Source: Pseudoalteromonas sp. FUC4 (GTDB taxonomy: Bacteria > Pseudomonadota > Gammaproteobacteria > Enterobacterales > Alteromonadaceae). From it: a DNA stretch of 64,000 nucleotides. Shown one piece after another: positions 1 through 64,000 of the stretch (positions are counted from its first letter, which is position 1; each line of letters opens with the position of its first letter). Below the pieces are notes generated by a model. The model ran no database searches. It saw only the letters and a list, made by a program, of their open reading frames with translations, and was not told the DNA's origin. The stretch covers positions 135,987-199,986 of the forward strand of contig NZ_SEUI01000004.1 in NCBI RefSeq assembly GCF_008370255.1, in the 5' to 3' direction. The position numbers and the translations under genes were made by a program.

Positions 1-270
1 GAGAATGAACGTTTAGAGCAAGAACGCCTTGCAGCTGAAAAAGCAAAGAATGAACGTTTAGAGCAAGAACGCCTTGCGGCTGAAAAAGCAGAAAGTGAGC
101 GCTTAGAGCAAGTACGTATTGCAGCTGAAAAAGCAGAGAATGAACGTTTAGAGCAAGAACGCCTTGCAGCTGAAAAAGCAGAAAACGAACGCTTAGAGCA
201 AGAGCGTATTACTGCAGAAGAAGCAGAAAATGAGCGTTTAGAACAAGAACGTATCACAGCAGAACTTGCA
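1..270 (+). repeat. Six tandem 45-bp repeats inside ftsY
   Basis: Six in-frame 45-bp units begin at 1, 46, 91, 136, 181 and 226. Each encodes a variant of [15 protein letters not shown]. The units differ by a few synonymous and conservative changes, and the array probably continues upstream of the window. The protein product is a highly charged helix expected to form a single alpha helix or coiled coil. Confidence 0.95.
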
Positions 271-1236
271 ATTGAAGAAGCTAAAAAAGCCGAAAAGCCA
301 AAAAAAGAAGGTTTTTTTTCTCGCCTCAAAAAAGGCTTGTTAAAGACTCGCGTTAATATAGGTTCTGGTTTTTCGTCTATTTTTAGTGGAAAAAAAATAG
401 ACGACGAATTATTTGAAGATCTTGAAACTCAATTACTCACCGCCGATTTAGGCGTTGATACCACCATGAAGTTGATTGATCGTTTAACTGATGCAGCGAA
501 CCGTAAACAGTTAAAAGATGGTGATGCGCTTTATGAATTAATGAAACAAGAAATGGCAGCAATGCTAAAAACTGCTGAACAACCTTTAGTTATCAATAAA
601 GATAAAAAGCCGTTTGTTATTTTAATGGTCGGTGTAAACGGAGTTGGCAAAACAACTACGATTGGTAAGTTAGCTAAGCAATTTCAAAACGAAGGTAAGT
701 CGGTCATGCTTGCCGCAGGAGATACGTTTAGGGCCGCAGCTGTAGAACAGTTACAGGTTTGGGGTGAACGTAACAGTATTCCGGTTATTGCACAGCACAC
801 AGGTGCAGATAGCGCGTCGGTAGTATTTGATGCATTTCAAGCCGCGAAAGCGCGTAATGTTGATGTATTAATTGCTGATACAGCTGGGCGCTTGCAAAAT
901 AAAGATAATTTAATGCAAGAGCTTGAAAAAATAGCCCGTGTAATGAAAAAAATTGACCCAGATGCACCTCACGAAGTAATGCTTACTATTGATGCTGGTA
1001 CAGGTCAAAACGCTATTAGCCAAGTAAACTTATTTAATCAATGTGTTGGTTTAACTGGTATTACACTTTCAAAACTTGATGGTACTGCAAAAGGCGGTGT
1101 TATTTTTGCGGTTGCCGATAAGTTTAATATTCCAATTCGTTACATTGGTGTTGGTGAAGGTATTGATGATTTACGCGCTTTTAAAAGCGATGACTTTATT
1201 GATGCATTATTTAGCCAAGATGAGGACGACGTTTAA
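1..1236 (+). CDS. ftsY: FtsY, signal recognition particle receptor GTPase (5' end outside window)
   Basis: FtsY docks SRP-ribosome complexes at the inner membrane so membrane proteins are inserted co-translationally. The open frame runs in from base 1, so the start is missing and 411 residues are visible. Residues 1-90 are six 15-residue repeats of the type [15 protein letters not shown], forming the charged A domain; a lysine-rich stretch follows, then the NG GTPase. The P-loop GVNGVGKTT lies near residues 211-219, followed by DTAGRLQ and the [10 protein letters not shown] box. A TTG near 337 could be mistaken for a start, but the repeat region is in frame with no stop. It leads the ftsY-ftsE-ftsX-rpoH cluster. 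The family identity is certain; the full length is unknown. Confidence 0.97.
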
Positions 1237-1242
1237 TTTACC

Positions 1243-1267
1243 AAAAGAGGGAGCTAGCTCCCTTTTT
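1243..1267 (+). terminator. Rho-independent terminator after ftsY
   Basis: The self-complementary sequence GGGAGCTAGCTCCC is preceded by A residues and followed by TTTTT, seven bases past the ftsY stop. It separates ftsY from ftsEX, so ftsE probably also has its own promoter. Confidence 0.8.
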
Positions 1268-1323
1268 AATTGCGAGGATTACTAATGCTGTTAACAAGCT
1301 AATGGCGTTGGCATAATAAAAAG

Positions 1324-2001
1324 ATGATAAATTTTCAGCAAGTAAGTAAAACTTACCCTGGTGGGCACCGTGCACTTGAAAAGGTTAATTTTCACATTAA
1401 GCCTGGCGAACTCGCTTTTTTAACGGGCCACAGTGGCGCCGGTAAAAGTACGCTACTTAAGCTAATTAGTTTAATGGAGCGCCCATCTGCGGGTAACGTG
1501 TTTATTAATGGGGTTGATTTGAATAAAGTTAACTCGCGTCAAATTCCTTATGCTCGTCGTGATATTGGTATTATTTTTCAAAACCACCGTTTATTAGAGC
1601 GCTATACCGTTTTTGATAATGTAGCATTACCTCTAATTATTGAGGGTACACATCATAAGCAAATAGCTAAACGAGTACATGGCGCGCTTGATAAAGTGGG
1701 CCTGATAGATAAAATAAAATGTCATCCTTCTATGCTCTCTGGTGGTGAACAGCAGCGAGTAGGTATTGCCAGAGCTATTGTAAACTCCCCGCCAATATTA
1801 TTAGCTGATGAACCTACTGGTAATCTCGACCCTGAGCTTTCAATGGAAATATTAAAGTTGTTCGAAGACTTTAATAAGCACGGTACAACTGTGCTTATTG
1901 CTACACATGATCTTGGTTTAGTGTCGCGTATGAAGTATCGAAGCCTAACTTTAAAAGATGGCCGTATGCTTGAAGATCCGCTTGCTGAGGGAACATTATG
2001 A
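1324..2001 (+). CDS. ftsE: FtsE, cell-division ABC ATPase
   Basis: FtsE is the ATPase of the FtsEX complex, which sits at the septal ring and activates peptidoglycan hydrolases through EnvC; an envC gene is present at 6433-7572. The 225 residues are the usual family length. Walker A (GHSGAGKS, residues 35-42), the signature LSGGEQQR (138-145), Walker B ILLADE (158-163) and the ATHD switch histidine are all intact. The stop overlaps the ftsX start by four bases, indicating translational coupling. Confidence 0.97.
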   Translation: MINFQQVSKTYPGGHRALEKVNFHIKPGELAFLTGHSGAGKSTLLKLISLMERPSAGNVFINGVDLNKVNSRQIPYARRDIGIIFQNHRLLERYTVFDNVALPLIIEGTHHKQIAKRVHGALDKVGLIDKIKCHPSMLSGGEQQRVGIARAIVNSPPILLADEPTGNLDPELSMEILKLFEDFNKHGTTVLIATHDLGLVSRMKYRSLTLKDGRMLEDPLAEGTL

Positions 2002-2984
2002 GTTTACTTTTTAAAGGTCGTCAAAATAGTAACGATAAGCAACAGAAATCGATATTAGCGGGTGGTTATTTTTTCATAATTAATATTTTTCGCCAAGGTG
2101 TGCATAGTTTAGGTGAAATGTGGCGTACACCACTTGCTTCAATGATGACCATTGCAGTACTTGGATTGAGCCTAACTTTGCCAGCTACACTTTATTTAGT
2201 TGTTAAAAATGTACAGCAGGTAAGCAGTGGTTTTGAAGAAGCGAGTGAAATATCGTTATTCGTAAAAGAAAGTATGAACGAGCAAGAAACGCAAACCTTA
2301 GTAAAGCGTTTAGCACTTTACCCAGAAGTGGAGAGTGTTGAGTTTATTTCAAAGCAAAAAGCACTCACCGAGTTTAAAGATGTTTCCGGTTTTGGGCAGG
2401 CTTTAGAGTATTTAGATAAAAATCCATTACCTGATGTAGTGCTTGTTACGCCAACAAAGCGTAATAGGCAGCCAAACGCCGCTAAGGCGCTTCTAACTAA
2501 ACTTGAGAGTGAACGTGAAGTTGACTTTGGAAAGCTTGATATAGCATGGTTAGAGCGTTTAAATGCACTGCTTGATTTACTCAAAGAAAGTGTAATAACT
2601 ATCGCACTATTATTACTTACCTCAGTGACTCTCATTATTGGCAACACTATTCGCTTGTCTATTATGGACAAAAAAGAAGAAATTCAAGTAATGAAACTTG
2701 TAGGGGCTACCAATACATTTATACATGCCCCATTTTTGTGGACTGGTATATGGTACGGCGTAATAGGCGGTTTATTTGCTTTTATATGTGTTGGATTAAT
2801 GATGTGGTGGCTTTCGAGTGCTGTGAGTAGCGTTGCAGGCGTATATCAAACAAGCTTTTCACTTATTGGCTTATCGCTTAGCGAGCTTGGCTTTTTAGTA
2901 TTACTTGCCACTAGCTTAGGCTTTATTGGCTCGTATCTATCTGTAAATCGGTATATTAAAGAAATAGAACCCGACAAAGTATAA
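1998..2984 (+). CDS. ftsX: FtsX, cell-division ABC permease
   Basis: FtsX is the membrane partner of FtsE. The 328-residue protein has a cytoplasmic N-terminal tail, a first membrane segment near residues 44-68, a large periplasmic loop (about 70-190) that in the family binds EnvC, and three further membrane segments in the C-terminal half, as expected for an FtsX fold. The ATG overlaps the end of ftsE. Nothing odd is seen in the sequence. Confidence 0.96.
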   Translation: MSLLFKGRQNSNDKQQKSILAGGYFFIINIFRQGVHSLGEMWRTPLASMMTIAVLGLSLTLPATLYLVVKNVQQVSSGFEEASEISLFVKESMNEQETQTLVKRLALYPEVESVEFISKQKALTEFKDVSGFGQALEYLDKNPLPDVVLVTPTKRNRQPNAAKALLTKLESEREVDFGKLDIAWLERLNALLDLLKESVITIALLLLTSVTLIIGNTIRLSIMDKKEEIQVMKLVGATNTFIHAPFLWTGIWYGVIGGLFAFICVGLMMWWLSSAVSSVAGVYQTSFSLIGLSLSELGFLVLLATSLGFIGSYLSVNRYIKEIEPDKV

Positions 2985-2995
2985 ATGAACCAATT

Positions 2996-3024
2996 CAACT
3001 TGATACACGTAGAGTATCAAGTTG
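2996..3024 (+). terminator. Inverted repeat after ftsX
   Basis: An 11-bp perfect stem, CAACTTGATAC / GTATCAAGTTG, with a 7-base loop lies just past the ftsX stop. There is no T-run directly after it, so it may be a weak terminator or an mRNA 3' end stabiliser. Confidence 0.45.
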
Positions 3025-3186
3025 GATACGCTTTCGGTTTATTAAAACTGTCATATCTATATACTATCCTCCCTTAAAGTAATGAGTTGTAAATAGTGTG
3101 TTGCGACGGAGCGAATTGCTTGCAAACCCTTAATTCATCACTTATTCAGTCGCTTGTAGTAGACTAAATACATACCAAAAAACTAC

Positions 3187-3216
3187 TTGATTTATACTTT
3201 AAAAAAGTTTTAAATT
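3187..3216 (+). promoter_or_regulatory. Probable sigma-70 promoter of rpoH
   Basis: TTGATT (3187-3192) and TAAATT (3211-3216) are separated by 18 bases. Transcription would start near 3223, at the left arm of the CIRCE element. This is read from the sequence and is untested. Confidence 0.5.
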
Positions 3217-3220
3217 GGGG

Positions 3221-3247
3221 TTAGCACTCTTAAGTAAAGAGTGCTAA
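3221..3247 (+). promoter_or_regulatory. CIRCE element (HrcA operator) upstream of rpoH
   Basis: TTAGCACTC-N9-GAGTGCTAA is an exact match to the CIRCE consensus bound by the heat-shock repressor HrcA. It lies 33 bases upstream of the rpoH start codon, over the predicted transcription start. CIRCE normally controls groESL or dnaK; here the only downstream gene is the sigma-32 gene. Confidence 0.92.
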
Positions 3248-3280
3248 GATGGTTTCAAATGTTTATCACCGAGGTGAAAA

Positions 3281-4144
3281 ATGAGTAAAGATTTATACGC
3301 AATGGCACTTACAGTCGGACAACAAAGCGCAAGCATGGATGGTTACCTTCAAGCGGTAAGCACTATTCCTATGCTTAAAGTGGAGCAAGAGCAAGAGCTT
3401 GCTAAAAAGCTTCAGGAAGAAGGCGATCTTAGTGCTGCCAAGCAACTCATTATGTCGCATTTACGCTTTGTAGCACATATTGCTAAAGGCTACTCGGGAT
3501 ACGGCTTGCCACAAGCTGACCTTATTCAAGAAGGTAATATAGGCCTGATGAAAGCGGTTAAACGTTTTGACCCTTCAGTGGGTGTACGTTTGGTATCGTT
3601 TGCAGTGCATTGGATTAAAGCCGAAATTCACGAGTTTGTGCTTAAAAACTGGCGCATAGTTAAAGTTGCAACCACTAAAGCGCAACGTAAATTGTTTTTT
3701 AATCTTCGTAAAAACAAAAAGCGTTTAGGTTGGTTTAATCAAGCTGAGGTTAGCACTGTTGCTAGTGAACTAGGTGTGAGTGAGAAAGAAGTACGTGAAA
3801 TGGAATCGCGAATGAGCGGCCAAGACATGGGCTTTGATCTAACGGGCGACGATAACGACGACGCACCAACAAGCACGTACTCTCCAGTACAGTACCTAAC
3901 AGATGGCGCAGCTGATTTAGCTGACGACGTTGAACAAGAACAGTGGAAAGAGCAAGCGCACACTCGTTTATTTAGCGCACTTAAAACACTAGACGAACGT
4001 TCACAAGATATTGTTAGCGCACGTTGGTTGTCTGATGATAAAGCGACTCTTCAAGAGCTTGCACAAAAGTACAGTGTATCTGCTGAACGTGTTCGCCAGC
4101 TAGAAAAAACAGCAATGAAAAAGCTGCAAAGCGCTATGAGCTAA
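3281..4144 (+). CDS. rpoH: RpoH, heat-shock sigma factor sigma-32
   Basis: RpoH directs RNA polymerase to heat-shock promoters. The 287-residue protein has region 2 (the [24 protein letters not shown] area, residues 60-83, is typical), the RpoH-specific box QRKLFFNLR (135-143) that separates it from RpoD and RpoS, and a C-terminal region 4 helix-turn-helix ending in [10 protein letters not shown]. The ATG follows a GAGGTG ribosome-binding site. It is preceded by a perfect CIRCE operator and followed by a strong terminator, so it is probably a single-gene unit. Confidence 0.97.
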
Positions 4145-4165
4145 TCACTCTAAAGAATGAAATTT

Positions 4166-4197
4166 AAAAAGCCCTGCATGAAAATGCGGGGCTTTTT
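4166..4197 (+). terminator. Terminator of rpoH
   Basis: The stem AAAAAGCCCTGCA / TGCGGGGCTTTTT (one G-T pair) with a short loop ends in five T residues, 22 bases after the rpoH stop. Confidence 0.88.
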
Positions 4198-4209
4198 GCT
4201 TTCAGGTAG

Positions 4210-4236
4210 GTTGGTTTGAGCGAAGCGAAACCCAAC
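4210..4236. repeat. REP-like palindromic element
   Basis: GTTGGTTT-GAGCGAAGCG-AAACCCAAC forms an imperfect hairpin with one bulged base and a GCGAAGC core. It sits between the convergent rpoH and yibQ-like genes. Similar short palindromes are dispersed in many marine gammaproteobacteria (from memory). Only one copy was noticed in this window. Confidence 0.5.
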
Positions 4237-4312
4237 GATAAAATTTATACCGATACTCTGCATTATCGAATGGTTAGTTTATCATTCGGGCATAGTATTA
4301 TTTAAAGCTATA

Positions 4313-5074
4313 TCATCTAGCACTAATTCCTTTTCCCTCAGCCAGAGCCAACTGAATATATTTACGTTCAACCAGCTGCGAAACCGGCACGAGCTCAAAA
4401 CCTTGCTTAGTTAGCTCTGGTAAGGCATGGCGTAAAAATTCGATGGTTTCAGGGTAGGGATGAGCAATTGCAATGGCAAAGTTATGTTTTGTAGCTTTGT
4501 GTTTTAATTCGTCTAACCTAAATTGCAATTGCTCGGGCGTAGTTATGTTATCTAAAAACACGTGGCGGCCGATATTCTCGACACCTAAAAAGTTCGCGGC
4601 GTTTTGTGCTTGGCTTAAATCGGTTGTGCGACTATCTAAAAAATATAAATGACGCTTTTTAAGTACTTCCATTGTCCACTTCATAGCTTGGCTTTTTTGC
4701 GTAAGCGCTGAGCCCATGTGGTTATTAACGCCTTTAACTTGCGGTAAACTAGCGAGAGCGGTTCCAAGAGTTTGCTGAAGCTGCTCTTTATCCATATTTA
4801 AAGTAAGCGCACCAGGCCCTAGTTCTTTACCGTTAAGTGCTTGCATAGGCACATGAAGCAATAACTCTTTATTTGATTGACTGGCAAGTGTTGCAAAAAT
4901 TTGCGAATAAGGAGTATGGGGCAAAATTGAATACGTCAATTGCCCTGGTAATGAGAGGAAATCTAAATCTCGCTGATGATAGCCTATGTCGTCTATCACT
5001 ATTGCTATTTGCTTAGCGCTAACACCTGTGCAGGCTAAGCAAATAGACAGTACTAGCCATTTTATTATTTTCAC
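4313..5074 (-). CDS. yibQ: YibQ-type divergent polysaccharide deacetylase
   Basis: This is a 253-residue exported protein with a signal peptide (residues 1-20, ending VSA). The mature part opens with QIAIVIDDIGYH, which carries the paired aspartates of the NodB-like deacetylase fold, and continues with a LLLHVPMQA motif and GVNNHMGSALT (metal-ligand histidine region). It matches the divergent polysaccharide deacetylase 2 family (YibQ). The substrate is unknown. It is the last gene of the minus-strand series gpmI-envC-ctpA-yibQ, a linkage common in gammaproteobacteria that suggests an envelope or peptidoglycan role. Confidence 0.85.
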   Translation of the reverse strand: MKIIKWLVLSICLACTGVSAKQIAIVIDDIGYHQRDLDFLSLPGQLTYSILPHTPYSQIFATLASQSNKELLLHVPMQALNGKELGPGALTLNMDKEQLQQTLGTALASLPQVKGVNNHMGSALTQKSQAMKWTMEVLKKRHLYFLDSRTTDLSQAQNAANFLGVENIGRHVFLDNITTPEQLQFRLDELKHKATKHNFAIAIAHPYPETIEFLRHALPELTKQGFELVPVSQLVERKYIQLALAEGKGISAR

Positions 5075-5132
5075 GTTTATAGTTTTTATTATCTTTTTTA
5101 AATTTCAGTAGGTTGCTTTAAATAAAGCTGTT

Positions 5133-6398
5133 TTATTGCATACTGAGTAATTGTTTTGCTTTAACTAATTGTAGATCGGCTAAGTTACCCGTAAGTAATT
5201 GCGCGTTACTGTTAGTTTGCTCATTTTTTATTATAACGGCTTTATTAGTTTGTGAAAGGCTTGTTTGATTAATCGCCACATCAGGTGTTATTCCTATGCC
5301 ATCAATAGATTGGCCAAGGGGGGTATAGTATTTAGCTGTAGTGAGTTTAAGTGCTGTGTTGCCATCGCCTAAAGGGATTAACGATTGAATCGATCCTTTC
5401 CCAAAGGATTGACTGCCAACAACGGTTGCTCGTTTATTATCTTTAAGGGCTGCGGCTAGTATTTCTGCTGCTGAGGCAGAGTTTTCATTTATAAGTACAA
5501 CAATGGGCGCATTTTTTAGAATGTCTCCACGCTTTGCATAAAATGCTTGGTTGGCATCGTAAAAACGTCCTTTAGTCGTCACTATAGTGCCACTTTGTAA
5601 AAATAGGTCTGATACCGCCACTGCGCTTTGTAATGTCCCCCCTGGGTTATCACGTAAATCAATTACTAAGCCTTTAAGTGGGTAGCCAAAATGGTTTTGC
5701 AGGGCGGCAACTTGTAGTGCAACTTCATGTAATGTGTGGTTAGAGAAGTTATTGATAGCTATGTAACCAGTTCCAAAATCTAAAAGTTCGCTTGTTACAC
5801 TTTCGAGGTTTATCTGGCGACGTGTAACATGAAAAGTGAGTGGGTTTTTATTGTTATCGCGATTTACAATTATATCTATATTCGAAAAATCACTGTCTCT
5901 TATTTGTGTTGCTACTTCGTCGATAGTACGGTTTTGGGCTGCGTTGTTGTTTACACTTACAATAATATCACCTGGTAAAATACCTGCTGCTTTTGCGGGC
6001 GAATTATTAACCACGTTAACAATAGTCATATTCTCGTCTATGTTCTTAACTTCTATACCAATACCTGTGTAACGACCATTTGTGTTATCAAATAATGAGG
6101 CTAATTCATACTCATTTAAGTACTTAGAATAGGAGTCGAGTTTTGAATATAAACGCTCAAACTGCTGGTTGTTATATTTAATATGGTGGCTATTTTGTAA
6201 GGTGAGATCTTCAACGTAATAGGTATGAATGTTAAAGAGTATTTCGTCTATTTGTTGTCTTTTAAGATCTTTAATTGAGCTTGCTAGTGTATTACTAGTA
6301 AAGGTAATTAGGGTTAGTAATACAAGTAAGTACAGACTTATATAAAAGTCTGTACTTTTTTTATTAACGGTATTTATTGTGTGTTTTTTAGTTGTCAT
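5133..6398 (-). CDS. ctpA: S41 family carboxy-terminal processing peptidase (CtpA type)
   Basis: This is a periplasmic or membrane-anchored serine protease of the tail-specific family. The N-terminus has one membrane or signal segment (about residues 18-39). A PDZ domain spans roughly 105-195 (GRYTGIGIEV to VTRRQ). The peptidase domain has DLRDNPGG (248-255), catalytic Ser309 within NSASAAE, and Lys334 within SFGKGS; the 25-residue Ser-Lys spacing is that of the Ser/Lys dyad in Prc. The 421 residues are a normal length. Its position directly after envC suggests work on cell-wall hydrolases or lipoproteins, which is inference. Confidence 0.9.
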   Translation of the reverse strand: MTTKKHTINTVNKKSTDFYISLYLLVLLTLITFTSNTLASSIKDLKRQQIDEILFNIHTYYVEDLTLQNSHHIKYNNQQFERLYSKLDSYSKYLNEYELASLFDNTNGRYTGIGIEVKNIDENMTIVNVVNNSPAKAAGILPGDIIVSVNNNAAQNRTIDEVATQIRDSDFSNIDIIVNRDNNKNPLTFHVTRRQINLESVTSELLDFGTGYIAINNFSNHTLHEVALQVAALQNHFGYPLKGLVIDLRDNPGGTLQSAVAVSDLFLQSGTIVTTKGRFYDANQAFYAKRGDILKNAPIVVLINENSASAAEILAAALKDNKRATVVGSQSFGKGSIQSLIPLGDGNTALKLTTAKYYTPLGQSIDGIGITPDVAINQTSLSQTNKAVIIKNEQTNSNAQLLTGNLADLQLVKAKQLLSMQ

Positions 6399-6432
6399 CA
6401 GCTGCTCCAGAGCGGTGCAGCGATTTATCTAA

Positions 6433-7572
6433 TTAAATACGTTTGCACCATTTTACAGGATTTACTGCGCGTCCTTTGTGGCGTATTTCAAAGTATAGAC
6501 CAGAACTTGCCTGTCCGCCGCTTTGGCCTACCAAAGCGAGGGTTTCGCCTTCACGTACCATATCGCCTACATCTCTTAGTAGCGTTTGAGCGTGGCCATA
6601 TAGGCTCATAAAACCTTCACCATGGTCTACAACAATTACCCATCCATAACCTTTTAGCCAATCGGCAAATACAACTTGGCCGTTGTGCACGCTATTAATA
6701 TTAGTGCCTTCTTTTGCACCAATTAATACGCCTTTCCAATCAATACCACCATGTTTACGTTGGCCGAATGTGTGCTCTAACTTGCCTTTGCTCGGCCAGT
6801 CTAATTTGCCCTTACTCTTATTTAGGCCAAGTAATTCTATTTTTTGTGTTTTTTCTTTTTCGAGCTCTTTAATCGTTGTTACTAAAGTTTGTTGGTTTTC
6901 TTTTAAATAATTTATTGAGCTTTTAGTGCTGTTGAGCTGAGCTTGTAAGTTTTTAAGATTAGCTTGGCGTTCACTTTGTGCATTGAGTAATGCAGTTTGA
7001 CGCCTTTTTTGCTCATCAAATAAAAGCTCTAGTTTTTCTTGTGTTTTAACAAGCTCTTCTTGGTTTTGTGCTATTTGCTGTTGAAGATCTTTTAGATCTT
7101 CGATTTGTTCAATACGGGCTTTATTTAAGTAGTTGTAATAGCTAAGTGTGCGCTCAAGCTTGGCTGTGTCTTCTTGATTCAACAGCATTTTAGAGTAGTC
7201 GTCGCCACCGGCCATATAGGCACTTTTGAGTTGCGCGGCTAAAATTTTCTGAAACTGAGTGTGTTTTTTATCAAGCTCATCGGCTTTACTCTGTAACTCT
7301 TTTTGCTGTGTTTTAGTCTCTTTTACGGATTGCTCTGCCATGTTAAGTGCTTTAGCATTTTTAGCTATATCGAGTTCATGGCTTTTTAGATTTTTTTGTA
7401 GGGACGCTATTTTTTTTCTTTGGGCGTTATATTCAGCTTGGCTCTGCTCAAGTGCATTTTGAACTTCTGATAAGTCTTTTTTAGTACGATCTTCATTAGC
7501 AACTGCAGATGCAGCCACTAATGAAGTTAGTATCAAACCGCACTTAATTAACCGGTTAATACGTTTATTCAT
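6433..7572 (-). CDS. envC: EnvC, murein hydrolase activator
   Basis: EnvC is the periplasmic factor that, switched on by FtsEX, activates septal amidases. The protein has a signal peptide (residues 1-25), a long coiled coil (about 30-245, rich in E, K and Q) and a C-terminal LytM/M23 domain (about 255-379). The third zinc site that active M23 enzymes have as HLH is replaced by SGLYFE near 357-362, so it should be non-catalytic. However, HGGID and LYGH are still present, residues as I recall lost in the E. coli protein. It starts three bases after the gpmI stop. Confidence 0.93.
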   Translation of the reverse strand: MNKRINRLIKCGLILTSLVAASAVANEDRTKKDLSEVQNALEQSQAEYNAQRKKIASLQKNLKSHELDIAKNAKALNMAEQSVKETKTQQKELQSKADELDKKHTQFQKILAAQLKSAYMAGGDDYSKMLLNQEDTAKLERTLSYYNYLNKARIEQIEDLKDLQQQIAQNQEELVKTQEKLELLFDEQKRRQTALLNAQSERQANLKNLQAQLNSTKSSINYLKENQQTLVTTIKELEKEKTQKIELLGLNKSKGKLDWPSKGKLEHTFGQRKHGGIDWKGVLIGAKEGTNINSVHNGQVVFADWLKGYGWVIVVDHGEGFMSLYGHAQTLLRDVGDMVREGETLALVGQSGGQASSGLYFEIRHKGRAVNPVKWCKRI

Positions 7573-7575
7573 GTG

Positions 7576-9120
7576 TTATTTCAACATCATGATAGGAGTA
7601 CCAGTCATTTCTTTTGGTTGCTCCATACCCATTAAGTGAAGCATTGTTGGGGCTACATCACTTAAGGCTTTACCTTGCATTGGCTCTGCATCGCGACCAA
7701 CATAAATAAAATGTACCGGTTCGCTAGTGTGGGCAGTATGTGCTTGGCCTGTTTTAAGATCAGCCATTTGCTCAGCATTACCATGATCGGCTGTAATTAG
7801 TGCTTCACCACCAAACTCTTCTAGTGCATCAACAACACGTCCGATACAGCTATCTACAGCTTCACAAGCTTTAACAGCGGCTTCAAATACACCTGAGTGA
7901 CCAACCATATCGCCATTAGGGTAGTTACAAATAATAGCATCGTATTTACCGCTTTTAATTGCTGCTACTAGTTTGTCGGTTAGCATTTCTGAGTTCATTT
8001 CAGGTTGTAGGTCATAGGTTGCCACTTGCGGCGAAGGAATTAGCTCGCGTGTCTCACCTTCAAATTCACTTTCGCGCCCGCCACTAAAGAAAAACGTAAC
8101 GTGTGCGTATTTTTCGGTTTCTGAAATGCGAAGCTGTGTTTTATTATTTTTTTCAAACCATTCACCAAGTACGTTTATTAGTGGTGTAGGTCCAAATGCA
8201 ACAGGTGCGTCTATATCGGCTGCATACTCTGTCATCATTACAAATGCGCTAAGCTCTGGTGTTCTTTTTTTAGTAAAGCCATCAAATTTAGGTTCAACAA
8301 AAGCGCGGGTAATTTCGCGAGCTCTATCTGCTCTAAAGTTAGCAAAAATAACGGTGTCGCCATCGTTTATTGAAGCAGGAGTGGCGCCTGTTGGCGTAAT
8401 AGTCGTAGCTGCTACAAACTCGTCGTTTTCGTCGCGCTCGTACGCTGCATTAAGTGCTTCAACACCATTATCAAAATTAAAGTCGCCTTCGGCGAGCGTC
8501 ATTACGTTGTAAGCTTTTTCTACACGGTTCCAACGGTTGTCTCTGTCCATTGCGTAGTAACGGCCAATAAGTGATGCTAAACGTCCGCACTTAAGTTTAC
8601 TAAATAACGCTTCAATTCGTTCGATTGATGCTTTTGCGCTACGTGGAGGAGTGTCACGGCCATCTAAAAATGCATGGAAATAGACTTCTTTAGCACCACG
8701 TTTTGCAGCAAGTTCGATACTTGCAACTATATGATCTTCATGGCTATGCACACCACCTGGGCTTAAAAGACCCATTATGTGAACCGCTTTACCAGCACTT
8801 ACTGCTTTGTCTATGTTTTCAACTAAGGCTGGGGTTGAATCAAACTCGCCATCGTTAATTGCTTTGGTAATACGAGTAAAATCTTGATACACAATGCGCC
8901 CAGCACCTAAGTTTACATGGCCAACTTCTGAGTTACCCATTTGACCATCAGGAAGACCAACATCTAAACCCGAAGCTGATATTAACGTGTGTGGGCGGGT
9001 GGCCCATAAATTGTCTAATACGGGTGTGTTAGCTGCAAGAATGGCATTACTTTGCGTATCTTCGCGGTGTCCCCAACCGTCTAAAATCATTAATACCAGT
9101 GGTTTTTTATGCTCTGTCAT
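7576..9120 (-). CDS. gpmI: 2,3-bisphosphoglycerate-independent phosphoglycerate mutase
   Basis: This glycolytic enzyme interconverts 3- and 2-phosphoglycerate using two Mn ions and a phosphoserine. It has 514 residues, the standard length. Metal ligand Asp14 lies in LMILDGWG and catalytic Ser64 in [10 protein letters not shown]; the [10 protein letters not shown] and [14 protein letters not shown] segments supply the remaining metal ligands. It is the first gene of a minus-strand group with envC, ctpA and yibQ. The upstream AGGAG ribosome-binding site supports the start. Confidence 0.97.
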
Positions 9121-9459
9121 AATAGCTCCTGAAAATTAGTATCTGTTGATGGATACTGTGCACCTAAAAAGGTTTATTAGCGTGGTTTTAGCATACCGTG
9201 TTTTTAAGCTAGGATCAGCATTGAAAACAAGATATTAAATATTTTTACTTATACCTTATTGACTAACATGAACTCTGCTTGAGATAGATTTATTATCCAG
9301 AGTTCTGTTAACTATATATGGGGGGGCTTTATCGTTTTTTAAACGTCTCTAAGTGCTCCTAAACTCGCATTTTAGGTTGGTTTGGGTATACTTGCGTGGC
9401 TAAAGTACAAAACATTTGAAACATCACGTTTTAAAACATAATTTCATAGTGGAAGTAGA
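9121..9459. other. Divergent intergenic region gpmI / rhodanese
   Basis: This 339-base AT-rich stretch must carry both divergent promoters. It holds a run of seven G residues near 9323 and an 8-bp inverted repeat, GAACTCTG (9270-9277) / CAGAGTTC (9298-9305), of unknown meaning. No gene or clear consensus promoter is seen. Confidence 0.5.
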
Positions 9460-9891
9460 ATGGATCAATATATTGAATTTATTACAAATCACCCCATTTT
9501 AAGCCTTGCTTGGGTTGGTATTGTTTTCCTTATAGTTAGTGGCTGGATAAAAAGTAAGCTTTCAGCTGTTCGTCAAATAAATCCTCAGCAGCTTACGTTA
9601 CTTATTAACCGTGATGACGGTCAAGTAATCGATATACGTGCGCAAAAAGAGTTTAATGCAGGGCGTATTTCTGGTGCTGAGCACTTAAGCCCAGAGAATG
9701 CGAAAAAATCTGACTTTTCAAGCCTTGAAAAGTACAAGACTAAACCCATTATAGTTGTATGTACTACAGGTATGACTGCCCAAAGTACTGCAGCCGCTAT
9801 GAGTAAAGCTGGTTTTGAACGAGTTTACTTATTAGCAGGTGGCATGGGTGCGTGGCAATCTGCCAGCTTACCAACTACAACAGGTCGCTAA
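9460..9891 (+). CDS. yibN: Membrane-anchored rhodanese-like protein (YibN type)
   Basis: This is a single-domain sulfurtransferase-like protein of 143 residues. One membrane segment (about 13-29) is followed by a cytoplasmic rhodanese domain (about 43-138) with active-site Cys101 in VVCTTGMTAQS and an ending GGMGAWQ typical of the family. The sulfur acceptor is unknown. It is the first gene of the yibN-grxC-secB-gpsA cluster, an order shared with enteric bacteria. Confidence 0.9.
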   Translation: MDQYIEFITNHPILSLAWVGIVFLIVSGWIKSKLSAVRQINPQQLTLLINRDDGQVIDIRAQKEFNAGRISGAEHLSPENAKKSDFSSLEKYKTKPIIVVCTTGMTAQSTAAAMSKAGFERVYLLAGGMGAWQSASLPTTTGR

Positions 9892-9922
9892 TCAGTTTAG
9901 CTAGGCCGATAGAGGATTTATT

Positions 9923-10180
9923 ATGAGTAATGTTGTTTTATACACCAAGGCGTATTGTCCATTTTGTCAGCGTGCTCTTTCGCTTTTAAACAGCAAAGGC
10001 GTTGAATACACAAATTATGATATTGGTGTGCAGCCTGAGCTACGCGATGAAATGATTGCCAAAGCAGGTGGTGCAAGCACAGTACCGCAAATTTTTATTA
10101 ATGATGAACATATCGGTGGCTGCGACGACATGATGGCTATTGAAGCGCAAGGTAAACTTGACGCTAAGCTAAACGCTTAA
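9923..10180 (+). CDS. grxC: Glutaredoxin 3
   Basis: This is a small cytoplasmic glutathione-dependent dithiol oxidoreductase of 85 residues. The active site Cys12-Pro-Phe-Cys15 follows the first beta strand. The TVPQIFI cis-proline loop and the GGCDD segment that binds glutathione are intact. It lies 31 bases after the rhodanese gene with a GAGG ribosome-binding site, and 34 bases before secB. Confidence 0.96.
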
Positions 10181-10214
10181 TTTAATTATAATAACGAACA
10201 AGTTAGGAATAACA

Positions 10215-10700
10215 ATGAACGAAGAAAATCAAAACGTAGCAGCTGCAGAAGCTGGCGCACAATTTACTATTCAACGCATTTACACTAAAGATGTATCGTT
10301 TGAAACGCCAAACTCTCCGGCCATCTTTCAAAAAGAATGGACGCCAGAAGTTAAGCTAGACCTAGATACACGCTCAAACAAGTTGGACGAAGGTGTATTT
10401 GAAGTTGTTTTAGCGCTAACTGTAACTGCATCTATTGGTGAAGAAACTGCGTTCTTATGTGAAATTCAACAAGCAGGTATTTTTACTATTGCTGAAGTTG
10501 AAGAAGTGCAACTTGCGCACATGCTAGGTGCATTTTGCCCTAACGTATTATTCCCATATGCACGTGAAGCTGTTTCAAACCTTGTTAACCGTGGTACTTT
10601 CCCACAGCTTAACCTTGCGCCAGTTAATTTTGATGCGTTATTTGCACAATACATGCAACAACGTACTGCGCAAGCTGACCAGGCTTCAGCAGACGCATAA
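10215..10700 (+). CDS. secB: SecB, protein-export chaperone
   Basis: SecB is a tetrameric cytoplasmic chaperone that keeps presecretory proteins unfolded and passes them to SecA. The 161-residue sequence has the conserved [19 protein letters not shown] strand and the [21 protein letters not shown] region that forms the client groove and tetramer interface. The stop is three bases from the gpsA start, so the two are co-translated. Confidence 0.97.
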
Positions 10701-10703
10701 CTT

Positions 10704-11711
10704 ATGAGTACAGCAACTACAGCTGTTACTGTATTAGGGGCGGGGTCTTACGGCACCGCCCTTGCTATTTGTTTAGCCCGAAATGGTCACCAGGTGACAC
10801 TTTGGGGAAGAAATAGCGACGACGTTGCCACGCTTGCAGCTGAGCGGAAAAATCAACGTTACTTACCTGATGCTCCTTTCCCAGATACTCTTACTCTTGA
10901 AGCTAACTTACAAAATGCCGTTGCTAGCAGTGCTATTGTACTTGTTGTTGTGCCAAGCCATGCGTTTGGCGACACGCTTGCGCAGATAAAACCTGCATTG
11001 CAAGACGGTGCTAAAGTAGCGTGGGCAACTAAAGGGCTTGAGCCTAATACTGGACGTTTGTTACAAGAAGTTGCTTTGCAAGAATTGGGTGATGACATTC
11101 CACTTGCGGTACTTTCGGGTCCTACGTTTGCAAAAGAAATGGCGATGGGGTCACCTACAGCTATTTCAGTGTCTTCAACGTCACCTGAATTTGCACAGCA
11201 ACTGGCTGATTTACTTCATTGTGGTCGCTCATTCCGTGTGTATAACAATGATGACTTTATCGGTATACAGCTCGGTGGTGCGGTTAAAAATGTAATTGCA
11301 ATTGGCGCCGGTATTTCGGACGGTGTAGGTTTTGGTGCTAATGCGCGTACCGCGCTCATTACCCGAGGCCTTGCAGAGCTCACTCGTTTAGGTTGTGCTC
11401 TGGGCGCTAAGCCAGAAACCTTTATGGGAATGGCAGGCCTTGGTGATTTAATACTAACCTGTACAGATAACCAATCACGTAATCGTCGATTTGGTTTGGC
11501 GTTAGGTAAAGGCGAGAGTGTTGATGCTGCTATTGAGTCTATCGGCCAAGTAGTTGAAGGCTTTAGAAACACTAAAGAAGTGTATTTACTAGCGCAGCGT
11601 GCTGGCGTAGAAATGCCAATCACAGAGCAAATTTATAAAGTACTTTATGAAAATAAAGACATGAAAGAAGCCGCTATGGCTCTTTTAGGACGAGAACAAC
11701 GCGCTGAATAA
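10704..11711 (+). CDS. gpsA: NAD(P)-dependent glycerol-3-phosphate dehydrogenase
   Basis: GpsA makes sn-glycerol 3-phosphate from dihydroxyacetone phosphate for phospholipid synthesis. The 335-residue protein has the N-terminal Rossmann motif [10 protein letters not shown] (about residues 12-21), the WATKGLE segment, the catalytic lysine region [15 protein letters not shown] and the substrate loop [13 protein letters not shown]. It ends the yibN-grxC-secB-gpsA cluster and is followed by a very strong terminator. Confidence 0.97.
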
Positions 11712-11720
11712 GCGCTTGAG

Positions 11721-11773
11721 CTAGGCCTTAACTAAAAAACCGACATTATGTCGGTTTTTTAGTTAAGGCCTAG
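11721..11773. terminator. Bidirectional terminator with a 25-bp perfect stem
   Basis: Arms 11721-11745 and 11749-11773 are perfectly complementary, with only TTA in the loop. The inner part, ACCGACA / TGTCGGT flanked by A6 and T6, is a classic terminator read from both sides. The outer 12 bp (CTAGGCCTTAAC / GTTAAGGCCTAG) extend it. It separates convergent gpsA and trmL. Confidence 0.92.
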
Positions 11774-11783
11774 CGGATTATAT

Positions 11784-12248
11784 TTACTGGGCGTTAGGGA
11801 AGCCCAACTGACGCCACGACTCGTAAACAAATACGGCGACTGCATTTGACAGGTTCATACTACGGCTATTTGCTTGCATAGGAATACGTACACGCTGATC
11901 GTTTGGTAATGCTTGGATCATATCATCAGGCAAGCCGCGAGTCTCTGGGCCAAATACCAAACAGTCACCCGCTTCGTAACTTGCTTCATGGTGAAACTGA
12001 CTACCTTTGGTTGTGCATGCATACACTTTTTTTGGTTTACATTTTTCAAGGTAATCCTCAAATGAGGCATGGCGTTGAACATGACTAAATTCATGGTAAT
12101 CAAGTCCTGCACGTTTCACGCGCTTATCGTCCCACTCAAAACCTAATGGCTCTATTAAATGTAATGCATAGCCGGTGTTGGCACATAGGCGAATAATATT
12201 ACCAGTGTTAGGCGGTATTTCAGGTTGGTATAAAACAATATCCAGCAT
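11784..12248 (-). CDS. trmL: TrmL, tRNA (cytidine/uridine-34-2'-O)-methyltransferase
   Basis: TrmL is a SPOUT methyltransferase that 2'-O-methylates the wobble base of leucine tRNAs. I start it at the internal ATG ([17 protein letters not shown]), which has an AAGG ribosome-binding site and gives 154 residues, the usual length; an upstream in-frame start would add 16 poorly conserved residues. The SAM-binding knot motifs [11 protein letters not shown] and [18 protein letters not shown] are present. Confidence 0.94.
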
Positions 12249-12358
12249 AATGAGCCTTATAAAATAATCTGTAGTTTGACGAAGGGCAGTATACACGAAA
12301 CCTTTTAAAAAAATGATATACTCACACTATTGAATACTCCTAATTATCGGATTAAAAC

Positions 12359-13276
12359 GTGCATAACCGTAGCTACGAATTTTGGGTTAAAACTTCCAGC
12401 ATTGTTACCATGGTAATGGTTAGTTTAATGATTGGCGCAAAAACATGGGCGTGGCTTGCTTCGGGCTCGGCCTCAATGCTTGGCTCGTTAACTGATTCGT
12501 TAATGGATATAACAGCCACTGCTATGAGCTTTTTAGTTTTGGGTTACGCACTGCGCCCAGCGGATGATGACCATAGGTTTGGGCACGGAAAAGCTGAAGC
12601 ACTAGCAGGACTTGGCCAAGCTGCGTTTATTGCAGGCTCAGGTTGCCTACTTGCTTTTCATGGTATTGAGCGTTTATTTAATCCTATACAGTTAAGCCAT
12701 TCTTTATTAGGCGTGTGGGTAAGTATTTTTGCTATTGCATGTACGCTGGTAATTGTATTTGTGCAAAATAAAGTAGTTAAGTACACCGATTCAATTGCTA
12801 TAAAAGCCGACTCAGTTCATTACAAAGGCGATTTAATATTAAACGCTGCGGTGCTGTTAGCTATTTTGTTAGCTTATTATGGTGTGCTGTATGCCGATCC
12901 TGTTTTTGCGATAGGTGTAGCGGGTTACTTACTTTATAACAGTTGGGATATAGCGCGCGATAGTGCCGATCACTTAATGGATAAAGAGCTTCCAGACGAT
13001 GAAAAGCAAAGCATATTTGACATAGCCAGAGCCCATGCTGATGTGCATGGCGTGCATGATATTCGTACTCGCCAAGGCGGAAAAGTTAAGTTTATCCAAA
13101 TGCACTTAGAGCTTGATGATAACTTAAGTTTAATACGAGCTCATAACGTAGCTGATGAAGTGGAGTCAATGCTTAAAGAACGTTTTGAATCTGAGGTAGA
13201 TATACTGATCCACCTCGATCCTTTATCGGTACTTGCTAAGCCGTCACCGACTCACAAAACTGATACAAGCTTTTAA
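12359..13276 (+). CDS. fieF: Cation-efflux protein of the CDF family (FieF type)
   Basis: This is an inner-membrane divalent-metal/proton antiporter exporting iron or zinc. The 305-residue protein has six membrane segments, metal-site motifs DSLMD (about residues 45-49) and HRFGHGKAEA, the second site DSVHYKGD, and a C-terminal cytoplasmic dimer domain (about 205-295). The start is GTG. The last 41 bases overlap the 3' end of the convergent lysophospholipase gene. Confidence 0.92.
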   Translation: MHNRSYEFWVKTSSIVTMVMVSLMIGAKTWAWLASGSASMLGSLTDSLMDITATAMSFLVLGYALRPADDDHRFGHGKAEALAGLGQAAFIAGSGCLLAFHGIERLFNPIQLSHSLLGVWVSIFAIACTLVIVFVQNKVVKYTDSIAIKADSVHYKGDLILNAAVLLAILLAYYGVLYADPVFAIGVAGYLLYNSWDIARDSADHLMDKELPDDEKQSIFDIARAHADVHGVHDIRTRQGGKVKFIQMHLELDDNLSLIRAHNVADEVESMLKERFESEVDILIHLDPLSVLAKPSPTHKTDTSF

Positions 13277-14183
13277 GCAATGGCTGACGTATTTCATCAC
13301 GTTCAAAAAATAGCTCGTGTTTAGCACCTTCAAAACTTTTAAGTACTGTATTTACGTGTCTGTTTGCTAATTTATATTGGGCATTGTTATCGACTACTTC
13401 GTCGTTTTGCGCGCTGGCAATATAAAGTGGGATAGTCACGCTTAAGTTATCCACAGAAGTTATAAATGCAAACGTTGCATTTAGCCAGCCGTAAGTAACA
13501 CCGCCCAGCTGTAGTAATGGCTCTTCTTTATATGTTTGTCTAAATAGCTCGTAACGCACTGGACTGCTGGTTAATACATTTGTAGCAAACTCATCGGGTA
13601 TATAATCGGTTTGCCCTAGCGCGTAGTTGTCTTTTTGACCCAAAAGGGTAGCGGTGCTGGCTATTAATTTAGCTAAAGGTTTTGGAGTGTTTTTTGTGTA
13701 AATATCAAGCATCGGCGCTGATAAAAACGCGCCACTAAAATTGTGTTCAAAATGCGCAAGGTAATCAAATGCAATAGCGCCGCCCATTGAATGACTCACT
13801 AATACTTTTTTACCCTGCCAATAAGTATCCACAACTTGTTTATTAAATAAGTTTAGATCGGCACTGTAATCGTTAAATTGGTTAACGTGGCCTTTATGCT
13901 TATTTATTAAGTGGCGATAAGAGCGGCCTTGTCCTTGGTGGTCGACTATGAACACGGCAAAATTATTGTTATAAAGCTCCCACAACAATTCTTTATATTT
14001 ATCTAACCCCTCAAGGCGCCCCGAACTGATAACAATGGCAGTTTGAGCTTTTTCAGGTATGGCATAAGCATAAAATAATTGCCCGTTAGGCGTATCTAAA
14101 TAAGCTTTAATTAGCGTGTTTTTATAAAAGTTATTAATTGTTATTTGATTACTTTTCAGCTCACGCTCACTACTATAAAACAT
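13236..14183 (-). CDS. pldB: Alpha/beta hydrolase, lysophospholipase L2-like
   Basis: The 315-residue protein lacks an obvious signal peptide. The nucleophile elbow is VSHSMGGA (about residues 178-185), the acid is likely in ASAQNDEVVD, and the histidine in FEGAKHELFFERDE, matching the serine-aminopeptidase S33 / PldB group. It probably hydrolyses lysophospholipids or monoacylglycerols. It begins three bases after the cpxA stop, so it is likely co-expressed with cpxRA, linking lipid turnover to envelope stress; that link is inference. Confidence 0.82.
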   Translation of the reverse strand: MFYSSERELKSNQITINNFYKNTLIKAYLDTPNGQLFYAYAIPEKAQTAIVISSGRLEGLDKYKELLWELYNNNFAVFIVDHQGQGRSYRHLINKHKGHVNQFNDYSADLNLFNKQVVDTYWQGKKVLVSHSMGGAIAFDYLAHFEHNFSGAFLSAPMLDIYTKNTPKPLAKLIASTATLLGQKDNYALGQTDYIPDEFATNVLTSSPVRYELFRQTYKEEPLLQLGGVTYGWLNATFAFITSVDNLSVTIPLYIASAQNDEVVDNNAQYKLANRHVNTVLKSFEGAKHELFFERDEIRQPLLKSLYQFCESVTA

Positions 14184-14186
14184 GGT

Positions 14187-15602
14187 TTACTCTTTTATTA
14201 ATGGCAAGGTTATATTAGCACACAAGCCACCTAGTTCTTTATTTGATAATACTAGACTACCGCCATGCGCAGTAATAGCATTTTTAGCAATCGCCAGCCC
14301 TAAACCCGTGCCGCCACTTACTCGGTCGCGCGCATCTGATTGCCTAAAAAAGGGCTCACAAAGCTTACTCAGTTGATCATCTGGCACACCAGAGCCGTCA
14401 TCACATATTTCTATAAAAATGGCATCTGTGTGCTTTAGAGTAATGCTAATTGTATTGTTTGCGTATTTAATAGCGTTGCGAAGTAGGTTTTCAAGCGCAC
14501 TGGCAATAAGGCCTTCGTCGCAATCAATATTTACTTCTACAGCGCCCATTATATTTAGCTGCTTATTATTTTGTTTTGCTTCAAACTGCGCATCGTTAAG
14601 CACATGATCTACTATTATTTGCAGTGATTGTTTTTGCAGTGAAAGAGCTTGGCTTTTTGCTTCTAAGCGAGACACTTGCAGCACGTCGGCAATCATTTTA
14701 TCAAGCTGATTTGCTTCTTTTTCTATGCGTAATAAATACGATTGGCTAGCGTCGTTAGCTTGCATTTGTGCAAGCCCGGTAGCCATTTTTAAACGTGTAA
14801 GGGGCGAGCGTAACTCATGTGATATGTCGGCTAATAAGCGTTTTTGTGAACTAATTAAAAGCTCTAACTGATTAGCCATGCTGTTAAAGTCTCGCCCAAG
14901 TATTCCTAGCTCATCTTTTCGGTTTACAGAAATGTCGGCTCTTGCGCTTAGGTTGCCCGCTGATAGTTTAATAGCCGCTTTTTTAAGGCTATTTATAGGG
15001 GCTATTAAGTTGCGGCTAAATACAAAGCTTAAAATAAGAGAGGCAACAATTGCGATGACTATTTTCATCCAATTAGGCATAAGCTTAAAGCGCATAAGTA
15101 ACGGTGGCTGATGATTAATATCTATTTCATATAGATAAAAATTTCCTTCAGGCACGTTTATATTAACAGGACCAAAAGCTTGGTATTTTTCAGTGAAAAT
15201 AATTTGCGGCGACATATTTTGGGTAAAGTTCAATAAACTTAAGTCGATGCTCTCTGGCACCTCTTTATTACTTAGAGAATCCTCACTTTGCATTGCACTT
15301 AAGTATAAAAGTTTACGCTTTGACAGGCGAGGGTGCGCTAACACTTCGCTTAGAGTTCGTTTGTGCTTTATGGTGGAGCGCTCAATACTTTTGGCTGTAT
15401 ATATAAGGTTTTTTTTCATCGGGCCATAAAGTGGCTCGTTAGATACCGTATTAATAGCGGTTATATTACTTAAAAATATAAGCGCTGCTACGGTGCCGAT
15501 TATAGTTAACCAAAACCAAATAAATATTTTAAAAAACAGGTAGTGCCCAGGATGTTTTAACCACGCAAAGTAGATGCTTTTATTCGCCTTGGATAAAGAC
15601 AT
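14187..15602 (-). CDS. cpxA: CpxA-like envelope-stress sensor histidine kinase
   Basis: This is an inner-membrane kinase of 471 residues. The first membrane segment is at about 18-42, then a periplasmic sensor domain (about 43-175), a second membrane segment, a HAMP domain (SRNLIAPINSLKKAA onward), the phospho-acceptor DISHELRSPLTRL and the ATPase motifs NLLRNAIKYAN and GGTGLGLAI. I chose the ATG at 15602, which overlaps the response regulator by 23 bases; a start 11 codons earlier is possible but lies deeper inside cpxR. It should signal misfolded envelope protein to CpxR. Confidence 0.88.
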   Translation of the reverse strand: MSLSKANKSIYFAWLKHPGHYLFFKIFIWFWLTIIGTVAALIFLSNITAINTVSNEPLYGPMKKNLIYTAKSIERSTIKHKRTLSEVLAHPRLSKRKLLYLSAMQSEDSLSNKEVPESIDLSLLNFTQNMSPQIIFTEKYQAFGPVNINVPEGNFYLYEIDINHQPPLLMRFKLMPNWMKIVIAIVASLILSFVFSRNLIAPINSLKKAAIKLSAGNLSARADISVNRKDELGILGRDFNSMANQLELLISSQKRLLADISHELRSPLTRLKMATGLAQMQANDASQSYLLRIEKEANQLDKMIADVLQVSRLEAKSQALSLQKQSLQIIVDHVLNDAQFEAKQNNKQLNIMGAVEVNIDCDEGLIASALENLLRNAIKYANNTISITLKHTDAIFIEICDDGSGVPDDQLSKLCEPFFRQSDARDRVSGGTGLGLAIAKNAITAHGGSLVLSNKELGGLCANITLPLIKE

Positions 15603-16269
15603 AACCCGTACCTCGCATTGTTTTAATTCGCTCACCTGGAATATGTTCTGCTATTTTTTTGCGGATATTACTTACATGCATATCGATAGAGCGATCAAAA
15701 GAAGCTAAACGCCTACCAAGTACTTCTTCACTAATTTGCTCTTTACTAACCACTTCACCTGCATTTTTACACAATAGCGTGAGTATTTCGTACTCTGTAC
15801 CTGTAAGGGTTAGTGTAGAGTCGTCTATTGAGGCTTCTCGAGCTGCAAGGTTAACAGTAATGCCATTAACGAGTAACTTACTCGTTGTAGCTATATTTAA
15901 GCTATTAATGTGCTCTATACGGCGAGTTATCGCTTTTACGCGGGCTAGTAATTCACGATGATTAAAAGGCTTTGGAATGTAATCGTCAGCGCCTAGCTCT
16001 AGACCAAAAATACGGTCAAAGTCTTCACCTTTTGCTGTAAGCATTATTACCGGTGTGAGTTTTGTTTGCCTAAGTTGTTTAAGTACTTCAAAACCATCAA
16101 GCGTTGGTAACATTACATCTAGCAATATCAGGGCGTAGTCATTTGCTTGTGCTAGTTTAAGGCCTTGTTCACCGTCGTGTACGCTTTGTATTTCAAAACC
16201 TTGGGCAGTTAAATATTCACTTAATAGCTCACAAAGGCCAGTGTCGTCATCAATCATTAATAGTTTCAT
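15580..16269 (-). CDS. cpxR: CpxR-like response regulator
   Basis: This is an OmpR-family regulator of 229 residues. The receiver domain (1-115) has the acidic pair DDD, the phospho-acceptor Asp in LILLDVMLP and Lys in YIPKPFN. The winged-helix DNA-binding domain (about 130-228) carries LTGTEYEILTLL and the recognition helix RSIDMHVSNIRKKI. It overlaps cpxA and is divergent from a CpxP/Spy gene, the classical Cpx arrangement. Confidence 0.92.
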   Translation of the reverse strand: MKLLMIDDDTGLCELLSEYLTAQGFEIQSVHDGEQGLKLAQANDYALILLDVMLPTLDGFEVLKQLRQTKLTPVIMLTAKGEDFDRIFGLELGADDYIPKPFNHRELLARVKAITRRIEHINSLNIATTSKLLVNGITVNLAAREASIDDSTLTLTGTEYEILTLLCKNAGEVVSKEQISEEVLGRRLASFDRSIDMHVSNIRKKIAEHIPGERIKTMRGTGYVFIQGE

Positions 16270-16331
16270 TTACAAACCCTTAGAGTTGTTTATAGCGTTA
16301 TTTTACCCGCTAAATAGTGCAAAGGTGAATC

Positions 16332-16347
16332 TTTACACAACCTTTAC
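16332..16347. promoter_or_regulatory. Candidate CpxR box between cpxR and cpxP-like gene
   Basis: TTTAC-N6-TTTAC (GTAAA-N6-GTAAA on the other strand) resembles the CpxR consensus GTAAA-N5-GTAAA with one extra spacer base. It lies in the shared divergent promoter region, so it could serve autoregulation and cpxP activation. Confidence 0.55.
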
Positions 16348-16434
16348 ACTGCTTTGCGTTACTTTGCGTTGAGTTAGGTATAGTTAACTCACTGGCTTAG
16401 CAGCCACAACCAACCCAATATTAAGGTAATGATT

Positions 16435-16923
16435 ATGACTAAATTAAACACACTTTCAAAATTAGTACTTATCTGTGGCTTAGCAACAGCAACGCTTGGT
16501 GCTGGTAGCGTGTTAGCTAAAGGCGACGGACATAAGCAAGGCCATTCTCAAGCTCGTTTTTTACTTTCTGAGCGCGGCGTTGAAAAATTAAACCTAACAG
16601 ATGAGCAGCAAACTAAGCTAAAGGCTATTTTTGAAGCGCAAAAAACACAAATGAAAGCACTGCGTGGCGACGATAAAGAAGCCCGTAAAGCGATGCGTGA
16701 AGCGCACAAAGCAAAAATGGATGCGTTACTTTCGGCTGCAACATTTGACGAAAATGCAGCAAAAGAGCTATTAAATGAACGTCATGCAAAAGGTGAGCAA
16801 TTTGGTTTAATTGAACTAAAAACACAACACCAAGTAATGCAAGTGCTTAACGCTGAGCAAAAAGAGAAGTTTGCTAAAATGCAAAAGCGTATGAATAAAA
16901 AGCATCGTAAACAAAAAAGTTAA
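16435..16923 (+). CDS. cpxP: Spy/CpxP-family periplasmic chaperone
   Basis: This small periplasmic protein of 162 residues has a signal peptide (about 1-28, ending VLA). Two LTxxQ-type motifs are visible, LNLTDEQQTKL and LNAEQKEKF, on helices rich in K, A and E, which defines the Spy/CpxP family. I chose the second of two close ATG codons because AAGG is eight bases upstream. Members bind misfolded proteins and, for CpxP, restrain CpxA. It is divergent from cpxRA, which supports the assignment. Confidence 0.88.
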   Translation: MTKLNTLSKLVLICGLATATLGAGSVLAKGDGHKQGHSQARFLLSERGVEKLNLTDEQQTKLKAIFEAQKTQMKALRGDDKEARKAMREAHKAKMDALLSAATFDENAAKELLNERHAKGEQFGLIELKTQHQVMQVLNAEQKEKFAKMQKRMNKKHRKQKS

Positions 16924-16936
16924 TTTTACTTTTTTG

Positions 16937-16977
16937 TAAATACTAAAAAACCAGCGTAATGCTGGTTTTTGTATTTA
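16937..16977. terminator. Bidirectional terminator, cpxP-like / yacG
   Basis: A stem AAAACCAGC / GCTGGTTTT around GTAAT is extended by outer TAAATAC / GTATTTA pairs with a small bulge. T-runs occur on both strands, serving the two convergent genes. Confidence 0.8.
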
Positions 16978-16995
16978 GGGCATTATGAAGATAAA

Positions 16996-17226
16996 TTATT
17001 TAAAAAAGTCATCTTCATTTTTAGCCATCATTGCCTCAATATCTTCTATCATGTCTTGGCTAAACTCTTCAGCCGAAGTGATTGGTGCAGAAATTTTATT
17101 ATTTTCGAACGACCATTCACCTAAATCAATTAGTTGGCAGCGCTTTGAGCAAAAAGGGCGAAATGGGCTTTGCTCTGACCATTCAACTTTAGTTTTACAG
17201 GTTGGGCAGTTTACAACAGTAGGCAT
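16996..17226 (-). CDS. yacG: YacG, zinc-binding DNA gyrase inhibitor
   Basis: The 76-residue protein has a four-cysteine zinc site, Cys7-x2-Cys10 and Cys26-x3-Cys30, with the YacG signature [14 protein letters not shown]. Family members bind GyrB and inhibit gyrase in E. coli. It normally follows coaE; here pilB lies between the two. Confidence 0.93.
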
Positions 17227-17294
17227 AAATTACTCTCTACAAATTTTTGGTGCATATTACATTACTTAGATATGAGTCTCTAGGTATAAGTAAG

Positions 17295-17319
17295 GCTCTG
17301 AACTTGGTGTTCAGAACCT
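17295..17319 (-). terminator. Inverted repeat after pilB
   Basis: TCTGAAC / GTTCAGA with a 5-base loop lies about 25 bases beyond the pilB stop. The following minus-strand sequence has only a poor T-run, so this is a weak terminator candidate. Confidence 0.35.
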
Positions 17320-17340
17320 TGTAGCCATTGCTATGGGCTT

Positions 17341-19017
17341 TTAGAAATTAGTTACGCGATTAATTTCACCAAGGGACGTAAGGCCATCGGCTGCTTTGCG
17401 TAAACCTGATAAACGTAAATTATTAAACCCGGCTTTAAGGGATACGTCAGCTATTTCAAGCGAGTTACCACCGCGCATAATAATTTGAGCAATTTCAGGG
17501 GTAATTTGCATTACTTCGTAAATACCCACACGCCCTTTGTAACCATCAGTACAGCTATCACACCCTTTAGGCATATATAACGTCATTTCTTCAATTTGCT
17601 CGGCACTAAATCCTTGGCGAGCTAGTTCTTCGCTCGGCAGTTGTTCTGGCGTTTTACATTTAGGGCACAAGCGACGTGCTAGACGTTGGGCTATTATTAA
17701 GCTGATCGAGCTTGCTACGTTATAAGCGGGTACACCCATATTTAATAAACGAGTGATTGTTTCCGGCGCTGAGTTTGTATGCAATGTTGATAAAACCAAG
17801 TGACCTGTTTGCGCCGCTTTTATTGATATTTCTGCGGTCTCTAAGTCACGTATTTCACCTACCATAACTACATCTGGATCTTGACGTAAAAATGCGCGCA
17901 GTGCGTTGGCAAAAGTCATGTCGGCTTTAATATTTATTTGTACTTGGTTTACACCTTCAAGGTTAATCTCAACCGGATCTTCCGCAGTACTAATATTACG
18001 CTCTGGCTGGTTTAATATATTTAAACCTGTGTATAGCGATACTGTTTTACCAGAACCGGTTGGCCCTGTTACAAGTATCATCCCTTGCGGCTGGGCAAGT
18101 GCATCCATGTAGAGCTTTTTCTGCTCAGGCTCATAGCCTAATACATCAATGCCTAACATAGCGCTTGATGAATCAAGGATACGCATTACTATTTTTTCGC
18201 CCCACAAGGTAGGCATGGTACTTACACGAAAGTCGATACTTTTGCGCTCAGTAATTTTTAGCTTAATACGACCATCTTGTGGTTTGCGTTTTTCGGCAAT
18301 ATCGAGTCTCGACATAACCTTAATACGTGCAGAAAGCTTGGTGGCTAATGTATTAGGTGGGCTTGCTACCTCATGTAAAATACCATCAATACGAAAACGA
18401 ATACGGTACTTGTGCTCGTATGGCTCAAAATGTAAATCAGAGGCGCCTTTTTTAATGGCATCCATTAAAATTTTGTTGATATATACGATGATAGGCGCAT
18501 CATCTTTGTCGTCATCTTGTGGTGCTGTATCTTTTTGGCTGTCTGAGTCTAAATCAGCAAATTCCTGAAACTCGTCATCGGTTAAATTTAAGCTGCCAGC
18601 GGCATCTAGTAATTGCTCAATTTTGGCATCGAGTTGAACATAATCAACAACCACGACTTCGCATGAGAGGCCGGTACTAAATTCAAAGTTTTCGAATGCG
18701 CCGTAATCTGTTGGGTCTGATGCTGCTATATAAACTTTTCGATCTTTTTGAACAAGCGGCAAAATGTGATGCTTGCGTATGAGTTTTTCTTTTACGAGAT
18801 CGGCCGGGATTTTTGTAGGATCAAAATCTTTTAAATCAAAATAGGGTACGCGAAACAAATCAATACATTGTTCAGCTAAATCATTACTATCGATTTTTCC
18901 ACATTTAGAAATAAGCTCAGCTGTTGAGGCAAATTCATTTTGTTTGTTTTTAACCGTGTCGGCATCAATGCGGCCAAGGGTTATAAATTTTCTCAATAAC
19001 GGTGAGTTAATATTCAT
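17341..19017 (-). CDS. pilB: PilB, type IV pilus assembly ATPase
   Basis: PilB is the cytoplasmic hexameric motor that drives pilus extension. It has 558 residues: an N-terminal MshEN/T2SSE domain (about 1-150), an acidic linker, then the secretion ATPase with Walker A GPTGSGKT (318-325), the Asp box EDPVE, Walker [13 protein letters not shown], the His box [11 protein letters not shown], and a zinc site formed by CPKC and CDSC in the C-terminal part. It lies after coaE rather than between pilA and pilC. Confidence 0.95.
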
Positions 19018-19143
19018 TGCGCACCTGTTTTATTCCTTCAATAGTAAGCAATTTATCAGAAAAAAGAAGGGGATTACATCTCCTTTCATTCTTTGTTGTG
19101 ATTTTACTAACTAAAATACGAGTTTGTGTGAGTTAGGACAGTG

Positions 19144-19785
19144 TTAATGTGAGTTAGTTTTGTTGTGTAATGCATATTGTAGGTACTTTTTATGAAGATC
19201 AACAAGTTCTATATGCACTAGGTTTAAACTACGGTCGTTATTTAAAATATCATTCGCTTTTTGCTGTTTATCGGCACGTGACATTTGTGAGGCAATAATA
19301 CTTTTAACTTGCTCGATATTTGTGCTGTCACGTTTTACTGTACGCGCTATTTGTACAGAGGTTGGTACATCAATAAGTAGGGTATGGTCGCAATACTTAT
19401 CAAGATTATTCTCAAACAATAAAGGCGCTACTAAAACAGCATAAGGGCTAGTTGCATTATTTAAATCGGTTAGTATTTTTACCCGAATAAGAGGGTGCAG
19501 TAACGCATTAAGCCATTCTTTGTCATTGTTGTTAGTAAATATTTTTGCGCGAAGCTCTGCTCTATTTAATGTTCCATTTGGCAATAAAATATTATCACCA
19601 AAGTGTTGGGCAATCGCTTTAAGCCCTTTGCTGTTAGGCTCTACTACTTGACGCGCAATTATATCGGCATCAACGATTGTAATACCAAGTTCTTCAAACA
19701 TGTTACTAACGGCTGTTTTACCACAGCCAATACCACCTGTTAAACCTAATACCCAGCTATTAACTTTAGTTATTTGCTCACTCAT
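19144..19785 (-). CDS. coaE: Dephospho-CoA kinase
   Basis: CoaE performs the last step of coenzyme A synthesis. The 213-residue protein carries the P-loop GLTGGIGCGKTAV near the N-terminus, the VDADIIARQVVEP substrate segment and the LID residues around RTVKRDSTN. The ATG chosen begins one base after the pilD stop; an in-frame TTG four codons earlier would overlap pilD. Linkage with pilD is usual in gammaproteobacteria. Confidence 0.95.
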   Translation of the reverse strand: MSEQITKVNSWVLGLTGGIGCGKTAVSNMFEELGITIVDADIIARQVVEPNSKGLKAIAQHFGDNILLPNGTLNRAELRAKIFTNNNDKEWLNALLHPLIRVKILTDLNNATSPYAVLVAPLLFENNLDKYCDHTLLIDVPTSVQIARTVKRDSTNIEQVKSIIASQMSRADKQQKANDILNNDRSLNLVHIELVDLHKKYLQYALHNKTNSH

Positions 19786-19786
19786 T

Positions 19787-20683
19787 TTAATAACCAATTA
19801 AATTAAAATAAGCGCCTTGAATTTGGTTGCCCCAAAGCATTGCAATCCAGCCCGCTATTGCTAAATAAGGCCCAAAAGGGATAGGAGTCGCTTTGTCTTT
19901 ACCTTGAATACTCAACAGTGCAATACCTATTATGGCACCTACTACGCTCGAAAGCAGAATAATAGTAAGCAGGGACTGCCAGCCAAGCAAAGCACCAAAT
20001 ACAGCGAGCAATTTAAAATCGCCATAGCCCATGCCTTCTTTTCCGGTTAGTAACTTAAATAACCAAAACACACTCCATAAGCTTAAATAACCGCAAGCTG
20101 CGCCAATAATGGCATCGGTTGGTGTAATTGTGTAACCCAATACCGAGGCAATAAGTGCAAGCCATACCAGCGGAAGTGTAAGTTGATCTGGCAGCAGCAT
20201 GTGGTCAATATCAATAAAGGTCAGTGCGACTAAAATCCACGTTACAAAAATATATAAAAGGGCTTGCTCGGTCGCACCAAAGCTATAGGCAACAATTAAA
20301 CTTAATAGGGCAGTAATTAGCTCTACAGCAGGGTAGCGAGCAGAAATAGGGTTACTGCAACTCGCGCATTTACCTTTAAGTATTAACCAACTAATTATAG
20401 GGATATTCTGCCAAGGCTTTATGGCTGTTTTACATTTAGGGCAGGTAGAATTGGGTTTTACTAAGTTAAAAGGCTCGTTGATATTGGCTTGTTTAGATTT
20501 ATTGGCTGTAAGTTCATCTTCTAGCAGTAGTCTGCATTCGCTTTGCCACTCACGTTGCATCATCAACGGTAAACGATAAATAACTACATTTAAAAAGCTA
20601 CCAATACATAAACTAATTAAGCCAATTGTGGTTAAATAAAACCACAATTGGCTTTGCATTACTTCTATAATACTTTGCATCAT
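19787..20683 (-). CDS. pilD: PilD, prepilin leader peptidase / N-methyltransferase
   Basis: This inner-membrane aspartic protease cleaves prepilin leaders and methylates the new N-terminus. It has 298 residues with about eight membrane segments. A cytoplasmic loop holds two CxxC pairs (CPKC and CASC). The catalytic aspartates lie in FIDIDHMLLPD and GMGYGDFKLLA. It is directly followed by coaE and preceded by pilC. Confidence 0.96.
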   Translation of the reverse strand: MMQSIIEVMQSQLWFYLTTIGLISLCIGSFLNVVIYRLPLMMQREWQSECRLLLEDELTANKSKQANINEPFNLVKPNSTCPKCKTAIKPWQNIPIISWLILKGKCASCSNPISARYPAVELITALLSLIVAYSFGATEQALLYIFVTWILVALTFIDIDHMLLPDQLTLPLVWLALIASVLGYTITPTDAIIGAACGYLSLWSVFWLFKLLTGKEGMGYGDFKLLAVFGALLGWQSLLTIILLSSVVGAIIGIALLSIQGKDKATPIPFGPYLAIAGWIAMLWGNQIQGAYFNLIGY

Positions 20684-20699
20684 ATTACCTGAAAATTAT

Positions 20700-20727
20700 T
20701 TTAAAAATTAAGCGTTTAAAAATTAAG
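20700..20727. repeat. Short direct repeat between pilC and pilD
   Basis: TTTAAAAATTAAG occurs twice, at 20700-20712 and 20715-20727, as a 15-base tandem unit. It is probably slippage in AT-rich spacer DNA. Confidence 0.6.
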
Positions 20728-20843
20728 TGAAGTATTTATCACAAAGAGAAGTTAAAGAGAGTAAATGAGAAGACATTAATAGTTATATCTTAACAAAAAG
20801 GTAAGCCTCTCTTTTATTTCCTGTAAATTGTTATTTTTGGTAA

Positions 20844-22073
20844 TTAAATAACAGAGCCCAATTGGAAAATAGGTAAGTACATCGCAACAATCAACCCACC
20901 AACAAGTACACCTAGTACGGCCATAATAAGCGGCTCTAATAAGCTAGATAAGCCATCAACTGCATCATCAACCTCTTGCTCATAAATAGTGGCTACTTTT
21001 GCAAGCATACCATCTAGTGAGCCAGACTCCTCACCAATAGCAACCATTTGTATTACCATATCAGGAAATATTTTTGAGTTACGCATTGCCCAGTTCATTT
21101 GATTACCAGAGCTAACCTCTGCTTTAATATCTAAAATAGCGTAACGATAAACTGCATTACCTGAAGCGCCTGCAGCAGAATCAAGCGCATCTACAAGTGG
21201 CACACCAGCGGCAAACGTGGTCGAAAGAGTACGTGCATAGCGAGCAACGGCTGCCTTATTTAAAATCATGCCAATAACAGGGAGTTTAAGTATAGTTCTG
21301 TCGGTAGCATCCCGGAGTTTTAAACTTCGTAGTTTTGCTTCTTTGAATGCATACCCAAAAGCTACAATAGCGATTAATATTACCCACCAATACGCTTGCA
21401 TAAATTCTGATATACCAATTACAAATAAAGTAAAAGCAGGAAGTTCTGCCCCAAAACCTGCAAAAATATCTTGGAACTGGGGTACTACAAATATTAATAA
21501 TATGGAGGTAACAATACCTGCAATAACTAATACTGAAATAGGGTAAAACATTGCTTTTTTAATTTTAGATTTTAGTGCTTCGGACTTTTCTTTATATAAA
21601 GCTACTCGGTCAAATATTTTATCAAGCGCCCCTGATTGTTCGCCCGATGCTACTAAGTCGCAATATAAATCATCAAAATAGCGAGGGTGTTTTCTAAGCG
21701 CTGTAGATAATGGCTGCCCCGCTTTTACTTCATCAGCAATAGTCTCCATTAGTTTGGCAACACTTTTATTGGTTGAACCAGAGCCAATCATTTCAATTGC
21801 TTGAATAAGGGGAACGCCAGCCATAAGCATGGTTGCTATTTGCCGAGTCAGTAAAGCGATATCCTTTGGAGTAACCTTTTGAACACTTTGAATACCAAAT
21901 AGGGGTTTTGCTTTACGCTTCACTTTTGAGGGGGTTATACCTTGTTTACGAAGTTGGGCTTTTACTAATGCAATACTATTGCCTGTAAGCTCACCTTCAA
22001 GTTTTTTCCCTCGCGCACTTACACCGACCCACTGAAAAGTATCGAGGCCTTTATCTTGTTGTTTTTTTGCCAT
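20844..22073 (-). CDS. pilC: PilC, type IV pilus inner-membrane platform protein
   Basis: The 409-residue protein contains two GspF domains (about residues 72-195 and 275-398). Membrane segments lie near 175-200, 225-245 and 380-402. The motif LTRQIATMLMAGVPLIQAI and its repeat ARTLSTTFAAGVPLVDAL are family signatures. PilC links PilB to the growing pilus. It follows the O-antigen-ligase-like gene and precedes pilD. Confidence 0.95.
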   Translation of the reverse strand: MAKKQQDKGLDTFQWVGVSARGKKLEGELTGNSIALVKAQLRKQGITPSKVKRKAKPLFGIQSVQKVTPKDIALLTRQIATMLMAGVPLIQAIEMIGSGSTNKSVAKLMETIADEVKAGQPLSTALRKHPRYFDDLYCDLVASGEQSGALDKIFDRVALYKEKSEALKSKIKKAMFYPISVLVIAGIVTSILLIFVVPQFQDIFAGFGAELPAFTLFVIGISEFMQAYWWVILIAIVAFGYAFKEAKLRSLKLRDATDRTILKLPVIGMILNKAAVARYARTLSTTFAAGVPLVDALDSAAGASGNAVYRYAILDIKAEVSSGNQMNWAMRNSKIFPDMVIQMVAIGEESGSLDGMLAKVATIYEQEVDDAVDGLSSLLEPLIMAVLGVLVGGLIVAMYLPIFQLGSVI

Positions 22074-22160
22074 TAAGAGTACCCAGCTGAATTTGGTTTA
22101 AAACTTCATTATTATAAGCATAACTTAAACTAATGATTCTTGGTAGAAAAGTTGGGCGCT

Positions 22161-23504
22161 TTAAAATCGTTGCCCAACGGACCAAAACCTAGGTCCGTAA
22201 ATATACCCTTTATCAGGATCAATATTATTATAAATACTTATCGCTTTTTGTAAGTAAAGGTACCATGCAAAAATAAATAAGATGGCTATTAAAGCTTTTA
22301 AGTATTTATTTATGGTGAGGCTTTGGTTGCTTTTTTTATTAATTCTTCCAAGTAGCAATCCCCACATTATAAATAAGAGTGTTTGCGAAACCGGCATTAC
22401 ATGCACACCAGAAAATAGTGAGTATGTAATTCCTATAGCAAAAGAATAAAAGAGGCTTTCAGTAATGATGTCTTTTTTATACTTTTTTAAATGCGCTATA
22501 GCTTTTTTAAAGGTTTTAAAAACAACTATTAAAATACATATAAGGGCGATAAGGCCCCACTCATTTAAAATTTCAATTAACGAATTATGAGGATGGCTAA
22601 AAGGAGCTGAGCTGCCAAGTGACATTTCAAATACCCCAGGGCCATTGCCGATAAATAAATGCTTTAAAGATAGATTAGAAAGAGTATTAAACCATAGGTC
22701 GATACGGCCTGAGGTGGATGTGCGTAGTATTTCAGCACCTCCTTTATTTAACGAATCTAGAGCATAAAAAGTAATACAACTTAAAACAAAGCAGGCTAAT
22801 CCGATAAGTACTTGTTTTTTTAATGTAGTTTTTAAAGCAAGAGCAAAAATAGAGAAAACTAAAAATGAGAGTAAAGCCCCACGAGCTTGCCCAATAAATA
22901 TAAGTAATAAGTTTAAAAACAAAATAATAAATACAACACGCTGAATGCTTTTAAACTTTAGGAGTAGCACCAAAAATGGAAGTATAAACACCTGTACTTG
23001 GTTAAAAAAACGAATGTTAATAAAACCGGAGTAGATTATATAGGGGTTTAAGGGCTGTTGTTCAGATAGCGTAAAAGTTATATTAAGTAGGCATATTAAA
23101 ATTAAGCTCGTATGAGCTATCAATAATGCATAAATGATAAATAAAATAGACCTTTTGTCATTTATGGTACTTACATAACACATAGTTAAAATAAGTAAGC
23201 TTATATGAAATGTGTAAAGTAAGCTAAAACTTTGCTCCGCACTCATTAATGCAGATAAACAACCACAAAAGATAAAAACTGAAAATAATATTCCACTTTT
23301 TTTGTTTAGTACCAGCCTAAACATAGGCTCTTTAATGTCTAAAAAAGAAGTAAGCGCTATAAAGCTCATACTAAGTAACAACGCTATTTGGACGATACGT
23401 TGGTGGTTATGGTAATCGTAGGAAATTATGGGTATCAAAGGTATTAGCGTACATAGAAAAAACAAGCTGATGATTGATGGTTTTATTATATTTATTATAT
23501 TCAT
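22161..23504 (-). CDS. O-antigen ligase-family protein, probable pilin O-glycosyltransferase (TfpO/PglL-like)
   Basis: This is a 447-residue polytopic membrane protein with about ten to twelve membrane segments. The Wzy_C region has GRIDLW and the catalytic-loop histidine motif SHPHNSLIEILNEWG, shared by O-antigen ligases (WaaL) and pilin oligosaccharyltransferases. The C-terminus ends in a soluble GPRFWSVG-type tail. Position decides the call: it lies directly downstream of pilA, where TfpO sits in Pseudomonas. Members move a lipid-linked glycan onto pilin in the periplasm. A general ligase role cannot be excluded. It is more AT-rich than its neighbours, as such genes often are. Confidence 0.75.
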   Translation of the reverse strand: MNIINIIKPSIISLFFLCTLIPLIPIISYDYHNHQRIVQIALLLSMSFIALTSFLDIKEPMFRLVLNKKSGILFSVFIFCGCLSALMSAEQSFSLLYTFHISLLILTMCYVSTINDKRSILFIIYALLIAHTSLILICLLNITFTLSEQQPLNPYIIYSGFINIRFFNQVQVFILPFLVLLLKFKSIQRVVFIILFLNLLLIFIGQARGALLSFLVFSIFALALKTTLKKQVLIGLACFVLSCITFYALDSLNKGGAEILRTSTSGRIDLWFNTLSNLSLKHLFIGNGPGVFEMSLGSSAPFSHPHNSLIEILNEWGLIALICILIVVFKTFKKAIAHLKKYKKDIITESLFYSFAIGITYSLFSGVHVMPVSQTLLFIMWGLLLGRINKKSNQSLTINKYLKALIAILFIFAWYLYLQKAISIYNNIDPDKGYIYGPRFWSVGQRF

Positions 23505-23525
23505 GAATGCTGATTCTTACGCATT

Positions 23526-23551
23526 AAAAAAGCGCCAAACTAGGCGCTTTT
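23526..23551 (-). terminator. Terminator after pilA
   Basis: On the minus strand AAGCGCC / GGCGCTT with a 6-base loop is followed by TTTTTT. It lies between pilA and the ligase gene, so most pilA transcripts should end here. Confidence 0.8.
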
Positions 23552-23567
23552 AGTAATCAATAAATGA

Positions 23568-23993
23568 TTAAGAATGAGGACAGCTTTTAGGAGCTAAAGC
23601 TTTGCCTTCGTCGCTAGTTATATTGGATGTTACACATGACCACTCTCCAGTCGAGCTGCGGTTCCATGTAAGTATCGCTCCAGCGACTTGTGTTGGAGCG
23701 CTTACTATTTTACAAGCAATTGATGTTGCTGTCGTAGAAATTTCACAGTTTTTAGTTGGTGTTTTAAGTCCAATTTCATCAAGAGTTGGAGCATCTGCTT
23801 CACCGTTGTTTTTTGCTATTTCAAAACCAGTTCTACCAGCTGATATTTCAGCTAAACCCGCAGTTAATTTAGATGTAGCTTGGTAGTTTGAGTAAGCAGG
23901 CAATGCGATTGCAGCCAAAATACCGATGATTGCTACTACAATCATTAATTCAATTAGGGTGAAACCCTGTTGTTTTTGAGTCATTGTTTTCAT
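23568..23993 (-). CDS. pilA: PilA, major type IV pilin
   Basis: This is a 141-residue prepilin. The leader is ten residues ([10 protein letters not shown]) and PilD would cut before [20 protein letters not shown], the conserved hydrophobic helix. The globular head has two cysteine pairs, including the C-terminal D-region loop between WSCVTSN and PKSCPHS. The chain ends in Ser, the residue used as glycan acceptor in Pseudomonas 1244-type pilins. A strong GGAGAGG ribosome-binding site precedes the ATG. Confidence 0.95.
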
Positions 23994-24486
23994 GTTTCCT
24001 CTCCTAAAGGATAGATTTTTGTAAGTTAAATCACTTAAGCGGCAAAATGCCTCACTTAATTTAACTGATTTACTTTACAGTTTTACTTAAAATTAATTTT
24101 ATTACACTTTAGCTTTAGAGTATGAAACACAAAAGCTAGACGTGAATTCATTATGTTTAGTACTAACTATAAAAGTTTACTAAGAGCACTACACGTTGTA
24201 GCAACAAATAGTATAGGCATAAAGTAAGTAGTTTAGTTGCTTTAGTTTTTAATTTTATTTTTAAAAATAAAGAACAACTAAAGATTCTAGTTGTTTATGA
24301 TTAACTTTTAAAGCAAAGTAATACAACAGTATTAGTCTACCATTTTATTTCAGTAATTAGCACGTACATTTTTTATAAAAAACCATTTTATTTAACAAAA
24401 TGTTACAAATTAAGCCTTTCGGGTTATTTAATGCTTTTTTGCTTAATTTGTCAACTAATTAGAGTTTTTAAAGTTTTTAAGTAGCT
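23994..24486. other. Intergenic region pilA / nadC
   Basis: This AT-rich 493-base stretch carries the pilA promoter on the minus strand and the nadC 3' region. In the pilA leader (24030-24062) there is an imperfect hairpin, TTAAG..GGCA / TGCC..CTTAA. A 10-bp inverted repeat CAAATTAAGC (24406-24415) / GCTTAATTTG (24441-24450) lies downstream of nadC. No exact sigma-54 promoter (GG-N10-GC) and no gene were found. Confidence 0.5.
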
Positions 24487-25338
24487 TTAAAATTGCTCAA
24501 AACGCATCGATAAATCGATTGATTGTAAATTTTTTGTTAATGCCCCGCTTGATATAAAATCGACACCTGCTTGTGAGTAAGTTTTGAGCGTTTCTAGGGT
24601 CATATTGCCTGAAACCTCTAATTTTGCGCGCTTATTGGTTAAAATTACGGCTTGCTTAATTTGCTCTACGCTAAAGTTGTCTAGCATAATTATGTCGGCG
24701 CCAGCTTCAATTGCTTGCTTAAGTTCAGGGAGTGATTCTACTTCTACTTCGACAGGTTTGTTTGGGTGATTTTGTTTAGCTTGAGCAACGGCTTTGTTTA
24801 TTGTGCCACAAGCCGCTATATGATTTTCTTTAATTAAAAAAGCGTCAAATAAACCAATACGGTGATTTGCCCCCCCGCCACATTTTACTGCGTATTTTTG
24901 AAGTGCTCGCAGACCAGGTATGGTTTTGCGTGTATCGAGTAGTTGCGTAGTTGTACCACTTAGCTCTTTTACATAATGCGCTGTAGTAGTGGCTGTACCC
25001 GATAACGTTTGTACAAAGTTAAGTGCAGTACGCTCGGCAGTTAATATTGAACGCGCTGAACCAGTGGCTGTAAATAATGTGCTGTTTGCTTTAACTGCGT
25101 CGCCATCGTTTATAAGTACGTTAACCTCAACGCTTGGGTCTACTTGTTTAAATACTTCAAGGATGATGTCTTTTCCGCAAAAAATACAGTCTTCGCGGGT
25201 AATTACTTTGGCGCTTGCTTGCTCATTTTGAGGGATTAATTGCGCGGTAATATCGCCTTCTTGTGCTGTTTGATAATTTAAATCTTCGTCAAGTGCTAGA
25301 GTAACAAGCTGAGTAATAAGAGTGTGCGAAATAGACAT
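24487..25338 (-). CDS. nadC: Nicotinate-nucleotide diphosphorylase (carboxylating)
   Basis: NadC converts quinolinate and PRPP to nicotinate mononucleotide in NAD synthesis. The 283-residue protein has the DEDL opening, TAERTALNFVQTLSGTATTT, DTRKTIPGLR, KYAVKCGGGANHR and KENHI motifs that build the quinolinate/PRPP site, and the EVEVESL / IMLDNFS barrel strands. It is divergent from ampD, a linkage common in gammaproteobacteria. Confidence 0.97.
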   Translation of the reverse strand: MSISHTLITQLVTLALDEDLNYQTAQEGDITAQLIPQNEQASAKVITREDCIFCGKDIILEVFKQVDPSVEVNVLINDGDAVKANSTLFTATGSARSILTAERTALNFVQTLSGTATTTAHYVKELSGTTTQLLDTRKTIPGLRALQKYAVKCGGGANHRIGLFDAFLIKENHIAACGTINKAVAQAKQNHPNKPVEVEVESLPELKQAIEAGADIIMLDNFSVEQIKQAVILTNKRAKLEVSGNMTLETLKTYSQAGVDFISSGALTKNLQSIDLSMRFEQF

Positions 25339-25572
25339 GGAATGCTCATAAGCGTTAATAAATTAAGCAAATTTTACTATGTTTATAAAAGAAAGAGAAG
25401 CGATTACCTTTTCACCAATATAAAGATAAGTGCTTATAGTAAATTAGTATCTACGTGTGGGTTTGTATTATCTGTAGGTGAGGTTTTATACCTGTTTGTT
25501 ACTATCATTGTTTTAATAAATCCTTTAGCATCAGTACTATGTATATCTTGATATTTATATAATAAACGTATC

Positions 25573-26127
25573 ATGAAAATAGATTTAAACGGTGTTTTAA
25601 GTACTGTAGTGCAGCGGCCTTGTTCGCATTTCGATGAGCGCCCTGATGAGGCTGATATTTCTTTATTGGTGATTCACAATATATCATTGCCAGCTGGGCA
25701 GTTTGGTACCTCTTTTGTTGATGAGTTATTTATGGGGTGCATTGACTGTAATGCTCATCCTAGTTTTAGTGACTTAAAAAATTTACGTGTATCGGCCCAT
25801 TGCTTTATAAAGCGCACTGGTGAGGTTATACAATACGTGCCTTTTGAAAAGCGTGCTTGGCATGCTGGGCAATCTGAGTTTGAGGGGGTATCTGCTTGTA
25901 ATAACTTTAGCATTGGCATTGAGCTTGAAGGTACCGACACCACGCCATACTCTTTAGCGCAATACAAAGTATTAACTACACTTGGTAAATCTATAATACA
26001 ACGCTATCCAAAAATTACCCCTTCGCGTATTGTTGGTCATTGCGATATTGCCCCGGGACGTAAAACTGATCCTGGCAGTAGCTTTAATTGGCCATTGTTT
26101 TTTAATATGCTTGAACAACTAAGTTAA
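25573..26127 (+). CDS. ampD: AmpD, 1,6-anhydro-N-acetylmuramyl-L-alanine amidase
   Basis: AmpD is a cytoplasmic zinc amidase that recycles anhydro-muropeptides and thereby keeps beta-lactamase induction low in species with AmpR. The 184-residue protein has the zinc ligands in LVIHNISLP (His) and VGHCDIAPGRKTDPG (His and Asp), plus SAHCFIKRTGEVIQYVPF. It has no signal peptide. It lies 13 bases upstream of ampE. No ampC or ampR is visible. Confidence 0.95.
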   Translation: MKIDLNGVLSTVVQRPCSHFDERPDEADISLLVIHNISLPAGQFGTSFVDELFMGCIDCNAHPSFSDLKNLRVSAHCFIKRTGEVIQYVPFEKRAWHAGQSEFEGVSACNNFSIGIELEGTDTTPYSLAQYKVLTTLGKSIIQRYPKITPSRIVGHCDIAPGRKTDPGSSFNWPLFFNMLEQLS

Positions 26128-26140
26128 GAGAGTTATTCCC

Positions 26141-26992
26141 ATGATTTTAGTTTCTATAATAATTGCATTAATACTAGAGCGTTTAGGGGCTCGGTCTAAT
26201 TACTGGCAGATAAGCTATTACACAAATGGTTATTTAAATCGCTCTAGTAAGCTACTAGGTGACAAAGGCTTATTTAGTTCTGCACCGGGTTTTTTAATTT
26301 GGCTTTTACTCCCAGTAATAGCAATAGCGTTTATTTATTGTTTATCTGATTTTGTACTATGGCAGTTAGCTATTAATATTGCTGTGCTTTTGGTTTGCTT
26401 TGGTTGTGCTAAGCAGCGTGCTTTATATAAGTCGTATTTAAATGCGTTAACGCGAGATGACGGTACTGCTGCATCTTTATATGCGTTGCAAATAGGTCAA
26501 AAGCGTACTGATGATCAAGAGGGTGGCGAAACCTTTGGGCAAACATTGGCATGGGTAAACTTTAGATTTTACTGTGCGGTGATTTTTTGGTTTGTTGTTT
26601 TAGGCGCGCCGGGCGCAGTTTTATATGCACTGGTACGTACTTTAGCTGATTTAGTACGAGAAGATCATAAAGTAATATTTGCTAAGCGTTTTAAACTTAT
26701 ACATAAACTACTGTTCTGGCTTGACTGGTTGCCTGCACGCATCACCAGCTTTGGTTATTTAGTAATAGGTAACTTTAATAAAGGCACCAGTTGTTGGCTA
26801 CGTTACGTACTTAACTTTAAATCTCCAAATCGCGAAGTAGTAACATGTACTGCACTTGCTGCAGAGCAAGTTGAAAAGCGTTATTACGGCTGTACCTACG
26901 AGGCCACGTGTATGATTAAACTTGTTAAGCGCAATGTATTATTTTACTTAGTACTTATAGCGTTGCTTACATTATTTGGTGGGCTGTCTTAA
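26141..26992 (+). CDS. ampE: AmpE, regulatory signalling modulator membrane protein
   Basis: This 283-residue inner-membrane protein has about four membrane segments. It starts with the typical AmpE opening (MILVSIIIALILERL), and carries GGETFGQTLAWVNFRFYCAVIFWF in the middle. AmpE is placed in beta-lactam sensing or CobD-like families, but its biochemical role is not settled. It is co-transcribed with ampD. Confidence 0.88.
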   Translation: MILVSIIIALILERLGARSNYWQISYYTNGYLNRSSKLLGDKGLFSSAPGFLIWLLLPVIAIAFIYCLSDFVLWQLAINIAVLLVCFGCAKQRALYKSYLNALTRDDGTAASLYALQIGQKRTDDQEGGETFGQTLAWVNFRFYCAVIFWFVVLGAPGAVLYALVRTLADLVREDHKVIFAKRFKLIHKLLFWLDWLPARITSFGYLVIGNFNKGTSCWLRYVLNFKSPNREVVTCTALAAEQVEKRYYGCTYEATCMIKLVKRNVLFYLVLIALLTLFGGLS

Positions 26993-27092
26993 GTTGATGC
27001 CTTTTTAATAAAGTACCTTATGCAATGTAAGGTGCTTTAATCTCTTCCTGCAGTTTTTAAATACAATAAAATAGAGTTAATATTCTAATTTA

Positions 27093-27109
27093 TTCTGGTC
27101 AGACCAATT
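27093..27109. promoter_or_regulatory. PdhR operator, distal
   Basis: TTCTGGTCAGACCAATT matches the PdhR palindrome AATTGGT-N3-ACCAATT in 12 of 14 arm positions. It lies about 250 bases upstream of pdhR. Confidence 0.65.
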
Positions 27110-27250
27110 GTTTTCATCCCAAATGCCTTATAACAATTTTTGCAAATTGCGCATTGTTTGATCTTCGTTCAAAATGCGTTACGCTACTTTAATTGCTCAA
27201 ACTACCTGTAAATTGACAGCTAATAGTGTTTTTGATACCGTATTGAAAAT

Positions 27251-27267
27251 TTTTGGTATGACCAATT
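27251..27267. promoter_or_regulatory. PdhR operator, proximal
   Basis: TTTTGGTATGACCAATT matches the PdhR consensus AATTGGT-N3-ACCAATT in nearly all arm positions. It lies about 78 bases upstream of pdhR, where binding would block the promoter until pyruvate accumulates. Confidence 0.75.
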
Positions 27268-27344
27268 TACCTTTTAGGTAAATCATACTACTTAAAGCCC
27301 CGTTTTATGGGCTCTTGGTATTTATACAACGCGGACGTTGATTC

Positions 27345-28094
27345 ATGTCTTTAAAGATTAAAGCGGCAAAATTATCTGATGTTATTTTACAGCAACTTGA
27401 GAATATGATTCTTGAGGGCTCGTTAGCACCAGGTGAAAAGTTGCCACCAGAGCGTGAACTAGCAAAGCAATTTGAAGTGTCTCGCCCGTCACTGCGTGAG
27501 GCAATTCAAAAATTAGAAGCAAAAGGTTTAGTTACGCGTCGCCAAGGTGGCGGCACGTTTGTAAAAAATCAGCTCGAAGAAGGGCTTACTGATCCACTTT
27601 TTGATTTGATTAGTAAACACCCTGAGTCGCAGTTCGATTTACTTGAATTTCGTCATGCATTAGAAGGGATTGCTGCTTACTACGCAGCACTGCGCGGGAC
27701 CAGCAACGATTTTAGCAAAGTAAAACAAAGCTTTGATGAAATTGCCTTAGTTAATGATGATTTACAGCAAAAAGCAAAAGCAATTAATGCATTTCACTTT
27801 AGCGTGGCAGAAGCCTCGCACAATGTGGTGTTACTGCATTTAGTTAGAGGTATGAAAGCGCTGCTTGAGCAAAATGTATTGCAAAATTTAACTGTTCTAT
27901 TAAAAAAGTCAGATATTAGCAGTCAGTTAGCCCAACACAGGCGTTTATTAATGGATGCCGTTATTGACGGTAATCCAGAACAAGCCCGTTTAGCAAGTAA
28001 TGCGCACTTAGCATTTATCGAAGAAGCACTACTTGAAGCAGGCAAAGAGCATTCGCGAATTGAACGTAGTTTAAGACGCACTAAACAAAATTAA
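27345..28094 (+). CDS. pdhR: PdhR, pyruvate-responsive GntR-family repressor
   Basis: The 249-residue FadR-subfamily regulator has an N-terminal winged helix (about 8-75: LPPERELAKQFEVSRPSLREAIQKLEAKG is the recognition helix region) and a C-terminal all-helical FCD ligand domain (about 95-225) with metal-binding aspartate and histidines. In E. coli it represses the pdhR-aceEF-lpd operon until pyruvate binds. Two matching operators lie upstream, and aceE follows after 90 bases. Confidence 0.95.
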   Translation: MSLKIKAAKLSDVILQQLENMILEGSLAPGEKLPPERELAKQFEVSRPSLREAIQKLEAKGLVTRRQGGGTFVKNQLEEGLTDPLFDLISKHPESQFDLLEFRHALEGIAAYYAALRGTSNDFSKVKQSFDEIALVNDDLQQKAKAINAFHFSVAEASHNVVLLHLVRGMKALLEQNVLQNLTVLLKKSDISSQLAQHRRLLMDAVIDGNPEQARLASNAHLAFIEEALLEAGKEHSRIERSLRRTKQN

Positions 28095-28184
28095 GTTAGT
28101 ACATAACTACTTTGAACACACAAATTAAGTAGCTGTGATATTAAATTAACAATATTCGTATTTTAAACATAAGGAAACCTCCAT

Positions 28185-30851
28185 ATGTCTGAAGTCAATA
28201 AAATTGACGTAGACGCGCTAGAAACACAAGAGTGGTTACAAGCTCTTGAATCAGTTGTGCGCGAAGAAGGTGTTGAACGAGCTCAGTTTTTACTTGAGCA
28301 AGTATTAGAGCAAGCCCGTTTAGACGGCGTTGATATGCCAACGGGTATTACCACGAACTACGTTAATACTATTCCTGTAGATCAAGAGCCTGCTTACCCA
28401 GGTGATGTAAATCTTGAACGTCGTATTCGTTCAATTATACGTTGGAACGCGATTATGATCGTTCTACGTGCATCTAAAAAAGATCTCGACTTAGGCGGCC
28501 ATATGGCGTCTTACCAATCATCTGCTGCATTTTATGAAGTGTGTTTTAACCACTTCTTTAAAGCACCAAATGATGTAGACGGTGGTGACTTAGTTTATTA
28601 CCAAGGTCATATTTCTCCGGGTATTTACGCACGTGCATTTGTTGAAGGTCGTTTATCGGCTGCGCAACTAGATAACTTCCGCCAAGAAGTTGATGGCGAA
28701 GGCTTACCATCGTACCCACACCCTAAGCTAATGCCTGAATTTTGGCAGTTCCCTACGGTATCAATGGGCTTAGGTCCTATTTCATCAATTTATCAAGCAC
28801 GCTTCTTAAAATACTTAGATGGTCGTGGCTTAAAAGATACTAAAAACCAACGTGTATATGCGTTTTTAGGTGACGGTGAAATGGATGAGCCAGAATCGCG
28901 TGGTGCTATTTCTTTCGCTGCACGTGAAAAACTAGATAACCTTTGTTACTTAGTTAACTGTAACTTACAGCGTTTAGACGGCCCAGTTATGGGTAACGGT
29001 AAAATTATTCAAGAGCTAGAAGGCTTGTTTAAAGGCGCTGGCTGGAACGTAATTAAACTAGTGTGGGGCAGCGGTTGGGATATTCTGCTTGCTAAAGACA
29101 CAACAGGTAAATTACTACAGTTAATGAATGAAACTGTTGATGGCGATTACCAAACATATAAAGCTAAAGATGGCGCGTACGTACGTGAAAACTTCTTTGG
29201 TCGCTACCCTGAAACAGCAGCACTTGTTGCTGACATGACAGATGACGAAATTTTCGCGCTTAAGCGTGGTGGTCATGAGTCATCAAAATTATTTGCTGCA
29301 TTTAAAAAAGCAGAAGAAACAAAAGGCCGTCCAACTGTAATTCTTGCTAAAACTGTAAAAGGTTACGGCATGGGTGAAGCAGCTGAAGGTAAAAACATTG
29401 CGCACCAAGTGAAAAAAATGGACATGAGCCATGTTGAGCACTTACGTGACCGTTTAGGCCTACAAGATTTAGTATCTGAAGAGCAATTAAAAGAATTACC
29501 ATACCTAGAACTAGAAGAAGGTTCACCTGAGTACAAGTACCTACATGCTCGTCGTGATGAGCTTAAAGGTTACACACCTAAGCGTATTCCACGTTTTAGT
29601 GAAAAACTTACGTTGCCAGAAGTAGATGCATTTAAGCCGTTACTTGAAGAGCAAAAGCGTGATATTTCTACTACTATGGGCTTTGTTCGTGCACTTAATA
29701 TCTTATTAAAAGATAAAGGCATTGGTAAAAATATCGTACCAATTATTGCCGATGAAGCGCGTACATTTGGTATGGAAGGTTTATTCCGTCAAATCGGTAT
29801 TTACAATCCGCATGGCCAAAATTACACGCCACAGGATCGTGATATTGTTTCTTACTATAAAGAAGCAACTTCAGGTCAAGTATTGCAAGAAGGTATCAAT
29901 GAGTTAGGTGCTATGTCGTCATGGGTAGCTGCTGCAACTTCATACAGCACTAACGATTTACCAATGATCCCATTCTACATTTACTACTCTATGTTTGGTT
30001 TCCAACGTGTTGGCGACATGGCATGGATGGCGGGCGATCAACAAGCACGTGGTTTCTTATTAGGTGCTACAGCGGGTCGTACAACGCTAAATGGTGAAGG
30101 CTTACAACACGAAGATGGCCACAGCCACATTCTTGCAAACACGGTTCCTAACTGTGTTTCTTATGACCCAACTTACGCGTTTGAAGTTGCTGTTATTGTA
30201 CAAGATGGTATTCGTCGTATGTACGGTGACGACCAAGAAAATATTTACTACTACCTAACGCTTATGAACGAAAACTACCATCAACCAGCTATGCCAGAAG
30301 GCGCTGAAGAAGGTATTCGTAAAGGTATTTACAAGCTTGAAAGTTACGAAGGTAAAAAAGCCAACGTTCAGCTATTAAGCTCAGGTACTATTATGACTGA
30401 AGTGCGCAAAGCTGCTTCAATCTTAAGCGAAGAATATGGTATTGCATCAGATGTTTACTCAGTAACATCTTTCAATGAGCTAACGCGTGATGGTCAAGAT
30501 GTTGAACGTTTCAACATGCTTAATCCTGAAAGCGAGCAAAAAACAGCATTTATCACAAGCGTATTAAACGACTCTGTGACTGTTGCAGCAACGGATTACA
30601 TGAAAAACTACGCAGAACAAGCGCGTTCATTCATTCCAAGCAGCAACTACAAAGTGTTAGGTACAGATGGTTACGGTCGTTCTGATAGCCGTGAAAACCT
30701 ACGTCGTCACTTTGAAGTTAACGCAAGCTACGTTGTTGTTGCTACGTTATCTGAACTTGCTAAACGCGGTGAAGTTGAGAAGTCAGTAGTTGTTGAAGCA
30801 CTTAAAAAGTTCAACATCGACACTAACAAACTTAACCCACTGTACGCATAA
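28185..30851 (+). CDS. aceE: Pyruvate dehydrogenase E1 component
   Basis: AceE is the homodimeric thiamine-diphosphate decarboxylase of the pyruvate dehydrogenase complex, 888 residues as in enteric bacteria. The ThDP motif [12 protein letters not shown] opening and the [11 protein letters not shown] magnesium-binding end are visible at about residues 230-270, and the transketolase-like pyrimidine domain follows from about residue 490. An AAGGAAACCTCC ribosome-binding region precedes the ATG. It is followed 10 bases later by aceF. Confidence 0.98.
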
Positions 30852-30861
30852 GAGGTTTGCA

Positions 30862-32778
30862 ATGAGTATTGAAATTAAAGTACCTGATATTGGTGACGAC
30901 GAAGTAGAAGTAACCGAAATATTAGTAAGCGTTGGCGATAAAGTAGATGTTGACCAATCATTACTAAATGTTGAAGGCGACAAAGCATCAATGGAAATAC
31001 CTGCTTCTCAAGCGGGTACAGTTAAAGAGATTAAAGTAAACGTTGGCGACACCGTTACAACAGGCTCTTTAGTATTTTTGTTTGAAGGCGAGAGTGAAGG
31101 CACTGATAAGAAAAATACATCAGCCGCTGCTCCAGCTAAATCTGAAGAGGCAGCACCAGCTGCTTCTACAGGTTCTTCAATTAAAGAAGTAACTGTACCA
31201 GATATTGGCGATGATGAAGTTGAAGTAACTGAAATCATGGTTGCTGTTGGTGACACCGTTTCAGAAGAGCAATCTATCTTAAACGTGGAAGGCGACAAGG
31301 CAGCAATGGAAGTTCCAGCTCCATTTGCCGGTACAGTTAAAGAAATTAAAGTAGCCGCTGGCGACACAGTTAAAACTGGCTCGTTAGTGTTTGTTTTTGA
31401 AGTAGCAGGAAGTGAATCTGCAGCACCGGCTAAAGAGTCGGCTCCTGTAGAAGCGCCAGCAGCTAGCTCAACAGCAAATGCAGCACCAAGTACTAAAGAA
31501 GTAAATGTACCTGATATTGGTGGCGATGAAGTTGAAGTAACTGAAATTATGGTTGCAGTTGGCGATACGGTTTCAGAAGATCAATCAATCTTAAACGTTG
31601 AAGGCGACAAAGCTGCAATGGAAGTACCAGCTCCATTTGCAGGTACAGTTAAAGAAATTAAAGTAGCCGCAGGCGATAAAGTATCGACTGGCTCATTAAT
31701 TTTTGTATTTGAAGTTGCAGGCAGTGCGCCAGCGGCATCTGCACCAGCTGAAAAATCAGCTCCTGCAGCAGCGGCTAAAACTGAGTCAGCACCGGCTCAA
31801 GCGGCACCTGAAAAAGCAAGTAATGAAAGCTTCACAGAAAACAGTGCGTATGCTCATGCATCGCCAGTTGTTCGCCGTTTAGCGCGTGAGTTTGGTATTA
31901 ACCTAGCTAACGTTAAAGGCACTGGTCGCAAAGCCCGTATAGTTAAAGAAGACGTGCAAAACTACGTTAAAAACCTAGTTAAGCAAGTTGAATCTGGTCA
32001 ATTATCTGCAGGCAGTAGCGCAGGTGGTAGTGAGCTTGGTCTTATTCCATGGCCTAAAGTAGATTTTGCTAAATTTGGCGAAATTGAAGAGAAAAAGCTG
32101 TCTCGCATTCAAAAGCTATCAGGTAAAAACTTACACCGTAACTGGGTACAAATCCCACATGTTACACAGTTTGATGAAGCTGATATCACAAGCCTTGAAG
32201 TATTCCGTAAAGAGCAAAATGCACTTAGCGAGAAGAAAAAACTTGGCGTTAAAATCACACCACTTGTGTTTGTGATGAAAGCAGCAGCTAAAGCACTTGC
32301 AGACTTCCCAACATTTAACTCTTCACTGTCTAACGACGGCGAAAGTTTAATTCTTAAGAAGTACATTAACATTGGTGTTGCTGTTGATACGCCAAATGGT
32401 TTAGTAGTGCCAGTGTTTAAAAATGTTGATAAAAAAGGCATTATTGAATTATCACGTGAGCTAATGGAAGTATCTGTTAAAGCACGTGACGGTAAGCTTA
32501 CATCGTCTGATATGCAAGGTGGCTGTTTTACTATCTCTAGCCTTGGCGGTATCGGTGGTACGGCATTTACGCCAATTGTTAATGCGCCAGAAGTTGCTAT
32601 TTTAGGTGTATCTAAATCTGAAATGAAACCTAAATGGAATGGCAAAGAGTTTGAACCAAAACTAATGGTTCCGCTGTCTATGTCATACGACCATAGGGTT
32701 ATTGACGGAGCATTAGCTGCACGCTTTACTGTGACTCTTGCAAGTTACATGAGCGATATTCGCCAGTTGGTGATGTAA
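30862..32778 (+). CDS. aceF: Pyruvate dehydrogenase E2, dihydrolipoyl acetyltransferase
   Basis: This is the core of the pyruvate dehydrogenase complex, 638 residues from the ATG at 30862, which has a GAGG site; an in-frame start inside aceE is unlikely. Three lipoyl domains (about residues 2-75, 110-183, 214-287) each carry the lipoylated lysine in VEGDKA and are joined by Ala/Pro/Ser-rich linkers. The E3-binding domain ([19 protein letters not shown]) is near 333-365 and the catalytic domain ends with DHRVIDGA. Lipoyl domains two and three are almost identical. Confidence 0.97.
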
Positions 32779-32787
32779 CCAGTTTAG

Positions 32788-32800
32788 TAAAATTGGTATA
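32788..32800. repeat. Copy of the terminal sequence of the MITE-like element
   Basis: TAAAATTGGTATA is identical to the right terminus of the palindromic element at 42968-43129. No matching left end is seen nearby, so this may be a remnant or chance. Confidence 0.4.
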
Positions 32801-32821
32801 CACAATAAAATAAATAGAATC

Positions 32822-32855
32822 AAATCCCAGCCAGTTGTTTTTAGCTGGGATTTTT
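32822..32855 (+). terminator. Terminator between aceF and lpdA
   Basis: ATCCCAGC / GCTGGGAT with a 12-base loop is followed by TTTTT. It indicates that lpdA, 129 bases further on, has its own promoter besides read-through. Confidence 0.82.
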
Positions 32856-32983
32856 ACCATTTGCAATGATACAATCTTTGTACAAATTGCATCACTTTGT
32901 GCGCTGCTCACTCTTTCTGCCTTGCAGAAACATGGCAGTTAAATTTTAGGGCAGTGTCCCGTTCAAACAATTAAGGTAAAAGC

Positions 32984-34408
32984 ATGAGCAACGAATTAAA
33001 AACTCAAGTTGTTGTACTAGGCGGTGGTCCTGGTGGTTATTCTGCGGCTTTCCGTGCTGCTGACTTGGGCTTAGAAGTTACATTAGTAGAATCTCGCGAA
33101 ACATTAGGTGGCGTATGTCTTAATGTTGGTTGTATTCCTTCTAAAGCACTTTTACACGTAGCTAAAGTGATTGATGACGCAGCAGAAATGTCATCTCACG
33201 GTGTTACTTTTGGCGCACCAAAAATCGATCTTGACCAAGTTCGTACTTGGAAAGATTCTGTAGTTGGCCAGTTAACTGGTGGACTAGAAGGCATGGCCAA
33301 AATGCGTAAAGTGAAAGTTGTATCTGGATACGGCAAATTCACTGGCAGCAATACTTTAGTAGTTGAAGGCGCAGACGGCGCTACAACTATCACGTTTGAT
33401 AACGCGATTATTGCAGCAGGTTCTAAGCCAGTTAACCTACCTTTCATCCCAGAAGATGACCGTGTAATTGATTCAACTGGTGCACTAGAGCTTAAAGACG
33501 TTCCAGAAAAACTACTTGTATTGGGTGGTGGTATTATCGGTCTTGAAATGGGTACGGTTTACCGTGCGCTAGGTTCTGCAATTGATGTTGTAGAATTTGC
33601 TGATCAATTAGTACCAGCAGCTGATAAAGACATTATCAAAATTTACCAAAAATACGTAAGCAAAAAATTCAACGTAATGCTTTCAACTAAAGTTGTTGGT
33701 GTTGAAGCTAAAGAAGACGGCTTATACGTAACGTTTGAAGGTAAAAACGCACCAGCAGAGCCAGTACGTTACGACAAAGTACTTGTTGCAGTTGGCCGTA
33801 CTCCAAACGGTAACTTACTTGATGCTGAAAAAGCGGGCGTAAACGTTGATGAGCGTGGCTTTATTAATGTTGATAAGCAATTACGTACTAACGTTGACCA
33901 TATTTTTGCAATTGGTGACTTAGTTGGCCAGCCTATGCTTGCGCATAAAGCGGTTCATGAAGGTCATGTTGCTGCAGAAGTTATTTCTGGTCAGAAGCAT
34001 TTCTTCGACCCTAAATGTATTCCTTCAATAGCATACACAGACCCAGAAATCGCTTGGGTAGGTGTTACTGAGAAAGAAGCAAAAGAGCAAGGCTTAAAAG
34101 TTGAAACTGCGGTATTCCCGTGGGCAGCATCTGGCCGTGCAATTGCATCTGCTCGTACTGAAGGTTCTACTAAACTTATCTTTGATAAAGAAAGTGGCCG
34201 TATAATCGGTGGTGCTATGATCGGTATTAACGCAGGCGAAATGCTTGGCGAAATCGGTTTAGGTATTGAAATGGGTGCTGATGGTGAAGACTTAGCGCTT
34301 ACAATTCATGCTCACCCAACATTGAACGAATCAATCGGCCTTGCAGCTGAAATTTTTGAAGGTTCAATCACTGATTTACCAAACAAAAAAGCAGCTAAAA
34401 AGAAGTAA
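32984..34408 (+). CDS. lpdA: Dihydrolipoyl dehydrogenase (E3)
   Basis: This flavoprotein reoxidises dihydrolipoamide for the pyruvate and 2-oxoglutarate dehydrogenase complexes. It has 474 residues. The FAD motif GGGPGGYSAAFRAADLG is at the N-terminus, the redox disulfide is in GGVCLNVGCIPSKALLH, the NAD Rossmann motif is GGGIIGLEMG, and the C-terminal interface holds HAHPTLNES with the catalytic His-Glu pair. Its own promoter is likely, given the terminator upstream. Confidence 0.98.
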   Translation: MSNELKTQVVVLGGGPGGYSAAFRAADLGLEVTLVESRETLGGVCLNVGCIPSKALLHVAKVIDDAAEMSSHGVTFGAPKIDLDQVRTWKDSVVGQLTGGLEGMAKMRKVKVVSGYGKFTGSNTLVVEGADGATTITFDNAIIAAGSKPVNLPFIPEDDRVIDSTGALELKDVPEKLLVLGGGIIGLEMGTVYRALGSAIDVVEFADQLVPAADKDIIKIYQKYVSKKFNVMLSTKVVGVEAKEDGLYVTFEGKNAPAEPVRYDKVLVAVGRTPNGNLLDAEKAGVNVDERGFINVDKQLRTNVDHIFAIGDLVGQPMLAHKAVHEGHVAAEVISGQKHFFDPKCIPSIAYTDPEIAWVGVTEKEAKEQGLKVETAVFPWAASGRAIASARTEGSTKLIFDKESGRIIGGAMIGINAGEMLGEIGLGIEMGADGEDLALTIHAHPTLNESIGLAAEIFEGSITDLPNKKAAKKK

Positions 34409-34431
34409 TTTAACTTTTTAGCATTTGCTTG

Positions 34432-34459
34432 AAAAACCCAACTTCGGTTGGGTTTTTTT
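34432..34459 (+). terminator. Terminator of lpdA
   Basis: AAAAACCCAAC / GTTGGGTTTTT around a TTCG tetraloop, ending in seven T residues. Confidence 0.9.
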
Positions 34460-34539
34460 ATGTCTGGTTTTTATTAAATATAAGATTAAATAACAAGAAG
34501 TCGTTACAATGCGCGCTTAATTAATTGAAGGTAAATACA

Positions 34540-35220
34540 GTGAAAAACTCAGTTTTAGCATTACGCGCTCAACAAATAAGTGAATCTCGTCGAGAGTTTA
34601 ATGCTCGAGGCGGTAAATTAGATCGCTGTGAACAATGCCTGATTGCTAAGCACTACTGTATTTGTAAAGGTGTTGAGCATGCAGATTGTAAGGCAGCGGT
34701 ATGCTTACTGATGTATCATAATGAAAGCTTTAAACCTTCTAATACAGGGCGTTTAATTGCTGAAATAGTGCCAGATAACCACGCATTTAGATGGGACAGA
34801 ACAGATCCTAACCCCGCTCTTTTAGCTTTAATAAATGATTCGCAGTATCAGCCTATGGTCGTCTTTCCTGCTGAAGATGTAGAAGAGGGCAGAGCCATTA
34901 CAGAAGTGAGTATTGAATTAGGTAAAAAGCCGCTATTTATATTCTTAGATGGTACGTGGCGCGAAGCTAAAAAAATGATTCGTAAAAGCCCTTATTTAGA
35001 TAACTTGCCTGTACTCTCTGTTACTGCTGATAAACTATCTGATTACCGATTACGTGTAGCCCCTCATGCACATCAACTAGGCACTGCTGAAGTGGCTATT
35101 ATGGTATTAGCACTTGCTGGCGAAATGGATGCATCGACAAAATTAGAGCAGCATTTTATTAAGTTTCGTGATGCGTATTTATTGGGTAAGCGCAACAAGG
35201 GCCGACCGCTAGAAGATTAA
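34540..35220 (+). CDS. tapT: DTW-domain protein, tRNA-uridine aminocarboxypropyltransferase
   Basis: DTW proteins (TapT in E. coli, formerly YfiP) transfer the aminocarboxypropyl group of SAM to uridine in tRNA or rRNA. The motif that names the family appears here as LDGTWREAKKMIRKSPYL. An N-terminal zinc-like cluster (CEQCLIAKHYCIC) and LMYHNESFKPSNTGRL are also typical. I chose the GTG at 34540, seven bases after GAAGG; a TTG five codons earlier would also be in frame. It has 226 residues. Confidence 0.85.
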   Translation: MKNSVLALRAQQISESRREFNARGGKLDRCEQCLIAKHYCICKGVEHADCKAAVCLLMYHNESFKPSNTGRLIAEIVPDNHAFRWDRTDPNPALLALINDSQYQPMVVFPAEDVEEGRAITEVSIELGKKPLFIFLDGTWREAKKMIRKSPYLDNLPVLSVTADKLSDYRLRVAPHAHQLGTAEVAIMVLALAGEMDASTKLEQHFIKFRDAYLLGKRNKGRPLED

Positions 35221-35230
35221 TTTTACGAAG

Positions 35231-35746
35231 TTAAGCAAATGCTTGCTGATTTTTTAAGTGAGCAAGTGCTTTATTTTGAATAGCTCTGAAGCCTTCTTCA
35301 GATGTTAATTGTAAAACAGTATTATACAATTGACTTATACTATTATGCACTTGAATTAACGAGATACAGTCTTCACCAATCATTTCTTTTGCTTCTTCAA
35401 CTCGTTTTAAAAAGTAGCAGCTAATGTCTATTTTGCCATTAAATTGAGTCGTTGCAATTGCGTTTGCTATTCTATTAAGTTGATAGCTAAACTCATCAGG
35501 TCGGGCACCTTCACCCCACTTGCTAATACGAATGTCGCGTTCTAACTGAATAATTTCGTTAAGTATATTTTTAAACTCACTCATTGGCATATTTAAAAAG
35601 TTATAACCTTTGGGGTTAAATAAAGCTTTATACGGATTTTCGTTGGGGGGCTGGGCACTTAATACACCAATTGGTTTTGCTGTACTTGCGTCTGATACTT
35701 TACACAAAAAGGTATTACTTTGAGATGTTTTAAAATTCATATCCAT
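35231..35746 (-). CDS. Hypothetical protein, possibly Alteromonadales-specific
   Basis: I do not recognise this 171-residue protein. It has no signal peptide or membrane segment. The N-terminal 50 residues look like an extended strand-rich part (KPIGVLSAQPPNENPYKALFNP). The rest is predicted mainly helical, with a stretch of repeated E/I/L/R heptads near 55-75 and a helix-rich end. A second ATG two codons in is an alternative start. It lies downstream of the CsrB-type RNA on the same strand and convergent to the DTW gene. Codon use resembles its neighbours, so it is probably a real native gene. Confidence 0.7.
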   Translation of the reverse strand: MDMNFKTSQSNTFLCKVSDASTAKPIGVLSAQPPNENPYKALFNPKGYNFLNMPMSEFKNILNEIIQLERDIRISKWGEGARPDEFSYQLNRIANAIATTQFNGKIDISCYFLKRVEEAKEMIGEDCISLIQVHNSISQLYNTVLQLTSEEGFRAIQNKALAHLKNQQAFA

Positions 35747-35921
35747 TGAGTATTTATGATCCTTGCGTTATTTAGTTATCGGCGCAATTAATAAAAAAAT
35801 TAGCGAAATTTAAAATATTAATAAAGTATTTTAAGGTCTTAGCATTGATTGGCAGGGATGCGATATATTACTTGTTAAAAATTAGTAATAGTTGCTCAGA
35901 GCTTTACTCAACCCAAATTTT

Positions 35922-35958
35922 AGGCAAAGAAAAGCGCGCTCTATCTCTAGGCGCGCTT
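35922..35958 (-). terminator. Probable terminator of the CsrB-family RNA
   Basis: On the minus strand AAGCGCGC and GCGCGCTT flank an 11-base loop and are followed by TTCTTT. It is the first good terminator downstream of the GGA-rich region. Confidence 0.7.
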
Positions 35959-36399
35959 GCGGAATCTTCTAATTTTCTGCATCCTGCAATTGAACTTAAT
36001 CAACTCCAATTTTCACTAATCCATGTTTATTACTATATTACTTTTTAGTTCTATGTAATGTAGACCGTCCGGGCCTGTATCCTTAAATTCCTAAACATCC
36101 TGTAGGGTAAATACTATTACCAAATCCTTAATTACACTTCCTAGTGTATCCTTGTTTTGACCAATCCCTTGTGTTGCCTTAAAGGCCTGTCCATTTATTC
36201 CTTCAACATCCTGTTGAACAACTTAGCCTTGTTGTTATCCTTTTCGCATCTTCCTGACGCTGTCCTTTTTACAACATTGCGTTGTGATACTCATCCTGAG
36301 CCTGTCCTAAAATCCGTGTTGTCCTGATAACCTAATCATTGGTTGGTTGAGTAAGCAGTCCGTTTCCTTTTACTCAATAAGCGTCATTGCTTGGTTGAT
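35925..36399 (-). ncRNA. csrB: CsrB-family regulatory RNA that sequesters CsrA
   Basis: The minus strand of this protein-free region is packed with GGA triplets: about 23 between 36370 and 35980, mostly as AGGA, AAGGA, CAGGA or ACGGA, and many in hairpin loops (for example CAACAGGATGTTG near 36215-36203 and CACTAGGAAGTG near 36146-36135). This is the hallmark of CsrB/CsrC/RsmB RNAs, which bind many CsrA dimers and relieve translational repression. A TATAAT lies at its 5' edge, a GacA/UvrY-type box about 165 bases upstream, and a terminator at its 3' edge. The ends are estimates (about 475 bases). Confidence 0.88.
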
Positions 36400-36405
36400 G
36401 CGTAA

Positions 36406-36411
36406 ATTATA
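36406..36411 (-). promoter_or_regulatory. -10 element of the CsrB-family RNA
   Basis: A perfect TATAAT on the minus strand would place the start near 36399. No good -35 is present 16-18 bases upstream, which suits an activator-dependent promoter. Confidence 0.65.
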
Positions 36412-36557
36412 GTGCAATAGAGCAACTAAAATAGAGATAAAACTACATTCAATTAGTGTTTTTGCAATAGTAATGAAAATAAATTTCATATAATTCATGG
36501 GTTTAATTGTTTTTGGGTTGTTTTTTATCTTGTTTTTTACTCATTAGCTGTCACATC

Positions 36558-36575
36558 CGTAAGACATCTCTTACA
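36558..36575 (-). promoter_or_regulatory. GacA/UvrY-type upstream activating box
   Basis: On the minus strand TGTAAG-AGATGT-CTTACG matches the GacA/UvrY palindrome TGTAAG-N6-CTTACA in 11 of 12 arm positions. It is centred about 167 bases upstream of the predicted RNA start, as is usual for csrB-type genes. It also lies about 110 bases upstream of the iron transporter operon. Confidence 0.8.
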
Positions 36576-36658
36576 CCGTATTTCCTTTTTGGGCGTTATT
36601 TACATATTTACATTTATTTAAAGTGTGCACTTTTAGAATGAGCACGGTAGAATTCGTT

Positions 36659-36677
36659 GATAATAACAGTTATTTAG
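36659..36677. promoter_or_regulatory. Candidate Fur box upstream of the iron transporter
   Basis: GATAATAACAGTTATTTAG matches the 19-bp Fur consensus GATAATGATAATCATTATC in about 12 positions. It ends eight bases before the start codon. Just upstream, AAAGTG-TG-CACTTT (36620-36633) is a perfect 14-bp palindrome of unknown binding partner. Confidence 0.5.
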
Positions 36678-36685
36678 GTGGAATA

Positions 36686-37690
36686 ATGAAGAAAGTATTT
36701 GCACTTGTTTTAGGGGTAGTTGCATCGGCACCAGTCTTTGCAAACGATGTTGTTAACATCTACTCATTTCGTCAACCGTTTTTAATTCAGCCAATTTTAG
36801 AAGACTTTACAAAGCAAACAGGCATAAAAACCAATGTTGTTTTTGCTAAAAAAGGGCTAATTGAGCGTGTTAAACGCGAAGGCAAGCACAGTAAAGCTGA
36901 TTTAGTATTAACCTCTAACTTTAGTGCGCTTATTCAATTAGAAGATTTAAAATTAACACAAACTATAAAAAGTGACAGTGTAAATAACAATGTTCCAGCC
37001 GCCTTTCGTGACGGTGATGGCCAATGGGTTGCGCTTACTAAGAGAGTGCGTAATGTGTATTCATCAAAAGAGCGAGTTGGTGAGTTACCTAAGCTCACTT
37101 ATGAAGATTTAGCAGATCCTAAATACAAAGGACAAATTTGTACGCGCTCTGGCAAACATCCATATAATTTAGGTTTAGTAGCTTCTATGATTGCACACCA
37201 TGGTGAAGCGCATACTAAAGAGTGGCTTGAAGGTGTTAAGGCTAATTTAGCACGCAAGCCTCAAGGTAACGATCGTGCTCAAGTTAAAGCTGTTAAAGAA
37301 GGTTTATGTAACTTGGCATTAGGTAATAGTTACTACCTTGGCAAAATGCTAGAAGATAAAGAACAAAAAGGCTGGGCTGAGGCCGTAAATATTAACTTTC
37401 CGAATCAAGTTAATCGTGGCTCACACATAAATGTATCGGGTGCGGTTATTACCAAATACGCTAAAAACCCTGAAAATGCATTAAAGCTCATAGAGTATAT
37501 GACCGACAGCAAAGCACAAAACATGTATGCCTCATTAAATATGGAGTATCCAGTTAAGTCGGGTGTTGAATTATCAAGTTTGGTTGCCTCTTGGGGTAGC
37601 TTTAAAGAAGACAGCTTGCCACTTGATGAGATTAGTAAATATCGTCCGTTAGCACTTAAGCTAATTGATGAGGTGAAGTTCGATCTTTAA
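36686..37690 (+). CDS. fbpA: Iron(III) ABC transporter periplasmic binding protein (FbpA type)
   Basis: This 334-residue protein starts at the ATG preceded by AGGTGG; an upstream in-frame start would bury the signal peptide. The signal peptide is residues 1-19 (ending VFA). The mature part (DVVNIYSFRQPFLIQPILEDFTKQTG) and the C-terminal lobe residue pair in GNSYYLGKM, with its two adjacent tyrosines, are those that hold Fe(III) in FbpA/FutA proteins. It leads a three-gene transporter operon with a candidate Fur box. Confidence 0.92.
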   Translation: MKKVFALVLGVVASAPVFANDVVNIYSFRQPFLIQPILEDFTKQTGIKTNVVFAKKGLIERVKREGKHSKADLVLTSNFSALIQLEDLKLTQTIKSDSVNNNVPAAFRDGDGQWVALTKRVRNVYSSKERVGELPKLTYEDLADPKYKGQICTRSGKHPYNLGLVASMIAHHGEAHTKEWLEGVKANLARKPQGNDRAQVKAVKEGLCNLALGNSYYLGKMLEDKEQKGWAEAVNINFPNQVNRGSHINVSGAVITKYAKNPENALKLIEYMTDSKAQNMYASLNMEYPVKSGVELSSLVASWGSFKEDSLPLDEISKYRPLALKLIDEVKFDL

Positions 37691-39321
37691 TGACTAATAA
37701 ATTTAAGCTGTCTAAATGGCAGCTATTTGCGTGGTCGACTGGCTTAATACTATCGGCCCCGTTGTTTTTTCTTCTTTTTGAATCTCTACAAGGTAGCTCT
37801 GAGGTGTTTTCTCACCTGTGGGATACCGTGCTTTGGGATTACATAACTAATACCGTATTGTTAGTTTTAGGTGTTTGCGTCCTGAGCTGCGCCATAGCTT
37901 TGCCGCTTGGGTGGCTAACGGCTTACTGTAGTTTCCCAGGTAAAAAACAGTTTGAATGGGCACTTATGCTGCCCCTTGCTATGCCCACCTATATTATTGC
38001 CTATGTATACACCGATTTATTAGATTATGCGGGCCCGGTGCAAATAGCACTGAGAAAATGGTTTGGCTGGCAATCACCTAGCGACTATTGGTTTTTTGAT
38101 ATACGTACATTACCCGGCGCCATAGTTATGATTGCCTTGGTACTTTATCCGTATTTATTTTTGATTTTTAAAACGGCCCTTCGCGAGCAGTCATTCAAAT
38201 TAGTACAAGCTAGTCAGTTAATGGGGTTATCTCCTTGGCAAAGCTTTTTTAAAGTCAGCTTAGTGCTCTCTCGTGGGGCTATTGTGGCGGCTCTTGCACT
38301 TATTAGTATGGAAACCATGGCTGACTTTGCAACAGTGAGTTATTTTGCCGTAAGTACATTAACAACCGCCGTATACGATACGTGGTTTGGTTATTACTCA
38401 CTTACAGCGGCCGCTAAAATATCGGGTGTGATGTTACTGCTGTTATTTTTAGCATTAATGGCAGAGCGTTTTAGTCGTCGTAATCAAGCGGTATTTGAGC
38501 GCCAATCAAGTGTAAATAGTGAATCGCTTTATGTATTAAAAGGAAAGTCTGCTTGGCTCGCAACCGCATTTTGCTGCTTTATTTTACTTATCGCTTTTTT
38601 AATCCCTATTGCAGTACTTATAAATTATGCCATTACCTACTTTGATAAAGCATGGAATGTTGAGTTTTTTAGTTACGCTTGGCAAAGTTTAAAAGTGGCA
38701 GGGGTTGTAAGTGTTATAACCATTACATTGAGTGTTTTTGTGGTTTTTTATCAGCGTGTGGCAAAGCAAGCGTATCCGCTTATTCCTGGACGTTTAGCAA
38801 GCACAGGCTATGCGCTGCCAGGAACTGTACTCGCTATTGCGGTTTTGTTACCTCTTACATTGTTAGAGAACACCATTAACACAGCGCTTGAGCCGTATGA
38901 TTTAGATATTGGCTTACTGCTTACAGGTAGCATTCTTACTATTATTATTGCTTATATTGTTAGGTTTTACGCCATTGCACACGGAGCAATTGAGTCGAGT
39001 TTTTTACGTATTAGTCCATCACTTGATATGGCAAGCCAATCAATGGGTAAAAGCCAAGGGCAAACGCTGCGTTTAGTGCATCTACCTTTACTGCGAAGAG
39101 GGTTACTCACTGCAGCCCTATTGGTATTTATTGAGTGTATGAAAGAGTTGCCAGCTGCGCTATTGCTCAGACCGTTTAACTTTGAAAGCTTAGCCACTCA
39201 TGTATTTCAGTATGTTAGCGACGAGCAATTAGAGCTTGCTTCAATATCTGCATTATTTATTGTTATTGTTGGGTTTATTCCTTTGTATTTTATTAATCGT
39301 TCTATGGAGCAGCGTAGTTAA
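37690..39321 (+). CDS. fbpB: Iron(III) ABC transporter permease (FbpB type)
   Basis: This single polypeptide of 543 residues contains two fused permease halves, each with about six membrane segments and an EAA-like loop (ASQLMGLSPWQSFFKVSL around residues 177-194 and ASQSMGKSQGQTLRLVHLPL around 448-467). This duplicated layout is typical of FbpB. The ATG overlaps the last base of the fbpA stop, and fbpC begins directly after its stop. Confidence 0.93.
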   Translation: MTNKFKLSKWQLFAWSTGLILSAPLFFLLFESLQGSSEVFSHLWDTVLWDYITNTVLLVLGVCVLSCAIALPLGWLTAYCSFPGKKQFEWALMLPLAMPTYIIAYVYTDLLDYAGPVQIALRKWFGWQSPSDYWFFDIRTLPGAIVMIALVLYPYLFLIFKTALREQSFKLVQASQLMGLSPWQSFFKVSLVLSRGAIVAALALISMETMADFATVSYFAVSTLTTAVYDTWFGYYSLTAAAKISGVMLLLLFLALMAERFSRRNQAVFERQSSVNSESLYVLKGKSAWLATAFCCFILLIAFLIPIAVLINYAITYFDKAWNVEFFSYAWQSLKVAGVVSVITITLSVFVVFYQRVAKQAYPLIPGRLASTGYALPGTVLAIAVLLPLTLLENTINTALEPYDLDIGLLLTGSILTIIIAYIVRFYAIAHGAIESSFLRISPSLDMASQSMGKSQGQTLRLVHLPLLRRGLLTAALLVFIECMKELPAALLLRPFNFESLATHVFQYVSDEQLELASISALFIVIVGFIPLYFINRSMEQRS

Positions 39322-40371
39322 ATGAGTAGTTTGATTTTACAAGGCGTGAGCTATCACTATAACGGCACAAAGGTTATTCACGATTTAGATTTAACAGTGG
39401 GTAAAGACGAAATTGTTTGCCTACTCGGGGCGAGTGGGTGCGGCAAAACAACCACATTAAAAGCGATTGCAGGTTTAATTGAAGCCAAGCAAGGGTCTAT
39501 TTTTATAGACGGTAAGTTAGTGAGTGATGAGCAATCTTTTGTCTCACCTGAGCATCGTAACATCGGTATGATGTTTCAAGACTATGCGTTGTTTCCGCAT
39601 TTAACGGTGGCAAACAATATTGCATTTGGGCTTAGTAATATGAGCAAAGCTCAAAAGCAACAACGCGTTGATGAAATGCTTAAGCTTGTGCATTTAATTG
39701 GCTGTGCTGACAGGTTTCCACATCAGTTATCGGGTGGCCAACAGCAACGCGTCGCTATCGCTCGTGCATTAGCTTATAAACCTAGTTTATTACTCCTTGA
39801 TGAGCCTTTTTCAAACATCGACACACAAGTACGCTTTGAATTAATTGCCGATATACGTCGAATTATTAAGGCAACTCAAGTATCTGCTGTGTTTGTTACA
39901 CACTCAAAAGAAGAGGCGTTTGCGTTTTCAGATACACTTGCCATTATGCATCGCGGTAAAATTGCACAACAAGGCACGCCAGAGCAGCTTTTTGCAGCTC
40001 CATGTTCAAAGGAGGTTGCAGAGTTTCTGGGTCAGGGCATATACTTAAGCGCAGAAGTGTTAACCGCAACTGAATATAAAACACCATTTGGTTTAGTCGA
40101 ATCTTATGTTGAGAGTAAGCATAATGTAAGTGCAGGGCTTATATACGTGCGCCCCCATCAAATAGAATTAATGGCAGATAACCAAAGTGACAAATACAGC
40201 AAGCGAGCTACAATCATAAGTCGTCGCTTTATTGGTTCGGCGTATGTTTATTCGCTTGTTATTGATGAACAAGAAATTGAAGTTGCTGCACAATATGGCC
40301 AGTCATTTGAAAATAATGATCAGGTTATAATAAAAATAAAACCTCACACGGTGAATTTTTTCGAATCGTAA
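39322..40371 (+). CDS. fbpC: Iron(III) ABC transporter ATPase (FbpC type)
   Basis: The 349-residue protein has Walker A GASGCGKT (about 36-43), Q-loop MMFQDYALFPHLT, signature LSGGQQQR, Walker B LLLLDEPFSNID and the H-loop VTHSKEEA. A C-terminal TOBE-like regulatory domain follows (about 240-349). It is immediately downstream of the permease, completing the FbpABC importer. Confidence 0.93.
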   Translation: MSSLILQGVSYHYNGTKVIHDLDLTVGKDEIVCLLGASGCGKTTTLKAIAGLIEAKQGSIFIDGKLVSDEQSFVSPEHRNIGMMFQDYALFPHLTVANNIAFGLSNMSKAQKQQRVDEMLKLVHLIGCADRFPHQLSGGQQQRVAIARALAYKPSLLLLDEPFSNIDTQVRFELIADIRRIIKATQVSAVFVTHSKEEAFAFSDTLAIMHRGKIAQQGTPEQLFAAPCSKEVAEFLGQGIYLSAEVLTATEYKTPFGLVESYVESKHNVSAGLIYVRPHQIELMADNQSDKYSKRATIISRRFIGSAYVYSLVIDEQEIEVAAQYGQSFENNDQVIIKIKPHTVNFFES

Positions 40372-40419
40372 TTAATTTGTTATTCGCTGTGTTTTTATCT
40401 GTAAAACTAAGGAATAACA

Positions 40420-41319
40420 ATGGCGCAAGCGCAATCAGGGATTTGTGCTGAAGCAAACTTACACGGTTTGCACTTATTTTTTAATGTGTTTGATGGTCAA
40501 GACGAATCACTTCGCGCAAAGTTAAAACAAGTAAGCGCTATAGAAGAAGAGTTTAGCGATCAATTTTCAGAATCAATGCTCTCTTGTATGGTTGCTATTG
40601 GTGCGCAATACTGGCCGCATATCCTCCCTGAATATATTCCAAGCGAATTGCAGAGCTTTCCTAATATAACCCATAGCGATCACCAAATGAGCGTACAACC
40701 GTGCGATTTATTTGTGCAAATTCGCTCTGACCGTGAAGATGTTAACCATTTATTTGCACTGCAAATTTTAAAATTATTTGCACCCGATGTAGAGCTAGTG
40801 GAGCAAATTCGTAATTTTCGCTTTTTAGATGGTCGTGATTTTAACGGTTTTATTTATGGTGGCGACACCGCGCATGGAAGAAAAAAGCGCGCTACGGCTT
40901 TAATCAGCAACCCTGGTAGCTTTGAAGATCAGGGGAGTTATATTCATGTTCAGCGTTATAAACATGATTTAACTATGTGGCAGCATTTATCATTGAGTGA
41001 GCAAGAACAAATAATGGGGCGTACGCGTCTAGATAACACGCTAATTACCCCAGCACTCGAAACCAGCCATGCTTCGCGAAGTGAGCTAAAAGACGAAGAC
41101 GGACAACCGCTACTATTAAATCAAAGCATGCCTTATGGCGACGTGTATGAGCAGGGAATGTTATCAATTACATGCGCTTGTACGGGCACCGCATTTGAAA
41201 AAGTACTTAATAGTCGTTTAGGGGAAGGGGATTGCTACGACCACTGGCTTGATTTTACTCAAGCCGATATGGGCTCTGCTTTCTTTGCACCTTCAATAGG
41301 GTTTTTAAAACAAATTTAA
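40420..41319 (+). CDS. Dyp-type heme peroxidase
   Basis: The 299-residue protein has the Dyp signature in FRFLDGRDFNGFIYGG (about residues 130-145, with the distal aspartate), followed by GSFEDQGSYIHVQRYKHDLTMWQHLS, a typical strand-helix of the YfeX/DyP-B group, and a likely proximal histidine in LETSHASRSEL. It has no signal peptide, so it is cytoplasmic. It lies 48 bases after the iron transporter and probably shares its transcript, fitting a role in heme or iron handling or peroxide defence. Confidence 0.88.
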   Translation: MAQAQSGICAEANLHGLHLFFNVFDGQDESLRAKLKQVSAIEEEFSDQFSESMLSCMVAIGAQYWPHILPEYIPSELQSFPNITHSDHQMSVQPCDLFVQIRSDREDVNHLFALQILKLFAPDVELVEQIRNFRFLDGRDFNGFIYGGDTAHGRKKRATALISNPGSFEDQGSYIHVQRYKHDLTMWQHLSLSEQEQIMGRTRLDNTLITPALETSHASRSELKDEDGQPLLLNQSMPYGDVYEQGMLSITCACTGTAFEKVLNSRLGEGDCYDHWLDFTQADMGSAFFAPSIGFLKQI

Positions 41320-41326
41320 TTTGCTA

Positions 41327-41794
41327 TTAAACCGTATCAAATAAAATGCGAACGCGTTCAAGTGTTACATCTATTTCAGATATTTTAGCAGGAGCGATAA
41401 AAATAGTGTCATCGCCGGCAATAGTTCCTAGTACGCCATCAGCTTTACCTAATGAATCTAATAAACGTGCAATAAGCTGAGCAGCACCTGGGCTGGTACG
41501 AATAATGATCATCATTTCGTTGTGCATAATGTCGATTACTAATTGGCGTAATGGGCTTTTAGCCGTAGGTACACCCATTTCAGCAGGTAAGCAGTAAACC
41601 ATTTCTTGTTTGGCATTACGTGTGCGTACAGCGCCAAATTTACTTAACATGCGTGATACTTTACTTTGGCTTATATTGTCGAAACCTTGATCTTTTAACG
41701 CATCAACTATTTCGCCTTGAGAGCCAAAATTTTCTTCTTTTAATAGTGATTTAAATGCTTTTACCAGTGCTTCTTGTTTATCTTGTGGTTGCAT
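41327..41794 (-). CDS. argR: ArgR, arginine repressor
   Basis: The 155-residue repressor has an N-terminal winged-helix DNA-binding domain (about 1-75, recognition helix [17 protein letters not shown]) and a C-terminal arginine-binding hexamerisation domain with [13 protein letters not shown] and [13 protein letters not shown]. It is divergent from mdh, as in enteric bacteria and Vibrio. Two ARG-box-like sites lie upstream, so autoregulation is likely. Confidence 0.97.
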
Positions 41795-41817
41795 AGTCTT
41801 TATTCGTTTTTGTTATT

Positions 41818-41856
41818 TATGCCGCAAATTCTACACAAAAATGAATAATTATGCAG
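41818..41856. promoter_or_regulatory. Pair of ARG boxes (ArgR operator) between argR and mdh
   Basis: Site 41839-41856 (AAATGAATAATTATGCAG) closely matches the 18-bp ARG box, and 41818-41835 (TATGCCGCAAATTCTACA) is a weaker match. The three-base gap between them is the standard spacing for an ArgR hexamer operator. Confidence 0.7.
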
Positions 41857-42019
41857 CAGTTGTTTAGTTAACTTGCCAGTTTGATGCGTTAAATCACATA
41901 AGTTTACGACTATGGTCGAAAATATACTTGAAATAGACAGGATAAATTTGTTTTTAGTCGCTAATTTCATTATCTTAAGAGCCACAAATGTTTCCTACCT
42001 CAAATTACGGAGAATTCCA

Positions 42020-42952
42020 ATGAAAGTTGCTGTATTAGGTGCTGCAGGCGGTATCGGCCAAGCGTTGTCTTTATTATTAAAAACAGGCTTACCAGCTGGC
42101 TCTGAATTATCACTTTATGATGTTGCACCAGTAGTACCAGGTGTTGCGGTTGACCTTTCTCACATCCCAACAGATGTTAAAGTTGCAGGCTTTGGCGCAG
42201 ACGATTTAAATAAAGCGCTTGAAGGTTCTGACATCGTTCTTATCCCAGCGGGTATGCCACGTAAACCAGGTATGGATCGTGCTGATTTATTCAATGTAAA
42301 TGCTGGCATCATCAAAACTTTAGCAGAAGGCATTGTTGCCAGTTGTCCTAAAGCGTTAGTAGGTATTATTACTAACCCAGTAAACGGCACAGTTCCAATT
42401 GTTGCTGAAGTATTCAAAAAAGCAGGTACTTACGACGCTAAACGCGTATTCGGTATTACTACGCTTGACGTTATTCGTTCAGAAGCATTTGTTGCTGAAC
42501 TTAAAGGCGTAGACGTAGCAACTGTAAAAGTACCAGTAATTGGTGGTCACTCAGGCACAACTATTCTGCCTCTACTTTCTCAAGTTGAAGGTGTTTCTTT
42601 CACTGATGAAGAAGTTGCTGCACTTACTCCACGTATCCAAAATGCGGGTACTGAAGTTGTAAATGCTAAAGCAGGCGGTGGTTCAGCTACGCTATCTATG
42701 GGTGCTGCTGCAGCTCGTTTTTGTATGTCTTTAGTTAAAGGCCTACAAGGTGAAGAAGTTGTAGATTACGCTTACGTTGCTGTTGAAAATGGCGATGCAG
42801 AGTACTTTGCACATCCAGTACGTTTAGGTAAAAACGGCGTAGAAGAAATTCTTTCTTACGGCGAACTAAGCGCATTTGAAACAAAAGCAAAAAATGACAT
42901 GCTTGAAACTCTGAAAAAAGACATCAAAGAAGGTGTTGATTTCATGGCGTAA
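42020..42952 (+). CDS. mdh: Malate dehydrogenase
   Basis: This NAD-dependent TCA-cycle enzyme has 310 residues from the ATG at 42020 ([14 protein letters not shown]); an earlier in-frame start would add 36 residues that do not fit the family. The Rossmann motif is GAAGGIGQ, the substrate arginines are in [11 protein letters not shown], and the catalytic pair lies in TLDVIR and VIGGHSG. GGAG precedes the start. It is divergent from argR and convergent with ispB. Confidence 0.98.
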
Positions 42953-42967
42953 TAGCCAGTTTGAGCG

Positions 42968-43129
42968 ATACCAATTGCATTAAATAAATGAGCAGTTATT
43001 ACGATGGATAAATAGCTCGTTAGCAAGGCAAATATTACGATGTATAGTTGTTCTATATAAATAATATTTAACGCAGCTAATGAGTTATTTAGCCCGAAAG
43101 AATGCTTAATGTTTTGATAAAATTGGTAT
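42968..43129. mobile_element. MITE-like imperfect palindrome, 162 bp
   Basis: The element is bounded by perfect 9-bp inverted repeats, ATACCAATT (42968-42976) and AATTGGTAT (43121-43129). Inside, TAAATAGCTCGTTAGC pairs with GCTAATGAGTTATTTA in 14 of 16 positions, and AAATATTAC pairs with ATAATATTT around a central GTATAG-TTGTT-CTATAT hairpin, so the whole element can fold into one long stem. It encodes nothing. It looks like a non-autonomous miniature element; no transposase is in the window. Confidence 0.6.
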
Positions 43130-43131
43130 AT

Positions 43132-43159
43132 AAAAAAGCCTGCATTTGCAGGCTTTTTT
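43132..43159. terminator. Bidirectional terminator, mdh / ispB
   Basis: AAAAAAGCCTGCA and TGCAGGCTTTTTT form a perfect 13-bp stem with a TT loop, serving convergent mdh and ispB. It directly abuts the MITE-like element. Confidence 0.88.
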
Positions 43160-43199
43160 ATTGCTCAGAATTAATGTCACACTGTGTAACTAGTTAAAA

Positions 43200-44171
43200 C
43201 TAGTGGTCGCGGTCAACCGCAATACGGGCAAGACTTATAAGTGCTTGCTTATAGTCAGACTCAGCTAAAAAATCTAAACAGGCAATGGCTTTGTCGGCCT
43301 CAAGCTCTGCTTTTTGCATTGTAAACTCAAGCGCATTAGTTTGTTCTAGTGCAGTTAAAATTTCTTCTAAATGCTCCATACCATTACTGTGCTCTATTGC
43401 ATCACGAATAAGCTGCGTTTGCTGCTCGCTACCATGTTGCATAGCATAAATAAGCGGAAGGGTTGGTTTGCCTTCAGCTAAATCATCGCCAATGTTTTTA
43501 CCTAGCTGCTCAGCATCTGCATTATAATCGAGTACGTCATCTACTAGTTGAAACGCAGTACCTAAATGCATACCGTATAGGTTTAGTGCATCAAGTGTCG
43601 CTTGGTCTTGCTCTGTGATAATGGCAGCAAGGCCTGTAGCTGCTTCAAATAATTTAGCCGTTTTAGAGTAAATAACCTGCATATAGCTGGCTTCAGTCGT
43701 ATCTGGGTCATTGCAGTTCATTAACTGTAATACTTCACCTTCAGCAATAATGTTTGTTGCATCGGCAAGTACTTGCATAACCTGCATTTTTCCAAGGCCA
43801 ACCATAAGCTGAAATGAGCGAGTGTAAATAAAGTCACCAACCAATACGCTAGCAGCATTACCAAATTCAGCATTTGCTGTAGGCGTGCCACGTCGTAAGT
43901 TTGATTCATCTACAACATCATCATGCAATAGCGTTGCTGTATGGATAAACTCAACAATTGTTGCAAGTGTTATGTGATCTTTACCCTGATAGCCGAGCGC
44001 TTTGGCTGCTAAAATAGCCAGCATTGGACGAACACGTTTACCGCCACTGCTAACTATATATAAACCAAGCTGATTAACTAACGCCACATCTGAACGCATT
44101 TGCGCATGTATAAGTTGATTGACGTCATTCATATCGCTTTCGATTAACGCCTGGATAGCTTTTATATCCAT
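43200..44171 (-). CDS. ispB: Octaprenyl diphosphate synthase
   Basis: IspB makes the polyprenyl side chain of ubiquinone and menaquinone. It has 323 residues from the ATG at 44171, which has GGAG eight bases upstream; a TTG five codons earlier is less likely. The two aspartate-rich motifs are LLHDDVVDE (about residue 84) and QLVDDVLDYNAD (about 210). SGGKRVRPML binds the isopentenyl diphosphate. It is divergent from rplU, a conserved arrangement. Confidence 0.96.
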   Translation of the reverse strand: MDIKAIQALIESDMNDVNQLIHAQMRSDVALVNQLGLYIVSSGGKRVRPMLAILAAKALGYQGKDHITLATIVEFIHTATLLHDDVVDESNLRRGTPTANAEFGNAASVLVGDFIYTRSFQLMVGLGKMQVMQVLADATNIIAEGEVLQLMNCNDPDTTEASYMQVIYSKTAKLFEAATGLAAIITEQDQATLDALNLYGMHLGTAFQLVDDVLDYNADAEQLGKNIGDDLAEGKPTLPLIYAMQHGSEQQTQLIRDAIEHSNGMEHLEEILTALEQTNALEFTMQKAELEADKAIACLDFLAESDYKQALISLARIAVDRDH

Positions 44172-44593
44172 TGATCTCCGAGCCAATTTTTATGTGTGAA
44201 CGGCGCAGATTGTACAACAAAAAATGCACTAGCTCGATATTTTGTGACGATTGATTGAAAAAACACTATTAAAGTACTTAATTTAGACTGAATTAGCCAA
44301 GATAACTGATTAATTGATAACCAATACACAGTTGGTAGCGTGCTTAGATATTAAGCTGTGAAGGTCATATTTGAGAGCATTAACTTATTTCGGCTAAGAG
44401 TTAAAAAGCGCTTGGCAAAAGGGCTAATTAATATAAAATGGGGTAAATATTGAATTGCTCTCAAAGCAGCTACTTTTTATTCATTTTAATTACAAAATAG
44501 GCTTGCTAGTTATTTCGCGTTAGCGTAAACTTCGCGCCCTATCGAAGAATATTTTAGTTGCGCCGATTTGAGGGTGCACAGACGGAGTTAATT
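44172..44593. other. Divergent promoter region ispB / rplU
   Basis: This 422-base non-coding, AT-rich stretch holds the rplU promoter at its right end. Nothing else could be assigned. Confidence 0.5.
44503..44531 (+). promoter_or_regulatory. Sigma-70 promoter of rplU-rpmA
   Basis: TTGCTA (44503-44508) and TAAACT (44526-44531) are spaced by 17 bases. The stretch after the -10 (TCGCGCC) is GC-rich, the discriminator type seen at stringently controlled ribosomal promoters. Confidence 0.65.
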
Positions 44594-44905
44594 ATGTACG
44601 CGGTTTTCCAAAGTGGTGGTAAACAGCATCGTGTGACTGAAGGTCAAACGATTCGTCTTGAAAAATTAGACGTTGAAACTGGTGCGGCAGTAGAATTTGA
44701 TTCAGTACTTTTAGTTGCTGATGGTGAGAAAATCGAGATCGGTGTACCGTTCGTAAACGGTGGCAAGATAACAGCTGAGGTTGTTTCACATGGTCGCGGT
44801 GAGAAGATTAAGGTTGTTAAATTTAGACGCCGTAAGCATTCTCGTAAGCAAATGGGCCATCGTCAATGGTTCACTGAAGTTAAAATCACTAGCATTAGCG
44901 CTTAA
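44594..44905 (+). CDS. rplU: Ribosomal protein L21
   Basis: This 103-residue large-subunit protein starts [14 protein letters not shown] and ends with the [19 protein letters not shown] motif that binds 23S rRNA. The ATG has an ACGGAG ribosome-binding site; an upstream in-frame start at 44558 would give a non-conserved extension. rpmA follows after 16 bases. Confidence 0.98.
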
Positions 44906-44921
44906 TTAGAGGTACTTAGAA

Positions 44922-45179
44922 ATGGCACATAAAAAAGCAGCTGGTAGTACTCGTAACGGTCGCGATTCAGAAAGCAAACGCCTAGGTGTTAAGCGTTTTG
45001 GTGGCGAATCAGTTCTAGCGGGTAGCATCATTGTTCGTCAGCGTGGAACTCGTTTCCACCCTGGTACTAACGTAGGTATCGGTAAAGACCACACTATCTT
45101 CGCAAAAGCAGATGGTAAAGTTCAGTTTGAACAAAAAGGTCCTTTAAACCGTAAATACGTAACTATCGTAACTGAGTAA
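44922..45179 (+). CDS. rpmA: Ribosomal protein L27
   Basis: This 85-residue protein starts [20 protein letters not shown]; the N-terminal tail reaches the peptidyl-transferase centre in the ribosome. It has no N-terminal prepeptide of the Firmicutes type. It is in the conserved rplU-rpmA-cgtA order, with a terminator before cgtA. Confidence 0.98.
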
Positions 45180-45193
45180 TCAGTAAGGTAGTT

Positions 45194-45220
45194 AAAAACC
45201 CCGCCTTTGCGGGGTTTTTT
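45194..45220 (+). terminator. Terminator of rplU-rpmA
   Basis: AAAAACCCCGC / GCGGGGTTTTTT with a CTTT loop. Confidence 0.92.
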
Positions 45221-45311
45221 GTTTTGTAGTCAGCCAATATATACCCAAGCCTGCATTTGTGTTGGCTTGGGTATATAATAGAGTTATTAAACAAGCCAAT
45301 CCCTAAAGTGA

Positions 45312-46475
<1,164 letters not shown>

Positions 46476-46491
46476 TTAAATAGAATTTACT

Positions 46492-46515
46492 AAAAAGGAG
46501 CTTATGCTCCTTTTT
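46492..46515 (+). terminator. Terminator of cgtA
   Basis: AAAAAGGAGC / GCTCCTTTTT with a TTAT loop, between cgtA and folA. Confidence 0.85.
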
Positions 46516-46548
46516 CTTTGTTTAAGAATAAAGTACTAGGTGTTTATT

Positions 46549-47040
46549 ATGATAATTTCAATGATTGCAGCAATGGCAAATAACCGTGTAATTGGTCTAG
46601 ATAATAAAATGCCATGGCATTTACCTGCAGATCTTCAACATTTTAAAAAAGTGACAACAGGTAAGCCTGTCATCATGGGTCGTAAAACTTTTGAGTCTAT
46701 AGGCCGTCCATTACCTGGGCGCCGTAATATTATTATTACTCGAAACAGCGAATATACTGCAAAGGGTATTGAAGTAGTAACTACGCCAGATGCCGCATTA
46801 GAACTCGTTACTACAGCTGAAGAAGTAATGATTATTGGTGGTGGTAATATCTATGAGCAATTTTTACCAAAAGCAGAACGCTTGTATTTAACCTTTATTG
46901 ACTTAGATGTGGAAGGTGATACCCAATTCCCTGATTACAATAAAGTCGCTAATTGGAACGTAAAAAAAGAGCAAGAAAACCTTCCTGATGAAAAGAACAA
47001 ATCTAGTTATAAATTCGTAACCTTATATAAAGCACGTTAA
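46549..47040 (+). CDS. folA: Dihydrofolate reductase
   Basis: FolA reduces dihydrofolate to tetrahydrofolate with NADPH and is the trimethoprim target. It has 163 residues from the ATG at 46549, eight bases after AGG; a GTG three codons earlier is less likely. ISMIAAMANNRVIG, the PWHLPADLQHFKK active-site helix with its aspartate, GRKTFESIGRPLPGR and IIGGGNIYEQFL are all canonical. It appears chromosomal and native. Confidence 0.97.
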   Translation: MIISMIAAMANNRVIGLDNKMPWHLPADLQHFKKVTTGKPVIMGRKTFESIGRPLPGRRNIIITRNSEYTAKGIEVVTTPDAALELVTTAEEVMIIGGGNIYEQFLPKAERLYLTFIDLDVEGDTQFPDYNKVANWNVKKEQENLPDEKNKSSYKFVTLYKAR

Positions 47041-47118
47041 CATTATTGCGTAATTTTTAGTGGGTTGGTATAATATTAAACAGTCTATATAAGAATAAAG
47101 TACTATAAAGGGTTTGTC

Positions 47119-47496
47119 ATGTTTAAATTATCAAAGCTAGTTGTACTTACTGCTGTTATCGCTGTAAGTTCGTTTTCGTACACAGCACCTGCAAGTGCTG
47201 AAGATCAATTAGCGGTATCTATTTGTGAGTATATTGCTGCAGACGATAAAAACCGATTACGCAGCAAGCTTAAAAGCTCTCGTGTAAAAATCCGTAATAT
47301 TTATGATGCAGTACAATGTAATGGTAATAATTTATTACGCCATGCTGTTGCTAGTAATGCAGTGGATACTGGTGAGTATATAGTTAAGAATCTATCGAAA
47401 AGCTCTTTAGCAGATGGTGCTGACATTAGCTGGGCTGAAGGCAACTTTGCCAGCTCACCACTTATTGCAGTAATTAAAGATCGCGCTGGTCTTTAA
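47119..47496 (+). CDS. Small exported protein, DUF3718-like
   Basis: This 125-residue protein has a clear signal peptide (about 1-27, ending ASA). The mature part (CEYIAADDKNRLRSKLKSSRVKIRNIYDAVQCNG) has two cysteines, which could form a disulfide, and an ankyrin-like end (NNLLRHAVASNAVDTGEYIVKNL). It resembles the DUF3718 family of uncharacterised periplasmic proteins, by memory only. It has its own terminator, and its neighbours folA and galU give no functional hint. Confidence 0.7.
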   Translation: MFKLSKLVVLTAVIAVSSFSYTAPASAEDQLAVSICEYIAADDKNRLRSKLKSSRVKIRNIYDAVQCNGNNLLRHAVASNAVDTGEYIVKNLSKSSLADGADISWAEGNFASSPLIAVIKDRAGL

Positions 47497-47550
47497 TCAT
47501 AAACAGATTTTATAGCTCTACCTTCAATAGGGGATTGTTAAATATTGATT

Positions 47551-47590
47551 AGTCTGAAGTTGTTATTAATAACAACTCCAGACTTTTTTA
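47551..47590 (+). terminator. Terminator of the DUF3718-like gene
   Basis: AGTCTG-A-AGTTGTTATT and AATAACAACT-C-CAGACT form a long stem with one internal mismatch, followed by TTTTTT. Confidence 0.85.
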
Positions 47591-47647
47591 TTTGGCTAAG
47601 GTAATCACACCCCACCAACACAATCATTAATAAGTTTTCTATTTACC

Positions 47648-47751
47648 TATCTATTTTGTATTCCCAAAGTGTAAAGTCTTCATTTTAAAAGCAGCTTCAA
47701 ATTTACTTCTTCAAAAGAGCTAACTTTATTCAGCTGGTATCTATTTTGTAT
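47648..47751. repeat. 14-bp direct repeat upstream of galU
   Basis: TATCTATTTTGTAT occurs at 47648-47661 and again at 47738-47751, 90 bases apart and 40 bases before galU. It may be a pair of regulator sites in the galU promoter. Confidence 0.5.
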
Positions 47752-47790
47752 CTGCTAGTTTATTTACAAACTTAATCACTAAGGACAGAT

Positions 47791-48675
47791 ATGAAAGCTG
47801 TAATTCCAGTAGCAGGCTTAGGGACGAGAATGCTCCCTATGACAAAAGCTATCCCAAAAGAAATGCTCCCAATAGTCGATAAGCCTCTAATTCAATATAT
47901 TGTCAGCGAATGTGTGTCCGCTGGTATTAAAGATATTGTGTTAGTTACGCATAGCTCTAAAAATGCAATCGAAAACCACTTTGATACAAGTTATGAACTA
48001 GAAGCGACTCTTGAGAAGCGTGTTAAACGGGCTTTATTAGATGAAATTCGCTCTATTTGTCCGCCTGATGTAACTATTATGAGTGTACGCCAAGGTGAAG
48101 CTCAAGGGCTTGGACATGCTATTTTGTGCGCTAAACCAATCGTTGGTGATAACAACTTTGTTGTGCTCCTGCCTGATGTGATACTTGATGCCTATACTGC
48201 GGATCAAGAGACTGAAAACTTAGCAGCAATGATCAAACGCTTTGAAGAAACACAAGCAAGTCAAATAATGCTTGAGCCGGTAGCTAAAGAAGACGTTAGT
48301 AAATATGGTATTGCGGATATTAATGGCGTTGATCTAATGCCAGGCAAAAGTGCTGCAATAAAAGCAATGGTTGAAAAACCTGATGCAGATTTAGCACCTT
48401 CAAATCTTGCTGTTGTAGGGCGATATGTACTGAGTAAGAATATTTGGCCTCTTCTTGCAAAAACGTCTGTAGGTGCTGGCGGTGAAATACAACTTACAGA
48501 TTCTATTGACGCATTAATGGCACAAGAAACCGTAGAAGCATTTCATATGAGTGGTCGTTCTCACGATTGTGGAGATAAGTTAGGCTACTTAAAAGCAATT
48601 GTTGAGTACAGTCTACGAGATGAAAAGCTAGGTAATGATTTTTCAAGTTTTATAAACGATTTGAATTTACCTTAA
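47791..48675 (+). CDS. galU: UTP-glucose-1-phosphate uridylyltransferase
   Basis: GalU makes UDP-glucose for lipopolysaccharide, capsule and other polysaccharides. Its 294 residues include the nucleotide-binding opening [30 protein letters not shown], the [16 protein letters not shown] loop and [21 protein letters not shown]. It is a single-gene unit with a long upstream region. Confidence 0.97.
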
Positions 48676-48805
48676 TACAGCGCGTATTCTTCGTTCTATG
48701 GTAGGCTGTTTTGAGCTACTAAGTTAGCCTTACTTTTTATACATAGAAGTAGGCTACGTAGTACAATTATTACTTATTCTGTATTAATTTTTTCAAGGAA
48801 TTACC

Positions 48806-49279
48806 ATGATTGAGCAAGGCCAAGAATTACCAGCAGTTACACTAACGCAATTAACTGACGATGGTATTCAGTCTATTACAAATAAAGAGTTGTTTGAAGG
48901 TAAAAAAGTCGTGTTATTTGCAGTACCAGGTGCATTTACACCAACATGCTCTAATGCACATTTACCTGAATTTATTACCCTTGCTGATAAAATTAAAGCA
49001 AAGGGCGTTGATGCTATTTACTGTGTATCCGTTAATGATGCATTTGTAATGAAAGCATGGGGCGACTCACAAAACGCACAAGAAATTTCAATGCTTGCTG
49101 ATGGCGATGGAAGTTTTACTAAATCGTTAGGGCTTGATAAAGATACTGCTGGCTTTGGTGGTGTACGTTCAACGCGTTACGCTATGATTATCGAAAATGC
49201 AGTAGTAACTGGTTTATTTGTAGAGCAAGACAAAGAGTTTGTTGTAAGCCGCGCAGAATCAGTACTAGATAAGCTATAA
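48806..49279 (+). CDS. Peroxiredoxin of the Prx5 type
   Basis: This 157-residue thiol peroxidase has its peroxidatic cysteine in VPGAFTPTCSNAHLPEF (about Cys49). The VNDAFVMKAWG segment is typical of atypical 2-Cys Prx5/hybrid Prx proteins, and no glutaredoxin domain is fused. Only a second, non-canonical Cys is visible (IYCVSVND, about residue 73), so the resolving thiol may come from glutathione or another protein. Confidence 0.93.
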   Translation: MIEQGQELPAVTLTQLTDDGIQSITNKELFEGKKVVLFAVPGAFTPTCSNAHLPEFITLADKIKAKGVDAIYCVSVNDAFVMKAWGDSQNAQEISMLADGDGSFTKSLGLDKDTAGFGGVRSTRYAMIIENAVVTGLFVEQDKEFVVSRAESVLDKL

Positions 49280-49327
49280 CAGTAATAAAGTGTAGATTTT
49301 AGCTCTAGCTAATCAGCTAGTTACTAT

Positions 49328-49361
49328 AAAAAACCGATGTTGGAAACAACATCGGTTTTTT
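49328..49361. terminator. Bidirectional terminator, peroxiredoxin / subtilase
   Basis: A perfect 15-bp stem, AAAAAACCGATGTTG / CAACATCGGTTTTTT, with a GAAA tetraloop between convergent genes. Confidence 0.92.
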
Positions 49362-49382
49362 ATTTAAGGCTCAAACTTTAAA

Positions 49383-51509
49383 TTACGGTTGGTATTGTCC
49401 GCTAAGTGTTAAACCAGAAAAAGTTTGATAAGCGTTAACGCTTAAGTGCCAAGTACCTGCTTGTGGATTGGTAAATGTACATGTTTCTGCATTGCCATTT
49501 TTATAAGGGCGACAATCGTACGTGGTGGTTGTTGGTTGGCTGCCATATTTTACAAATAAATCAGCATCGCCACTTCCACCTGACGTTGTTACTGTAAACG
49601 TACTCATTCCTGCAGGTACATCTAACGTGTAATGTTTCCACTGACCAGTATTGGCTGTCACATCGCTTATAGTGCCGCCGCCAGCTTGTGGAGTACCTGA
49701 ACCGCCACCAGATGATGAACCACCAGTAATATTACCCACCAAGCTCACAGCTGAATACGCAGAGTAGCCGTTAAGCATTACATGGTAAGTTCCTGCAGTA
49801 GGGTTATCAATAGAACACTCTTCGCTATTTCCGCCTTTATAAGGGCGACAGTCATAGGTAGTTGTTGTAGGTTTGCTGCCCGCACGTACGTATAAATCAG
49901 CATCACCAGTACCACCACTCATAGTGAATGTTACGTTAGTAGCACCGCTTGGCACTGTCATCGTGTAAAATGCTTGTGCGTTCGCAGCCCCACTTAAACC
50001 TGTTTTAGCTTCACCATTAATAAGCTCGCTATCGCCACCTGTAGGCGGGGTAGTGCCGCCACTTGCTGCAGCAACAGCTGCGGCTGCATCAACAATACCC
50101 GTACCACAGCTAGTACATGTCGCAGGGAACGAACGAGTTGTTGATTTTAAAATACTTTCTATTTCGTCAGGCGTTGCATCTGGTTTTGCTTGCTTAATAA
50201 GTGCCGCAACACCTGCTACGTGAGGCGCAGCCATTGATGTACCTTGTGAAAAGCCATAGCTGTCGCTTGAAGGTGTAGACGAACCTGAATTGTAAGTTGA
50301 TAGAACGCCTTCGGAGTCGTTTGCAAAGCTTTGTGCGCCACCTGGCGCTGCTACATCAATATTGCTACCGTAGTTAGAGTAATAAGCTCTGCCGCCATTA
50401 CGGCCCACTGAGGCTACGTTTACTACACCGTTACAGTTGCCTGGGTTGTAGTTTGCTGAGTTATCGTTATCGTTACCTGCAGCAATAACTACCACAGTGC
50501 CGTTACTACGTGCTGTGTTAATTGCATTTTGAGTTGTAGAGCTACATGAACCGCTGCCACCTAAACTCATATTAATTACATCAGCAGGGTTTGAGTTAGC
50601 AGGAATACCTGAAACACTTCCACCAGATGCCCAAATAATACCGTCTGCAATATCTGAGGTTAAACCACCACACTTACCAAGTACACGAACAGGCACTACT
50701 TTTGCGTTATAAGCTACGCCTGCAACACCTTCACCGTTATTGGTTACCGCAGCAACTGTGCCGGCAACGTGCGTACCATGCCAGCTAGAGTTTTGTGCAC
50801 CGTTAGTACCACACTCATTTGCTGCAACAGCATCACCAGGATCACGTGCATCGCTATCGCGACCACCACCGTCATTTGCTACCGATAGGTTAGAGATCAT
50901 ATCGTAGCCTGGCAAAATATTAGCGTTTAAATCAGCATGTGGGCGGTAACCTGTATCTAGTACCGCTACAACTACACCGCTACCTGTTGCAGTATCCCAT
51001 GCAGTAGGTAAGTTTAAACCACCGGCTTGCTCGTAGTAGTGCCATTGGTCATCAAAACGTGGATCGTTAGGAGTTGAAAACGGCTTTAACATTTGATCCA
51101 CTTCAATGTATTCAACATTGCCAGAATCAACCATTTCTTGCATAAACTCTTGAGCCTCTGCAGCACTTAATTTTTTATCGGCACGCATTACGTGATGGTT
51201 ATTAAGTGCCATTGCACGGATGTATTTTGCTTTTACTTTACCTTTTTTAGAAGCGAAGTTTTTAACAAAGCTTTGTGCGCGCTTCTTCATGCTAGATGGG
51301 CTTGCCTCTGCAGTTGAGAGGCTCGCCATTTTGTTATTATTTTTATATTTAATAATGAACTGAGTTTCGAAACCGCCTTGGCTTTGTAGTTTAGCCGATG
51401 TTTCAGCCATTGAACTTGAAACTGATTGAGCCATGCCAGATGTTGCAGCAAAAAGCGTACTAACTGTAATTGCAATTGCGCATCTTTTAAAAGTTTTACT
51501 TGTTGTCAT
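49383..51509 (-). CDS. Secreted subtilisin-like serine protease (S8) with two PPC domains
   Basis: The 708-residue exocellular protease starts at the ATG with AGGGAT upstream (MTTSKTFKRC); 23 extra residues from an earlier start would precede the signal peptide. Order: signal peptide (1-27), I9-type propeptide (to about 145), S8 catalytic domain with Asp in AVLDTGYRPHADL, His in SSWHGTHVAGT and Ser in GTSMAAPHVAG, then two C-terminal PPC domains (about 510-600 and 620-708), both with DADLYVR/DADLFVK and TYDCRPYK. Similar enzymes from Pseudoalteromonas degrade protein and collagen in marine particles. Confidence 0.93.
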   Translation of the reverse strand: MTTSKTFKRCAIAITVSTLFAATSGMAQSVSSSMAETSAKLQSQGGFETQFIIKYKNNNKMASLSTAEASPSSMKKRAQSFVKNFASKKGKVKAKYIRAMALNNHHVMRADKKLSAAEAQEFMQEMVDSGNVEYIEVDQMLKPFSTPNDPRFDDQWHYYEQAGGLNLPTAWDTATGSGVVVAVLDTGYRPHADLNANILPGYDMISNLSVANDGGGRDSDARDPGDAVAANECGTNGAQNSSWHGTHVAGTVAAVTNNGEGVAGVAYNAKVVPVRVLGKCGGLTSDIADGIIWASGGSVSGIPANSNPADVINMSLGGSGSCSSTTQNAINTARSNGTVVVIAAGNDNDNSANYNPGNCNGVVNVASVGRNGGRAYYSNYGSNIDVAAPGGAQSFANDSEGVLSTYNSGSSTPSSDSYGFSQGTSMAAPHVAGVAALIKQAKPDATPDEIESILKSTTRSFPATCTSCGTGIVDAAAAVAAASGGTTPPTGGDSELINGEAKTGLSGAANAQAFYTMTVPSGATNVTFTMSGGTGDADLYVRAGSKPTTTTYDCRPYKGGNSEECSIDNPTAGTYHVMLNGYSAYSAVSLVGNITGGSSSGGGSGTPQAGGGTISDVTANTGQWKHYTLDVPAGMSTFTVTTSGGSGDADLFVKYGSQPTTTTYDCRPYKNGNAETCTFTNPQAGTWHLSVNAYQTFSGLTLSGQYQP

Positions 51510-51837
51510 AATTATCCCTAGATTTTTATTCATTATTTCGTGATGCAAGATCACGATCCAGGAACGAAAGTAAATCATATGTTAACTAGGTTAAAATATC
51601 AATTTATTATGTACCTCTTTCATTTAGTTATAACTCAGGTTTTTAGCGGTTTACTCGTTGTTTAGTATTTGTAATATAAATTAAAAATAAGTATAAAGGA
51701 TTGATTTTTTGTGCGGGTAATTATTCCCGACTTATTACTAATGCGTTTTTGTTGTGTTATTGCTAATAATTTAAATGCTAGGTTGTTAGCTATCAAACTT
51801 TGCTATAATCGAAAAAATTTTTTTGTAGGGTAAAATA
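51510..51837. other. Divergent intergenic region, subtilase / flavoprotein
   Basis: This 328-base AT-rich spacer holds both promoters. No operator, repeat or gene was recognised. Confidence 0.5.
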
Positions 51838-53022
51838 ATGAGTCAAGTAGATGTAATTGTAATAGGTGCGGGAGCAGCAGGATTAATGTGTGCAGCGCAA
51901 GCTGGATACCGTGGCCGAAGCGTTACAGTACTTGATATGGGGAAAAAGCCAGGTCGCAAAATTTTAATAAGTGGTGGTGGGCGTTGCAATTTTACAAATG
52001 AAAATGCAACCCCTGATAACTACTTATGCGCAAATGCTCATTTTGTTAAATCATGCTTAAGTCGTTATACACAGCATGACTTTATTGAGCTGGTGGACAG
52101 ACATGGCTTGGCGTATCACCATAAAACACTAGGTCAGCTTTTTTGCGATAACAATGCACAAGACATTGTTAATATTTTACTGACCGAATGTGAGTGGGCC
52201 GGGGTAAATATAAAACTACGCAGTGAAGTGATCAGTGTATCAAAAACCGAAACCGGCTATAGCGTTACCACAGAGCAAGAAACCTTAAGCTGTGAGTCGT
52301 TAGTTATAGCATCAGGTGGCTTAACTATGCCAAAACTAGGGGCTACACCAATAGGTTATAAAATTGCAGAGCAGTTTGGCTTAAGCGTGTTACCAACTAT
52401 GGCTGCACTTGTGCCGTTTACTCTGCATCAGCATGATAAAGAGCGTTTTGAAGGGCTTTCGGGAATTAGTATTCCATGTGAAGTTTCAAGCGAAGACGGC
52501 ACCGTATTTAAAGAAAATATCCTCTTTACTCACCGAGGGTTATCGGGCCCTGCAATATTGCAAATAAGCTCATTTTGGCGAGCAGGGCAGGCTGTAACTA
52601 TAAACCTGCTACCTGAAATTGATTTAAGGCAACAACTTGCTGATTGGCGTGAAACACAAGCCCAAAAGTCGTTAAAAAACAGCCTTGCGACTATTTTACC
52701 TAAACGCTTTATAGAAATACTGCATGAAAGCAAAGCGATTCCAGATTGTAATATTAATCAGCTTACACATGCTCAAATAGATGAGCTGGTAAATTACATT
52801 CACGCTTGGCAAATTAAACCCAATGGCACAGAAGGTTATAGAACAGCAGAAGTAACATTGGGCGGTGTAGATACCGACGAGTTGAGCTCAAAAACCTTTG
52901 AAGCTAAAAAAGCTAAAGGCCTATACTTTATAGGCGAAGTAACCGACGTAACTGGTTGGTTAGGGGGCTACAATTTTCAGTACGCCTGGAGCTGTGGATT
53001 TGCTGCAGGGCAATATGCTTAG
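51838..53022 (+). CDS. yhiN: HI0933/YhiN-type FAD-dependent oxidoreductase
   Basis: The 394-residue flavoprotein has a Rossmann dinucleotide motif at the N-terminus (VIVIGAGAAGLMCAAQAG), KKPGRKILISGGGRCNFTN (the family signature) and a C-terminal GEVTDVTGWLGGYNFQYAWSCGF segment that closes the FAD site. It is annotated widely as an NAD(P)/FAD-dependent or aminoacetone-like oxidoreductase, but the physiological reaction is unknown. The stop overlaps the convergent cyclase gene by four bases. Confidence 0.92.
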   Translation: MSQVDVIVIGAGAAGLMCAAQAGYRGRSVTVLDMGKKPGRKILISGGGRCNFTNENATPDNYLCANAHFVKSCLSRYTQHDFIELVDRHGLAYHHKTLGQLFCDNNAQDIVNILLTECEWAGVNIKLRSEVISVSKTETGYSVTTEQETLSCESLVIASGGLTMPKLGATPIGYKIAEQFGLSVLPTMAALVPFTLHQHDKERFEGLSGISIPCEVSSEDGTVFKENILFTHRGLSGPAILQISSFWRAGQAVTINLLPEIDLRQQLADWRETQAQKSLKNSLATILPKRFIEILHESKAIPDCNINQLTHAQIDELVNYIHAWQIKPNGTEGYRTAEVTLGGVDTDELSSKTFEAKKAKGLYFIGEVTDVTGWLGGYNFQYAWSCGFAAGQYA

Positions 53023-54137
53023 GCGTTAACTTTATTTAGATTTAGCTGTTTTATATAGTCTGGATAAGCGGTAATAGTTAAATTGTTATCGCTACAACAG
53101 ACTAAATTACGGCCATTATTTTTAGCTTCGTATAGTGCTTTATCAGCCCGTTCCAATATCTTTAGTACAGTATCATCCGTTTGAATAGGGGCTAAACCTA
53201 TACTGATAGTAAGAGATATATTTACAATTGGATGAGTGCCCACATACTCTTTTAGCTCATTAGCTTGTGCCATCGCATCGGTTATAGAGGTGCCTGATAA
53301 AATAACAGTAAACTCTTCACCTCCCCATCGTGCAATTAGAGAGCTCTTTGGCATTTTATTTTTTAGTATATTGGCAAATTCACTTAAAACGCTATCACCT
53401 ACTAAATGACCATAAGTATCGTTAATGTTTTTAAAGTAATCTATGTCGCAAATAAGTAAGCAGTTAGACGTTTTTGACACTTCATTTTTTGCAATTAACT
53501 GAGATAGTTCAGAATCAAATTTTTGTCTGTTATACAGGCCAGTCAATTTGTCTGTCTCAGCTAAGTGTTGTATTTCTATATTACGCGTTGCTAAATGTTG
53601 GTAGGCTGAAAATCGTGTTTTTTCGTAAAATCTAAAAATTAAAATATGAGCAAGGCTTACCTCTATAAGGTTAAATAAAGAGCCTAAGCCAATTGTTACA
53701 GTTTGCTGTTGTTGTAAATACACAAGATATGCACAAATAGCAAAAGCGACTGTACTAAATAGGCTTCCCCAGTTTCTTCCAACTAAAAAAAAGCTAAAAG
53801 GCGGGATCAACGTTGCCCAAAATAAAGAATGCGCATGTCCGCCTACAGAAATCACAAACATCATTATTAAGCTAACAACCATAAGGGCAACGGCCCATGC
53901 TGCTGCATTTACATTGGCTGTTTTATTAAACCAAGTATAAATACCTAACGATATAGCAAGCCCTAAGGCATCAATTAAAGCAATGTCATAACTTTCAAAG
54001 TAGAAAAGGTTGAGGAGTGTTAAAACTAAAAAATAACTCGTAGTTATTAGTAAAGAGTGGGCTATTAAACGAGTACGCCAAAAGTCTTTATGATCTTTAG
54101 GGTATTGCGGAAACTCCTTATACCAAAAACCTAGCAT
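53019..54137 (-). CDS. Membrane diguanylate cyclase (GGDEF)
   Basis: The 372-residue protein has about six membrane segments (roughly residues 28-170) forming a MASE-like sensor, a short helix, and a GGDEF domain (about 195-350) with active-site GGEEF in IARWGGEEFTVIL. It should make cyclic di-GMP. The inhibitory I-site RxxD that normally precedes the active site by five residues is replaced by PKSS, so product inhibition is probably lost. There is no EAL domain. The signal is unknown. Confidence 0.92.
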   Translation of the reverse strand: MLGFWYKEFPQYPKDHKDFWRTRLIAHSLLITTSYFLVLTLLNLFYFESYDIALIDALGLAISLGIYTWFNKTANVNAAAWAVALMVVSLIMMFVISVGGHAHSLFWATLIPPFSFFLVGRNWGSLFSTVAFAICAYLVYLQQQQTVTIGLGSLFNLIEVSLAHILIFRFYEKTRFSAYQHLATRNIEIQHLAETDKLTGLYNRQKFDSELSQLIAKNEVSKTSNCLLICDIDYFKNINDTYGHLVGDSVLSEFANILKNKMPKSSLIARWGGEEFTVILSGTSITDAMAQANELKEYVGTHPIVNISLTISIGLAPIQTDDTVLKILERADKALYEAKNNGRNLVCCSDNNLTITAYPDYIKQLNLNKVNA

Positions 54138-54249
54138 ACCAAATAATCCTTGAGTCCTTTAATTTAAAGATTATTACCTATATAAGATTTTTATTATAGC
54201 TTTTTAACTTTGATTAAAAGAGTATTGCAGGTTGGAAGTGAGTTATTTA

Positions 54250-54284
54250 TATAAAAGCTTAACGGGTTAAACGCTAAGCTTTAT
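54250..54284 (-). terminator. Candidate terminator after the DUF917 gene
   Basis: AAAGCTTAACG and CGCTAAGCTTT form an 11-bp stem with one mismatch; the minus strand continues with a short T-rich tract. Confidence 0.5.
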
Positions 54285-54308
54285 AATAATTCAGGTAGAG
54301 CTGAATAG

Positions 54309-55415
54309 TTAACTATTTATAGCAGGGCGATAATCATTCTTAACACCTGCGTAATTAGGGCCAAATATAGAAAGTCCTTTTGGCGTTGTAAACTCAACAG
54401 GTGCTGGCAAAATAATAACGGATACAGGCATACCTATTTCATAATTTGGGTTGGTGATTGGCGTACCCGCTTGTGTGTTTAGGCAACAAATTAAATCAGG
54501 AATGGTAACGTGTACTTCTCGATTTAAAAACGCAGCCATATTTTCGTTTTTAACCGTAATTTTATAACTGTTACCAGCAAATTTGCCAGTACCAGCAAGC
54601 ATAACTTCGCCTATGGTAAAGCCTTCAAGTGTTTTAAATTCAAACCCACTAACAACTCCTTCAAACGCGACAAATCCATTACCTTGCTCGGCAACTACAT
54701 TAATAGTGTTTTCATTTGAGTTGTTGGCTTCGCGCATGGCTCTTCCAAGCTTTAATGCTTTACTTATCGTGCCGTGAATAACCGCATCTTTCATGTGTTC
54801 AATAGGAAGAATATGATCAATGGCTGCGATGTCGCTACGGCTTATTTTGGCAAGGGCACGCACTACGGTTTCAGCGCGTAAGTCATCCATAACGTTTTCA
54901 CAAATAAAGCATTCGCCAAATTCGTTTGCGGTAATAATTGGTGCCGCGGGTAAATTATTTAAATAATAGGTTGAGTGGGTAATTTCAGGAACAGCTCGTC
55001 CAGCAGGGTCGGCATCAATAATATAGCCGTCAAACATAGCCGCTAAATAAAACGATACCGCAGTATTAGCACCACCTAGTTCGCAACAAATCGTTCCGTA
55101 AATGGACTCTTTATTAATGTACTCAAGGGCGCGATCGTAGGCCGCTAAAATAGAATGCTTACCTGTACGTGGGAGATTAGCGTAAGCGCGCTCTTCCGTA
55201 TCTGTTAGTGGCGAGATTGCCCCTAAAATATAAGGTGTGCATACAAGCTCACCCGCGGGTACTTCATCTGCGCTAATAAGTTTAAACGTTTTACCTAGTG
55301 CAAGGGCTTCGTCAATGTAATTTATGCCTTCACTTAGCTCACCGCCACCACCGGTACCTAAAATGGCGCAGCCGTATAAAATATCAATTAGTTGTTCACG
55401 ATTAAGAATTTGCAT
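54309..55415 (-). CDS. DUF917 (S-methyl-thiohydantoin desulfurase-like) protein
   Basis: The 368-residue cytoplasmic protein has the family's GTGGGGE loop (about residues 20-26), IIDADPAGRAVPE (about 132-144) and the C-terminal STPxG/FGPNYAG-type end. Members include the desulfhydrase that removes sulfur from a thiohydantoin during ergothioneine breakdown; most others are unassigned. It lies 74 bases downstream of a TonB-dependent receptor on the same strand, with a CodB-like permease and an Lrp-type regulator close by. The substrate cannot be read from the sequence; a cyclic ureide or thiohydantoin is inference. Confidence 0.82.
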   Translation of the reverse strand: MQILNREQLIDILYGCAILGTGGGGELSEGINYIDEALALGKTFKLISADEVPAGELVCTPYILGAISPLTDTEERAYANLPRTGKHSILAAYDRALEYINKESIYGTICCELGGANTAVSFYLAAMFDGYIIDADPAGRAVPEITHSTYYLNNLPAAPIITANEFGECFICENVMDDLRAETVVRALAKISRSDIAAIDHILPIEHMKDAVIHGTISKALKLGRAMREANNSNENTINVVAEQGNGFVAFEGVVSGFEFKTLEGFTIGEVMLAGTGKFAGNSYKITVKNENMAAFLNREVHVTIPDLICCLNTQAGTPITNPNYEIGMPVSVIILPAPVEFTTPKGLSIFGPNYAGVKNDYRPAINS

Positions 55416-55438
55416 GTGTGTATCGCTATTGGTTATCT

Positions 55439-55474
55439 AAAAAAGAGGCTGCCTTAAGATTGTTTAAAGCAGCT
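55439..55474 (-). terminator. Intra-operon terminator between receptor and DUF917 gene
   Basis: On the minus strand GCTGCTTTAA and TTAAGGCAGC flank ACAATC and are followed by CTCTTTTTT. It probably lowers DUF917 expression relative to the receptor. Confidence 0.65.
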
Positions 55475-55489
55475 ATTTGAGAGTAAAAA

Positions 55490-57631
55490 TTAAAAGTTGT
55501 AGCTTAGCTCTACGCCGTAACTACGTGGTTTATTAGGTTGGCGCGCAAGTTCAGTAATCCCATCGCCATATAAAAATATATCTTCAATGGCACGCTCATC
55601 AGTGAGGTTGTCTACGTAAACTTGCACTGTCCATTGCTCAGATTTAATGCCAACCCCGGCATTAAGGTAGGTGTAGCGTGATGACTCTACATCTGGAATA
55701 TCAATGCTGAAGGTTTTAGGCCCTTCTATTAATACCTCCGCGCGGGAAAACAGTGACCACTGGCCGTTTAATTGCGTATTATGATTGGCCGATATGCTGT
55801 AGTTGTATTCAGGGACCCAAAACTGTGGTCTGCCAGTAAGCTCAGGGCGCAGTGCAAAGCTTTTTATTTCTGAATCAATAATACCTGCGCTTAGGTTTAT
55901 GCTTAAATTGCTGGTGGCTGCATAGGCCGCTTCTAGCTCTAAGCCTTTGGTTTGCACTTCATCAATTGATAGATTTTCGAGGGTGTATGTATCTACATTA
56001 AATTGCGTAAATTGAGCATCGTCTTGGTCAATAATAAACGCAGCTCCATTAAGGGTTAATTTGCTACCAAACAAAGACGTTTTAAAACCCATTTCGTAGC
56101 TATCAGACACTTCTTGATCAAAGGTACGGCTAATTCCTTCTGCAGGCTCATTAAAGCCGCCACTTCTAAATCCGTGCGAATAACCCGTATAAAGTAAAAA
56201 GTCATCCGTAACTTGGTATCCTAAAGTTACTTTTGGCTGTAGTTGGCTAAACGACTTTTTAGCGTAAGTATCTGTTTTATTAGTTGGGTCAAACGACTCG
56301 CGAGTATCGTGATCGTAACGTAGTGCACCGGTTAGCTCTAACTTCGAGGTAATATCGTAGTTAAATTGCCCCGCAAGAGCCCACGCATCACTGCTGTTAT
56401 TATCGATAATAGATAAGTAAGGTTCATCGTTTGCAAAGTCTTTACGGGTGAGTATTTGTGCATCCGTAAAGTCATCATAAAAAAGTACCGCAGTGTCGCG
56501 GTCGCGCTGTTGATAAAATGCCGACACAGACCATCTAAACTCCTGATCTGACTGAGATATAAATCGAGACTCAACAGTTAACGATTCAATGTCGTATAAT
56601 CCCTCAGTACCAAACGGTGCTCTAAAAAAACCGTCTTCGTCAATAAAGGTTGCATCAGCTGAGTAGTCGCCATCGTAAAAATGTTCATTTTCAGAATTGC
56701 TGTAAGCGGTAACAAATTCAAATTTACCTAAATCGTAATGTTGCGTCAGCTTAGCGCTTAGCTCATATACATCACGCTCATCTTCGTTAATAATATTTTG
56801 TGAGGTATTAATAGAGAAGTCTTCAATGGTGTCATCGTTTACTCTTTGATAGTAAGCAAAACCTGCTTCGCTTGACGTGTATTTACCTTTAAGGTTTATT
56901 GATGTGTCTTCAGTCAATTCAAATTCTAATTGCGAAAATACAGATTGTTCTTTTAATGGATCGGCTTTATCGCCCGTGTAAGTATTTTTAATAAGGCCAT
57001 CGGTATCTTTTATATAACCACCGGCTCTAAAATAAGCTGTGTTTTCATCATTTAACGACCCTGATACAACCGCATTTAGGTTATAGGTATTGCCGTTACC
57101 AATTGATCCTTTAACTCTACCTTCAAAGTCTTCAATAGGTTTTTTTGTCGTAATAATAATCGCGCCACCAATAGCGCCTCTACCGTACAGTGCGCCTTGC
57201 GCGCCACGCATAACTTCAATGCGCTCAATATCTACTAAGTCTTGGTTAATAAACTCTAAATCGGGGGCGGTTACACCATCAACAACAAACGCCAGTGGCG
57301 GATCGCCTACTTGCGGTGTAATTAACCCTCGAATAGTTATGCGCGCAAGGCCGGGTCTAAAGTTATCAAGTTGCGATAGATTAGGCGTTAAATTAGCAAC
57401 ATCACGAAAGCTGGTAATACGAGATTTTTCAATCGTATCGGCGCTAAAGGCGGTAACAGAGTCTGGCACGTTTTGAATTGACTCAACACGTCCTCGAGAG
57501 ATAACAGAAATTTTTTCGATAGTGTTAGCTGTATTATTTTGTTCTTGTGCATTAACGTGTGACAAGCACGATAAACTCACCGCCGATGCTAAAAGCGTTT
57601 TATGGAATTTTGTTCTATTGTATCTGCTCAT
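55490..57631 (-). CDS. TonB-dependent outer-membrane receptor
   Basis: The 713-residue protein has a signal peptide (about 1-28, ending NA), a possible TonB box (EKISVISR, residues 43-50), a plug domain (about 55-165: VPDSVTAFSADTIEKSRITSFRDVANLTPN, RGLITPQ, RIEVMRGAQGALYGRGAIGGAI) and a 22-strand-type barrel ending in an aromatic (SYNF). It imports an unknown ligand. Divergence from an Lrp/AsnC gene and the downstream DUF917 gene suggest a nutrient, not a siderophore. No Fur box was noticed upstream. Confidence 0.92.
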   Translation of the reverse strand: MSRYNRTKFHKTLLASAVSLSCLSHVNAQEQNNTANTIEKISVISRGRVESIQNVPDSVTAFSADTIEKSRITSFRDVANLTPNLSQLDNFRPGLARITIRGLITPQVGDPPLAFVVDGVTAPDLEFINQDLVDIERIEVMRGAQGALYGRGAIGGAIIITTKKPIEDFEGRVKGSIGNGNTYNLNAVVSGSLNDENTAYFRAGGYIKDTDGLIKNTYTGDKADPLKEQSVFSQLEFELTEDTSINLKGKYTSSEAGFAYYQRVNDDTIEDFSINTSQNIINEDERDVYELSAKLTQHYDLGKFEFVTAYSNSENEHFYDGDYSADATFIDEDGFFRAPFGTEGLYDIESLTVESRFISQSDQEFRWSVSAFYQQRDRDTAVLFYDDFTDAQILTRKDFANDEPYLSIIDNNSSDAWALAGQFNYDITSKLELTGALRYDHDTRESFDPTNKTDTYAKKSFSQLQPKVTLGYQVTDDFLLYTGYSHGFRSGGFNEPAEGISRTFDQEVSDSYEMGFKTSLFGSKLTLNGAAFIIDQDDAQFTQFNVDTYTLENLSIDEVQTKGLELEAAYAATSNLSINLSAGIIDSEIKSFALRPELTGRPQFWVPEYNYSISANHNTQLNGQWSLFSRAEVLIEGPKTFSIDIPDVESSRYTYLNAGVGIKSEQWTVQVYVDNLTDERAIEDIFLYGDGITELARQPNKPRSYGVELSYNF

Positions 57632-57674
57632 GTTATATGTCCTAATGTCACGACTAAGGTAATGTTTTTAACGT

Positions 57675-57743
57675 ACAAACATTGTCGCTTTTTCAGACAA
57701 AATAATATTTTGTAAAACCTCAAATGAGCACAAACATATTGTG
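57675..57743. promoter_or_regulatory. Three related dyads in the receptor / Lrp-type regulator promoter
   Basis: ACAA-N3-TTGT (57675-57685), ACAAAATA-N-TATTTTGT (57697-57713) and CACAA-N5-TTGTG (57729-57743) share the pattern ACAA..TTGT and are centred at about 57680, 57705 and 57736. Such spaced, AT-rich dyads are expected for an Lrp/AsnC octamer and here lie between the regulator and its probable target. Confidence 0.55.
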
Positions 57744-57826
57744 AAAATATCCAATAGGCGCTAAGTTTTATGTACATTTTGACAAGAGGTTTACAAAATT
57801 AATTATTTTTCAATGTGAAACCAGTT

Positions 57827-58357
57827 ATGAAAAAAACGATAAAAATAGACAGATATAACCAAAAAATATTAGCAATAGTGCATCTTACTGCTGATCTCAC
57901 TAATGTAGAGTTAGCAGAGCGAGTAAACCTTTCTCCCAGCGCTTGTTTTCAACGCGTTAAAGCATTAAAAGAAGCTGGGTATTTTCGTACATTTCATGCC
58001 GATATTAATCTTGAACAAATATGTGAGCATGTGTTTGCCTATATGGAGTTTACTCTTGAGGACAATAATTTAGCTGCTAGACGTAAGTTTTTAGCTGAAA
58101 TACACGATATCCCTGAAATAATGGATTGCATGCAGTTAAGTGGTGATATTGATTATATTTCGTTTTGTTGTTTTGCAGATATTCAGGCGCTTAACGCAAT
58201 GTGCGATAGGTTAACGGGCAGTAGTAATTATACGATTAAAAAATTAACCACACGTATCGTGCTTGAGCGAGCCAAGTTCTTTTTAGGCTACCCGCTTGAA
58301 AAGCTAAGATGGCGAGACGAAATGAAAATAGAAGAAGACGAACAAGGCGCTGATTAG
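57827..58357 (+). CDS. Lrp/AsnC-family transcriptional regulator
   Basis: The 176-residue regulator has an N-terminal helix-turn-helix (about 6-60: DRYNQKILAIV, LTNVELAERVNLSPSACFQRVKALKEAGYF) and a C-terminal RAM ligand/oligomer domain (HVFAYMEFTLED to VLERAK). I chose the ATG at 57827; a GTG four codons earlier (57815) is equally in frame and neither has a strong ribosome-binding site. It is divergent from the TonB-dependent receptor and convergent with the permease. It probably controls both. Confidence 0.88.
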   Translation: MKKTIKIDRYNQKILAIVHLTADLTNVELAERVNLSPSACFQRVKALKEAGYFRTFHADINLEQICEHVFAYMEFTLEDNNLAARRKFLAEIHDIPEIMDCMQLSGDIDYISFCCFADIQALNAMCDRLTGSSNYTIKKLTTRIVLERAKFFLGYPLEKLRWRDEMKIEEDEQGAD

Positions 58358-58369
58358 CGCCTTGATTAG

Positions 58370-59647
58370 TTATAAGTGCTTATCAACTGGTTTTGGCTTA
58401 ATTACCTTTACAAAAAAAGTATAAATAATTGCGGTTAAAATAATGGCATCAATAACAGTAATGCCACTCAATGACACGTTAAATATTGCCCCATTACACA
58501 CAGCAAATGCCGCACCTACAAACCAAGCCGTAAATGCAGGTACCGAAAAGCGCGCGTTATTAGTAAGCGTACTGGCGTTGTACGCATCAGGCTTTATGAA
58601 TAATGCATCAACAATAATAACGCCTGCAACGGGCACAAAAATATCTGACAAAAATGCTAAAAAGCTAATAAACATATCTAAAATATTTATAAATGCCGCG
58701 CCAATTCCTACTAGCCCTAATAAAACAATAACCCACTTTTTATGCCAGTACGGAAAAGTTGCTTCTACACTGAGTGCGGTACTGTATAAGTTTAGTGAAT
58801 TTAAAATCCAACTTCCTGCAATCACAATAAAAAAAGCCGAAAACCCTAGGTTGAGCGCAAGCATTAAACTGAGTATTTCTGTTTCTTGCATGGCGGCTGC
58901 TGCAAATACAGCTACAAAAATAACGAGCAGTTCAATAATCATATAAGCAATAAAAGAGGTGTATATGCCGCCACGTTTTTGTTTAGAAAAACGGGTTATA
59001 TCGGGCAAGATAATTGCGCCAATAATAACGCCACCAACAATAGCGGCTACACCATCTTCAAGTGATAAGTCTGCTGACTTTTCTAAATTAATAAAATCAA
59101 TAAATGGCATGTTATCTAATGCGCCAAATAGCATCATAGCGGTGACCGCAGCCAAAATAGGGATCATGATAGAGGCCAGCACATTAATAGCTTTAAATCC
59201 GTATAATGTGGTTATGAGCATGGCGCAGCCAGCAGCTATATCAATTGGCCATTCAGGCATAATAATATTAAATTCAGCGCTCAGTAGACGTACTACTGCA
59301 TTCGAAAACAAGTCAATATTTACTCCAAACCAGCCAATTAATGACAAAGCAAAAGCTATATTTACAATGCCAGCACCTGCATTACCAAAGGCTATTTTTA
59401 CTAACAGATAAGAGCTTAAGCGGCTTTTTACACCTATTGTGCCCATGGCACCGCCAATTACGGTTAAAATGATAGATCCAATGACTAACGCCCAAAGTGT
59501 ATTACTCACAGTTGAACTTTGATGAATTTCTAAGCCGGTTATAAATGTGGGTAATGAAAAGCTTAGCATTGCAGCAATTGCGGCAATACGTGGCCAAGCA
59601 ACTTGTTCGTTTGTGCATATGGCGTGGGGATCTTTCTCGTTGGGCAT
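58370..59647 (-). CDS. NCS1-family (CodB-like) cytosine/purine-type permease
   Basis: The 425-residue inner-membrane protein has about twelve membrane segments. The opening (VAWPRIAAIAAMLSFSLPTFITGLEI), GWFGVNIDLFSNAV and GVIIGAIILPDITRFSKQKRGG are typical of CodB-type NCS1 transporters, which carry cytosine, purines or, in the sister Mhp1 group, hydantoins. The ligand cannot be fixed. It is convergent with the Lrp-type gene. No cytosine deaminase is present, so the name CodB should not be taken literally. Confidence 0.85.
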   Translation of the reverse strand: MPNEKDPHAICTNEQVAWPRIAAIAAMLSFSLPTFITGLEIHQSSTVSNTLWALVIGSIILTVIGGAMGTIGVKSRLSSYLLVKIAFGNAGAGIVNIAFALSLIGWFGVNIDLFSNAVVRLLSAEFNIIMPEWPIDIAAGCAMLITTLYGFKAINVLASIMIPILAAVTAMMLFGALDNMPFIDFINLEKSADLSLEDGVAAIVGGVIIGAIILPDITRFSKQKRGGIYTSFIAYMIIELLVIFVAVFAAAAMQETEILSLMLALNLGFSAFFIVIAGSWILNSLNLYSTALSVEATFPYWHKKWVIVLLGLVGIGAAFINILDMFISFLAFLSDIFVPVAGVIIVDALFIKPDAYNASTLTNNARFSVPAFTAWFVGAAFAVCNGAIFNVSLSGITVIDAIILTAIIYTFFVKVIKPKPVDKHL

Positions 59648-59814
59648 TACCTGTTCTCTTATTTTTATATCTTTAATATTACTATACGCTGCTGGCGTGC
59701 AAAATTTTCTATTATTGGTGTGGTATTCAAAAGATTAGGTTTAAAAAAATGGCTGTAAAAAAATATTATTTTGTTAAGTTGATAACCCTTTTTGAGGTGA
59801 ATAAAATCCAGCGC

Positions 59815-59840
59815 AAAAAAAACCGCCAAACTGGCGGTTA
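59815..59840 (-). terminator. Terminator of the sugar-use operon
   Basis: On the minus strand AACCGCCA / TGGCGGTT with a short loop is followed by a run of T residues, 39 bases after the epimerase stop. Confidence 0.88.
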
Positions 59841-59879
59841 AAAGGTCTACACAACACTGTAAAAGTTATAACTACATAG

Positions 59880-61079
59880 TTACTTTAATAGTTCGAGCAC
59901 ATCAAAGCAGGCACCCATTGTATGATAATCAGTTTTACCTATTGGGCTTTTCATCGTGTCTATTTTTTTATTGTCAGCGGTTAAAATTCTAAACCACGCA
60001 CCGTATTTATGATCAACTAAATGCTGCCACGAATACTGCCAAATTTTGTCGTACCATTGCTGATATTTTTCATCCCCTGTTGCTTGATAAAGATAGGCTG
60101 CACAACACAGAGTTTCGGCTTGAACCCAAAAGTACTTATCGTCATCGCAAATAGTTTTATCAGGAGCAAAGCCGTAGCAAATACCGCCGTGTTTTTTATC
60201 CCACGCTACATTTATTGAGTTATCAAATAAGGCTTGAGCGCGTTCAATAAGCCATTTTTGTGGCTTATGCTTATTTAAAAACATAAGCAGTTTTGACCAC
60301 TCTGTTTGATGGCCAGGTTGAAAGCCCCACGGGCGAAATAAATTTTTAGGATCATCTTTGTTGTACTCTAAATCGACCTGCCAATTTATATCGTAATGCT
60401 CCCAGATTAATCCGCCCATTAAATTAGCTTGGCGATTAACCATGTTGTCGGCAAGTGTGAGCGCACGGTTTAAAAATATCTCGTCTTTTGTGGCTTCATA
60501 GGCGGCAATAAGTGCTTCGCAAGTGTGCATGTTGGCATTTTGGCCGCGGTATGAATCACATTGTGTGAAGTTGCTGTTGTGCTGATCTTTATATAAACCG
60601 GCTTTTGCATCCCAAAAATGTGTTTCCATTGTTTGAAATGTATCGTTGAGGTATTCGCGCGCCTCTGTAACGCCTGCGCGGTACGCCCAGCTGTACGCTA
60701 AAATAACAAATGCAAAGCCATAGCAATGATTGGTGTTATCAAGCACGGTTGCTTGGCCGTTTTCAACTTTTAATAACCAGTTGTAGCCGCCTGTTTGCTC
60801 AACAAGGTGATGCTTACGAATAAACTCAATCCCCGATTTAACACGGTTTAGGTACTTTTCGTCATTAAAGGTTTGATACGCGCGTGCATAGTTAAATACA
60901 AAACGGGTAGAGCTTACTAAATGGCGTGTTTGTTTATCAAATACCTCACCATTATCAGAAAAGTTTTGGTAAAAACCACCGTGTTCGTCGTCAATATTTG
61001 GCTCATAAAACGCTAACGTGTCGCTAATGTGCTGCGTTAAAAACTCACGGCTTTTAAAGTTATCAGGTGTACTTTTCAT
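59880..61079 (-). CDS. AGE-family sugar epimerase/isomerase
   Basis: This 399-residue alpha/alpha-barrel enzyme is of the N-acylglucosamine 2-epimerase superfamily, which also includes mannose isomerase and YihS-type enzymes. Conserved barrel histidines and arginines appear in HLVSSTRFVFNYA, GQNANMHTCEALIAAYEA, WGFQPGHQTEWSKLL and KTDYHTMGACFD. It has no signal peptide. Its start overlaps the kinase stop by four bases. With a sugar kinase and a glycosidase in the operon, isomerisation of mannose to fructose is the likeliest reaction; glucose or N-acyl sugars cannot be excluded. Confidence 0.88.
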   Translation of the reverse strand: MKSTPDNFKSREFLTQHISDTLAFYEPNIDDEHGGFYQNFSDNGEVFDKQTRHLVSSTRFVFNYARAYQTFNDEKYLNRVKSGIEFIRKHHLVEQTGGYNWLLKVENGQATVLDNTNHCYGFAFVILAYSWAYRAGVTEAREYLNDTFQTMETHFWDAKAGLYKDQHNSNFTQCDSYRGQNANMHTCEALIAAYEATKDEIFLNRALTLADNMVNRQANLMGGLIWEHYDINWQVDLEYNKDDPKNLFRPWGFQPGHQTEWSKLLMFLNKHKPQKWLIERAQALFDNSINVAWDKKHGGICYGFAPDKTICDDDKYFWVQAETLCCAAYLYQATGDEKYQQWYDKIWQYSWQHLVDHKYGAWFRILTADNKKIDTMKSPIGKTDYHTMGACFDVLELLK

Positions 61080-62053
61080 AGTTCGCTCCTAAAATCGTGT
61101 AGAGACTTTTGGTTAGGTAGGGAGTTAAATGCCCCTTTGTAAGATGCGGCATGGGCACCACATAACGAAGCAAATTCAAAAATAGTTGTTAGTGTTTCGG
61201 GCGTGTTGCAAAGCTCGCTAAAAGAGCTGGGTGTCAGGTTTTGTAAGCCTAGTTGATACAGCAATCCACCTACAAACGCATCTCCTGCAGCGGTGGCATC
61301 AACCATAGTAACCTTTTTAGGGTGAAGCGTTTGCTTGGCATTTTTTGTATACCAATGCATAGGGTTGCCTGCATCGGTAACTACAAATAGCTCACAACCG
61401 TTATTAAGTGTTTGGGTAATAAACTCATTGCTCGATTGCTCACCCGCTAAGTATTCAAGCTCTTCTTTTGAGGCTTTAATAATTGAGCAGTCTTTTAATA
61501 ACGGTAAAATATGCTTGCGAGGGTTGGCATCGCTTGGCCATAAATTGAGGCGCAAGTTAATATCAAAGCTCACAATTGAATTATTTTGTTTTGCAAATTT
61601 AACACCGTAAGCGGTGGTGTTTCTGATGTTTTTTTCGGTTAATGTGTTTGAGCAAATATGAAAAATATCGCATTGCTCAAACCATTCGCGACTAAAGTCA
61701 TCGTTACTAAAGTGCAAATCGGCGGTGTTATCACGGTAAAACTCAAACGTGCGATCGCCATCGTTATCGAGTGATACAAACGCGAGAGCTGTTTTTGCTT
61801 GGTTGGTAAAACGCATAAAGTCGGTTTTTACACCTTGCTCTTTTAATGCATTATGTAAAAAGTCGCCAAAGCTATCAGTGCTTAGCATTCCTGCAAAGTA
61901 GGCATTACCGCCTAGCTTTGCAATGGCAACGCTTACGTTTGCAGGCGCACCGCCTGCAAACTTTGTAAACGCTTCGTGTTCGTTGCTGTTTTGGCTTAAT
62001 TTATTTGAAAGTAAATCAACCAGTACTTCACCAAAGCATATTGTGTGTTTCAT
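61076..62053 (-). CDS. PfkB-family sugar kinase (fructokinase-like)
   Basis: The 325-residue kinase has the PfkB opening (CFGEVLVDLL), the glycine-rich signature FAGGAPANVSVAIAKLGG and the C-terminal DATAAGDAFVGGLLYQL with the catalytic aspartate and anion hole. The fructokinase reading is supported by DTSDF-type substrate loops and by its place before an AGE-family epimerase. It begins 16 bases after the glycosidase stop. Confidence 0.9.
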   Translation of the reverse strand: MKHTICFGEVLVDLLSNKLSQNSNEHEAFTKFAGGAPANVSVAIAKLGGNAYFAGMLSTDSFGDFLHNALKEQGVKTDFMRFTNQAKTALAFVSLDNDGDRTFEFYRDNTADLHFSNDDFSREWFEQCDIFHICSNTLTEKNIRNTTAYGVKFAKQNNSIVSFDINLRLNLWPSDANPRKHILPLLKDCSIIKASKEELEYLAGEQSSNEFITQTLNNGCELFVVTDAGNPMHWYTKNAKQTLHPKKVTMVDATAAGDAFVGGLLYQLGLQNLTPSSFSELCNTPETLTTIFEFASLCGAHAASYKGAFNSLPNQKSLHDFRSEL

Positions 62054-62069
62054 GATCTTGCCTTAGTTG

Positions 62070-63371
62070 TTAGTCAAGTAGCCAATGTAATGCTATTGCA
62101 GCTGTCCACGAGAAATCTTTACCACCACAGCCTGCACCTGTTTCTGGGTTAAAATATTCGTAGTAGCCTGACTTAACAACTAGGTTGCGAGTGTCATCTT
62201 GAATTTTGTCAGCCGTTGTTGCAAAGCCTGCCTCTTTAAGGCCTATGGCTATCATCCAGTTGATGTGTAACCAAATCGGGCCACGCCAGTAGCGTTGTGG
62301 CTCGTATTTTTCCTCTTTAGGGTGAGTAGATGCCACACTAAATTGGCTCGACTCAATAAAATCTTCGGTGGCTGTATTAATTATTTTAGTTTGCTCATCG
62401 CTTGTTAAACCTGCATATACAGTTAATAGTGCAGCTGATGTTTTAACTTTAGCCAAGCTGTTAGTTAATACATCTCTGCAATAAAAGTACTGGCTTTGTT
62501 CACACCATAAAGTGTTTATGGCTTGCTCTGTTATTTGTAAGCGCTGTGCTAAGTAATCAGTGCGAGTATCGTTTAAGCCAAGTTGTTCACCCATTTTGAG
62601 TAAATCTTTGGTTGCACGGTGTAAAATAGCAATAATACCTAGGTCATTCATTTTATACGGACAGGTTTCGTAAATTACTTTACTGTCAAAGTTGTTACGT
62701 TTAAAAAAGTCTACAAGGTATAAAAAGCGGTCGTATTCACTTTTATGTGGACGCTGAGAAGAATCTACATGACTTGTATCACGGCGCGTATATTCCCAAT
62801 CCACACATGGCACAGCATGAAGAGCGTCATCCCACGATGGGCTGTTATCCATGCCCGATTCCCACGGGTGGTAGGTTACTACTAAGCCTGTTTTTTCAGG
62901 ATCTCGGTCGTTGTACCACCATAAATGATAATCAACTACTTGTGAGAATAACGCTTTAACTTTTTGTTCTGCAAGTGCTTTATCTTTAGCGCTGGCAAGC
63001 ATTTCTTTCATTATAGTGGCGACTACTGGCGGCTGTGAAATAGACGTACTTTTAATTTTTTTATCCGAACCCCATACGTCAGGGCCAGGAAAATAAGTAT
63101 CAGAATCTTTATGAAACAAGATGTGCGGCACCATGCCATCATCCCATTGGCCTGAAAATAACACATCAATTTCTTGCCATGCGCGGCTTTCGTCTGATTT
63201 CATCCAGCCTAGTGCTGTAATGGCTGAATCCCAGTTCCACTGAAACGGGTATAGGCCATGTGTTGGTACTGTATAGCCACCTAAGTCGTTTGCTATAAGT
63301 GTTTTAGTAGCAAGGTCTGCAAGCGATGAAGCCGTTGCTGAGTCAATTTTACCGCTGTTTATAGTAGTCAT
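62070..63371 (-). CDS. GH63-like (MGH1-type) alpha-glycosidase
   Basis: The 433-residue protein without signal peptide starts at the ATG at 63371 (MTTINSG); 35 further residues upstream would be non-conserved. The catalytic alpha/alpha barrel carries GLYPFQWNWDSAITALGW (general acid region), WDDGMVPHI, YHPWESGMDNSPSWDD and YWRGPIWLHINW. This pattern fits cytoplasmic mannosylglycerate or glucosylglycerate hydrolases and related GH63 enzymes. It should cut an imported alpha-linked oligosaccharide or glycoside. It is the first gene of the operon with kinase and epimerase. Confidence 0.85.
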   Translation of the reverse strand: MTTINSGKIDSATASSLADLATKTLIANDLGGYTVPTHGLYPFQWNWDSAITALGWMKSDESRAWQEIDVLFSGQWDDGMVPHILFHKDSDTYFPGPDVWGSDKKIKSTSISQPPVVATIMKEMLASAKDKALAEQKVKALFSQVVDYHLWWYNDRDPEKTGLVVTYHPWESGMDNSPSWDDALHAVPCVDWEYTRRDTSHVDSSQRPHKSEYDRFLYLVDFFKRNNFDSKVIYETCPYKMNDLGIIAILHRATKDLLKMGEQLGLNDTRTDYLAQRLQITEQAINTLWCEQSQYFYCRDVLTNSLAKVKTSAALLTVYAGLTSDEQTKIINTATEDFIESSQFSVASTHPKEEKYEPQRYWRGPIWLHINWMIAIGLKEAGFATTADKIQDDTRNLVVKSGYYEYFNPETGAGCGGKDFSWTAAIALHWLLD

Positions 63372-63567
63372 ATTGGGTGCTCTTTGTGTGTTATTTTCGA
63401 TTTGGATAATATTAAAGCACTCATTATGGGTTGTAAATGTTTTTTTTCTGTGCTTAAATCCTGTTCGAAGTAACAAAAAACTAACATGTTTACTTGATTA
63501 TTTCGGCTTTGCTTAGCCACACTCTAAGTAAATACACACAGACAACTAGCACAATTGGAGAATACCC

Positions 63568-64000
63568 GTGAATAAAACAACGATCGCCTCTATTGTATCT
63601 TTATGCCTTGCACAGGGCGCTTATGCAGCAGAAGAAACTGCACCAGATACAGCAAAAAAAGCTAACAACGTTGAGCGTATTATCGTCTCTGGTACCAGTA
63701 AAGGGCGTGTTATTTCAGACACTCCACAATCAGTAACATCTATTAGTGAAGACGAGCTGGTAAAGCTGTCTTCAAGTAGCCAAGCGGATGTGCTTCGCTA
63801 TATTCCGGGTATTAAAGTGGAAGGCGGTGGCGGTGAAGTCGCTACAAATCTTCAAGTAAGAGGATTACCTTCATCGGGTCAGTTTCAGTTTACGCCACTG
63901 TCGTACGACGGTTCACCTAGTTTGAGTGTTTTTGGTTTAAACTCATCGGCGTTTGATGTGTATTACCGTAATGATTTGGGTATTGAGCGTGTAGAGTTTG
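63568..64000 (+). CDS. TonB-dependent outer-membrane receptor (3' end outside window)
   Basis: The first 144 residues are visible, from a GTG start with TTGGAG seven bases upstream. A signal peptide (about 1-20, ending AYA) is followed by a possible TonB box (ERIIVSG) and the plug domain (TPQSVTSISEDELVKLSSSSQADVLRYIPGIKV, VRGLPSSG, and GIERVEF at the window edge). It is divergent from the GH63-kinase-epimerase operon, so the substrate is probably the glycoside those enzymes break down. Confidence 0.9.
   Translation, partial: MNKTTIASIVSLCLAQGAYAAEETAPDTAKKANNVERIIVSGTSKGRVISDTPQSVTSISEDELVKLSSSSQADVLRYIPGIKVEGGGGEVATNLQVRGLPSSGQFQFTPLSYDGSPSLSVFGLNSSAFDVYYRNDLGIERVEF

Follow-up and report, generated by a model that had tools for sequence, protein, structure and literature searches.

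The gene for the heat-shock sigma factor sigma-32 (rpoH) in Pseudoalteromonas sp. FUC4 carries a perfect CIRCE element at its predicted transcription start. With a probability of roughly 75%, we propose that this element is a working operator through which a diverged HrcA represses rpoH, that sigma-32 in turn drives hrcA and grpE, and that rpoH is the sole CIRCE target of the repressor. The stretch of DNA analysed here, hereafter the window, is 64,000 nucleotides long, and the features on which the argument turns are as follows.

3187..3192, + strand: -35 element TTGATT of the predicted sigma-70-like rpoH promoter, from column conservation across 31 genus loci
3210..3215, + strand: -10 element TTAAAT, 17 nt after the -35 element, from column conservation across 31 genus loci; predicted start at about 3221-3223
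3221..3247, + strand: CIRCE operator TTAGCACTC-N9-GAGTGCTAA, predicted HrcA binding site, a perfect match
3271..3277, + strand: ribosome-binding site GAGGTGA, read from the sequence
3281..4144, + strand: rpoH, sigma-32, 287 aa, an open reading frame recognised by TIGR02392 and by similarity to 8hkc_E

In full, the operator reads TTAGCACTC-TTAAGTAAA-GAGTGCTAA, with no mismatch in either arm and a nine-nucleotide spacer (window 3221-3247), and it lies 33 nt from the rpoH ATG. The 287-aa open reading frame passes the NCBI RpoH equivalog model TIGR02392 (418.1 bits, cut-off 323.1) and matches the solved RpoH chain 8hkc_E across residues 17-286 (398 bits); the central observation of a preliminary description of this DNA, a perfect CIRCE in front of rpoH, thus holds for both operator and gene. 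Within the 64 kb, this is the only match with up to three mismatches (shuffled mean 0.05, 100 shuffles), and a scan of the whole genome (4.33 Mb, 16 contigs) found no second CIRCE with fewer than three mismatches, so that the further sites envisaged at groESL and dnaK are not borne out. Exactly three mismatches occur at ten further places in the genome. Nine of these are copies of one sequence, TGGGCACTCGTACAGATTGAGTTCTAA, all located about 3 kb or less from contig ends (e.g., L002-L007, L009, and L010) and probably belonging to a large repeat such as an rRNA operon; the tenth (L008) has no GroES-like open reading frame among the three of at least 80 aa listed nearby.

The transcription start of rpoH is placed by conservation. 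Across the 31 genus loci, the columns -34 to -29 from CIRCE read TTG(A/C)TT and the columns -11 to -6 read TTA(A/T)AT, ending 5 nt before the operator. These conserved promoter columns suggest that transcription begins near the first bases of CIRCE. A generic sigma-70 scan, which demands an A at position 2 of the -10 element, found no promoter in 2900-3400. The earlier proposal that the palindrome lies over the start of rpoH transcription fits the genus-conserved promoter at 3187-3215; this predicted promoter stands upstream of CIRCE, and the predicted start falls at the element rather than far downstream of it.

A palindrome that opens the predicted transcript could also act as RNA, forming a leader hairpin that governs mRNA stability or serves as a thermometer. 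As RNA, the 27 nt do fold, as had been anticipated (-13.9 kcal/mol, z -6.6), but any perfect palindrome of this kind folds, and the z value therefore does not discriminate. In the minimum-energy fold of the 120-nt leader, the ribosome-binding site is base-paired to the opening codons, making a separate thermometer conceivable; that fold is weak, however (z -1.64), and the CIRCE hairpin does not extend to the ribosome-binding site. Among the 119 CIRCE-rpoH loci listed for relatives, a set that lies outside the genus sites, the spacer pairs showed no RNA covariation (36 to 49 pairs or fewer, equal to shuffles), and G at position 3 of the left arm stands opposite T in 23 cases and opposite C in one. 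No Rfam family matches the leader, the sole match in 2950-3700 lying on the other strand inside rpoH at 16.5 bits (gathering threshold 55.6), and the element tracks hrcA across the order. Given the lack of covariation and a ribosome-binding site outside the hairpin, we rejected a function as RNA hairpin and consider it very unlikely; folding itself stands from the preliminary description, whereas an RNA role gains no support from the relatives. That the palindrome should terminate transcription of an upstream operon is a reading to which we give practically no weight. It is a strong inverted repeat located about 240 bp past the end of the preceding open reading frame, but no T-run follows it, a terminator scan called none there, and a terminator would need neither exact CIRCE arms nor the N9 spacer.

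An operator calls for its repressor, and the genome indeed encodes one HrcA homologue, whose presence the preliminary description had left to be checked. It lies outside the window (locus L011, 1186-2148) between two genes that we take to be nadK and grpE; with both used as queries in the loci of other groups, they jointly flank hrcA in 18 of the 22 loci searched. The C-terminal domain scores above the Pfam cut-off (PF01628, 36.2 bits, cut-off 22.2), and the DNA-binding domain PF03444 reaches 16.9 bits over residues 10-80 (E 0.005; cut-off 21). The best model, the NCBIfam hrcA equivalog TIGR00331, gives 117.1 bits where the cut-off is 197.2. We therefore class the protein as a diverged orthologue rather than a standard HrcA equivalog, and a score below that cut-off likely means that the gene is missed in annotation.

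Divergence is unevenly distributed along the protein. Compared with 52 HrcAs of other groups, mean identity is 50% over the DNA-binding residues 23-80 and falls to 23% over residues 1-22, 18% over 81-160, 14% over 161-240, and 15% over 241-321. The motifs SATVRN and SPHTSAGR are unchanged in all 17 aligned genus HrcAs. The alignments drew on 80 extracted HrcAs (36 used in alignment A1 and 17 in A2), the 4 of 84 hrcA loci without an extracted open reading frame (L056, L264, L274, and L276) being left out. When the predicted structure (mean pLDDT 82.5) was compared with the PDB, the top match was 1stz, an HrcA homologue from Thermotoga (E 4.2e-18, TM 0.52), and the DNA-binding part alone scores 53.7 bits against the same entry. 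From these comparisons, we read the protein as a vertical orthologue that appears to have kept its DNA-binding half while the remainder changed strongly.

Site and repressor are both nearly universal in the genus. CIRCE with at most two mismatches occurs in 97 of 99 Pseudoalteromonas genomes and hrcA, searched with a profile of 17 genus members, in 99 of 99, counts that are not independent because genus members are related. A joined pattern, in which a CIRCE with one position left free in each arm is followed after 323-353 bases by the FAVHW codons plus the next two bases, was found in 94 of the 99 genomes and never in a backward control. Two genomes, G061 and G065, carry CIRCE before rpoH at 354 bases, one past the range of the pattern; G002 has a CIRCE whose position in the genome is not listed; and G015 and G066 yielded neither CIRCE (at most two mismatches) nor an RpoH match (E 1e-80) in their assemblies, so rpoH may be missing from these drafts. 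At every one of the 31 genus loci read, 32-34 nt separate the end of CIRCE from the rpoH start.

This conservation bears on the idea that the site is a relic, or is kept for another DNA-binding protein, with the diverged HrcA no longer binding. HrcA does fall below two curated cut-offs (PF03444 and TIGR00331), and in G028 an hrcA split into two pieces (L350) coincides with one mismatch in the right arm of the operator (rpoH locus L019). A mismatch at the same position occurs in G016, where hrcA is in one piece, and in-frame stops lie within the hrcA match of G044, G068, and G072. A relic, however, would not stay perfect as this site does, amid a variable leader, in most of the genomes listed for the genus. 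All 17 aligned proteins share the same recognition residues, and in the order, leaders of genomes without HrcA lack the site, bar one exception with two mismatches. We thus regard a relic, or a site serving another protein, as highly improbable.

Operator and repressor were also compared across the order. HrcA scored above the Pfam cut-off in 27 of 247 genomes (a 28th match, in G245, falls under it), and all 27 carry CIRCE with zero to two mismatches before rpoH (19 + 8 loci read). Some site with at most two mismatches occurs in 41 of the 247; in the 14 of these without HrcA over the cut-off, the sites, where listed, have two mismatches only, and among those fetched, only that of G313 stands at rpoH. 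Scoring of 20 rpoH leaders separated the two groups: the 7 with HrcA had a best site with zero or one mismatch, while 12 of the 13 HrcA-less leaders were at seven to nine, the level of shuffled sequence. The exception is again G313, with its site at two mismatches plus a second at six; G271, from the same genus, possesses HrcA as well as two better sites, from which we infer, in this one case, a likely decay of the operator after loss of hrcA.

At the level of the class, the joined CIRCE-rpoH pattern was present in 52 of 274 genomes (45 of 222 genera; backward control 0), a lower bound since the pattern is strict, with exact core arms and a bounded gap. HrcA was found in 199 of the 274 genomes, namely in 47 of the 52 that bear the pattern versus 152 of the 222 others (Fisher p 0.0009). 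The five with a site and no HrcA match are G437, whose assembly is 99% complete, and G348, G447, G520, and G571, which are 62-88% complete. Among 14 named control genomes, 7 had an HrcA match, with no E. coli among the matches listed. With HrcA in 199 and CIRCE at rpoH in 52 of 274 class genomes, FUC4 is no oddity, and the preliminary description's view of HrcA and CIRCE as a matter for other phyla must be revised; its main hypothesis fared better, the joint occurrence of site and repressor across the order making HrcA control of rpoH the best reading of these sequences.

If HrcA represses rpoH, what controls hrcA? In 28 genus loci, no CIRCE stands before hrcA, the best candidates having six to nine mismatches. 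Instead, a sigma-32-type promoter scores at least 11 of 14 in 26 of the 28 loci and 12 or 13 in 23 of them, levels at which 1.7% of shuffles reach 11 and 0.02% reach 12; before grpE, all six loci checked have a promoter of the same type with a score of 12 or 13. An operator at rpoH only, together with a sigma-32-type promoter before hrcA, predicts a feedback in which sigma-32 makes HrcA and HrcA shuts rpoH.

We propose the following sequence of events. In unstressed cells, HrcA bound at 3221-3247 would cover the start of the sigma-70-type promoter and hold rpoH low. Once HrcA is inactive, rpoH would be transcribed and sigma-32 would turn on the chaperone genes. Among its products would be HrcA and GrpE, made from the conserved sigma-32-type promoters, so that HrcA would return and rpoH be closed again, a negative-feedback loop in which rpoH would be the only CIRCE target of HrcA. 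What the sequences themselves display is the site, its conservation, its joint occurrence with hrcA, the retained DNA-binding residues, and the promoter motifs; binding, repression, the sigma factor used, and the feedback are inferred. In other bacteria, unfolded protein draws GroEL off HrcA and so releases repression; we assume by analogy that such a GroEL-release step, the sensing route put forward in the preliminary description, could apply in Pseudoalteromonas.

It may also be that HrcA represses rpoH through CIRCE with hrcA lying outside sigma-32 control, repression then being steady or responding to a signal other than GroEL. The hrcA promoter is called by consensus matching and genus conservation, and over residues 81-321, the would-be sensing part of HrcA, identity to other HrcAs is only 14-18%. 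Promoter scores of at least 11 of 14 in 26 of 28 hrcA loci, and of 12 or 13 in all six grpE loci, speak against an hrcA gene free of sigma-32, and we consider this variant unlikely. Our preferred reading remains the feedback loop.

The loci of relatives suggest where this arrangement came from. A scan of named genomes, which is not a random sample and whose gap range omits most Pseudoalteromonas, yielded at least 119 CIRCE-rpoH loci, including ones from Methylomonas, Methylocaldum, Halieaceae, Dyella, Rhodanobacter, Thiodiazotropha, Thiothrix, Rheinheimera, Alishewanella, Kangiella, Nitrosomonas, Thiobacillus, Ferrovum, and many MAGs, some of whose titles look misnamed. The downstream open reading frames at all 119 listed loci match the RpoH of the window at 51-81% identity, seven of them being shorter than 280 aa. 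Four listed loci with less than 100 nt upstream were dropped, leaving 115 for a promoter test.

Of these 115 loci (from L125-L243), 60 match the heptamer GGAACTT at 6-7 of 7 positions in the range -18 to -13 relative to CIRCE, and 79 match it at 5 or more; six controls with shifted windows gave 1-5 and 6-15 loci, respectively. With a 16-nt spacer, the -10 element would consist of the last two bases of the left CIRCE arm and the first three of the CIRCE spacer, and at these three spacer positions T (57%), A (51%), and A (76%) are the commonest bases. The resulting GGAACTT-N16-TCTAA fits what we take to be the sigma-E consensus. Judged by motif, about half or more of the listed loci thus appear to have an HrcA operator and a sigma-E-type promoter with bases in common.

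No such element recurs at a common position in the 31 rpoH leaders of Pseudoalteromonas, where sigma-E scores range from 7 to 11 of 12. The best of these, at L024, lies roughly 44 nt upstream of CIRCE. Near that position, 43 nt before the rpoH CIRCE, G061 and G065 (L375 and L374), which form a divergent Pseudoalteromonas clade, have GGAACTT-N16-TCAAA, and the L024 element is the weaker match. By their sequence, these elements are perhaps remains of an ancestral sigma-E-type promoter.

Relatives also differ in having further operators. A second CIRCE adjoins an open reading frame that is GroES-like by its motif in 25 of the 27 class genomes read, of 51, with none seen in G459 and G595; G431 has one further CIRCE at hrcA. 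Eight second sites were read in the order, seven of them at GroES-like open reading frames (the exception is in G137). A doubled operator characterizes genus g7, whose closest named locus is Kangiella: all 16 of its genomes have two CIRCEs at a distance of 31 bp, leaving a 4-nt gap, and the pair was read in front of rpoH in 12 + 4 genomes (L075, L076, L078, and L081-L089; L334-L337), and a third CIRCE was read in four, each time at a GroES-like open reading frame. In the g7 groES leaders L345-L347, the CIRCE spacer holds CCCC (or GGGG on the other strand), which suggests that the operator may overlap a sigma-32-type -10 element there.

Taken together, we suggest that Pseudoalteromonas inherited its wiring from an arrangement of broader occurrence in gamma- and betaproteobacteria, in which CIRCE overlaps the -10 element of a sigma-E-type promoter at rpoH and another CIRCE controls groESL. 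A bolder proposal, for which we would offer slightly less than even odds, is that HrcA widely acts in gamma- and betaproteobacteria to silence an rpoH promoter driven by sigma-E, the operator being fused to the -10 element so that envelope stress can raise rpoH only when HrcA is off, and that in Pseudoalteromonas it became an rpoH-only repressor made by sigma-32, its rebuilt sensor half maybe no longer reading GroEL.

Most teaching on the heat-shock control of proteobacteria draws on E. coli, where rpoH is governed by mRNA structure, FtsH proteolysis, chaperone titration, and a sigma-E promoter. To our knowledge, E. coli has neither HrcA nor CIRCE. Its RpoH protein is closely similar to that of the window (residues 17-286), and sigma-E-like promoters are likewise found at many CIRCE-bearing rpoH genes of the relatives; what differs is that rpoH in these lineages is, as its sequence context suggests, probably held off by a repressor missing from the standard E. 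coli picture. If this is true, HrcA directly controls the sigma-32 gene in many gamma- and betaproteobacteria, and in many of these its operator is joined to a sigma-E-type promoter at shared bases, while Pseudoalteromonas, with one operator and one repressor, offers a simple testable case of feedback on a master sigma factor.

The classical HrcA/CIRCE regulon, as in Bacillus and many other bacteria, comprises groESL and/or the hrcA-grpE-dnaK operon. It shares with the system described here the operator sequence, its position at the promoter, the repressor family, and the location of hrcA beside grpE. In Pseudoalteromonas sp. FUC4, however, groESL, dnaK, and hrcA lack a site with fewer than three mismatches, and hrcA has a sigma-32-type promoter in place of CIRCE.

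In the literature searched, as far as the sources were available to us, no CIRCE at rpoH is described for gamma- or betaproteobacteria and Geobacter is the only precedent found; the claim of novelty is provisional, since RegPrecise and the survey in which Permina and Gelfand (2003) treat beta-, gamma-, and epsilonproteobacteria, either of which may list the site, lay outside that search. According to the parts of the report by Rodionov and colleagues (2004, PMC545781) available to us, Geobacter sulfurreducens, alone among the deltaproteobacteria named there as having this site, has a predicted CIRCE in front of rpoH, and its CIRCE targets are rpoH, groESL, and hrcA-grpE-dnaK-dnaJ. An overlap with a sigma-E promoter is not described in those parts. 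On the same partial account, the two cases agree in operator consensus, in its place before rpoH, and in being proteobacteria with hrcA; they differ in that rpoH is one of three targets in Geobacter, whereas in Pseudoalteromonas it appears to be the sole target, conserved across the genus.
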